DNA from: a virus
IMG/VR virus record: IMGVR_UViG_3300030202_000115
Span: 1-29,047 of that record
DNA: 29,047 nucleotides
Strand: one strand, 5' to 3'
The notes under the pieces were generated by a model. It was not told the origin of the DNA, did no database searches, and was given only the letters and a program-made list of their open reading frames with translations. The translations under genes were made by a program, and so were the position numbers. Positions 1-29,047 of this stretch are shown here, piece after piece. Positions within the stretch are counted from its first letter, which is position 1. Every line of letters begins with the position of its first letter.

Positions 1-99
1 TGAAGAAGCAAACAAAGACTATTACGAAAAAACTACATCTATTGTTGAGTTAGTAATTTCTGACGATTCAGAAGAACTAGCTATTGACGCAATTAGTTT
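1..99. repeat. Terminal direct repeat (left copy), circularisation overlap
   Basis: These 99 bases are identical to 28949-29047. The reading frame of the head protease is continuous when the two ends are merged, so the window is a closed circle (about 28,948 bp) or a circularly permuted genome opened at an arbitrary point. The length of 99 fits an assembler k-mer overlap better than a biological terminal repeat, but the sequence alone cannot exclude a short real repeat. Confidence 0.97.
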
Positions 100-634
100 G
101 GTTACTTCACCTGCAATAGAACAAGACTTTGTTTACTTTGGAAAAGAAAAGAATAACTTAACATTTGCAAAAGTAGATGAAGAAAAAAGAATGTTAGTTA
201 GCCCTGCTTTAATTCCTAACAAGCAAATATTCAGACATAACCCAAACACAGACTCAGACTACTATGTTTACTTTAGCCCTGATACAGTTAGAAAAGCTTC
301 TGAACTTTATTTAAAACATAACAACCACCATAAAGCTACATACCAACACCAAGACAGAGTTAGCGGAGTTCTAACGGTTGAAAGCTGGATTAAGGAAGGT
401 GAAATGGACAAGTCTAAGTTATACGGATATGACTTACCTAACGGCACTTGGTTTGTAAAAATGAAGATAGAAAATGACGAGCTTTGGAATAAAATAAAAG
501 AAGGCGAACTTAAAGGCTTATCAATTGAAGGATATTTTACGGACAAGATGGAACAAATGTCACAAAAAGCGCCTACAAACGAAGAAATCTTATCGGCACT
601 AAACGAAATAATTAGACAAAATCAAACAAAGTAA
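1..634 (+). CDS. XkdF-like phage head maturation protease (3' part; gene crosses the join)
   Basis: This is the C-terminal part of a 237-residue protein whose ATG is at 28869 near the other end of the window. It matches the XkdF-type putative phage serine protease family, which cleaves scaffold and capsid proteins during prohead maturation. Counted on the full protein, a His in TYQHQD lies near residue 143 and a Ser in GLSIEGYF near residue 201; these are the likely catalytic pair. The N-terminus (in the other fragment) is Cys-rich. Scaffold and major capsid genes follow, which is the usual order for head morphogenesis. A start at 98 would be a TTG codon inside the protein (a Leu) and should not be used. 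Family call by sequence pattern; catalytic residues are inferred. Confidence 0.8.
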   Translation, partial: EEANKDYYEKTTSIVELVISDDSEELAIDAISLVTSPAIEQDFVYFGKEKNNLTFAKVDEEKRMLVSPALIPNKQIFRHNPNTDSDYYVYFSPDTVRKASELYLKHNNHHKATYQHQDRVSGVLTVESWIKEGEMDKSKLYGYDLPNGTWFVKMKIENDELWNKIKEGELKGLSIEGYFTDKMEQMSQKAPTNEEILSALNEIIRQNQTK

Positions 635-641
635 TAGTTTA

Positions 642-657
642 TCTATTATATATTACA
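642..657 (+). promoter_or_regulatory. TCTATTATATA motif copy upstream of scaffold gene (candidate late promoter)
   Basis: The sequence TCTATTATATATTACA lies 25 bases before the ATG at 683, in the gap after the protease gene. It shares the core TCTATTATATA with copies at 3061, 15787 and 19429. Recurrence before separate structural and packaging blocks suggests a phage promoter; the function is inferred. Confidence 0.5.
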
Positions 658-682
658 AACACTAATAAAACTAAAAAGAATT

Positions 683-1393
683 ATGGACATTAAAGAACAA
701 ATCTTAGTTGCCTTAGGACTTAACAAAGAAGAAACAGTTAAGTTAGAGTGGCAAGCAAAAAGCGAGGACGGTACAATCTTTGTTTCAACAGCTGACGAAT
801 TAGAAGCAGGAGTGGATATATCAGTTCTGACGGAAGACGGAACGACGATACTATTACCTGTAGGAACGTATAAGACTGATACAGGCGTATCTTTTAGAGT
901 TGAAGAAGAAGGTATTGTTGCTGAAGTTATTGAGTCAGAAACTGAAGAAGTAGATACAGTTGAAGAAGAAGACTTAGCAGAAGAAACAGTATTAGCAGAC
1001 GAAGACGAAAAAGAAGATTATGACGAAGAAGCTGACGTTGCAGATTGGAAGGGTATGGAGAAAAGAATTGAAAACCTAGAAATCGCAGTAGCTAAACTTA
1101 AAGAAGAAAAAGTAGGCGGTGATGACGAAGTTGAGGAAATGTCGGAAGAAACAGAAGAACCTTCTACTAATCCTAAGTCTATAAAAACAACAGAAGTAGT
1201 TGAGTTCTCAGCAGAAGACGAATTGACTAAGTTAAAAGAAGAAAACGAAAGATTAAAAACTGAGTTAGCTTCACAACCTGCATCAGCTCCTTTAGATGTA
1301 AATAAATTTAGTTCAGACAGAAAACCTGTATCTAGAGCAGAATACAATAAAATGACAAGAAGAGAAAAATTCTTACACGATTTAAATAAATAA
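683..1393 (+). CDS. Probable capsid scaffolding protein
   Basis: A 236-residue, very acidic protein. Residues 85-120 are Glu/Asp-rich. Heptad-like coiled-coil stretches lie at about 122-142 and 178-195, and the C-terminal tail is basic and ends REKFLHDLNK. This composition, with the position between the head protease and the major capsid gene, is typical of phage scaffolds: a soluble acidic helix-rich protein that templates the procapsid and is then removed by the protease. The basic C-terminal patch would be the expected capsid-binding end. No enzymatic motif is visible. The gene is preceded by a copy of the TCTATTATATA motif. The role is inferred from composition and synteny, not from a recognised family. 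Confidence 0.65.
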   Translation: MDIKEQILVALGLNKEETVKLEWQAKSEDGTIFVSTADELEAGVDISVLTEDGTTILLPVGTYKTDTGVSFRVEEEGIVAEVIESETEEVDTVEEEDLAEETVLADEDEKEDYDEEADVADWKGMEKRIENLEIAVAKLKEEKVGGDDEVEEMSEETEEPSTNPKSIKTTEVVEFSAEDELTKLKEENERLKTELASQPASAPLDVNKFSSDRKPVSRAEYNKMTRREKFLHDLNK

Positions 1394-1418
1394 TATAATA
1401 ACTTAAAAAACAAAAAAC

Positions 1419-2333
1419 ATGGCTTTTACAACAACAAGCAATTTTGCAGGAAAGGCAGCAGGGTTCTATATCTCGGCAGCTTTAAAACAAGCAAATTCAT
1501 TAGACTACTTAACTATGATAGAAAATATCAAGTATAAGTCTAACATTCAAAGAATGGCAGGTTCAGGACTAGTTGCAGATGCAACTTGTGACTTTAATGA
1601 CGCAGGTACTTTAGCACTTACAGAAAAAGTATTAGAACCTAAGAACCTACAAATCAACCTTGACTTATGCAAGTCCACATTATTAGACTCATGGGAAGCG
1701 TTACAAATGAGAGCAGGAGCAGGCGCACCACCTCCAGCATCTTTTGATGACTATGTAATTTCTTACATGGGTGAAATCATAGCACAAGCAACTGAAGAAA
1801 GTATCTGGGAAGGAACTGCAGTAGCAGGGAAATTCAATGGTTTCTTAGGTGCAGCTACAGGTCTTTTATTACCAGGAGTTGACGCAACAGTTGTTCAATC
1901 TTCTGCATCAGCTGCTTATACAGCAGGTAACATCATCGCTAACTTACAAACTTTAACTTCTGACATGGCAGCTAATATTTCTGCTGTATTGAGAAAAGAA
2001 GACTTACATATTTACATGAGTCCTAAGACTTACGCTTTATATGTATCAGCAGTATCTACTTTAGGTTACGTAAATGCTTACAATATGAACGGAGATTATG
2101 CACCTGTATTTGAAGGGTACAAAATCGCAGTTTGTAACGGAATGGCTGACAATCAAGTAGTAGCAGCTGAGAAGTCTAACTTATTCTTTGGTACTGACCT
2201 TTTAAGTGACGCTACTAGAATCACTTTGATGGACATGGCTGCACTTGACGGAAGCGACAACATGAGATTAGTTGCTCGTTACTCAGCAGGAGTTCAAACA
2301 GGAGTTGGAGCTGATATAGTAAGACAATCATAA
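1419..2333 (+). CDS. Major capsid protein
   Basis: A 304-residue protein right after the scaffold gene. It has an Ala/Thr-rich N-terminus, a central segment with Trp-Glu residues (TEESIWEG, about residue 127) and a late region (NLFFGTDLLSD, about residue 254) like those in HK97-fold capsid proteins of Bacteroidetes phages. The size is close to a mature HK97-type subunit. The start is ATG after an A-rich leader without a Shine-Dalgarno box. The message ends in a G/C-rich hairpin at 2349-2378. Position (protease, scaffold, capsid) is the main support; the fold is inferred. Confidence 0.75.
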   Translation: MAFTTTSNFAGKAAGFYISAALKQANSLDYLTMIENIKYKSNIQRMAGSGLVADATCDFNDAGTLALTEKVLEPKNLQINLDLCKSTLLDSWEALQMRAGAGAPPPASFDDYVISYMGEIIAQATEESIWEGTAVAGKFNGFLGAATGLLLPGVDATVVQSSASAAYTAGNIIANLQTLTSDMAANISAVLRKEDLHIYMSPKTYALYVSAVSTLGYVNAYNMNGDYAPVFEGYKIAVCNGMADNQVVAAEKSNLFFGTDLLSDATRITLMDMAALDGSDNMRLVARYSAGVQTGVGADIVRQS

Positions 2334-2348
2334 TAAAATAAATAATAC

Positions 2349-2378
2349 GGAAGGAGGGGGTAAAACCCTTCCTCCCTT
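2349..2378 (+). terminator. G/C-rich stem-loop after the capsid gene
   Basis: A purine-rich arm (GGAAGGAGGGGG) is followed by TAAAA and a pyrimidine-rich arm (CCCTTCCTCCCTT), giving a strong imperfect hairpin between the capsid gene and the next gene. No U-tract follows, so it may act as a partial terminator or protect the 3' end of the capsid message rather than stop transcription fully. Confidence 0.55.
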
Positions 2379-2398
2379 AACCTAAAAAATAAAACAAC

Positions 2399-2983
2399 AT
2401 GGCGTGTACAGCACTTACAAAGGGAAGGGGACTTGACTGTAATAGAATTTCAGGAGGGATAAAGAATATTTATTTCGGAGTTTACGACCAATTCACTGCA
2501 CCACTTACAACAGTAGGAATAGTTCAAGCAAATGGAGAAATTTCAGATATTGAAATGGCTTCATCAACAGGGCTTTACAGATACACTACACCTCTAGGGG
2601 CTGCTAGTATTTCTGAAACAATTACAGGTAGTAAAGAAAACGGAACTATTTTTTATACACCAACTGTAAATGTAATACTTAACAGACTAACAAAAGAAGA
2701 CCAAAATCAAATTAAATTGTTAGGTCAAACGAAACTTGTTATTTTTGCAGAATTAAATGCAACTTTAGCAAACGGGCATAATGTAATTGTAGGGCTAGGA
2801 GTAACTAACGGAATGGAACTTAATGCAGGTACTATTGATTCAGGAGCTGCTTTCGGTGACCGTAACGGTTACACTCTTACATTTGACGGAATGGAGCCAA
2901 TCCCATTCCCAATGGTAGCGGACTACACAACTAATCCTTTCGACAATGGAGCGTTTACAAATGTTTCAATAACTACATCTTAA
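2399..2983 (+). CDS. Structural protein, probable major tail tube protein
   Basis: A 194-residue protein beginning MACTALTKGRGLDCNRISGG, a type of N-terminus found in structural proteins of Bacteroidetes phages. It is beta-rich, with a glycine-rich middle (GHNVIVGLGVTNGMELNAG) and a C-terminal stretch (YTLTFDGMEPIPFPM) that resembles tail tube subunits. It is bracketed by the post-capsid hairpin and a strong terminator at 3010-3039, so it forms a highly expressed unit with the capsid gene, as expected for an abundant virion protein. A head decoration protein is the main alternative. Confidence 0.5.
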   Translation: MACTALTKGRGLDCNRISGGIKNIYFGVYDQFTAPLTTVGIVQANGEISDIEMASSTGLYRYTTPLGAASISETITGSKENGTIFYTPTVNVILNRLTKEDQNQIKLLGQTKLVIFAELNATLANGHNVIVGLGVTNGMELNAGTIDSGAAFGDRNGYTLTFDGMEPIPFPMVADYTTNPFDNGAFTNVSITTS

Positions 2984-3009
2984 TTAGTTTTCTTATATAT
3001 TCTTGATTG

Positions 3010-3039
3010 AGGGGTGCTAACGCACTCCTTTTTCTTTTT
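3010..3039 (+). terminator. Rho-independent terminator
   Basis: Stem GGGGTGC / GCACTCC (7 pairs, one G:U, plus a closing A-T) with loop TAAC, followed by TTTTTCTTTTT. It ends the capsid/tail-tube transcript and is followed at once by a TTTCTATTATATAACAGA motif, which suggests that a new transcript starts downstream. Confidence 0.85.
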
Positions 3040-3060
3040 AAAGCAAATAAATTCAAAGTT

Positions 3061-3078
3061 TTTCTATTATATAACAGA
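3061..3078 (+). promoter_or_regulatory. TTTCTATTATATAACAGA motif (candidate late promoter)
   Basis: This 18-base motif is identical to one at 19429 and near-identical in core to those at 642 and 15787. Here it sits between a rho-independent terminator (3010-3039) and an ATG at 3089, the position expected for a promoter. The assignment to a phage-encoded sigma factor is inference. Confidence 0.6.
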
Positions 3079-3088
3079 CAAACTAACT

Positions 3089-3568
3089 ATGATACAAGCA
3101 ACAACAGAAACAGAAATAAAGATATATGTGCAAACTGAGGACAATCGGATAAATACTGCTGTAGCTTCTACTCAAATAAGGCACTTAGTTAAATTTACAA
3201 ATGACTTAGACAAGTCTGTTTATTATGCTTACGGTAATACTGAGCTTATTAAAGATAGATATACTAATATTAATATTACTTACGCTACACCTAATATCTA
3301 TACAGGACAATTAAAGTTATTCCCAGCTGGATATTATAAGTACGAAATTTACGAAGTTAGTTGGATAGGAACAGTAACTGTTTCTTCAGGTAATGCACCT
3401 GCTAATGAAAATGACGTTTTAAGCCCTGCTGCTAACGATAAAGGAGTAGTACAAGGATTAGTTACTAAGGGTAAAATGTATCTAGCAGAAAAAGACGGAA
3501 CGGAGCAAGTTCAATACGTGCAAAGAGAATCAGCGACAGAAACGAATTATATATATTACGGACAATAA
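3089..3568 (+). CDS. Hypothetical structural protein
   Basis: A 159-residue protein starting at ATG 3089 (MIQATTETEIK). The frame is open further back to a GTG at 3014, but that lies inside the terminator stem and upstream of the promoter-like motif, so the ATG is preferred. The sequence is predicted to be mostly beta strand with a proline/asparagine linker near residue 105. It lies among virion genes between the tail-tube-like protein and the portal. I do not recognise the family. Confidence 0.6.
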   Translation: MIQATTETEIKIYVQTEDNRINTAVASTQIRHLVKFTNDLDKSVYYAYGNTELIKDRYTNINITYATPNIYTGQLKLFPAGYYKYEIYEVSWIGTVTVSSGNAPANENDVLSPAANDKGVVQGLVTKGKMYLAEKDGTEQVQYVQRESATETNYIYYGQ

Positions 3569-3579
3569 AATAAAAAAAA

Positions 3580-3840
3580 ATGGCAATAGAAAACGTACAA
3601 CAATTATTAACAGAGCAACTAGGTAAAAACGGAGGAACAGAAGTATTTACAGGCGCAGTATCAGGAAAAGATTTTTATGCAGTATATTTTCCTGTAGAAA
3701 GTGCAGTAAGTGCAATAACTGCTTCAGGTGTAACTAATGCAACAGCTTTACAAACTACACTACCTGCAGGAACAACTTTACTGATGGGTATTCAAGCTAT
3801 GACACTAACAAGCGGTATAGCAATAGGGTATAAAGAGTAA
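3580..3840 (+). CDS. Small hypothetical structural protein
   Basis: An 86-residue protein (MAIENVQQLLTEQLGKNGG) rich in Ala, Thr and Val. It has an amphipathic N-terminal helix followed by short beta-like stretches. Its stop codon overlaps the ATG of the next gene by one base, indicating translational coupling. The composition resembles small capsid or tail accessory proteins. No family is recognised. Confidence 0.6.
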   Translation: MAIENVQQLLTEQLGKNGGTEVFTGAVSGKDFYAVYFPVESAVSAITASGVTNATALQTTLPAGTTLLMGIQAMTLTSGIAIGYKE

Positions 3841-4520
3841 TGAAAGTATTTAGGCTAGGATTAAGTTTATCGTCTATGCAAAAGTATGGTGCGTGGTCAC
3901 CTTCTGACGAAACAGGTTTAGAAGCGTGGTATAAATATCAAACAGGAATTACTTTAAATGGTTCTGATGTTTCTGCTTGGGCTGATAGTTCTTCTAATAG
4001 TTTTAATATGGTACAAGCTACAGCAAGCGAGCAACCTGCTTACAATTCAGGAGCTATTGACTTTGACGCTTCAGCTACACAAAATTTAGGTTCAGCAAGT
4101 GACATTACTTTAAGCGGTGCTTTTACAATAGGAATAAGATTAAACCCTGCTTTAAATAATGTAGTTGTGCTAGGTGATAATTCTTTAGGTGAAAACGAAT
4201 TTATTAAATTAACAAATAGTACAAAGTTAAGAATGAAAATTGACAATACTACAGCAGATATTACTGTTAATAGCGGTGACTTGACAGCAGACAATTATCT
4301 AGTTATAACAAGAAACGCATCTAACTTACTTACGCTTTATGTTAATGGTGTAGCACAAACTGATACAGAAACTTTAGGGGGAACTGCAAATATGGACGCA
4401 ATAGGAGTAAGAGCAACAGACGCAAACCCTTATGACGGAACAATTAGCGAAGTACAAATATATGATACAGAAAGCGCAGCACTTACAGCTAATGTAAATA
4501 CTTATTTATCAAACTTATAA
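3840..4520 (+). CDS. LamG/concanavalin-like structural protein
   Basis: A 226-residue protein. From about residue 25 it reads as a LamG/concanavalin A-like jelly roll: TGLEAWYKYQTGI, later WADSSSNSFNMVQ, a YLVITRNASNLLTLYVNGV strand pair, then DAIGVRATDANPYDGTISEVQIYD near the C-terminus. Phages use such domains as carbohydrate-binding decorations on heads or fibres. It is coupled to the small gene before it and lies just before the portal, so a head or neck decoration that touches host polysaccharide is plausible. The fold call is by pattern; the ligand is unknown. Confidence 0.65.
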   Translation: MKVFRLGLSLSSMQKYGAWSPSDETGLEAWYKYQTGITLNGSDVSAWADSSSNSFNMVQATASEQPAYNSGAIDFDASATQNLGSASDITLSGAFTIGIRLNPALNNVVVLGDNSLGENEFIKLTNSTKLRMKIDNTTADITVNSGDLTADNYLVITRNASNLLTLYVNGVAQTDTETLGGTANMDAIGVRATDANPYDGTISEVQIYDTESAALTANVNTYLSNL

Positions 4521-4521
4521 A

Positions 4522-6561
4522 ATGGAAAATATACTTAGTATAAACTTAGAAACGTCAACAGCACCTATAGTAAGAGAAGTTAGAGGTCGTGACTATATAG
4601 AATACGGAACGGAAGACTGGAGAAACCTCTACCCGCAGTTCTTAATTGACCTTTATTACAACTCTAGTACACACGCTGCAATTGTTAATCAGACGGCAGA
4701 AATGATAGCAGGTGAAGACTTAGTAGCTGAAGAAGAAGACGCAATAAATTTAGAAACTTATGTTAAATTAAAGAAGTTTTTAAGACACGCAAATTCTAAT
4801 GAAAGTTTACACCAAGTAATAAAAAAAGTTGCTTTTGATTTTAAACTTCAGGGGGCTTACGCAATACACGTTGTATGGAATAGAGAACGAACAGAAATCG
4901 TAGAACTGTATCACGTACCTGTAGAACGAGTAAGAGCAGGAAGACCAAACGAACTAGGGCAGATTGATACTTACTTTATAAGTGCTGATTGGGCAAACAC
5001 TAGAACAAATAAACCTTACCCTGTAGCAGCTTTTAATGTTAATGATAGAACTTCTGGTAGTCAATTGATTTACTCAGGTGCTTACAGTCCTAATATGGAC
5101 GTGTATCATACGCCTGATTACATAGCTGGTTGTAATTGGGCTTTAGTTGACCAAAAGGTAGCCGAGTTTCATTTAAACAATATTGAGAACGGTTTCGCAG
5201 GTTCTTACTTCGTCAGTTTCGCGAATGGAATTCCAACGCAAGAGGAGAGAAGACAAATAGAACAAAGTTTAGTAGAGAAATTTACGGGAGCTTCTAACTC
5301 AGGTAAATTTGTATTAACGTTCTCAGATGATAAGACTAGAACGCCTGAAATAACACCTATAAGCGTATCAGATGCAGACAAACAATATTTAGCTTTACAA
5401 GAGCTTTTAGTTTCTAATATTTGCGCAGCACATAGAATTACTTCTAAAACTTTAATGGGTATTGATACAACAAACGGCTTTTCTAGTAATGCAGACGAAC
5501 TTATTAATGCAGCGAATTTCTATCAAAATACAGTTGTTAGAGGTTTTCAACTAAACATCTTAAACACTTTGCAAACTATATTTTCAGTAAACAATATAGA
5601 CTTGCCTGTAGAGTTTGTACAATTAAAACCTATTACAGTACAATTTGACTCTAAGACTATTAGAGAAGTAATGACGATTGACGAGATAAGAGCTGACTTA
5701 GGACTTGAACCTTTAGGAGAAGAAGACACAGTAGAACAAGATGTAAAGCTATCTAAGGCAGGAACGGTAGACGGACAGCCTGTATTTACTACAATAGAAG
5801 AAGCTGAAGCACACGCTAAGACAATGGGTTGTGAAGGGTATCACGAACACGACTTAGAAGGGCAAACTGTTTACATGGCTTGTAAAGACCATTCAGAAGC
5901 AACTGACTTAAAAAAATGTAATTGTAAAAAATCAGAAAATGACTTTACAGAGTTAGAAAGTTTTATTGAAGAATTTGGAGAAGAAATGCCTGAAGGTTAC
6001 GAAATAATATCAGAAGACGAAGCAGAAGACGAAATTGAAGACTTTGACTTTCAATCTGAGTTAAATAATGAATATTACGAATTTGCTAGTACAGGTTCAG
6101 CTTACCCAAACAGAAAGTCAGGGCAAGACCAAAAGAGTAAACAGACTAAATATGAAGATGATATTTACAGGGTTCGTTACAGATACACAGGAAGTTTAAC
6201 AGGCGAAAGAGATTTTTGCAAAAAAATGACAAACGCAAATAAAATATATCGTAAGGAAGATATTATCGCTATGGGTAGAAGGGCGGTTAACCCAGGCTGG
6301 GGTAAAGGCGGCGCAAATACTTACTCAATATGGAAATGGAAAGGCGGCGCACTATGTAAACATAAATGGTTCAGAATTATACTAGTACAAGAAGGTAAAA
6401 GACCAAAAAATACAGACAAAATAATAACATCAACAGAAGCAAAAAGCAGGGGGGTAAAGTTACCAAGAAACGCAAAAGAAGTTTCTGTTGCTCCTCACGA
6501 TATGCCGAACCATGGCTTTGTGAACCCTGAACTAATTGCTAAATATAAAAATGTAAGATAA
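4522..6561 (+). CDS. Portal protein with long C-terminal extension
   Basis: A 679-residue protein. Residues 1 to about 410 look like a phage portal: YPQFLIDLYYNSSTHAAIVNQTAEMIAGEDL near the start, FDFKLQGAYAI, a clip-type region, and DEIRADLGLEPLGEE at the end of the stem region. The portal forms the dodecameric ring where DNA enters the capsid. After it come a short Cys/His-containing module (TMGCEGYHEHDLEG near 435), an acidic linker (about 475-525) and a basic Trp-rich domain (about 545-650, with NPGWGKGGANTYSIWKWKGG). The extension is not part of a standard portal and may be a fused minor head domain. Its stop overlaps the next gene. Confidence 0.8.
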   Translation: MENILSINLETSTAPIVREVRGRDYIEYGTEDWRNLYPQFLIDLYYNSSTHAAIVNQTAEMIAGEDLVAEEEDAINLETYVKLKKFLRHANSNESLHQVIKKVAFDFKLQGAYAIHVVWNRERTEIVELYHVPVERVRAGRPNELGQIDTYFISADWANTRTNKPYPVAAFNVNDRTSGSQLIYSGAYSPNMDVYHTPDYIAGCNWALVDQKVAEFHLNNIENGFAGSYFVSFANGIPTQEERRQIEQSLVEKFTGASNSGKFVLTFSDDKTRTPEITPISVSDADKQYLALQELLVSNICAAHRITSKTLMGIDTTNGFSSNADELINAANFYQNTVVRGFQLNILNTLQTIFSVNNIDLPVEFVQLKPITVQFDSKTIREVMTIDEIRADLGLEPLGEEDTVEQDVKLSKAGTVDGQPVFTTIEEAEAHAKTMGCEGYHEHDLEGQTVYMACKDHSEATDLKKCNCKKSENDFTELESFIEEFGEEMPEGYEIISEDEAEDEIEDFDFQSELNNEYYEFASTGSAYPNRKSGQDQKSKQTKYEDDIYRVRYRYTGSLTGERDFCKKMTNANKIYRKEDIIAMGRRAVNPGWGKGGANTYSIWKWKGGALCKHKWFRIILVQEGKRPKNTDKIITSTEAKSRGVKLPRNAKEVSVAPHDMPNHGFVNPELIAKYKNVR

Positions 6562-7136
6562 TGGCATACGTATTATTTATATCAGAAGCAAAGCTAAAAG
6601 ATAGCACAGCAATTAACTTAAATGTTTCAACCGATTTACTATTGCCTTATGTATTACAGGCACAAAAATTGTATGTAGAACCTAAGCTCGGAACTACACT
6701 TTATAAAAAGCTAGAAAGTTTAATTACAGCAGGTACAATTGGTAATGTAGGGAATGAAGCGTACAAAACTTTAGTTGATGATTACATTGGAGATATGCTA
6801 CCTAACTGGGCATTTTATCACGCAATACCTTTTTTAAGGTTTAAGATAGAAAACGGTAACATCTATTCTAAGACTTCAGAAACAGGAACGGCTTTAAGTA
6901 CGGAAGAAGCTCAACACCTTAGGGAAGAAGTTAGAAATACAGCGGAATATTATACGGAACGTCTAATTGACTATGTAACTAATAATACTACTAGCTTCCC
7001 AGAATACAGTACCAACTCAGGAGCTGATATTTCAGCAGACCAAAATGCTTACTATAATGGCATGAACCTTGAAAGACCAATGCGACAGGGAACTAAACTT
7101 ACATTGAGAAACTTTTTAAACGCTTCAGACTACTAA
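6561..7136 (+). CDS. Head-tail connector (neck) protein, DUF6712-like
   Basis: A 191-residue mostly helical protein. The start (LFISEAKLKDSTAINLNVSTDLL) and the following YVEPKLGTTLY segment resemble the DUF6712 group of Bacteroidetes phage neck proteins. It directly follows the portal, the usual place for head-completion adaptors that attach to the portal ring. The start overlaps the portal stop and its own stop overlaps the next small gene, so translation is coupled. Role from family resemblance and synteny. Confidence 0.55.
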   Translation: MAYVLFISEAKLKDSTAINLNVSTDLLLPYVLQAQKLYVEPKLGTTLYKKLESLITAGTIGNVGNEAYKTLVDDYIGDMLPNWAFYHAIPFLRFKIENGNIYSKTSETGTALSTEEAQHLREEVRNTAEYYTERLIDYVTNNTTSFPEYSTNSGADISADQNAYYNGMNLERPMRQGTKLTLRNFLNASDY

Positions 7137-7252
7137 TGAAGAAACACTATAAACCAAAAACTAAGAACGTAACTAAGCTAAAGACTTACTTAGATAAAAA
7201 AACAAAACAAAATGACAGAAGTAAAAGATACTCTACAAGTAGGGTTAGCTAA
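7136..7252 (+). CDS. Small basic hypothetical protein
   Basis: A 38-residue very basic ORF (MKKHYKPKTKNVTKLKTYLD...) whose ATG overlaps the stop of the neck protein gene and whose end overlaps the next small membrane-protein gene. The tight overlaps and the high Lys content support a real gene. No function can be given; DNA binding is possible from charge alone. Confidence 0.5.
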   Translation: MKKHYKPKTKNVTKLKTYLDKKTKQNDRSKRYSTSRVS

Positions 7253-7370
7253 CAGTTCAGCAATAGCATTCAGCGTAACAGACTGTAACGAAATATTAAC
7301 GCTAGTTTCTTTAATTCTAGCAATAAGTTTTACTGTATATAAATTCATTCAATTTGAAAAATCTAAATAA
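7212..7370 (+). CDS. Small membrane protein, holin-like
   Basis: A 52-residue protein with one hydrophobic helix (about residues 28-46, ILTLVSLILAISFTVYKF) and a short charged C-terminal tail (FEKSK). It sits just before a predicted cell-wall enzyme (DUF5675) and near a second membrane protein, which suggests a role in lysis, for example as a holin or pinholin. It overlaps the preceding basic ORF by 41 bases in another frame. The function is inferred from size, membrane helix and location. Confidence 0.5.
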   Translation: MTEVKDTLQVGLANSSAIAFSVTDCNEILTLVSLILAISFTVYKFIQFEKSK

Positions 7371-7496
7371 ATGGCTCGTAAAGTTATTACAAGCGCTTTT
7401 AAAAGCATTAAAAGGAAACGAAAGGGTGTACACTCCAAAAACGCAAGTAAAGGACAGAACGGCTACAAAAAAGCCTACAGAGGTCAAGGGCGTTAA
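7371..7496 (+). CDS. Small basic protein (MARKVITSAFKS type)
   Basis: A 41-residue basic ORF (MARKVITSAFKSIKRKRKG... ending AYRGQGR) with a clean ATG directly after the stop of the membrane protein gene. Short Lys/Arg-rich proteins with this start occur in Bacteroidetes phages at the same place. It overlaps the DUF5675 reading frame, which is open in a different frame over the whole length. Which of the two frames is translated in 7371-7490 is discussed in the findings. Confidence 0.55.
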   Translation: MARKVITSAFKSIKRKRKGVHSKNASKGQNGYKKAYRGQGR

Positions 7497-7893
7497 TCTT
7501 CTTTTAATTAGAGATACTTTTACAGAAAATTCTACTATTGGTCGTTTGTTTATCAATGGAGAAAGTTTTTGTGATACCTTAGAAAACCCTTATATCAATA
7601 ACGAAAGAAATATAAGCTGCATTCCAGAAGGGCAATACAAAGTTAGATTAAGGCTTCCTAGAGAAAGTGCAACTAGAGATTACTTGCATTTATTAGTTCA
7701 AGACGTGCCTAATAGAAGTTATATCTTATTTCATGTCGGCAATAAACCATCACACACGAAGGGTTGTATTCTAGTAGGAAACGGTCGTAAACAAGACATT
7801 GTTCAAAACTCACGTTTAGCTATGGACTTACTTATAAAAGAAATAATTAGTTTAGGCGGTGAAAATATTAATTTAATAATCAAAAATAAATAA
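7426..7893 (+). CDS. DUF5675 family protein, probable lysis-associated enzyme
   Basis: The DUF5675 domain begins at NLLLIRDTF (about base 7495) and includes IPEGQYKVRLR, LVQDVPNRSYILFHVGN and TKGCILVGNG. Its Cys and His positions recall L,D-transpeptidase-like or endopeptidase folds. DUF5675 genes are common beside phage holins, and a role in cell-wall breakdown is presumed. There is no ATG start. The frame is open from a TTG at 7354, and I chose the GTG at 7426 (155 residues). Everything before about 7495 overlaps the 41-residue basic gene in another frame, so a start near the domain boundary or a frameshift from that gene is also possible. Confidence 0.65.
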   Translation: MYTPKTQVKDRTATKKPTEVKGVNLLLIRDTFTENSTIGRLFINGESFCDTLENPYINNERNISCIPEGQYKVRLRLPRESATRDYLHLLVQDVPNRSYILFHVGNKPSHTKGCILVGNGRKQDIVQNSRLAMDLLIKEIISLGGENINLIIKNK

Positions 7894-7895
7894 TC

Positions 7896-8090
7896 ATGAA
7901 AAAGTTTTTAGAAAAGTACCTTATCGGACAGATGCTAAAGTCAAAGAAGTTTTGGTATGCAGTTAGTTCTGTAGTTGTGCCTGCTTTAGTTACTTACTTA
8001 GGAGTTGACGAAACAACTGCAAAAGATTTGTACTATGCAATCTTAACATTAATTGTAGGTCAGGGAATTGCAGACGTTGCAAAGAAATAA
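7896..8090 (+). CDS. Holin-like small membrane protein
   Basis: A 64-residue protein with a basic N-terminus (MKKFLEKYLIG...KSKKFWYAV) and two hydrophobic segments (about 20-36 and 46-60) separated by a short polar turn (GVDETTAKD). It follows the DUF5675 gene by two bases, which fits a class II holin that forms lesions in the inner membrane. Similar short proteins are often annotated as holins in Bacteroidetes phages. The phosphoesterase frame overlaps its 3' end. Confidence 0.55.
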   Translation: MKKFLEKYLIGQMLKSKKFWYAVSSVVVPALVTYLGVDETTAKDLYYAILTLIVGQGIADVAKK

Positions 8091-8799
8091 CAGGTACAGA
8101 TTAAAGCCACACGAAATTGTGGCACTAGAAAAGATGCGAGAAACCGAGACTAGAAACGTTCTAGTTATCGGTGACTTGCATGAACCCTTTTGTCTTGAAG
8201 GCTACTTAGACTTTTGCATAGAACAATACTATAACTATAATTGTACTGAAGTAGTCTTTATAGGCGATGTAATAGACAATCACTACTCTAGCTATCATGA
8301 GGCTAGTGCTGACGGTATGGGCGGCTTAGACGAGCTAGAACTAGCTATTAAGAAAATAGGGCGTTGGCGTGATGCTTTCCCTATGGCTACTGTTATAATA
8401 GGAAACCACGACAGAATAATAATGCGTAAAGCTCAAACCTCTAGCATTCCTTCTAAATGGATAAAGTCTTTTAAAGAAGTATTAGAAACACCTGATTGGC
8501 ACTTTGTAGAAAGATATGAGCTAGACGGTGTACAGTATATACATGGAGAAGGCGGAACTGCTAGGACTAAGTGTCGTGCTGATATGATGAATACAGTACA
8601 GGGTCATTTACATACCCAATGCTATACAGAGCATTATGTCGGCAAGAAGTTTAGAGTATTTGGAACACAAGTCGGCTGCGGTATCAATCACAAATCGTAT
8701 GCTATGGCGTATGCAAAATACGGAAAAAGACCTGCGGTTTCTTGTGCTGTTGTGTTAAATAACGGCAAAACACCCATCAATTTGTTAATGCCTTTATAG
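8068..8799 (+). CDS. Calcineurin-like metallophosphoesterase
   Basis: It contains the full motif set of metal-dependent phosphoesterases: GDLH (residues 35-38), GDVID (66-70), GNHDR (112-116), a His in YIHGEGG (about 159) and GHLH (179-182). These bind two metal ions and hydrolyse phosphomonoesters or phosphodiesters. Phage versions may act on DNA ends or nucleotides, but the substrate cannot be told from sequence. The start used is TTG 8068, overlapping the holin-like gene; an in-frame ATG lies at 8134 (residue 23), still upstream of the first motif. The segment between them (RYRLKPHEIVAL) looks conserved, which favours the upstream start. It is the last gene before the non-coding region. 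Confidence 0.85.
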   Translation: MQTLQRNNRYRLKPHEIVALEKMRETETRNVLVIGDLHEPFCLEGYLDFCIEQYYNYNCTEVVFIGDVIDNHYSSYHEASADGMGGLDELELAIKKIGRWRDAFPMATVIIGNHDRIIMRKAQTSSIPSKWIKSFKEVLETPDWHFVERYELDGVQYIHGEGGTARTKCRADMMNTVQGHLHTQCYTEHYVGKKFRVFGTQVGCGINHKSYAMAYAKYGKRPAVSCAVVLNNGKTPINLLMPL

Positions 8800-8913
8800 G
8801 TTTTTAACCCCTTTTTCAACCAATTTTAATCTTTTTTTAAATTTATTTTAGTATAATTTACTAGATAAGGTATAACTTTTTTTAATATTTTTAGTTAAAA
8901 ACTTAGTTTAAAA

Positions 8914-8945
8914 TTTGGTTGGTAACTTTTTTTATTTTATCTTTG
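8914..8945 (+). promoter_or_regulatory. Bacteroidetes-type promoter for the early region
   Basis: TTTG at 8914-8917, then 20 bases, then TATCTTTG at 8938-8945. This exactly fits the Bacteroidetes sigma-ABfr pattern TTTG-N19-21-TAnnTTTG. Transcription would start a few bases after 8945, just ahead of the structured RNA. It is the only strong host-type promoter I see in an intergenic region, and it reads into the replication genes. Confidence 0.8.
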
Positions 8946-8952
8946 TACCATC

Positions 8953-9037
8953 AAAAAGGGGGGAGCTAAAAATAAGATGATTGCGAAACTCAAGTTAAAC
9001 TATAATAGCTCTGAACTTAGACTACCCCTCTTTTTTT
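8953..9037 (+). ncRNA. Structured short RNA or terminator-type leader
   Basis: The 5' arm AAAAAGGGGGG (8953-8963) pairs with CCCCTCTTTTT (9025-9035) as an 11-bp stem with one G:U, followed by a short U run. The roughly 60-nt interior holds smaller pairings: GAGCTA (8963-8968) with TAGCTC (9006-9011), and AAGTT (8992-8996) with AACTT (9014-9018). With a promoter directly upstream, this is either a discrete small RNA of about 90 nt or an attenuator for the early operon. It is not a match to a known RNA family that I can name. Confidence 0.6.
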
Positions 9038-9039
9038 AA
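8977..9039 (+). CDS. Possible 20-residue leader peptide
   Basis: An ATG inside the structured leader opens a 20-codon frame (MIAKLKLNYNSSELRLPLFF) that stops exactly in the U-tract of the terminator. Ribosomes translating it would disrupt the 3' arm, so it could couple translation to antitermination. The evidence is only the ORF and its placement; it may be a chance ORF. Confidence 0.3.
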   Translation: MIAKLKLNYNSSELRLPLFF

Positions 9040-9071
9040 AACAAAATTAAATTAATTAAATAAATCAAAAA

Positions 9072-9311
9072 ATGGAAAACTACAAAATTGTAAACAAGAA
9101 AACAAACGCTACTTATTTTTTAAATGAAAAGCAATATGAAACATTTTTTAACGTAAACAGTCTTTACAAAGCTGGTGAGTTTCAATATGAAGTCTATAAC
9201 TTAACTAAAGCAAAAGCTAAAAGAATAAACAAGATGTTAGACGTGCTTGCACACTTAAGTGTATTTGCAGCTTCAGTATTAGCTACTTTACTTTACATTC
9301 AAAACTATTAA
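9072..9311 (+). CDS. Hypothetical protein with C-terminal membrane helix
   Basis: A 79-residue protein, first gene of the early block. The N-terminal half is polar, with many Asn, Lys and Tyr residues. The C-terminus has a single hydrophobic helix (about 58-76, LAHLSVFAASVLATLLYI), so it is probably anchored in the inner membrane with a cytoplasmic head. Being first after the host-type promoter suggests an immediate-early role such as host takeover. No family is recognised. Confidence 0.6.
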   Translation: MENYKIVNKKTNATYFLNEKQYETFFNVNSLYKAGEFQYEVYNLTKAKAKRINKMLDVLAHLSVFAASVLATLLYIQNY

Positions 9312-9312
9312 G

Positions 9313-9672
9313 ATGACTAGACAAGACGCAGAATACTTAGAATATTCTACTTATGTAGATTATAGCGAACCTAAAATATCTTTTATTACAGGCGAGCTAA
9401 TAGACGATAAAAAAGTAATAGCTGAACATTGGCTTTTAAAACCTGATTTTATTCCTGCTAAGGTAACAAGTTCAGGAGGTAATGACTTAGCTTATAACAG
9501 CCGTTCAGTTGTGGTTGTAGGAACTACTTTACAATGCTACAGGAAAGCTTGTGAAATGCTCAAGACTAAAGGTTGGCAACAGAAAGACTGTTGGGATGTA
9601 GAACTAAAACCAATCTATAAAAAACACTATGAAAATAACGACAGGTTACCTGTAATAATAAACCTTAAATAA
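9313..9672 (+). CDS. Hypothetical early protein
   Basis: A 119-residue soluble protein, separated from the previous gene by one base. It has a basic C-terminal half with two Cys (TLQCYRKACEMLKTKGWQQKDCW) and no membrane segment. The glycine pair in TSSGGNDLAYNSRS and the hydrophobic VVVVGTT strand suggest a mixed alpha/beta fold. I do not recognise a family; the location implies early expression. Confidence 0.6.
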   Translation: MTRQDAEYLEYSTYVDYSEPKISFITGELIDDKKVIAEHWLLKPDFIPAKVTSSGGNDLAYNSRSVVVVGTTLQCYRKACEMLKTKGWQQKDCWDVELKPIYKKHYENNDRLPVIINLK

Positions 9673-9673
9673 A

Positions 9674-9910
9674 ATGACAAATAATACTAAAGTAAGCGCA
9701 TCAAAAGAAACTATTGCTGAAACACACAAAAGGCTACACGAGATAAACACTTTTCAATGTGTAGATAACGAACTATACCTAAGGGGAAAAGATGAGTGGG
9801 GAAAAGACTTTACAATATGCTTTGACGCTTTTAACTTCTTAGAGTGGATAGACAAAGAACAAATAGAATATATAAAAGAACAAACAATTAAATACATACA
9901 AGAAAAATGA
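9674..9910 (+). CDS. Hypothetical early protein
   Basis: A 78-residue protein. The middle (NELYLRGKDEWGKDFTICFDAFNFLEWID) looks like a small beta-hairpin plus helix domain, and the C-terminus is a charged helix. The start is one base after the preceding stop, and its stop overlaps the next ATG in an ATGA arrangement, so it belongs to the same early operon. Function unknown. Confidence 0.6.
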   Translation: MTNNTKVSASKETIAETHKRLHEINTFQCVDNELYLRGKDEWGKDFTICFDAFNFLEWIDKEQIEYIKEQTIKYIQEK

Positions 9911-10206
9911 AAACAACAGTAAATTTTTATGAGTTCAGCAGATGGTTTGAACAGAACAGACCAAACAATTTTAGCCGTGCAGGATTAAGAGCTTTATTTG
10001 ATTACTTAGAAGAATACGAAGAAGATACAGGAGAACAAATAGAGTTTGACCCTATTGCTTTATGTTGTGAATACACAGAATACGATAATATAGCAGAGTT
10101 TCATTCAGTTTATGACGCAGAGGATTATCCTGACAAAGACGCTATTATGGATTATACACAAGTAATAGAATTCGGAATTGAAAGTTTTATCGTACTAGAA
10201 TTTTAA
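9907..10206 (+). CDS. Conserved acidic phage hypothetical protein
   Basis: A 99-residue, strongly acidic protein (FSRAGLRALFDYLEEYEEDTGEQIEFDPIALCCEYTEY). This pattern recurs in small proteins of unknown function in many phages and plasmids. Its high acidity recalls DNA-mimic antirestriction proteins, but that is only a compositional resemblance. It is coupled to the preceding gene by an ATGA overlap. Confidence 0.65.
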   Translation: MKTTVNFYEFSRWFEQNRPNNFSRAGLRALFDYLEEYEEDTGEQIEFDPIALCCEYTEYDNIAEFHSVYDAEDYPDKDAIMDYTQVIEFGIESFIVLEF

Positions 10207-10280
10207 TTCAAATAAATTTAGTATTTTTAACGAAATTATTAACAGGTAAAAACCCTAGCCAATAAACATAGGTAGAATAT

Positions 10281-10670
10281 ATGCAAACAGAAAAACTAAA
10301 AGAAATGTTTTATAAGTACAATCTTGTAAAAGACACAGATGTTTTCCGACATCAACATTTTGTAATCTTAACTAGGTCAGGGATAGAAAAAATTATGGCT
10401 CAGGAATTAATAACAGTTAGATTTGAAGTAGTTGTATCAGAACCTAATTTTGCAGGAGTTAAAGCTATTGCAACAAAAGATGACAAAACTATTGAAACTT
10501 ACGGCTCAGCACTTAAAGGAGAAGGTTTTAAGGACGGAAATTGTAACACTTGGTATGTATTAGAGATGGCAGAGAAAAGAGCCTTAGCACGAAGTATTCT
10601 GAAACTTTTAAATCTTTATGAGATTAATGTCAAGTCAGAAGATGAAGCAGAAGATTTCAAAAAGAAATAA
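10281..10670 (+). CDS. Possible single-strand annealing or recombination protein
   Basis: A 129-residue protein: DVFRHQHFVILTRSGIEKI, then FEVVVSEPNFAGVKAIATKD, a conserved GxGFKDGN turn and a C-terminal helix AEKRALARSILKLL. The beta-sheet-plus-helix layout and the AEKRA motif recall Erf/Rad52-like annealing proteins of phages, and the SSB-like gene is next in line. It is shorter than typical family members. The family is common in Bacteroidetes phages, but I cannot confirm its activity from sequence. Confidence 0.45.
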   Translation: MQTEKLKEMFYKYNLVKDTDVFRHQHFVILTRSGIEKIMAQELITVRFEVVVSEPNFAGVKAIATKDDKTIETYGSALKGEGFKDGNCNTWYVLEMAEKRALARSILKLLNLYEINVKSEDEAEDFKKK

Positions 10671-10674
10671 TCAT

Positions 10675-10757
10675 AAAGTGGAGAGGTTAGATAAACATAA
10701 ATTATAAAATTCAGCAGTTATGCTTTGTGGCTTTATCAATTCCTCTTCACTTTTTTT
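10675..10757 (+). terminator. Long structured hairpin with U-tract (terminator or small RNA)
   Basis: The outer stem AAAGTGGAGAGG (10675-10686) pairs with CCTCTTCACTTT (10742-10753), 12 bp with one G:U, followed by a run of seven T. Inside, GATAAA (10690-10695) pairs with TTTATC (10732-10737) and CATAA (10696-10700) with TTATG (10718-10722). The nested stems make it larger than a simple terminator. It separates the possible annealing gene from the SSB-like gene and may set their relative expression. Confidence 0.65.
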
Positions 10758-10776
10758 ACTAACTAAATTATAAATC

Positions 10777-10950
10777 ATGAAAAGCTATATACCTAAAAAC
10801 AGCGTAAATACACCTTTGAAAAAAAATAAAAAATTTGAAAGGTTGAAAAAAGAAAATGAAAGAGTAAGGCAAAACAACATAGATTTAAAATTACAAATCA
10901 TTGAAGCAAGAAAAAAAATAAAACAAATTAATAAACTAATAAATAAATAA
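10777..10950 (+). CDS. Small basic coiled-coil protein
   Basis: A 57-residue ORF (MKSYIPKNSVNTPLKKNKKF...), very rich in Lys. It has one long amphipathic helix from about residue 20 (ERLKKENERVRQNNIDLKLQ), which is likely a coiled coil. It begins just after the structured terminator and ends three bases before the SSB-like gene, so it fits the operon. It may help the SSB-like protein bind DNA, but that is a guess. Confidence 0.55.
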   Translation: MKSYIPKNSVNTPLKKNKKFERLKKENERVRQNNIDLKLQIIEARKKIKQINKLINK

Positions 10951-10953
10951 AAA

Positions 10954-11280
10954 ATGGAAGTAACAGGAAAATTAGTAAAAAAACTTGAGTTAGAAACAGG
11001 AACATCTAAAGCAGGAAAAGAATGGCAGAAACAATCAATCGTAATTGATACTGGAGACGAGTTTAATAACTTAATAGCAGTAAGTGCTTTTGGTGACAAA
11101 TTAAAACAAATGAACAAGCTAGAAGTAGGAATGGAAGTATCAGTACTTTGTAATGTTTATTCTAGAGAATATAACGGCAGATATTATCATAATATTGATG
11201 GCTACTTTTTTACTAACCAAAGCAACAAATCTTTAGACAAGGTAACGAACGGAGAAGCTGAAGAAGATATGCCTTTCTAA
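10954..11280 (+). CDS. SSB-like OB-fold protein (DUF3127-like)
   Basis: A 108-residue protein with an OB-fold pattern: MEVTGKLVKKLELETG, WQKQSIVIDTG, NLIAVSAFGDKLKQMNKL, VGMEVSVLCNVYSREY. It ends in EEDMPF, the acidic tip that bacterial SSB proteins use to recruit replication and repair partners. It fits the Bacteroidetes DUF3127 single-stranded-DNA-binding group. Its role would be to coat single-stranded DNA during replication or recombination. The neighbours, an annealing-like protein and initiator-like proteins, agree. Confidence 0.75.
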   Translation: MEVTGKLVKKLELETGTSKAGKEWQKQSIVIDTGDEFNNLIAVSAFGDKLKQMNKLEVGMEVSVLCNVYSREYNGRYYHNIDGYFFTNQSNKSLDKVTNGEAEEDMPF

Positions 11281-11281
11281 G

Positions 11282-11791
11282 ATGAATACAGAAGACAATT
11301 TTAAAAACCTTTGCGACCTTACTACAAGTTTGGTAGGGTTGCCTAAAGGCTCACTAGCTTTAAAAACTAGGAAGACAGAATACCAAGTACCTAGAATGGT
11401 TGCGGCTATGGTTGCAAGACTAGAAGACGAAACACATAGGGAAGTAATAGCTAAGGTATTGGATAGGGATAGGACAAGCGTAAATCATTACGAAAGAAGC
11501 CACTCATCTAACTACGCTTCATTCCCTTTGTATCGTGATACTTTTAATAAAGTATATAATGCTTATGCTGAAATAAAAGACGCTAAACTAACTTTTATTG
11601 ACTTGTATAATTTACAGGAACACTTGAGGAAAAACGGAATACATGACAGCAGCACACATCAAACGACTATACGTGTTGTATCTGGTAAATTTGGAACTGA
11701 TGTTAAAGTTTCTTACAAAGACTTTTACAAACAATTAGAATTGTGTAAGTTAGCCCTTCAAAATTATCAACACGAAATAGAAGTTATATGA
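11282..11791 (+). CDS. DnaA domain IV-like DNA-binding protein
   Basis: A 169-residue protein. Residues about 28-72 (EYQVPRMVAAMVARLEDETHREVIAKVLDRDRTSVNHYERSH) resemble the C-terminal DNA-binding domain of DnaA, with the hallmark RDRTSVNHY in place of RDHTTVLHA. There is no AAA+ ATPase region. A second, unknown domain fills residues 85-169. It probably binds phage or host origin boxes and helps recruit host replication proteins. The gene before it ends one base upstream and the next gene overlaps its end. Confidence 0.7.
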   Translation: MNTEDNFKNLCDLTTSLVGLPKGSLALKTRKTEYQVPRMVAAMVARLEDETHREVIAKVLDRDRTSVNHYERSHSSNYASFPLYRDTFNKVYNAYAEIKDAKLTFIDLYNLQEHLRKNGIHDSSTHQTTIRVVSGKFGTDVKVSYKDFYKQLELCKLALQNYQHEIEVI

Positions 11792-12456
11792 AAAATTTAC
11801 TAAGTAGTTCAGCTTTTTTAATAGTGAACAAGCAATTAGCGAAGCAGGTAGGATTGAAAGGGGCGGTTCTACTTGCTGACCTAATTAGCAAAGAAGAATA
11901 CTTTATAGCTAACGGAATGACTGACGGCTGGTTTTTTAATACAGCCAAGAATATAGAAGAAGACACTTGCTTGACTACTCACCAACAAAGGAATGCAATT
12001 AAGAGCTTAAAAGACTTAGGAATAATAGAAACTAAAGTAGTGGGTATTCCTGCAAAGCAGCACTTTAAAATAATTGAAAACAAGTTGTTAAGTTATTTAA
12101 ATACTAGTTGTAAAGAAACTGATAAACAAGTTTGTAAAAAACAAAAAACTATTAATAAGAATAACAATAATAATAACAATAAAAATAATATATCTAATAG
12201 GCGTGATAAATTTGTTTTTGAGGTTTTAACTTTTGATTATGAAAAAAGTGTTTTAAATAGTTTCATAGACTACTGGACTGAACCTAACAAGTCTAATACC
12301 AAAATGAAATATGAATTAAATAAAACTTGGGAAACAAAAAGAAGGTTAAAGACTTGGGCTAACAATCAAAAGAAATGGGATAAGCCTAAAACAAAAACTA
12401 TGTCTAAATTAGACGCACAAATTAATGCTTGGCAAGAAGCTAAAAAATTATTATGA
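11788..12456 (+). CDS. Winged-helix replication initiator-like protein
   Basis: A 222-residue protein. Residues 1-105 form a winged-helix-like domain (SAFLIVNKQLAKQVGLKGAVLLADL, FFNTAKNIEEDTCLTTHQQRNAIKSLKDLGIIETK), typical of phage replication proteins that bind the origin. A homopolymeric Asn linker (about 123-133) leads to a basic C-terminal domain (TWETKRRLKTWANNQKKW) of the kind found in DnaD/gpO-type proteins. It follows the DnaA-like gene with a 4-base overlap. The phage encodes no helicase, so this protein likely directs host DnaB to the origin. Confidence 0.65.
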   Translation: MKNLLSSSAFLIVNKQLAKQVGLKGAVLLADLISKEEYFIANGMTDGWFFNTAKNIEEDTCLTTHQQRNAIKSLKDLGIIETKVVGIPAKQHFKIIENKLLSYLNTSCKETDKQVCKKQKTINKNNNNNNNKNNISNRRDKFVFEVLTFDYEKSVLNSFIDYWTEPNKSNTKMKYELNKTWETKRRLKTWANNQKKWDKPKTKTMSKLDAQINAWQEAKKLL

Positions 12457-12821
12457 AACCACTAAAACAAGAAAACTTAAAAGAGTTGACTGAAAAAGTC
12501 TTAGACTTAGTTGCAAAGACAGCAGTTGAAATAGGACACAAAACAGACCCTCAAACTATGGCAAGTTTAAGTAAGATATTTGCAGCAGATTTAATACAAG
12601 AAAAGCGTTTTGGAAATATGACCTTTAACCAAGTTCAAGATGCCTTTCATCAAGGTGTAAGATTTGGCAAAGATGAACCTTTTTTAAATATCAGAACATT
12701 TTACAAGTGGGTGTATGCTCAAAAGAAAGTAATAGATAATGCATACTATCAAGTGCATACTTTAGGGCAGCCAAAAGAAAAAGTTTTATTTTATCAAGAA
12801 TCTTTAAAACTATTAAAATGA
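12453..12821 (+). CDS. Hypothetical replication-linked protein
   Basis: A 122-residue, helix-rich protein. Its central part (NMTFNQVQDAFHQGVRFGKDEPFLNIRTFYKWVYAQKKVID) is the most conserved-looking. The ATG overlaps the stop of the initiator-like gene (ATGA), which suggests the two work together; a helicase-loader role is possible given the context. No Walker motif is present, so it is not a DnaC-type ATPase. Function inferred only from location. Confidence 0.55.
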   Translation: MKPLKQENLKELTEKVLDLVAKTAVEIGHKTDPQTMASLSKIFAADLIQEKRFGNMTFNQVQDAFHQGVRFGKDEPFLNIRTFYKWVYAQKKVIDNAYYQVHTLGQPKEKVLFYQESLKLLK

Positions 12822-12913
12822 AGATATTAACAATCGTATGGGGAATAATAATTTTACTTTGCATTGTAGAGGCTTATTTCTGTACTAAATTTGACAACAA
12901 TGAAAACAATTAA
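12818..12913 (+). CDS. Tiny single-pass membrane peptide
   Basis: A 31-residue ORF (MKILTIVWGIIILLCIVEAY...) with one strong hydrophobic helix (about 3-19) and a short polar tail. It overlaps the gene before it by four bases and the gene after it by 14 bases. The overlaps and a perfect membrane helix support it, but ORFs this short can arise by chance in AT-rich DNA. Confidence 0.4.
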   Translation: MKILTIVWGIIILLCIVEAYFCTKFDNNENN

Positions 12914-13178
12914 AATTACAGAAAAAGAAGTTAAAAGCCAATCAGATGCAGTTCTTTGGCACTTAAAAACTTACGGAAGTATTACAAGCTATGAAGCTAT
13001 AAAAGAATACGGAGCAACTAGGCTTTCAGCTATTATTTTTAATCATAGAAAAGAAGGTTATGACATAGACAGTATGCCTTTGACTAAAAAGACAAGATTT
13101 GGAAGAAATACAACTATTGCTAAGTATATCTATACTGCACCACCTCAAGAGCTGATACAGGAAATGCTATGGCATTAA
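12900..13178 (+). CDS. Small helix-turn-helix protein (HTH_39-like)
   Basis: A 92-residue protein from the ATG at 12900 (the frame is open to a TTG at 12891). The core VLWHLKTYGSITSYEAIKEYGATRLSAIIFNHRKEGYDI matches the phage HTH_39 winged-helix type. Such proteins are common beside replication genes and are presumed to bind DNA; the target is unknown. Its end overlaps the NinG gene. Confidence 0.75.
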   Translation: MKTIKITEKEVKSQSDAVLWHLKTYGSITSYEAIKEYGATRLSAIIFNHRKEGYDIDSMPLTKKTRFGRNTTIAKYIYTAPPQELIQEMLWH

Positions 13179-13582
13179 AAACTATAAGCAAACTTAAAAA
13201 AGAACTTGACAAGTGGTTCAGCCTTTACATTAGACTTAGAGAAGCTAACGAGTACGGAATGTGCCAATGCTTCACTTGTGGAATAGTAAGGCACTATAAA
13301 GAAAGTATGCAAAACGGACACTTTCAGTCAAGAAAACATTTATCTACACGCTTTGACGAAGAAAATTGTCAAGTACAATGCGTTAAATGTAATGTCTATG
13401 CTTGGGGAGAACAGTACAAATTTGCGTTAGCTTTAGACTCTAAGTATGGAGAAGGCAAAGCTGAAGAATTACAACACTTAGCTAGAACAACTTTAAAGAT
13501 TTCTAGGATAGAATATGAAGAAAAGATAAATTATTACAAATCACTTGTTGATAAGTTAAAAAAAGAAAAAGGAATTGAGTAA
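13169..13582 (+). CDS. ninG: NinG-like recombination protein
   Basis: A 137-residue protein with the NinG (Rap) pattern: MCQCFTCG, then MQNGHFQSRKH, then RFDEENCQVQCVKCN, and AWGEQYKFALALD. The two Cys pairs and the NGHF/RKH segment form an HNH-like zinc-binding fold. In lambda, NinG acts in phage recombination by resolving or targeting branched DNA structures. Here it lies in the replication block, overlapping the small HTH gene by ten bases. The C-terminal helix (about 110-137) is charged. Length is shorter than lambda NinG, mainly at the N-terminus. Confidence 0.85.
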   Translation: MALKTISKLKKELDKWFSLYIRLREANEYGMCQCFTCGIVRHYKESMQNGHFQSRKHLSTRFDEENCQVQCVKCNVYAWGEQYKFALALDSKYGEGKAEELQHLARTTLKISRIEYEEKINYYKSLVDKLKKEKGIE

Positions 13583-13604
13583 ACTTTTTTGCTAAGTTTG
13601 GCGT

Positions 13605-13961
13605 ATGATAAAGCCGATTTACGCAAGTGAAGAACACAAGCAAATAATTGAAACTTATTTAAATATGTGCATAGAGTTTGCAAAAGACGTAAGCACAAAA
13701 TCAAGATACAATAATTTTTTAGATGTTATAGATGTTGTTTTAGAATATCATAATAACTATGGCAAAGGAGTAAAAGAAAATAACTGGTATGACTGGTTAA
13801 TGATAATACCTATTAATATGTCAGTTGCTACTAATGGTTTTTTTGCAGGGCTAGAAACTAAAACAAATGCATCAGTAATTAGAGCTTATAAGGTAGTGCT
13901 TAGCGACATGGTTTTTGATGTAGTGGGTAAGATTGAGGCTTTAGAACAAATAAATGACTGA
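13605..13961 (+). CDS. Hypothetical protein
   Basis: A 118-residue helix-rich protein (KQIIETYLNMCIEFAKDV..., VLEYHNNYGKGVKENNWYDWLMIIP). There is a moderately hydrophobic central stretch but no clear membrane helix. Its end overlaps the sigma-like gene by eight bases, so the two are probably translated together; it might regulate or accompany the sigma-like factor, although nothing in the sequence shows that. Family not recognised. Confidence 0.55.
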   Translation: MIKPIYASEEHKQIIETYLNMCIEFAKDVSTKSRYNNFLDVIDVVLEYHNNYGKGVKENNWYDWLMIIPINMSVATNGFFAGLETKTNASVIRAYKVVLSDMVFDVVGKIEALEQIND

Positions 13962-14529
13962 GATATACGCAGAAATATCAAGCCTTAGTTCTAAGTTTAG
14001 GGAAATGTGCTTTGGGCTTACGCAAGATGAAGAAGCAATTAATGACGCAGTACAGGAACTTATGCTTTACTACTTACAAATGAACCCTGACACTCTAAAA
14101 GGTATATGGGAAAAGGATGGAATAGACGGGATAATTAGGTATGGTGCTGTAGTATTAAGAAGAGCTTTAACAAGTGCAAGAAGTCCTTTTTATTATAAGT
14201 ATAAAAAATATTATACACATATTGATAATTTTAGTTATAACGCTACTTCAACTTTTGATGATGATGGGTATATTTATGACCGTGCTAATAATAAAAATAT
14301 ATCAAACTTACCTAATCAAGAAGAAGAATACAAATGGACTAAGCTAGAAGAAATTGACAAAGTTTTAGATAATTTAGACAGTTGGTACGATAGAGAATTG
14401 TTTAAATTATATTATTATGAAGGAAATACTTTAGATAGTCTAGCTAAGAAAACAGGAATAAGCAGAAACAGTTTATTTACTACAATAGATAAAGTAAGGG
14501 AAATACTTAAAAAGGAATTAAATGATTAA
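13954..14529 (+). CDS. Sigma-70 family-like transcription factor
   Basis: A 191-residue protein. The N-terminal part (KFREMCFGLTQDEEAINDAVQELMLYYLQMNP, residues 14-45) resembles sigma region 2. The C-terminus (WYDRELFKLYYYEGNTLDSLAKKTGISRNSLFTTIDKVREIL, about 144-185) is a clear region 4-type helix-turn-helix. Length and layout fit ECF-type or phage sigma factors. It lies in the early block, while a recurrent TCTATTATATA motif precedes late blocks, so it is a natural candidate for a late-gene activator working with host RNA polymerase. A DNA-binding protein without sigma activity cannot be excluded. Confidence 0.65.
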   Translation: MTEIYAEISSLSSKFREMCFGLTQDEEAINDAVQELMLYYLQMNPDTLKGIWEKDGIDGIIRYGAVVLRRALTSARSPFYYKYKKYYTHIDNFSYNATSTFDDDGYIYDRANNKNISNLPNQEEEYKWTKLEEIDKVLDNLDSWYDRELFKLYYYEGNTLDSLAKKTGISRNSLFTTIDKVREILKKELND

Positions 14530-14555
14530 CTTAGTTGTTATATGGCCTTCATAAT

Positions 14556-14954
14556 ATGAATAAGTTTTTTGTACCTAACGAAGTTTATGAAGATAGGATA
14601 GCAATATGTAAAGGTTGTGTTTACTACAAATCTTTATTAGGAAATTGCTCCATCTGTAAATGCTTTATGAAAGTCAAAGCAAGAATAGCACCTATGGCTT
14701 GTCCTCAGAAGTATTGGGATAAAACAACTGAAGTAGAAACACCTGAAAGTTTACCGCAAGAAATAGTAGACGAAATATTAGATATGTGGAAAGACTTAAA
14801 AACAGGTAGGGCAAAAGACCAAGCGGCTAAAAAAAGAATGATTGAAACATATAATACAATATACAATACTAACTACAATGTCAGAACGAATTGCGGCTCG
14901 TGTATATCAACCTGCTTTGATGGAATAAAAAAACTATATAACGAATACAAATGA
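14556..14954 (+). CDS. Cys-rich zinc-binding-like protein
   Basis: A 132-residue protein starting at ATG 14556 (MNKFFVPNEVYEDR); the frame is open to a TTG at 14535, which is less likely. Residues 15-50 have CKGCVYYKSLLGNCSICKCFMK followed by a further Cys in MACPQKYW, enough for a zinc ribbon. The rest is helical, with a second Cys group (NCGSCISTC) near residue 115. It probably binds zinc and nucleic acid or protein; the exact role is unknown. Its stop overlaps the DUF3310 ATG. Confidence 0.6.
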   Translation: MNKFFVPNEVYEDRIAICKGCVYYKSLLGNCSICKCFMKVKARIAPMACPQKYWDKTTEVETPESLPQEIVDEILDMWKDLKTGRAKDQAAKKRMIETYNTIYNTNYNVRTNCGSCISTCFDGIKKLYNEYK

Positions 14955-15238
14955 AACAAAACGAAAAACTTATTAAAAACTTAGAAAATATGACACCAAT
15001 AGACATAGACTATAAAGCTAATACAGAACCCAGTTACTACTCAGGTAAAAAGTACGGTTATTCAGCAAGAAAAGTAGTAGAGGACTTTCAGCCTGATAGC
15101 TATAACTTAGGAACTGCCATAAGTTATCTTTTACGTGCAGGTCATAAACCTAACAACCCTATAGAACAAGATATACAAAAAGCAATTAATCATTTACACT
15201 TTGAGTTAGACAGATTACATAATGAGTCCAAAAGCTAA
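14951..15238 (+). CDS. DUF3310 family protein
   Basis: A 95-residue protein with the clear DUF3310 pattern: YYSGKKYGYSARKVVEDFQPDSYNLGTAISYLLRAGHKP, then DIQKAINHLHFELDR. The family is widespread in phages and is sometimes labelled a nucleotide kinase, but that activity is not supported by a P-loop here. It usually lies in early or nucleotide-metabolism regions. It is coupled to its upstream gene by an ATGA overlap. Confidence 0.85.
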   Translation: MKQNEKLIKNLENMTPIDIDYKANTEPSYYSGKKYGYSARKVVEDFQPDSYNLGTAISYLLRAGHKPNNPIEQDIQKAINHLHFELDRLHNESKS

Positions 15239-15302
15239 AGTATTTTTATTTTACATATTTATTATTGTAATTATTTTAATTTTTGGAATTTATTATAACT
15301 AA
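15222..15302 (+). CDS. Tiny single-pass membrane peptide
   Basis: A 26-residue ORF (MSPKAKVFLFYIFIIVIILI...) with a basic N-terminus and one long hydrophobic helix. It overlaps the DUF3310 gene end by 17 bases. It could be a small membrane effector or a chance ORF in T-rich DNA. A second such peptide is at 12818. Confidence 0.35.
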   Translation: MSPKAKVFLFYIFIIVIILIFGIYYN

Positions 15303-15312
15303 AAAAAATATT

Positions 15313-15564
15313 ATGACTTTATACAGTTGCGAATGTGGTAAGGAAGAAAAAGAAGTAAGCAAAGCTACTATTGTTTTAAGAGATGGTAAATGGGTAACTA
15401 AGGAAGCTAAATGCAGTTGCGGTAAATATATGGATAGTAAACCAACTGACGGAATGCCTAACTTAAAAAGAACAGAACCTAGTTTAAGTAAACAAAGAGA
15501 TAAGCTATGGGCAGGAGCAAAAGAAAAACTAATTGGCACAAGAGGAATAAACGAAGACTACTAA
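15313..15564 (+). CDS. Small zinc-ribbon-like protein
   Basis: An 83-residue protein starting at ATG 15313 (MTLYSCECGKEEKEV). The pairs CECG and CSCG (residues about 6-9 and 37-40) flank a beta hairpin (KATIVLRDGKWVTKEAK) as in small zinc ribbons. The C-terminal half is basic and unstructured-looking. It is likely to bind nucleic acid. Its stop is immediately followed by the next ATG. Confidence 0.6.
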   Translation: MTLYSCECGKEEKEVSKATIVLRDGKWVTKEAKCSCGKYMDSKPTDGMPNLKRTEPSLSKQRDKLWAGAKEKLIGTRGINEDY

Positions 15565-15768
15565 ATGAAAAACAAAAGAATAGTTAAAGACCCAAAAGAA
15601 TTAGAAAAGAAAGTTATTGAATACTTTTATAGTAACCCTGAAGCAAATACATCTAAAGAAATGGAAGAAGTCTTTAACGTATCACACAGAAGAATAAGAA
15701 ACATAATGACTAAGCACTTAAAAGATAAACTAGAAAACAGTTTCGCTAGAAGAATGGCTAGCTACTAA
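15565..15768 (+). CDS. Small helix-turn-helix DNA-binding protein
   Basis: A 67-residue basic protein. Residues 15-55 (VIEYFYSNPEANTSKEMEEVFNVSHRRIRNIMTKHLKDKL) form a HTH with the recognition helix in VSHRRIRNIMTKH. It is the last gene before the TCTATTATATA motif copy at 15787, so it may regulate early-to-late switching. Target unknown. Confidence 0.65.
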   Translation: MKNKRIVKDPKELEKKVIEYFYSNPEANTSKEMEEVFNVSHRRIRNIMTKHLKDKLENSFARRMASY

Positions 15769-15786
15769 TAAATAAATTAACAAAAA

Positions 15787-15800
15787 TTCTATTATATACT
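15787..15800 (+). promoter_or_regulatory. TTCTATTATATA motif (candidate late promoter for modification/packaging block)
   Basis: TTCTATTATATACT ends directly at the ATG of the ParB-like gene (15801). The core is the same as at 642, 3061 and 19429. If it is a -10-type element the transcript would be nearly leaderless, which Bacteroidetes can tolerate but which is a caution. Confidence 0.5.
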
Positions 15801-16394
15801 ATGAAACAACAAGTTAAGATAAGTAAAGTAAAGGGAAACCCTAACAACCCTAGAATAATTAAAAACGATAAGTTTAAAAAGCTAGTAAAGTCAATACAAG
15901 AATTTCCTGAAATGTTAAAGCTAAGACCTATTGTAGTTGATGAAGAAATGATTGTCTTAGGTGGCAATATGAGATTGAAGGCAAGTAAAGATGCAGGGCT
16001 AAAAGAAGTATGGATTGAAGTAGCAGAAGGACTTACTGAAGAACAAAAGAAAGAATTTATAGTTAAAGACAATGTAGGCTTTGGAGAATGGGAATGGGAT
16101 ATGTTAGCTAATGAATGGGATAGCGTACAACTTGCTGAATGGGGTTTAGATGTATGGCAGAATGAAGATGATATTGAAACAAGTGATGAGTTTACTTTAC
16201 CTGATGGAGAAAAAAGCAACTTAGAGCAAATAACATACACACTAAGTAGTGAGCAAAGCAATATAATAAAAGAAGCTGTACAAGAAATAAAATACACAGA
16301 GGATTATAAGTATGTAGAAACTTACGGAAATGAAAATAGTAATGGTAACGCTTTATATTTACTAATAACAGAATGGAGAAAAACAAACAGTTAA
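15801..16394 (+). CDS. ParB/sulfiredoxin-like domain protein
   Basis: A 197-residue protein. Residues 1-90 match the ParB N-terminal fold: NPNNPRIIKNDKFKKLVKSIQEFP, RPIVVDEEMIVLGGNMRLKASKDAG. GGNMRLKA takes the place of the ParB box II GERRxRA, which binds nucleotide and phosphate. Residues 90-130 (EFIVKDNVGFGEWEWDMLANEWD) are typical of phage ParB-like proteins that often stand beside or fused to DNA methylases. Here its gene overlaps the first Mom-like gene by 22 bases, pointing to joint work in DNA modification or in choosing sites to modify. It could act as a nuclease or CTP-dependent switch; the sequence does not decide. Confidence 0.75.
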   Translation: MKQQVKISKVKGNPNNPRIIKNDKFKKLVKSIQEFPEMLKLRPIVVDEEMIVLGGNMRLKASKDAGLKEVWIEVAEGLTEEQKKEFIVKDNVGFGEWEWDMLANEWDSVQLAEWGLDVWQNEDDIETSDEFTLPDGEKSNLEQITYTLSSEQSNIIKEAVQEIKYTEDYKYVETYGNENSNGNALYLLITEWRKTNS

Positions 16395-17071
16395 AAGACA
16401 TAAAAGTAAAGATAATAGATAGTAAAACTGCAAAAAGATATACTATTGAAAATCATTACATGAAAACTTTTCCAATTCCAAAAGTATGCTTTGGAGTTTT
16501 CTATAATAAATTATTAAGAGGGGTTGTAACATTTGGATTAAGTCCTAGTACAGAACAAAAAGTAAAAAAAATAGTTCCTAAAATTAACGATAATGAATTT
16601 ATAGAAATGCAAAGAATGAACCTCTCAGATGTTTTAGGTCATAATGCAGAAAGCTATGTATTGGGAAAAATATATAAACTTTTCAAAGATAATACGAAAA
16701 TAAAATTATTGCTAACACACGCGGGAGGTTGTAAAAATGATTGTGGTATTGTTTATCAAGCTAGTAGTTGGCTATATTTTGGAAAAGAAGTATGTAATGA
16801 TTTTTATCAAACTGTCAAAGGTGAATACAAAAATATTATTTCTCCTATGCGTTTTGGTAGAGTTCCAAGAGAGGTGGTAAAACTAGGAAGTCAAAAAGTA
16901 GGAGAGTTTTTATTTGGTTCAGGAAACATAGTAAATTCTTTCAGATATTTGTATATTTACCCTTTAAATAAAGGGATAAGAAGTTATTTAGAAAAAAAAT
17001 GTCTAGATTATCCTAAAGATAGTCAAGTGTTTAGAAAAAATCAAGAATGGATAACAGGGGGTGACCAATAG
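16373..17071 (+). CDS. Mom-like GNAT-fold DNA modification protein (copy 1, divergent)
   Basis: A 232-residue protein related to the copy that follows. Shared positions run along the whole core: an SK-A stretch then a HY pair (residues 17-29), a FGVFYNKLLRGVVTFG strand pair (40-55), NEFIEMQRMNLSDVL (75-90), and AGGCKNDCGIVYQASS (117-132). This is the pattern of the Mom family, which in phage Mu converts adenine in DNA to N6-carbamoylmethyladenine to block restriction. It is more divergent than copy 2: LLTHAGGCKND replaces SFADGTQCGDG. It overlaps the ParB-like gene by 22 bases. Its last codons and stop lie in the 5' part of a mini-tRNA-like RNA (17057-17104). Confidence 0.7.
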   Translation: MEKNKQLKDIKVKIIDSKTAKRYTIENHYMKTFPIPKVCFGVFYNKLLRGVVTFGLSPSTEQKVKKIVPKINDNEFIEMQRMNLSDVLGHNAESYVLGKIYKLFKDNTKIKLLLTHAGGCKNDCGIVYQASSWLYFGKEVCNDFYQTVKGEYKNIISPMRFGRVPREVVKLGSQKVGEFLFGSGNIVNSFRYLYIYPLNKGIRSYLEKKCLDYPKDSQVFRKNQEWITGGDQ

Positions 17072-17104
17072 GGGTATTATGCAGTTCGAACCTGCACACC
17101 TCCA
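17057..17104 (+). ncRNA. Mini-tRNA-like RNA with alanine identity signature
   Basis: Acceptor stem GGGGGTG (17057-17063) pairs with CACCTCC (17097-17103), 7 bp. The T arm TGCAG / CTGCA (80-84 and 92-96 of the 17000s) encloses the canonical T loop TTCGAAC. A73 is at 17104. Where the D and anticodon arms should be there is only AATA-GGGG-TATT (17067-17078), a tiny hairpin. The third acceptor pair is G3:U70 (17059 with 17101), the known alanine identity pair, and A73 agrees with alanine. CCA is not encoded. The 5' strand lies in the last codons of the Mom-like gene. An attachment-site remnant of a tRNA gene is the main alternative, but there is no integrase. Confidence 0.65.
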
Positions 17105-17112
17105 CAAATAAA

Positions 17113-17790
17113 ATGGGGAGAGCAAAAGAAATAATAGTAAAAGTTATAACAAGTAAAGTTGCCAATGCATTTGTAAAGAAACAACACTACTCAGGAAAGG
17201 TTGTGCCTAATAGCACTTTGCATTTTGGTTGCTTTTTAGATAAACGCTTACATGGTGTAATGAGTTTCGGACCTAGCATAAATAAAAAAGGAACAATTAA
17301 TTTAGTAGAGGGAACAGGTTGGAATGAGTTTATTGAATTAAACAGAATGGCTTTTAATGACTTTTTGCCTAAGTATAGTGAAAGCAGATGTATCAGTGTT
17401 GCTATGAAATTAATAAAGAAAAACGCACCTCACATAAAATGGGTGATTAGTTTTGCAGATGGCACACAATGTGGAGATGGAACTATATACAGAGCAAGTG
17501 GTTTTAAATTGGTTGGTATTGCTGAAAATACAGCTTTAAGAATAAACCCTGAAACAGAAAAACCAATGCACGTAATACAAGCACACCATTTAAAAATGAG
17601 TAGTGAGTTTAGAAATTGGAAAGCTTATGAAGGTTATCAGTTAAAGTATATATATTTTATTGATAAGAAAATGGAAAGTAATTTAACTAAACCAATTATT
17701 CCTTTTAGCGAAATTGATAAGATAGGTGCAGGAATGTATAAAGGTGAAAAGATAACATTAAAAGAAAGAAAAGAAAATAAGCGTGATTAG
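17113..17790 (+). CDS. mom-like: Mom-like adenine modification protein (copy 2)
   Basis: A 225-residue protein with the full Mom-family look: VITSKVANAFVKKQHYSG (residues 11-28), LHFGCFLDKRLHGVMSFGPS (36-55), GWNEFIELNRMAFNDFLP (69-86), SESRCISVAMKLIKKN, and the signature SFADGTQCGDGTIYRASGF (113-131). The family uses a GNAT-type fold to add a carbamoylmethyl group to N6 of adenine in phage DNA, which protects it from host restriction; the donor is not fully settled. The basic tail ends with KERKENKRD, whose last two codons (CGT GAT) and stop form part of the tRNA-Gly-like RNA 17781-17852. The terminase genes follow. Confidence 0.8.
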   Translation: MGRAKEIIVKVITSKVANAFVKKQHYSGKVVPNSTLHFGCFLDKRLHGVMSFGPSINKKGTINLVEGTGWNEFIELNRMAFNDFLPKYSESRCISVAMKLIKKNAPHIKWVISFADGTQCGDGTIYRASGFKLVGIAENTALRINPETEKPMHVIQAHHLKMSSEFRNWKAYEGYQLKYIYFIDKKMESNLTKPIIPFSEIDKIGAGMYKGEKITLKERKENKRD

Positions 17791-17852
17791 CATATACAGT
17801 AATGCGTTGGCTATTCCAAGTCAAAGAAGGGGTGCAATTCTACCATCACGCT
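17781..17852 (+). tRNA. tRNA-Gly(UCC)-like gene, non-canonical
   Basis: A 72-nt cloverleaf. Acceptor GCGTGAT / ATCACGC is 7 perfect pairs; T8 A9 come next; the D arm GCAT / ATGC has loop ATACAGTA without the GG pair; the anticodon stem TTGGC / GTCAA holds an 8-nt loop TATTCCAA that gives anticodon TCC when U33 is 17814. The T arm is weak (two mismatches), with loop TGCAATT keeping T54, C56, A58 but G at 55. T73 is at 17852. G1-C72, C2-G71, U73, C35 and C36 are bacterial glycine identity elements. Loss of GG in the D loop and TGC in the T loop are hallmarks of tRNA-Gly that do not serve translation in staphylococci. CCA is not encoded. Confidence 0.6.
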
Positions 17853-17870
17853 CTAATATAACATTGAAAA

Positions 17871-18224
17871 ATGGAACAAAATAGAACAAAGATTAACAAA
17901 GAGAGATTGCTCAAAGCTTTAGAGTCAAGTCTAGGAGTAATAACTACTGCTTTAAAAGCAACTGACCTAAGTAGAACAAACTTTTATAAGTGGCTAAAAG
18001 AAGATGAAGAATTTGCAGCAAAGGTTGAGGAAATAGAAAACATACAGCAAGATTTTATTAAGTCAAAGTATTATGAGTGCGTAAAAGACAAAGTGCCTTC
18101 AGTTGTAATACACGCAGCTAAGACTAGACTTGGATGGAATGAAACAAACAGAGTAGATATAACGTCAGGTGATAAAGCAATTAATATGCCTGTTATAACA
18201 TTTGTTGAAACTGATACTGAATAA
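17871..18224 (+). CDS. terS: Terminase small subunit
   Basis: A 117-residue protein with an N-terminal HTH (LLKALESSLGVITTALKATDLSRTNFYKWLKED, about 13-45), a helical middle for oligomerisation (FAAKVEEIENIQQDFIKSKYYECVKD) and a short tail, as in phage small terminases. It recognises the packaging site and hands DNA to the large subunit. It lies directly upstream of the large subunit and overlaps it by about 20 bases. A phBC6A51/terminase-type HTH family is likely. No unusual features. Confidence 0.8.
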   Translation: MEQNRTKINKERLLKALESSLGVITTALKATDLSRTNFYKWLKEDEEFAAKVEEIENIQQDFIKSKYYECVKDKVPSVVIHAAKTRLGWNETNRVDITSGDKAINMPVITFVETDTE

Positions 18225-19413
18225 GAAATACAATCCGTTATTTTCTTCTGATGCTCGTTACTTTATAATAACAGGCGGTAGAGGTTCTGGCAAGTCTTTT
18301 GCTGTAACAGTCTTTTTAACTTTGCTTACTATGACTAAAGGGATTAGAATACTCTTTACTCGTTTTACAATGACATCAGCCCACCTTTCAATTATTCCTG
18401 AGTTCTTAGAAAAGATAGGGCTACTTGGTTTTGATGAAGTCTTTAGCATAAATAAAGCAGAAGTAGTAAACATAAAAAATAATTCAGACATTCTATTTAG
18501 AGGAATTAGAACATCAGCTGGTAACCAAACAGCAAGTCTAAAGTCATTACAGGGAATAAGCACTTGGGTATTAGATGAAGCAGAAGAATTAGTTGACGAG
18601 AATATCTTTGACACTATTGATTTAAGTATTAGAGAAAAGAACATACATAATAGAGTAGTATTAATATTAAACCCCGTTACTAAAGAACATTGGATATACA
18701 AAAGATTTTTTGAGGAAAAAGGCGTTGAAGGTGGTTTTAACGGCTTTAAGGACAATATATGTTATATACACACCAACTACCGAGACAACAAAGAAAACCT
18801 CTCACAGAGCTTCCTAGAGCGTATTAAGAGCATAAAGCACAGAAACTTTAAAAAGTATCAGCACAAAATCTTGGGCGGTTGGTTAGATAAAGCCGAAGGG
18901 GTAGTGTTTGAGAATTGGTCAATAGGAGAATTTAACCCTGACGGACTACAGACATCTTGCGGTATGGACTTTGGCTTTAGTGTTGACCCTGATAGCCTTA
19001 CAGAAGTGGCTATTGATAAAAGAAAGCGTAAGATATATTTAAAAGAACATATCTATAAAAATGGATTGAAGTCAAACGAACTGGCTAAGATTATTTTAGA
19101 TAAAGTAGGTAATAAACTTATCATAGCTGATAGTGCAGAGCCTAGACTTATTGCAGACCTTAGACACTTAGGGGTAAATATCAAACCTGTAAAAAAAGGA
19201 ACTATTGAAAGTGGAATTACTCGTATGCAAGACTATGAACTTATAATAACTCCAGAAAGCACTAATATAGCTAAAGAGCTAAACAATTATATATACGCTG
19301 ACAAAGGTTCTAAACTTTATGTAGATAACTACAATCACGCAATTGACGGTGTTAGATATAATGTAATATACCACCTAGACAATCCAAACGCTGGTAAGTA
19401 TTACGTACAGTAA
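18202..19413 (+). CDS. terL: Terminase large subunit
   Basis: A 403-residue packaging motor. Walker A GGRGSGKS (residues 25-32) and Walker B WVLDEAEE (122-129) form the ATPase. The nuclease domain has GMDFGFSVDPD (254-264), IIADSAEP (about 307-314) and an Asp in NHAIDGVRY near 387, the metal-binding acidic residues of the RNase H-like fold. The type resembles the PBSX/Terminase_3 family. There is no ATG: TTG at 18202 or 18205 overlaps the small-subunit gene, so translational coupling is likely. It closes the modification/packaging block before a TCTATTATATA motif. Confidence 0.93.
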   Translation: MLKLILNKKYNPLFSSDARYFIITGGRGSGKSFAVTVFLTLLTMTKGIRILFTRFTMTSAHLSIIPEFLEKIGLLGFDEVFSINKAEVVNIKNNSDILFRGIRTSAGNQTASLKSLQGISTWVLDEAEELVDENIFDTIDLSIREKNIHNRVVLILNPVTKEHWIYKRFFEEKGVEGGFNGFKDNICYIHTNYRDNKENLSQSFLERIKSIKHRNFKKYQHKILGGWLDKAEGVVFENWSIGEFNPDGLQTSCGMDFGFSVDPDSLTEVAIDKRKRKIYLKEHIYKNGLKSNELAKIILDKVGNKLIIADSAEPRLIADLRHLGVNIKPVKKGTIESGITRMQDYELIITPESTNIAKELNNYIYADKGSKLYVDNYNHAIDGVRYNVIYHLDNPNAGKYYVQ

Positions 19414-19428
19414 ACTAAAAACAACAAA

Positions 19429-19445
19429 TTTCTATTATATAACAG
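19429..19445 (+). promoter_or_regulatory. TTTCTATTATATAACAG motif (candidate late promoter for tail block)
   Basis: The motif is identical to 3061-3077 and ends at the ATG of the tail chaperone gene (19446). It follows the terminase gene by a 15-base spacer and opens the tail block. Both perfect copies come before structural genes. Confidence 0.6.
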
Positions 19446-20045
19446 ATGAAAGTAAATATTCAAAAGGAAGGTAAGGTAAAAAAGTTTAAACTTATTAGTA
19501 GTTGGGAAGAAGTAACTTTAGAGAAGTGGCTGAAACTTATTGATTTTGAAACAGGTACAAAAACAGAAGAAGCAACAGAAACAATAGCAGCGTTATCTAA
19601 TATTCCAAAGCAGTTAGTAAAGGAATTAGCTTTAAAAGATGTAGCGGTATTAATGAGCAAGATTGCAGAGCTACAACAAAAGCAAGATACAAAGCTAAAA
19701 AGGATTATTGAAATAGAAGGAGTTGAGTACGGTTTTCACCCTGATTTAGATAGTATTACTTTAGGCGAATATGCGGATATTGAAACATTTATAAAGAACG
19801 GAGTTGAAAAGCATTTGCCAGAGTTAATGGCTGTATTGTATAGACCGATAAAAGAAAAGAAGAATGACATTTATATTATTGATGCTTATGATGGAAATAT
19901 TCGGCTTAGGACGGAAGAAATGAAAAAGATGTCAGCAGAACAAGTGCAAAGTGCATTGGTTTTTTTTTACAATTTAGGGAGAGAATTGTCAGCGATTTTG
20001 CCATTGTATTTGATGGAGCGGCTGACGGAAATGCAGACGCAATAG
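19446..20045 (+). CDS. Tail assembly chaperone, short form (gpG-like)
   Basis: A 199-residue protein; the normal in-frame product of the tail chaperone gene. The N-terminal 175 residues (FKLISSWEEVTLEKWLKLIDF, then RPIKEKKNDIYII) fit tail chaperones that coat the tape measure during tail assembly. The frame passes a run of nine T (19960-19968) near codon 172. At this run a -1 slip can join the second frame (see the next entry). Both products together are usual in siphophages. Its stop lies inside the overlapping -1 frame. Confidence 0.7.
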   Translation: MKVNIQKEGKVKKFKLISSWEEVTLEKWLKLIDFETGTKTEEATETIAALSNIPKQLVKELALKDVAVLMSKIAELQQKQDTKLKRIIEIEGVEYGFHPDLDSITLGEYADIETFIKNGVEKHLPELMAVLYRPIKEKKNDIYIIDAYDGNIRLRTEEMKKMSAEQVQSALVFFYNLGRELSAILPLYLMERLTEMQTQ

Positions 20046-20224
20046 CAACTGAAAGCTTTGCTGAGAAGTGGGGGTGGTTTGGCGTAATGTATAGATTGAC
20101 AAATGGAGAAATAGTAAACTTAGAACGGATAACGAATTTAGGTTTGTTAGAGTGCTTAACTTGGTTAAGTTATGAAACAGATTTAAACTCACAAAATAAA
20201 GTTAAAAGAAATGGTGAACAATAA
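19967..20224 (+). CDS. Tail assembly chaperone C-terminal extension reached by -1 frameshift (gpT-like)
   Basis: In the -1 frame the sequence is open from the T9 run (codons GTT TTT TTT TAC in the zero frame) to a TAA at 20222-20224. It encodes LQFRERIVSDFAIVFDGA, ESFAEKWGWFGVMYRLTNGE and LECLTWLSYETDLNSQNK. The second half resembles the extension of Bacteroidetes phage tail chaperones. The fusion would be about 259 residues. It has no start codon of its own near the site, and its end overlaps the next gene's ATG (20211). The frame is long and unlike a shadow ORF, so a programmed frameshift is likely. Confidence 0.65.
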   Translation, partial: LQFRERIVSDFAIVFDGAADGNADAIATESFAEKWGWFGVMYRLTNGEIVNLERITNLGLLECLTWLSYETDLNSQNKVKRNGEQ

Positions 20225-20756
20225 AAGTTATAATAACGTAGTAAATACTTTGCTTAGACTAGGCGAGTGGCATGAACAAATAAGCACAATTTCAGTTGGT
20301 GATATTTACGACCTCAACTTAGAAAAGATGGAGAAGTTTCCTTTAATGCATATTAACCCTACTTCAGTTGAAACAGGCGACAGTCAATTGACTTATAACT
20401 TTCAAGTGTTTATTATGGATATGGTAGGCGAAAAGTCAGATTGGCAAACTAAACAACATTCAGAATTAACTAAGCTAGTAAATACAGAGAATAACGAACA
20501 AGAAGTATTTAATCAAACTTTAGCTATTTGTACAGATATAATAGGAATGTTAAGACATAGTTCAAGACAATCTATAAACGGAGTAAATGATATTAACGAA
20601 CCTATCTATTTTACGCAAGACCAATTTACAATAGAGCCTTTTCAGGAACGCTTTGATAACTTATGCTGCGGCTATGTATTTAATATAGGAGTATTAGTTC
20701 AAAATGATTTTCAAACTTGTAATATTCCTGCAAATACTAGGGGCGCAGGTTACTAA
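20211..20756 (+). CDS. Probable tail completion or terminator protein
   Basis: A 181-residue alpha/beta protein (SYNNVVNTLLRLGEWHEQISTISVGDIYDLNLEKMEKFPLMHI, ITYNFQVFIMD...). Small proteins of this type sit near the start of tail modules in Bacteroidetes phages and are likely to cap the tail or join it to the head. The start ATG overlaps the end of the frameshifted chaperone. No catalytic motif. Role inferred from position and fold impression. Confidence 0.45.
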   Translation: MVNNKSYNNVVNTLLRLGEWHEQISTISVGDIYDLNLEKMEKFPLMHINPTSVETGDSQLTYNFQVFIMDMVGEKSDWQTKQHSELTKLVNTENNEQEVFNQTLAICTDIIGMLRHSSRQSINGVNDINEPIYFTQDQFTIEPFQERFDNLCCGYVFNIGVLVQNDFQTCNIPANTRGAGY

Positions 20757-20830
20757 TGATAAAATTTAAAATAGGAAGATTAATAGTTCAAATAGGGTGG
20801 AAGAAATTTAAAATAACAGTAAAGATATGA
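20756..20830 (+). CDS. Possible tiny basic peptide
   Basis: A 24-codon ORF (MIKFKIGRLIVQIGWKKF...) exactly bridges the two neighbouring genes by an overlap of one base before and an ATGA overlap after. The neat junctions hint at a real coupled ORF, but 24 codons in AT-rich DNA is weak evidence. Confidence 0.3.
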   Translation: MIKFKIGRLIVQIGWKKFKITVKI

Positions 20831-21177
20831 ATTACGAAGACATATTAGAAAAGCTAGAAGCAATAAGCATAGAACTAGAAAGTTATAGCGACTATCCACA
20901 AGCAGCTAGTAATAATGCGAAAAGAGCAAGAAAATATAAAGAAGAAAACGGAAGCAGTTGCGGTACTAGAGTAGGTTGGACACGTTCAGCACAGTTAGCA
21001 GACAGAAAACCTATCAGTAGAGATACAATCGCAAGAATGGCTTCTTTTAAAAGACACCAACAGCATAAAGACGTTCCTTACTCAGAAGGGTGTGGCGGTT
21101 TAATGTGGGATGCTTGGGGGGGGTCATCAGGTGTAAATTGGGCAATAAATAAACTTAAACAAATAGATAAAAAATAA
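20827..21177 (+). CDS. Conserved Trp/Cys-rich phage virion-associated domain protein
   Basis: A 116-residue protein with a distinctive core: YPQAASNNAKRARKYKEENGSSCGTRVGWTRSAQLADRKPISRDTIARM, then GGLMWDAWGGSSGVNWAINKLKQI. I recognise this pattern as a domain found alone or fused to head proteins of Bacteroidetes phages, but I do not know its function. The portal C-terminus here has a comparable layout (a Trp-rich basic domain with an IYRKEDIIAM motif), so the two may be related modules. Confidence 0.6.
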   Translation: MNYEDILEKLEAISIELESYSDYPQAASNNAKRARKYKEENGSSCGTRVGWTRSAQLADRKPISRDTIARMASFKRHQQHKDVPYSEGCGGLMWDAWGGSSGVNWAINKLKQIDKK

Positions 21178-21178
21178 C

Positions 21179-21628
21179 ATGGCAGATTTAACAACAACAA
21201 TTACAGAAAACGTAGTGCTTAATGGCTCAGTCAGAGGTTCTACAAACACTTTAACAACAACAGGGATAGTAGATGTATTTGAAAGAATTTTAACTTGTAC
21301 ACACTCACAGACTACAACAGTTGCAGTATTTAACTCAACTCCTTATGGTGCAGATGGCGCATTAGATGTAGAGAATTGTAAATACTTAAGAGTTACAAAT
21401 TTAAGTGATGACCAAGATATGAAAGTGGCTTTTGTAACTTCAGCAACTAACTATCAAGTAACAGTTAGGGCAGGGGGTTCGCATATCTTATACCAAGCAG
21501 AAAATTCTTTAATAGGTGAAGCAGATACTACTCCTAACTTTCCTACACTAGAAGATTTAGTTACAGTAGAGGTTAGACCTTCAGCAACAACTGATGTTCA
21601 AGTAGAAGTCTTTGCAGCGTTAGTATAA
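21179..21628 (+). CDS. Hypothetical tail structural protein
   Basis: A 149-residue Thr- and Val-rich, probably all-beta protein (LTTTITENVVLNGSVRGSTNT, LRVTNLSDDQDMKVAFVTSATNYQVTVRAGGSHIL). It looks like a virion beta-sandwich subunit. It lies in the tail block between a conserved domain protein and the HK97 gp10-like protein, with a one-base overlap downstream. Major tail or decoration protein are both possible. Confidence 0.55.
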   Translation: MADLTTTITENVVLNGSVRGSTNTLTTTGIVDVFERILTCTHSQTTTVAVFNSTPYGADGALDVENCKYLRVTNLSDDQDMKVAFVTSATNYQVTVRAGGSHILYQAENSLIGEADTTPNFPTLEDLVTVEVRPSATTDVQVEVFAALV

Positions 21629-22155
21629 TGAATTTACCGTCACTTGAAAGGTACCTAAAGAGCTTTGGAAAACAAGTAGTTAAACAAGCTCAAGGAAACT
21701 TATCTAAAGCAGGTAAGAAGGGAGCTTTGTCAAATTCAATAGACTTCTTTGTTATAAGAAAAGGCGGTACATTAACAGTAAGGTTTAAGATGGCTGCTTA
21801 TGGTGTTTTTGTAGACAAAGGGGTATCAGGTAAAAATGTAAAAAGAAGTTATCTTGATAGAGATGGTAAAACAAAGTCTACACCTTTTAAATATACAACA
21901 AAAGGACCTCCTATTGATATAATTTCAAAGTGGATAAAGAAAAAAGGAATAAAAGGTCATGGAGTAGAAAGAGGCAGGTCTAAAAAAACAGGGCAATATA
22001 TTTCAGGCTTAGCTTATTATATAAGTGCTAAAATAAAAAGTCAGGGAATACAGGGCATTAGTTTTTTTCAAAAACCTATGATGCTTGGAATGAAAACGTT
22101 TAGCAAGAAGTTTGGTAAAGCAATTGCAGAAGACATATTAAATAATATAAAATAA
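21628..22155 (+). CDS. HK97 gp10-like tail completion protein
   Basis: A 175-residue basic protein. The N-terminal helix and the LSNSIDFFVIRKGGTLTVRFKMAAYGVFVDKGVSG segment recall HK97 gp10-type tail-completion proteins, including the YGVFVDKG motif with its conserved aromatic and Gly residues. Later parts are Lys-rich. It is coupled by single-base overlaps on both sides and would act at the head-tail joining point. Confidence 0.55.
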   Translation: MNLPSLERYLKSFGKQVVKQAQGNLSKAGKKGALSNSIDFFVIRKGGTLTVRFKMAAYGVFVDKGVSGKNVKRSYLDRDGKTKSTPFKYTTKGPPIDIISKWIKKKGIKGHGVERGRSKKTGQYISGLAYYISAKIKSQGIQGISFFQKPMMLGMKTFSKKFGKAIAEDILNNIK

Positions 22156-23549
22156 TGGCAACAATAATAGAACAGAAACCGTTATACCCACAAGTACCAG
22201 TTGGGCAAGAGGTGATTTTTGTAGTATCAAATAACACAATAGTATCAGGCTTTACTAATGTTAGATTTATAGCTGATGTTTACATAAGTGCAATAACTCC
22301 TAGTTCAATCAGTACATCAACAATTCCTGCTGCTACTTTTAAAACAACTCCAAACAATGCAGGAGTAGGAATATTTGATTTTAAACAAGTAGTTGAAAAT
22401 TATGTTAGTGCTGATAATATGGCGGCAAATATAAGTTCGTACAAAGGGGCTGCAACTACTGATAATACACCGCACCCTTTACACTTAATAGACAAATATT
22501 CTAGAAATAAAAAAGCTGCTAGATGGCTGACTATTCAATTTAAAACGCAATATACAGACGCAAGTGGTGATATTCAAATAGTAGACTTACAAAATTCAAT
22601 TGACTACCTAATATTTAACGGCTACTTAAAATACTCAGATATTCTTACAATGGGTACAGGTACTACAGCTAACGACTTTGGGTATGATTTAAGTAACTTT
22701 AATTTGTCAAGTAATACAGACAACTTTTTAACTAATGCTCCTGCTACTCAATATGCAAATATAGAAGATTATGGAACACTTGCTTTTTTATCGCCTAATG
22801 ATAATTTAAGTTATATAAGGTTACAATATAAAGACAGTTCAGGAAGTCAAATAGGAACAGAAAATATAAATAGAAGCTATGGTAATGGAGCTTATACAAA
22901 TTTCACTACAAGTGCTGTAATTAGTTTATTATACTTTGGCTGCTTTCCTGCTAACTTACAAAATTGGAGTACAACTTTTCAAGCGTTAGTTTCAGCAGGC
23001 ACAATACAGGGCGGCTCAATAAATGTGGTAGCTTTTAACGATAGCAGTAATAAAATATCTAAACAATACACTATAAACATAAATTGCCCTAACTTAAAAG
23101 GCTACGAAAGTATTAGACTTTGTTGGCTTAATCAATGGGGTGTTTGGGATTATTACACATTTACTCAGAAGTCAATAAGAAGCATATCAACTAAAGGTTC
23201 TACATACGAGCAACTAGCAGGAACTTGGAACGAAGCAGCTTACAGAGTAGATAGTTACAAAGGCGGTAAGAAAACCTTTAGGGTAAACGCTACAGAAAAA
23301 ATAACAATGAATTCAGACTTTGTAAGCGAAAGTGAAAATGATATGTTTGAAGAATTGATAAACAGTCCTGAAGTTTATATTTTAGATGGTTACCAAACAG
23401 ACGCAACATCTTCAGCACTTAACCAATATGTAAAACCTGTAAGGCTTACAACTTCTAGCTTTGTAAAAAAGACAGTAGCAAACGACAAACTAATTCAATA
23501 CACTTTTGAAGTAGAAAAGAGTAAAACACTAAGAACACAATCAGTATAA
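22155..23549 (+). CDS. Tail protein (distal-tail-like)
   Basis: A 464-residue beta-rich virion protein (IEQKPLYPQVPVGQEVIFVVSNN; later NLKGYESIRLCWLNQWGVWDYYTFTQKSIRSI, and GGKKTFRVNATEKITMNSDFVSESENDMFEELINSPEVYIL). The LCWLNQWGVWDYYTF region and the pair of segments near the C-terminus are typical of a large tail-tip protein family in Bacteroidetes phages. It is followed by a larger tail protein with overlapping stop and start codons. Confidence 0.6.
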   Translation: MATIIEQKPLYPQVPVGQEVIFVVSNNTIVSGFTNVRFIADVYISAITPSSISTSTIPAATFKTTPNNAGVGIFDFKQVVENYVSADNMAANISSYKGAATTDNTPHPLHLIDKYSRNKKAARWLTIQFKTQYTDASGDIQIVDLQNSIDYLIFNGYLKYSDILTMGTGTTANDFGYDLSNFNLSSNTDNFLTNAPATQYANIEDYGTLAFLSPNDNLSYIRLQYKDSSGSQIGTENINRSYGNGAYTNFTTSAVISLLYFGCFPANLQNWSTTFQALVSAGTIQGGSINVVAFNDSSNKISKQYTININCPNLKGYESIRLCWLNQWGVWDYYTFTQKSIRSISTKGSTYEQLAGTWNEAAYRVDSYKGGKKTFRVNATEKITMNSDFVSESENDMFEELINSPEVYILDGYQTDATSSALNQYVKPVRLTTSSFVKKTVANDKLIQYTFEVEKSKTLRTQSV

Positions 23550-26230
23550 TGTCAGTACAACTAATAGTATTTCCACAATATTTTGATGGCACGACACCGT
23601 TAAGCTCACCATCCAATGAATTAGTAGTTGATGGAATTAATTTTAATCAAGTTAATACTTCTACTTCAACTCAAAGCGTTTCTGGTGCTTTGCCTCAATC
23701 ATTTGTAAATACTTATTCTATTGGTTCATTTTCTCTTTTTGCTGTTAATACTTGGTATCGTTTTAGCGGTGTAGCAAGTGAAATAACGCAAAGTTCTGGT
23801 TCTTTAGCAATACCAATTAATACAGGTATAGTACAAAGGCTATCTAACTTAACTTATGGGGCAACTTACGTTTTAACATTAAACGTAAATTCTAACACAA
23901 CACAATTTACAGTTTATCAATATAAAGGCAATCAATTAATAAGCTCGCACATAATAACAGGAACAGGCTTAAAGACTGTATCGTTTAATGCAAATTCAAC
24001 TGCTGACGTGATAGTAATTTACAGCGTAACTTCAGTTGTAGGAATAGCAGACGTTTCTTGTGTTTTATCTACATCAACACCAAGCGGAATATTTACAGAT
24101 TTAAGCAACGGACAAGTTATTTGCGACCTTTACGAAGACGAGGACATCCCTTTAAGTCTTAGTGTAGATGATTTTAAAAATGTAGCTGAAAAAGTGCAGT
24201 CATATTCTAAGGCTTTTAACTTACCAGCAACTAAAAGAAACAATCAAATCTTTGACAATATTTTTGAAATAACGAGAACTGATACTGGGCTTAACTTTAA
24301 TCCTTATAAAAGAACTAAAGCAATTTTAAAACAAGACGGCTTTTTATTATTTGAAGGCTATTTAAGAATGCTTGATATATCAGACAAGTCAGGAGAAATA
24401 AGCTACAATGTAAACTTATATTCTGAAGTAGTTGCGTTAGCTGATGTCTTAGGAGATAGAGCATTTTCTGAATTAGACTTTACAGAATTAACTCACGACT
24501 ATAACAAGACTAATATTAAAAATAGTTGGAATGACTCAGGAACAGGAATAACTTATACTAACGCTAGCACTTCAGGTTTTAGAAATGCTTATAGCACCGT
24601 CAAATATCCTTTTGTAGATTGGACGCATGAAATACTAATAGGCGGTTCAACAGGAACAGCCGCTATAAGTGGTCATCCTGAATACACAGACTTAGGGCAA
24701 ATCTTTAGACCTTTTATAAATATAAAGTATTTAATAGATAGGATATTTCAAGCAGTACCTTTTACTTACGAAAGTGAATTCTTTGACACAGACGATTTTC
24801 AAAAGTTGTATATGGACTTCAATTGGGGTGCTGAAAATTCGCCTGTAGAAATAGATAACACGCTATATAGTGCAATTTATTGGTATAATCAAGGTACTGG
24901 AGGTGTAGCGAATACTGCAACTACATCTTACAGTAATATGATATTAAATTCAATTGCTCCTGCTCCTTACTCGGCTTTACCACCTAATTATGATACAAGT
25001 ACTCATATAATAACATCAACTGTAGTAAATGAAACTTACGACATAGTTTACAGTTACTATATATTTAATACAGATAGCTCGCCCAGAACAGTAGAATGTC
25101 AATGGCTGTATAATTCAACACCAATTAACTATTCAGGAGTTGTAACAATAGCAGCAGGTGACTTTTTTAATTATACAGGGAATTTTACAAGAACAATGAC
25201 AACTGTAGGAGATACTTTACAAGTACAGTTCAAAGCATCTGTAGGCGGTGTAGTAAATCAAATGCAGTCAAACCTTTGGTCAGCTACAGTTAATTTTAAT
25301 GTAGGAGTAGCAGCTGTAACTAATAATACTATCCTTCAAACGCTAAGAGGTGAACTTGGTCAATGGGAGTTCTTAAAAGGATTAATGACAATGTTTAATT
25401 TAGTTACTTTGCCTGATGAGGACAATCCTAGTAATATAAAGATAGAGCCTTATTCAGATATATTTATAAACAACCCTAATAGTAAAGAGTTAGATTGGAC
25501 GGAAAAAATAGATGTTACAGAAATGAAACTTGTGCCTTTAACCGATTTAAACAAAAAAACTATTTTTAAGTTTGTAGAAGACGAGGATGATTACGCTTTT
25601 ATGACATATAAAAGAGGAACTAATCATTTATACGGAAGTAAAAAATATGACGCTTCAGAGTTTACAATTTTAGCAGGAGAAGATGAAGTAGTTGCAGAAC
25701 CTTTTGCAGCTACAATTATAAAACCTTTAGAAACTATATACCCTGATTTAGTAACACCTGCTATTTATTCTATGAATGAAGACGAAACTTCAGAAGGCTT
25801 TGAAAATAGTCCTAGAATAATGTATAACAATGGCATAAAACCAACAGTTGATTCTTATTTTATTCCTGAGCAAAATGGATTAGCTTCAGAAAACCTTTAC
25901 AGCTTTTTACAATTTAGTCATTTCTCTGCTGTATCGCCACAAAGTGCGCCAAGTGTTAGAGACTTTCATTTTGGCGAATGTCAGCTAATAGGGGGCGTAG
26001 GCTCGCCTGTAAACGATAATTTATTTAATCTATATTGGTTACCTTATTACTCAGAGCTTTACAATCCTGATACTAGGATAATGACACTTAAAGTAAATTT
26101 AAGTCCTTCTGATATTAATACGTTTAAATTTAACGATACAGTATTTATTAAAAACAGAACCTTTAGAGTAAACAAAATAGACTACAAACCAAACGACTTA
26201 GCAACTGTAGAATTTATACTTATACCGTAA
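23549..26230 (+). CDS. Large tail/baseplate protein
   Basis: The largest gene, 893 residues. An N-terminal beta-rich region (1-190) resembles a carbohydrate-binding sandwich. From about residue 195 (FTDLSNGQVICDLYEDEDIPLSLSVDDFKNVAEKVQSYSKAFNLP) it has the features of a tail-tip/Tal-like hub protein, with a further segment NTILQTLRGELGQWEFLKGLMTMFNLV near 590-620. The C-terminus is mainly beta strands. Likely to form the tail tip that contacts the host. Start and stop overlap its neighbours by one base. Confidence 0.6.
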   Translation: MSVQLIVFPQYFDGTTPLSSPSNELVVDGINFNQVNTSTSTQSVSGALPQSFVNTYSIGSFSLFAVNTWYRFSGVASEITQSSGSLAIPINTGIVQRLSNLTYGATYVLTLNVNSNTTQFTVYQYKGNQLISSHIITGTGLKTVSFNANSTADVIVIYSVTSVVGIADVSCVLSTSTPSGIFTDLSNGQVICDLYEDEDIPLSLSVDDFKNVAEKVQSYSKAFNLPATKRNNQIFDNIFEITRTDTGLNFNPYKRTKAILKQDGFLLFEGYLRMLDISDKSGEISYNVNLYSEVVALADVLGDRAFSELDFTELTHDYNKTNIKNSWNDSGTGITYTNASTSGFRNAYSTVKYPFVDWTHEILIGGSTGTAAISGHPEYTDLGQIFRPFINIKYLIDRIFQAVPFTYESEFFDTDDFQKLYMDFNWGAENSPVEIDNTLYSAIYWYNQGTGGVANTATTSYSNMILNSIAPAPYSALPPNYDTSTHIITSTVVNETYDIVYSYYIFNTDSSPRTVECQWLYNSTPINYSGVVTIAAGDFFNYTGNFTRTMTTVGDTLQVQFKASVGGVVNQMQSNLWSATVNFNVGVAAVTNNTILQTLRGELGQWEFLKGLMTMFNLVTLPDEDNPSNIKIEPYSDIFINNPNSKELDWTEKIDVTEMKLVPLTDLNKKTIFKFVEDEDDYAFMTYKRGTNHLYGSKKYDASEFTILAGEDEVVAEPFAATIIKPLETIYPDLVTPAIYSMNEDETSEGFENSPRIMYNNGIKPTVDSYFIPEQNGLASENLYSFLQFSHFSAVSPQSAPSVRDFHFGECQLIGGVGSPVNDNLFNLYWLPYYSELYNPDTRIMTLKVNLSPSDINTFKFNDTVFIKNRTFRVNKIDYKPNDLATVEFILIP

Positions 26231-27084
26231 TGAGCAAAATACCAACAATACCATATTTAACAGGCTTTGACGTAAAGCCATCTATTACTTCACCTACAGG
26301 TGTTGTAACTTTTACTGATGGAGCTAACGACATAATACCTAATCAATTACAATGCGAGGCTTACGGATATACTTATAACAAAGCAGATGGAACTTGCTCA
26401 ATATTTAGGTTTAACTCAAATTTAGATAGGAGCTTTAGCAACGTAACTAATAAATTACAGGGCGCAGGAAATACAACTGAAACAGGAACGAACAATACTT
26501 ATATAATAGGTGAAAACAATACCGTAAGAGGTTTATCTAGAAACAATATAGTAGTCGGAAATAATAACGAAATAGCAAACGGAGTAAACAACGCAAATGT
26601 CTATGGAACGAACGGAGAAGCTACAGCCGATAACTGTATTGTCTTAGGGGGTAACTTAGCTACAGACTTGTTAGGCGAAAGGCAAAGCATTCAAGTAATA
26701 TACGGAATACAAACTACCAACGGAACTAATACTATAAGTTATTTAAATAATACAACTGATAAACTCTTAGCAGTACCTGAAAACGCTGTTATGTATTTTC
26801 ATGCAGACGTTATAGCTGTAAGAGTAGGAGGAACAGGTGCAGGTAACTTAGGAGACTATGCAAGTTGGGTAGAAAGGGGAGTTATAATAAATGAAAGCGG
26901 TACGCTTAGTGTAAGTAGAGAAAGAGACGCAATAAAAAGCAATGGAACGGTATCTAATTGGCAACCAACAGGAATAGCATCAGGAACTAACTTTGCTATG
27001 CGAGTAAGGGGCGCAACAAACGTAACAATAGAATGGTGTAGCAATATAACATTCACACAAATTAAAACAGGAGTAGCACTTTAA
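26230..27084 (+). CDS. Tail fibre with YadA-head-like repeats
   Basis: A 284-residue protein. Residues about 85-135 contain short NNT/NNN repeats (NTYIIGENNTVRG, NNIVVGNNNEIANG, NNANVYGTNGEA), the left-handed beta-roll pattern of trimeric YadA-like heads, which in phages form adhesive fibres. The C-terminal half (from ATDLLGERQSIQV on) is a separate beta-rich domain that may fold as the trimer tip. It overlaps the previous gene by one base. Receptor binding is inferred. Confidence 0.6.
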   Translation: MSKIPTIPYLTGFDVKPSITSPTGVVTFTDGANDIIPNQLQCEAYGYTYNKADGTCSIFRFNSNLDRSFSNVTNKLQGAGNTTETGTNNTYIIGENNTVRGLSRNNIVVGNNNEIANGVNNANVYGTNGEATADNCIVLGGNLATDLLGERQSIQVIYGIQTTNGTNTISYLNNTTDKLLAVPENAVMYFHADVIAVRVGGTGAGNLGDYASWVERGVIINESGTLSVSRERDAIKSNGTVSNWQPTGIASGTNFAMRVRGATNVTIEWCSNITFTQIKTGVAL

Positions 27085-27095
27085 AAAATATAGTT

Positions 27096-28697
27096 ATGGC
27101 AAACATGAATGAAAATATAAATATAAACGTCAACTCAAATGTTGGAGATGTTGCAAAAGACACAAAAAATGCAGCCGCTGAGTTTAAAGTTATGGGCGTT
27201 TCTCTTAATGGAATAAAAAAAGGTTTTGCTTCAGCAGCAACAACTGCAAAGGGAATGTTTGGCTCAATCAAAGCTGGTATAATTTCTTCTGGAGTTGGTG
27301 CATTTGTAGTTTTAGTTGGTTCTTTAATTGCTTACTTTAAAAGTACTAAAGATGGTGCTGAAAAGTTAGAAAGAGCAATGGCAGGTTTTGGCGCAGTAAT
27401 TAGTGTTATTACTGATAGACTATCAGGTTTTGGCGAAGTAATAGTTAGTGCTTTTGAAAACCCACAACAAGCAATAGCTGATTTATGGGAAGCTATAAAG
27501 ACAAACCTACTTAATAGAGTTCAGGGGATTATTGATGCCTTTGGATATTTAGGAAAAACTATACAATCTGCTTTAAGTTTTGACTGGGATGAAATGAAGG
27601 AAAACGCTGCAGGGTTTGGCGAAAGTATAGTACAAGTAGCAACAGGAGTAGATGACTTAACGGGTAAAATGGCTGCAGGGTTTAAGTCTTTAGGTGAGGA
27701 AATAAACAATGACGTAGCTGCTGCAATGAAATTAAAGAAATTGACGCAAGAGTTAAGAGACGAAGAGAGAGAGTTTAACAAAGTAAGAGCACAGACAAGA
27801 CAAGAAATACAAAAAGCTAGACTTGATGCTTTAGATGAAAGTAAAACAGCTGAAGAAAGACTTGCAGCACTACAAAAAGCAAATGAATTAGAGTTAAAGA
27901 CTACAGAAGATGTTTTGGAAATGCAAAGGCGAAAAATTGAAATTCAAAAGGAAACAATGGCTTTGTCTGAAAATATGGCTGAAGATTTAGACGAACTTGC
28001 AAATTTAGAAGTTGAATTAATAAACTTGCAGACTTCATCTTTTCAAACTCAGAAACGACTTGCTACTGAAATGGAGACTTTGACAAATGAAATAGCAGCC
28101 AACAAAAAAGCAAAAGAAAAAGAAGAAGCAGATGACAAAGCTCAAAAAGAAAAAGATAGAATAGCAACAGAAAAATTAAATTTACAAGCATGGGAAGATT
28201 ATAAATTAAAAAGAATAAAAGGAGAAACAGACGCAGAATTTAAAATAAGAATAGACGCAGCAAAAAAACTTGAGAAAGCAAAACAAGACCTGATTGGAAT
28301 GGGCTTTGCAGCAGCAGAACAACTAGCAGGAAAAAGTGAAGCAGCACAAAAAGCAGTAGCCGTAGCAAAGACTATTTTTAACACTCAACAGGGGATAATG
28401 AACGCAATGGCAAATGTTCCTGCACCTTTTAACATAGCTCAAGCTGTTGCAACGGGAGTAATGGGTGCAACTTCTATTCAAAAAATTCTATCTACAAGTT
28501 CTGAAGGTGGAGGTGCAGGCGGCGGTTCTGTTTCAGCACCTACAACACCTGCTACACCTGCACCACAAATGATGTCAGGAGCTTTTGACTTGTCAGGCGG
28601 ATTAGAACCTGAACCAACTAGAGCTTATGTTGTAACGGACGAAATGACTAATAGTCAGAACCAATTAGCTAATATTAGACGTAGGGCTACAATATAG
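27096..28697 (+). CDS. Tape measure protein
   Basis: A 533-residue protein. A hydrophobic stretch near residues 62-85 (IISSGVGAFVVLVGSLIAYF), a second weakly hydrophobic region at 130-160, and a long coiled-coil (about 215-400, with LQKANELELKTTEDVLEMQRRKIEIQKETM) are typical of phage tape measures. The C-terminus has Gly/Ala/Pro-rich sequence (SSEGGGAGGGSVSAPTTPATPAP). The helical length suggests a tail of roughly 80 nm (about 0.15 nm per residue). Unusually, it follows the fibre genes and lies 7 kb from the chaperone. Confidence 0.75.
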   Translation: MANMNENININVNSNVGDVAKDTKNAAAEFKVMGVSLNGIKKGFASAATTAKGMFGSIKAGIISSGVGAFVVLVGSLIAYFKSTKDGAEKLERAMAGFGAVISVITDRLSGFGEVIVSAFENPQQAIADLWEAIKTNLLNRVQGIIDAFGYLGKTIQSALSFDWDEMKENAAGFGESIVQVATGVDDLTGKMAAGFKSLGEEINNDVAAAMKLKKLTQELRDEEREFNKVRAQTRQEIQKARLDALDESKTAEERLAALQKANELELKTTEDVLEMQRRKIEIQKETMALSENMAEDLDELANLEVELINLQTSSFQTQKRLATEMETLTNEIAANKKAKEKEEADDKAQKEKDRIATEKLNLQAWEDYKLKRIKGETDAEFKIRIDAAKKLEKAKQDLIGMGFAAAEQLAGKSEAAQKAVAVAKTIFNTQQGIMNAMANVPAPFNIAQAVATGVMGATSIQKILSTSSEGGGAGGGSVSAPTTPATPAPQMMSGAFDLSGGLEPEPTRAYVVTDEMTNSQNQLANIRRRATI

Positions 28698-28868
28698 CTA
28701 TTAAGTGTTTTAAAGCGTTCTAAGGCGTTTTTAATCACTTATAGTATATTACTATTAAAAACAATATAAAATTAAAACACTAGATATAGACTAGCCAACT
28801 TAAAAATATTATGTTAAATAACAAAAAAACAAAAATCAAATAAAAATTAATTAAATATATTATATAAT
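28698..28868. other. Intergenic region before head protease
   Basis: A 171-base gap. It starts with a long hairpin: TAAGTG (28702-28707) pairs with CACTTA (28736-28741) and the inner parts extend it with two mismatches. AGTGTTTTAA (28704-28713) can instead pair with TTAAAACACT (28772-28781), a perfect 10-base match, so two folds compete. No U-tract is obvious. The region ends with a TATA-rich sequence related to the TCTATTATATA motif. A packaging or processing site is possible. Confidence 0.5.
28856..28868 (+). promoter_or_regulatory. Weak copy of the TATTATATAA motif before the head protease
   Basis: TATATTATATAAT lies directly before the ATG at 28869 and shares TATTATATAA with the perfect copies at 3061 and 19429 but lacks the leading TC. 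It is consistent with a weaker late promoter; AT-rich DNA makes chance similarity possible. Confidence 0.35.
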
Positions 28869-29047
28869 ATGCCTTGCGAAAAATGTGAAAACGGGAAATA
28901 TAAATGGGGTAAGACGGGAAGCTGTACTTACGATTCAGTTGCTGAATGTGAAGAAGCAAACAAAGACTATTACGAAAAAACTACATCTATTGTTGAGTTA
29001 GTAATTTCTGACGATTCAGAAGAACTAGCTATTGACGCAATTAGTTT
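28869..29047 (+). CDS. XkdF-like head protease (5' part; continues at base 1)
   Basis: ATG at 28869 opens MPCEKCENGKYKWGKTGSC, a Cys-rich start with CxxC that may bind zinc, followed by a Glu/Asp-rich stretch. The frame runs to the end of the window and continues from base 2 after the 99-base overlap, giving a 237-residue protein in total (80 bases before the join plus 634 after). See the entry at 1-634 for domain and function. Confidence 0.75.
   Translation, partial: MPCEKCENGKYKWGKTGSCTYDSVAECEEANKDYYEKTTSIVELVISDDSEELAIDAIS
28949..29047. repeat. Terminal direct repeat (right copy)
   Basis: Identical to bases 1-99. Duplicate of the left copy; the non-redundant genome is therefore 1-28948. 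Confidence 0.97.

Follow-up and report, generated by a model that had tools for sequence, protein, structure and literature searches.

Leader-peptide attenuators, such as the trp leader, consist of a promoter, a short ORF and a terminator-like stem ahead of an operon. The locus considered here lies in a 29-kb virus record, IMGVR_UViG_3300030202_000115, from an uncultured Bacteroidetes-type phage (the whole record is called "the window" below). It shares this succession of elements before an operon, but it departs from the attenuators in having no mutually exclusive anti-terminator, a long loop and no conservation, and in being missing in relatives. The put RNA of phage HK022 (named in PMC9378689), whose host is of a different phylum, resembles them as a structured part of an early transcript; it offers a lead only for how the element described below (hereafter the insert), or the RNA family that we call R1, might act.

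The promoter and the predicted stem-closed RNA behind it

In the window, a metallophosphoesterase gene (8068-8799, with Pfam and PHROG matches) is followed by an AT-rich gap and then by the promoter (Table 1), after which the early operon encodes, in this order, a 79-aa protein, small ORFs, a DUF3127/single-strand-binding protein, a replication-initiation O-like protein and, further on, NinG. The first-pass annotation had proposed, from the sequence of the window, a host-type Bacteroidetes promoter with replication genes 3' of it and of a structured RNA, and both proposals are borne out. The pattern TTTG-N19-21-TATCTTTG has a single match in the window, and 60 shuffles have none. Counting the window itself, 92 of 96 distinct sequences have a TAnnTTTG box after the metallophosphoesterase gene, 60 of these 92 in the TATCTTTG version. 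Since the -7 box of flavobacteria occupies positions -12 to -5 (PMC9723704), applying this register to TATCTTTG would place the transcription start at A8950.

Table 1. Position of the features discussed, numbered along the window
Feature	Position	Strand	Remarks
Bacteroidetes-type promoter TTTG-N20-TATCTTTG	8914-8945	+	TTTG 8914-8917, 20 nt, TATCTTTG 8938-8945
Stem-closed RNA	8953-9035	+	arms 8953-8963 AAAAAGGGGGG and 9025-9035 CCCCTCTTTTT, 11 bp; T-run 9031-9037
Insertion of 90 bp as against the empty site	8957-9046	+	from comparison with L084, L096, L024 and L068; last 5 bases (9042-9046, CAAAA) repeat 8952-8956
Alternative inner stem	8963-9011	+	GAGCTA 8963-8968, TAGCTC 9006-9011; can coexist with the main stem
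20-codon ORF	8977-9039	+	ATG 8977, TAA 9037-9039; MIAKLKLNYNSSELRLPLFF; coding status unsupported
First early gene	9072-9311	+	79 aa; no family match in our searches; variable among relatives
R1 family member	10672-10757	+	covarying phage RNA; gross anatomy as in the insert, a distant relation to it possible

The predicted stem-closed RNA right behind the promoter, with its 11-bp stem ending in a U-tract, is likewise present as first described. Stems of this class (at least 11 pairs, at least 5 of them G-C, running into a T-run) are absent from 40 shuffles of the window, and the + strand of the window itself has two, at 8953-9035 and 10675-10753. The predicted fold of the insert reaches -19.0 kcal/mol, with a z-score of about -2.1 to -2.4, which is only moderately unusual. 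Stem and U-tract are both features of an intrinsic terminator; the stem, however, encloses 61 nt, whereas a canonical terminator has a short loop, and it is not among the hairpins listed by a short-loop terminator scan of the window. As for the GAGCTA/TAGCTC stem that had been thought to compete with the main one, it does exist and does have base 8963 in common with it, but the competition does not hold: when this stem is forced, the main stem keeps 10 bp (-16.3 against -19.0 kcal/mol), the loss being one pair. It would not act as an anti-terminator, because the two stems overlap at that single base and can form together. The 20-codon ORF is also there, stopping where the U-tract ends and with A at -3 and -6 of its ATG, a positive context in Flavobacterium (PMC6847099); an ATG ORF as long as this is present in 5% of shuffles of the insert, so its length is unremarkable.

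The insertion and the promoter slot in relatives

Relatives were collected by searches with the two flanking proteins, which gave 44 and 80 viral loci. Two of them (L084 and L096) have an empty site reading TACCATCAAAATTAAATTAATTAAATAA, against which (L084) the insertion in the window is clean, and in two others (L024 and L068) the window's variant of the promoter is directly joined to the leader of the first early gene. Among the 96 distinct sequences, the promoter leads directly to the first early gene in 27, another small ORF lies behind it in 46, and four are devoid of the TAnnTTTG box; in the remaining 19, the gap ahead of the first ATG ORF exceeds 60 nt, several of these gaps proving on inspection to be artefacts of the choice of start codon or promoter. 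Real noncoding stretches at the same promoter are those of L070, L109, L113, L251, L255, L269 and L332.

The insert itself was found in the window and in one other contig, 3300030061_000404 (L002/L121), which is identical to the window over 5,973 bp and 99.98% identical over 8,144 bp, that is, the same strain. Searches by blastn and nhmmer among the fetched loci, phages and plasmids, four pattern scans of viral sequences and one genome scan gave no recognisable homolog beyond this strain (L121): the viral matches inspected were the same strain, the different RNA of L251, and otherwise coding sequence or unrelated hairpins, and the four matches of the genome scan bore titles of unrelated taxa. 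An Rfam check had been suggested by the first-pass annotation; against Rfam 15, at gathering as well as relaxed thresholds, the insert matches no family and obtains chance-level scores only. For the conservation of its stems and ORF, also put forward there as a check, the insert offers one strain only; what the comparison does establish is its absence in nearly all relatives, which places it outside the conserved regulation of the early genes.

Since nearly all relatives are without it, it is likelier that the insert encodes an accessory RNA than that it is a switch built into the operon. Overall, an accessory stem-closed RNA or a leader, carried in a cargo slot, is the most likely identity; the specific reading that we prefer, at a probability of roughly 45%, is an accessory RNA module giving an RNA of ~88 nt with read-through into the early operon. 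The slot behind the conserved early promoter would receive different small ORFs or noncoding RNAs in different relatives; in our phage, the transcript from A8950 would fold back through the 11-bp stem, partial termination or processing near the U-tract would release the RNA of ~88 nt, and part of transcription would continue into the early operon. We infer the production of a discrete RNA, the read-through, and an action of the RNA itself, not of the 20-codon ORF; it may be a small regulatory RNA, its partial termination or processing at the 3' end, and any target, being presumed. The reading builds on the promoter, the stem, the insertion as against an empty site, its rarity and the other noncoding stretches in the slot. 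Counting against an accessory RNA are its occurrence in a single strain, which affords no covariation, a fold z-score of only about -2, and the lack of a predicted target: antisense pairing of the insert with start regions of the phage itself does not surpass that of shuffles (16%).

The insert might instead be a cis-acting leader, in which part of transcription would end at the stem and U-tract and read-through would be lowered or tuned, possibly under modulation by ribosomes on the 20-codon ORF. The position between promoter and early genes, the U-tract in the 3' arm, the favourable context of the ATG and the stop codon closing the U-tract would all suit such a leader, which we nevertheless consider unlikely, as relatives have the same promoter and operon without the insert, the loop is long, the alternative stem leaves the main stem standing and the ORF is of ordinary length. 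In its strongest form, the translation-sensing attenuator of the replication genes that had first been imagined, this idea is not supported, since other relatives with the same promoter and first gene do without the element; the coexistence of the two stems and the non-canonical loop of 61 nt also weaken it.

R1, a covarying RNA family with a member further along the operon

The second stem of the class mentioned above was spotted by a stem scan directly 3' of ORF 10281-10670, and it belongs to R1, an RNA kept in relatives with compensatory changes. The R1 core pattern matched 103 viral stretches (by our own estimate, a few would be expected by chance), and the family is spread over about 100 viral contigs, with one copy of ~85 nt per locus, between early genes (L002, L004, L015, L044, L102, L113, L115, L158 and most of L247-L346). 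In an alignment of 42 sequences (A1), 14 pairs have changed on both sides and 92% of the cells are paired, with a covariation score of 0.486 as compared with 0.204 for column shuffles and a maximum of 0.19 after sliding; RNAalifold, unaided, predicts the closing and inner stems and misses a small third one. In the closing stem, 33 G-U pairs stand against 5 A-C, so that the gene strand is the one read as RNA. A covariance model gives 73 bits to the window copy, finds members in nearly all the pattern loci and adds further ones in L102 and L115, as well as divergent ones in L158 and L129.

In most of 69 examples, R1 lies no more than about ten bases from a stop codon, often some twenty bases ahead of the next start, and it is preceded by a TAnnTTTG box in the 120 bases 5' of it in only two of the 69. 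The proteins encoded next to it resemble, from a reading of their sequences, single-strand-binding, DNA polymerase, recombination and exonuclease proteins. A T5 run is present in the last columns of 13 of the 42 aligned sequences only, so R1 is not simply a terminator. There is no match to it in Rfam and no convincing relative by blastn in cultured phages, nor did we find a description in the open-access literature, by titles and abstracts; it is thus a widespread phage RNA family, apparently undescribed, and probably more important than the insert itself. On its own, the insert adds another unproven small RNA to those of phages; its follow-up, however, led to a covarying family that is not in Rfam, with members in about 100 contigs of uncultured viruses, and to a slot behind a promoter in which small genes and noncoding RNAs are exchanged among relatives. 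Through both R1 and the slot, the RNAs encoded by marine Bacteroidetes-type phages become open to test, provided that the family turns up in cultured relatives.

It is tempting to see in the insert a strongly diverged or decaying copy of R1, of which the same operon holds a regular member. Both RNAs are of ~85 nt, on the sense strand and in the early operon of the same phage, with a long closing stem (in R1 often ending in a U-run) and an inner stem in the same position. In a comparison chosen post hoc, the insert's interior aligns globally with R1 members better than dinucleotide shuffles do (p 0.0025-0.011) and better than at least 99% of same-length pieces of the window, and the best match, L338, is of the same subtype or clade. 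Yet local alignment, in the same post hoc comparison, is not robust (p 0.02-0.45), and the covariance model does not recognise the insert as a member, its 9.7 bits all coming from the closing stem. R1 has strong covariation and an invariant core, GGUUA ... GUUAUNCUUUG ... AAUUCC, and lies between genes without a promoter, whereas the insert starts at a promoter and is devoid of this core (UUAUNCUUUG and AAUUCC are absent), reading GGAGCUAA ... GUUAAACUAUA ... ACUACCCC at the corresponding positions; a nucleotide HMM of the core gives it no score. We therefore find descent from R1 doubtful. A wider version, in which the slot and the seams between early genes carry exchangeable stem-closed RNAs and the insert is a fast-diverging member of R1's class, seems to us just as speculative. 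Among 72 distinct loci covering both places, a noncoding RNA at the promoter is present in 6 of 25 with R1 and 1 of 47 without, but most R1 loci were fetched for R1 and the window was chosen for the insert, so that this association is a weak hint and no independent test.

Least probable is a neutral or chance insertion without function, for example a small mobile or recombination-derived fragment, as could be suggested by the single strain, the 5-bp direct repeat at the ends, the inverted-repeat-like arms and the modest z-score, against which stand a stem with T-run unexpected by chance and a start at the +1 of a promoter where other RNAs sit; the absence of further copies in the viral pattern scans speaks against an active mobile repeat.

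Other occupants of the slot

A conserved noncoding RNA of ~330 nt, starting with GTTCATTGAAATAGTAG shortly after a TAnnTTTG box, is found in L109 (4317-4655), L255 (7725-8061, - strand) and L129 (10509-10838, - strand); in the first two it lies at the promoter of the insert, and the L109 copy has no Rfam match. Noncoding stretches with a common 3' part, each of ~500 nt, lie at this promoter in L251 (1627-2120), L269 (near 13050-13555, - strand) and L113 (4840-5405); in L251 and L269 an intrinsic-terminator-like hairpin and a second TACATTTG box follow the noncoding RNA, and a stem-closed middle segment combines shared flanks with unrelated interiors. Like the insert, the RNAs of L251, L269 and L332 start at this promoter, those of L251 and L269 also having the same +1 bases, TACCATCAAA, followed by a G-run stem; unlike it, these two are several hundred bases long, and the insert is not a member of this group, whose profile misses it. 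In L070 (4876-5085), ~190 nt without an ORF lie behind the same promoter and end in a strong terminator-like hairpin, CCTCCCTAT..ATAGGGGGGTTTTT. Another hairpin, GGGGGTGTAAAAACCCCC, which has 32 copies among the loci first collected and often comes after the small variable ORFs of the slot (in L010, L045 and L072, for example), may mark seams of exchanged cargo. Finally, further along the window, 16373-17071 encodes a protein of the Mom family of DNA-modification proteins (Pfam PF25680, E 5.5e-38), and the next ORF (17113-17790) may have similarity to it.

Follow-up and report, generated by a model that had tools for sequence, protein, structure and literature searches.

Two Mom-family genes of a phage are each paired with a tRNA-like RNA, a putative aminoacyl donor for DNA modification

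We have identified, in the DNA-modification cassette of a phage, two paralogous Mom-family genes, each with its own tRNA-like RNA, the first RNA carrying alanine and the second glycine identity elements. The genes, the RNAs and their conservation, the identity elements, the specific association of the RNAs with Mom and the DNA-modification context are demonstrated here. We propose, with a probability of roughly 80%, that the RNAs are charged and serve as aminoacyl donors to Mom, which modifies adenine in the phage DNA; transcription, charging, the donor role and the chemistry are inferred. An initial annotation, made from the sequence alone, had already read the locus as a possible case of aminoacyl-RNA donation to DNA, a reading that is supported by the present analysis, with expression, charging, transfer and the adducts remaining matters of inference.

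Results

The window, that is, the whole stretch of viral DNA analysed (29,047 nucleotides; IMG/VR record IMGVR_UViG_3300030202_000115), holds the cassette on its plus strand. The first gene (15801–16394) encodes a protein with a ParB-like N-terminal domain, which matched PHROG ParB/methyltransferase families (E 1e-23 to 1e-26) and, slightly short of the cut-off, Pfam ParB_N (E 2.3e-5). It is followed by mom1 (16373–17071), RNA1 (17057–17105), mom2 (17113–17790) and RNA2 (17781–17852), so closely packed that the final 15 nt of mom1 lie inside RNA1 and the final 10 nt of mom2 inside RNA2, with 7 nt between RNA1 and mom2. Eighteen nucleotides beyond RNA2, the terminase small subunit gene (17871–18224; PHROG, E 1.9e-5) marks the cassette boundary, and the large subunit gene follows (18202–19413; Pfam Terminase_3, E 9.7e-31).

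The two tandem genes had been called Mom-like in the initial annotation, and Pfam Mom (PF25680; cut-off 27.1 bits) and PHROGs (PHROG 1384) assigned both products to that family. Mom1 (232 aa) scored 131.1 bits (E 5.5e-38) and Mom2 (225 aa) 170 bits (E 6.5e-50) against the Pfam model. As judged from AlphaFold2 models with pLDDT values of 87.5 (Mom1) and 91.3 (Mom2), both proteins have the GNAT fold of Mu Mom, for which the inactive S124A form (8bv8) was the top Foldseek match in the PDB (E 1.3e-12 and 2.1e-19, respectively); the best PDB matches besides Mu Mom were CoA-dependent GNATs and not Fem proteins. The S122-E-S124 segment of Mu Mom aligned opposite SES in Mom2 and AES in Mom1, the serine equivalent to S124 being kept in both. 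In a phylogenetic tree, Mom1 belongs to a clade associated with the alanine-type RNA (support 100/100) and Mom2 to one associated with the glycine-type RNA (100/99), the latter having Mu Mom as its sister (95/78). The window proteins thus share with Mu Mom, which makes N6-carbamoylmethyl-adenine ("momification"), the Pfam family, the fold and the catalytic S124 region, whereas the window differs from Mu in that its two paralogues belong to separate clades and each have their own RNA, Mu having no tRNA-like RNA next to mom.

RNA1 (GGGGGTG-ACCAATAGGGGTATTA-TGCAG/TTCGAAC/CTGCA-CACCTCC-A) is an acceptor/T-arm minihelix. Its acceptor stem (17057–17063/17097–17103) and T-arm (17080–17096) are accompanied by a short ACC/GGT hairpin (17064–17066/17073–17075), and the 3′ end consists of A73 (17104) and C74 (17105); the anticodon arm was missing in all 17 aligned sequences. 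The window copy holds four alanine identity elements, G2-C71, G3.U70 (17059/17101), G4-C69 and A73, whereas a further one, G20, is not applicable to an RNA lacking a standard D-loop. In the alignment, G2-C71, G3.U70 and A73 were each present in 17/17 sequences, although the detector did not require G3.U70, and position 4 was G4-C69 in 15 and G4.U69 in the other two.

RNA2 (GCGTGAT...ATCACGC-T) is a cloverleaf with an acceptor stem (17781–17787/17845–17851) followed by U73 (17852), a D-arm (17790–17805), an anticodon arm (17807–17824) that can be drawn with a 6-nt loop, ATTCCA, on a 6-bp stem or an 8-nt loop on a 5-bp stem, and a T-arm (17829–17844) with a bulged A at 17842. A glycine detector that required the 5-bp T-stem to be straight gave hardly any real matches, which led us to recognise the bulge as conserved. 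The full glycine set (G1-C72, C2-G71, G3-C70, U73, C35 and C36) is present in the window copy. Among 35 aligned sequences, G1-C72 and C2-G71 were found in all and G3-C70 in 34, and U73 and C35-C36 of the anticodon loop were invariant in alignment A1; the assignment of C35 and C36 depends on the conserved CC within an irregular loop. Of 160 distinct RNA2 sequences, 65 have an even-sized anticodon loop and many others lack U33, some forms are reduced to 64–66 nt with poor cloverleaf scores, and 34 encode a U73-CCA end. Both RNAs agree with the bacterial alanine and glycine identity sets (PMC9976931, Table 1), as the initial annotation had suggested. In these alignments, no bases of the RNAs are better conserved than the amino acid identity elements.

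The window by itself would not settle whether the RNAs are real, because single-sequence folding was only mildly better than that of shuffled sequences (z about −2), ARAGORN called neither RNA, nor any tmRNA, in the window, and Rfam at its gathering score matched neither there. Comparison of relatives confirmed that they are, and with it the earlier observation of a tRNA-like RNA overlapping the 3′ end of each Mom gene. The named structure was 98.8% paired in RNA1 (17 sequences), with 52 two-sided changes versus 15 in shuffles, and 99.9% paired in RNA2 (35 sequences), with 225 versus 59. On the window, covariance model R2 scored RNA1 at 72.8 bits (E 1.1e-13) and R1 scored RNA2 at 72.2 bits (E 1.7e-17), the window's own RNA sequences being included in the seed alignments of both. 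When these models were run on relatives, a check that the initial annotation had proposed, R1 matched at 91 and R2 at 35 of 100 loci. Host tRNA-Gly was scored by R1 at 44–59 bits, and below about 60 bits the two cannot be separated; because of this overlap, our claims of linkage use position, bulge and pattern, and not score alone.

Lack of conservation beside Mom-like genes would have refuted the initial annotation; the folds proved to be strongly conserved there and found almost nowhere else. Mom1 and the alanine RNA occurred together in 38 loci, every locus with an intact Mom1 end having the RNA, and the only three discordant loci were contigs ending inside mom1. The glycine RNA goes with two deep Mom clades, Mom2 and Mom3, and does so across many phyla, in both phages and prophages. 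Scans of IMG/VR for the RNA alone, through which the divergent Mom3 clade was found, gave 150 matches, 146 of which adjoin Mom (29/30 and 117/120). Three RNA2-pattern matches without Mom each lie within about 260 bases of an end of the stored stretch, and one RNA1-pattern match away from Mom (L127) was rejected as a chance match lacking the acceptor stem. The pairing of RNA type with Mom clade is specific.

Of 30 RNA2-pattern loci with long flanks, 29 had the ParB gene as well. Among loci defined by ParB, however, the RNA was found in 28/30 with Mom and 0/45 without Mom, also when checked with R1, which rules out the RNA as a partner of the upstream ParB gene. The same ParB–terminase locus thus lacks the RNA where Mom is lacking, and the Mom-less alleles have a ParB–N6 methyltransferase fusion or a TET-associated glycosyltransferase instead. 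The RNA occurs in both orientations, often antisense to mom, and in Psychrobacter phage Y8A two such RNAs stand in tandem behind the Mom gene. We infer from the antisense placement and the tandem that the RNA is a transcription unit of its own.

Not every member of the Mom family has the RNA. No RNA was found next to mom in Mu or in 11 other distant loci checked, and those without one include Pseudomonas JD024 and Listeria A511; a match in Methylophilales phage Melnitz-1 was a tRNA-Trp-like gene about 1 kb from mom and was discarded. No adjacent RNA was found at at least six Mom2 loci (Clostridia, Enterococcus, Prevotella and L044), and tandem Mom2 pairs of Clostridia have one RNA common to both genes. 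The RNA-less loci and the shared RNA are points against the donor reading. RNA-less Moms (Mu and about a dozen others) may use host Gly-tRNA.

Discussion

The most probable explanation for the specific association described above is, we infer, that RNA1 and RNA2 are dedicated, non-decoding aminoacyl acceptors. Host AlaRS would place alanine on RNA1 and host GlyRS glycine on RNA2, the CCA end being finished by a host enzyme where the RNA gene does not encode it. The neighbouring Mom, a GNAT-fold transferase, would take the aminoacyl group off the RNA 3′ end and attach it to adenine, at the exocyclic N6, in the DNA of the phage, which would thereby be shielded from restriction. The adduct of Mu Mom equals, by our computation, one glycine residue (C2H3NO), and the modified base has the composition of adenine plus that residue. 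The end product of the glycine enzyme would be Mu's base, purin-6-yl-glycinamide, which might be reached by acyl transfer to N6 and then a Smiles-type shift via a five-membered intermediate. The product of the alanine enzyme would be a +71.04 Da homologue, so that one phage could make two different modifications. For Moms without an RNA, such as that of Mu, the donor would be host Gly-tRNA. That the whole family, Mu included, uses aminoacyl-tRNA, with many phages encoding their own non-decoding RNA and some, this one included, having two orthogonal enzyme–RNA pairs for a glycine-derived and an alanine-derived adenine within one genome, seems to us reasonably likely.

Several observations speak against donation by the RNAs. 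Acyl transfer alone would give N6-glycyl-adenine, and a rearrangement or other chemistry is needed; GlyRS may not read those identity elements of RNA2 that lie in its irregular anticodon loop; and data on expression, charging and product are absent. A GNAT fold on its own normally suggests acyl-CoA, and the donor presumed in the literature is an acyl-CoA such as glycyl-CoA (PMC7824862). We found no report linking aminoacyl-tRNA with Mom or with DNA modification, in a search that did not cover bioRxiv and reached few subscription papers.

One could envision other roles for the RNAs. They might act as sensors, decoys or targets, for example as a switch that couples mom expression to charging, a decoy against tRNA-attacking defences or a substrate of Mom. 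Adjacency suits regulation as well as catalysis, and tRNA mimicry is a widespread decoy strategy. However, a simple cis-element is excluded by the frequent antisense placement, a decoy need not track the Mom clade (alanine with Mom1, glycine with Mom2 and Mom3) or disappear where a methyltransferase replaces Mom, and Mu Mom works on DNA. We think that such roles are unlikely.

It is very unlikely that the RNAs are ordinary phage tRNA genes for glycine and alanine, which serve phage translation and lie beside mom by chance. RNA2 does resemble tRNA-Gly, as the R1 scores of host tRNA-Gly attest, and a few of its relatives are called tRNA-Gly by ARAGORN. The acceptor-stem and discriminator identity elements are indeed common to the two RNAs and bacterial tRNA-Gly and tRNA-Ala, but neither RNA qualifies as a canonical decoding tRNA with a 7-nt loop containing U33 and a straight 5-bp T-stem. 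RNA1 has no anticodon arm and RNA2 has an irregular loop, a bulged T-stem and shrunken forms, whereas host tRNA-Gly genes in these genomes have the canonical form. Nor would tRNAs used in translation be expected to be linked to Mom and to be lost with it.

An uncharged RNA might also be a guide or scaffold, a specificity or structural subunit of a Mom complex, which would fit the way each enzyme type goes strictly with a single RNA type. The bases that are conserved, however, are the discriminator and those that determine aminoacylation, some RNA2 genes encode CCA, and no variable guide segment was seen in the RNAs, making this role most improbable. Chance folds, terminators or attachment-site remnants, which only the modest z-scores would favour, are already refuted by the covariation, the density of glycine-detector matches near and away from Mom (639 versus 5.8 per Mb), the absence of an integrase from the locus and the occurrence of the RNA in both orientations.

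Donation by the RNAs, the reading that we prefer, has partial parallels. Aminoacyl-tRNA is used outside translation by the GNAT-like FemXAB/MurM proteins and by Leu/Phe-tRNA-protein transferase, which transfer the amino acid to peptides or cell-wall precursors, whereas the acceptor proposed for Mom is a DNA base. Staphylococci have a dedicated non-proteogenic tRNA-Gly with features that keep it off the ribosome. The tRNA-like domain of tmRNA, as does RNA1, has the alanine-type G3.U70 pair and no anticodon arm, and RNA1 matched the acceptor and T-arm of the Rfam tmRNA model (24.1 bits, E 1.4e-7) without reaching the gathering score of 47; RNA1, however, is only about 49 nt long (51 nt in the tmRNA-model match), and the mRNA-like region and tag of tmRNA are absent from it. 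Phage DNA also bears glycine in the CmoX/CmoY system, a hypermodification of cytosine in whose neighbourhoods ParB-domain genes were surveyed, but there an amide ligase joins free glycine to a carboxymethyl handle with the use of ATP, with no aminoacyl RNA and no adenine (PMC12783734).

The donor reading would account for a conserved RNA gene overlooked by standard annotation: no tRNA genes were reported for Psychrobacter phage Y8A (vB_PmaS_Y8A; PMC10434257), yet two of the RNAs lie behind its Mom gene. It would also provide minimal mimics of tRNA that are orthogonal to the ribosome. If they are the donor, a charged RNA of the translation machinery becomes a cofactor of DNA modification, a kind of system of which we know no other example, and a new base, adenine plus an alanine residue, is predicted. 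The donor of the Mu Mom modification is a long-standing question, which donation by RNA, if true, would answer.

Gene order and Mom proteins of the cassette

In the 29,047-base window, a virus record, a ParB-like gene (15801-16394) is followed, all in the same direction, by mom1 (16373-17071), RNA1 (17057-17105), mom2 (17113-17790), RNA2 (17781-17852), and the genes for the small (17871-18224) and large (18202-19413) terminase subunits. RNA1 is an alanine-type acceptor minihelix overlapping the 3′ end of mom1, and RNA2 a glycine-type cloverleaf overlapping that of mom2. Mom1 and Mom2 are both assigned to Pfam Mom, each surpassing its cut-off by at least 100 bits, and their AlphaFold models (pLDDT 87.5 and 91.3, respectively) match Mu Mom (PDB 8bv8) best, with ordinary GNATs next. 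The protein in 8bv8 is an inactive Mu Mom mutated at S124; this residue lies within an S-E-S motif, the counterpart of which is SES in Mom2 and AES in Mom1.

Each RNA type is linked to a Mom clade

A strict pattern detector located RNA2 at the end of Mom2 in 125 of 146 loci, and R1, our covariance model of RNA2, adds more. Mom1 and RNA1 occur together in 38 loci. Only three Mom1 loci lack RNA1, and in all three the contig breaks off inside mom1; L101, which alone has RNA1 but no Mom1 call, is the remaining half of such a broken contig. Scans of IMG/VR with exact RNA patterns, in which Mom was not consulted, gave 30 matches for RNA1, 29 of them within 29 bases of a Mom gene, and 120 for RNA2, 117 of them within 274 bases of one. 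A third clade, Mom3, surfaced through these RNA-only scans; its members are 22-31% identical to Mom1 and Mom2 (Pfam Mom E 1e-28 to 1e-39) and carry RNA2 at the gene end. Mom1 (14 rows), Mom2 (75), and Mom3 (8) form separate clades in the tree (support 100/100, 100/99, and 100/100), and an alanine RNA lies within 400 bases of Mom1 in 13 of the 14 rows and farther away in the other. The RNA2 detector scored 639 matches per Mb near Mom versus 5.8 elsewhere, and the RNA1 detector 152 versus 0. E-values from our home-made models are rough, and R1 also matches canonical tRNA-Gly (44-59 bits).

Phage contigs carry the RNA2-Mom pair, as do prophages of Bradyrhizobium, Gallibacterium anatis DSM 16844, Rodentibacter caecimuris ATCC 12555, Larkinella knui, Limnohabitans, Micavibrio, and many MAGs. 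Because many loci are near-identical contigs, the counts do not represent independent events, and the spread over clades and phyla carries more weight. In the cultured Psychrobacter phage vB_PmaS_Y8A, described by its authors as lacking tRNA genes (PMC10434257), RNA2 is present as a tandem pair, both copies with an encoded CCA, located between Mom and terS. At the end of the same genome (L246:2492-3256) is a second, very divergent Mom gene with no adjoining RNA.

No such RNA was detected beside mom in Mu, JD024, P12002L, A511, PX29, or the other distant Moms checked, nor within 300 bases of Mom2 in some six loci (Clostridia, Enterococcus, Prevotella, and L044). In five Clostridia loci (L259, L261, L262, L264, and L266), Mom2 is duplicated in tandem and one glycine-type RNA follows the second copy only. 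In L179, an additional glycine-type RNA (7321-7392) is separated by about 2.3 kb from the Mom3 gene and its own RNA, and in Methylophilales phage Melnitz-1 an irregular tRNA-Trp(cca)-like gene (L394:991-1064) precedes the Mom-like gene by about 1 kb.

Presence of the RNAs tracks presence of Mom

ParB accompanies RNA2-pattern loci with long flanks in 29 of 30 cases; we, therefore, searched for ParB relatives on their own, which yielded 80 loci. None of the 45 Mom-less ParB loci contained a real RNA, the single detector match (L339) being spurious, and R1 had no matches in the 40 of these that were scanned. A matching RNA is present in 28 of the 30 ParB loci with Mom1, Mom2, or Mom3 (p about 1e-18). 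Of the two that lack it, one is truncated inside mom2, and a further locus, truncated inside mom1, was left out of this count. The RNAs are gained and lost together with Mom, and the ParB loci are a natural deletion experiment. Ahead of a near-identical terminase gene, the cassette site holds a ParB-N6 methyltransferase fusion in L351 (3501-4715) and a TET-associated glycosyltransferase in L328 (4225-5070). Since the Mom-less alleles examined hold other DNA-modification genes, the site is a swappable DNA-modification cassette. L351 and L328 are near-identical phages, in which this ParB-terS site corresponds to window 15801-17852.

Structure and identity elements of the RNAs

RNA1 consists of an acceptor stem and a T-arm linked by a 16-nt stretch containing a 3-bp hairpin. 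RNA2 is a four-arm cloverleaf with an A bulged on the 3′ side of the T-stem (a U in L259, L264, and L266) and an anticodon loop of either 6 nt (with a 6-bp stem) or 8 nt (with a 5-bp stem). Across 35 relatives of RNA2, pairing is kept in 734 of 735 cells, with 225 two-sided changes versus 59 ± 7 after shuffling. The D and anticodon stems, which played no part in choosing the aligned sequences, are 100% and 99.5% paired, and both sides vary. The 17 aligned RNA1 relatives are paired in 98.8% of cells, with 52 two-sided changes versus 15 ± 3; as they were chosen on acceptor and T-arm pairing, the unbiased evidence for RNA1 lies in its sequence identities.

The bacterial alanine set comprises A73, G2-C71, G3.U70, and G4-C69, and the glycine set U73, G1-C72, C2-G71, G3-C70, C35, and C36 (PMC9976931, Table 1). 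G3.U70 and A73 are kept in 17/17 RNA1 forms, the search having imposed no G.U at 3-70, and the divergent forms of L071 and L291 retain G3.U70 and encode ACCA. The RNA1 region (17057-17107) scores 24.1 bits against Rfam tmRNA, which suggests that RNA1 descended from, or converged on, the tmRNA tRNA-like domain or tRNA-Ala. In the RNA2 alignment, G1-C72, C2-G71, U73, and the anticodon-loop CC are invariant, and a few RNA2 forms have A73 in place of U73. Two such glycine-type RNAs with encoded CCA, in a Saccharibacteria MAG (L255, about 3840-3918) and L052 (3642-3712), resemble archaeal-type tRNA-Gly; their A73 may follow the host GlyRS type. Behind a Mom2 gene in a Tenericutes MAG (L253, around 3735-3795) is a tRNA-like RNA with D- and T-arms, no anticodon arm, A73, encoded CCA, and the acceptor GTGATGA/TAGTCAC with one mismatch. 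It shows neither alanine nor glycine identity and is perhaps specific for another amino acid.

Other roles for the RNAs

Could RNA2 be a translational tRNA? It is unlike one: its anticodon loop is mostly not of the 7-nt U33 type, its T-stem is bulged, several lineages have shortened it to 64-66 nt, and the host tRNA-Gly genes in the same genomes are canonical. RNA2 can be likened to the non-proteogenic tRNA-Gly of staphylococci, for which features that keep the charged RNA from EF-Tu and the ribosome have been described. By analogy, we infer that the T-stem bulge and loop may keep charged RNA2 off both. The RNA occurs on either strand of the locus; of 160 distinct RNA2 forms, 66 lie antisense to mom. 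It is thus a transcription unit of its own rather than a terminator or a segment of the mRNA. RNA1 cannot decode, as it has no anticodon arm.

A proposed aminoacyl-RNA donor for Mom

The donor has so far been assumed to be an acyl-CoA such as glycyl-CoA (PMC7824862). We found no paper in the PMC literature connecting Mom with tRNA; preprints (bioRxiv) and subscription papers lay largely outside that search, and prior reports cannot be excluded. The initial annotation proposed that each Mom takes an amino acid from its own phage-encoded RNA and places it on DNA, and an aminoacyl-RNA donor remains the most likely reading, although nothing biochemical was tested and charging, transfer, and product are all inferred. 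The Mu adduct is purin-6-yl-glycinamide, as Swinton et al. reportedly established in 1983. By mass calculation, it differs from adenine in composition by exactly C2H3NO, which equals a single glycine residue (57.021 Da), so that glycine alone provides every added atom. Host synthetases would charge RNA1 and RNA2, and each charged RNA would present an activated aminoacyl ester to its own Mom. Acyl transfer onto N6 would give the isomer N6-glycyl-adenine, from which the known Mu base might arise, on inferred chemistry, if the alpha-amino group attacked C6 via a five-membered ring. For the alanine pair, Mom1 and RNA1, the predicted adduct would be +71.037 Da.
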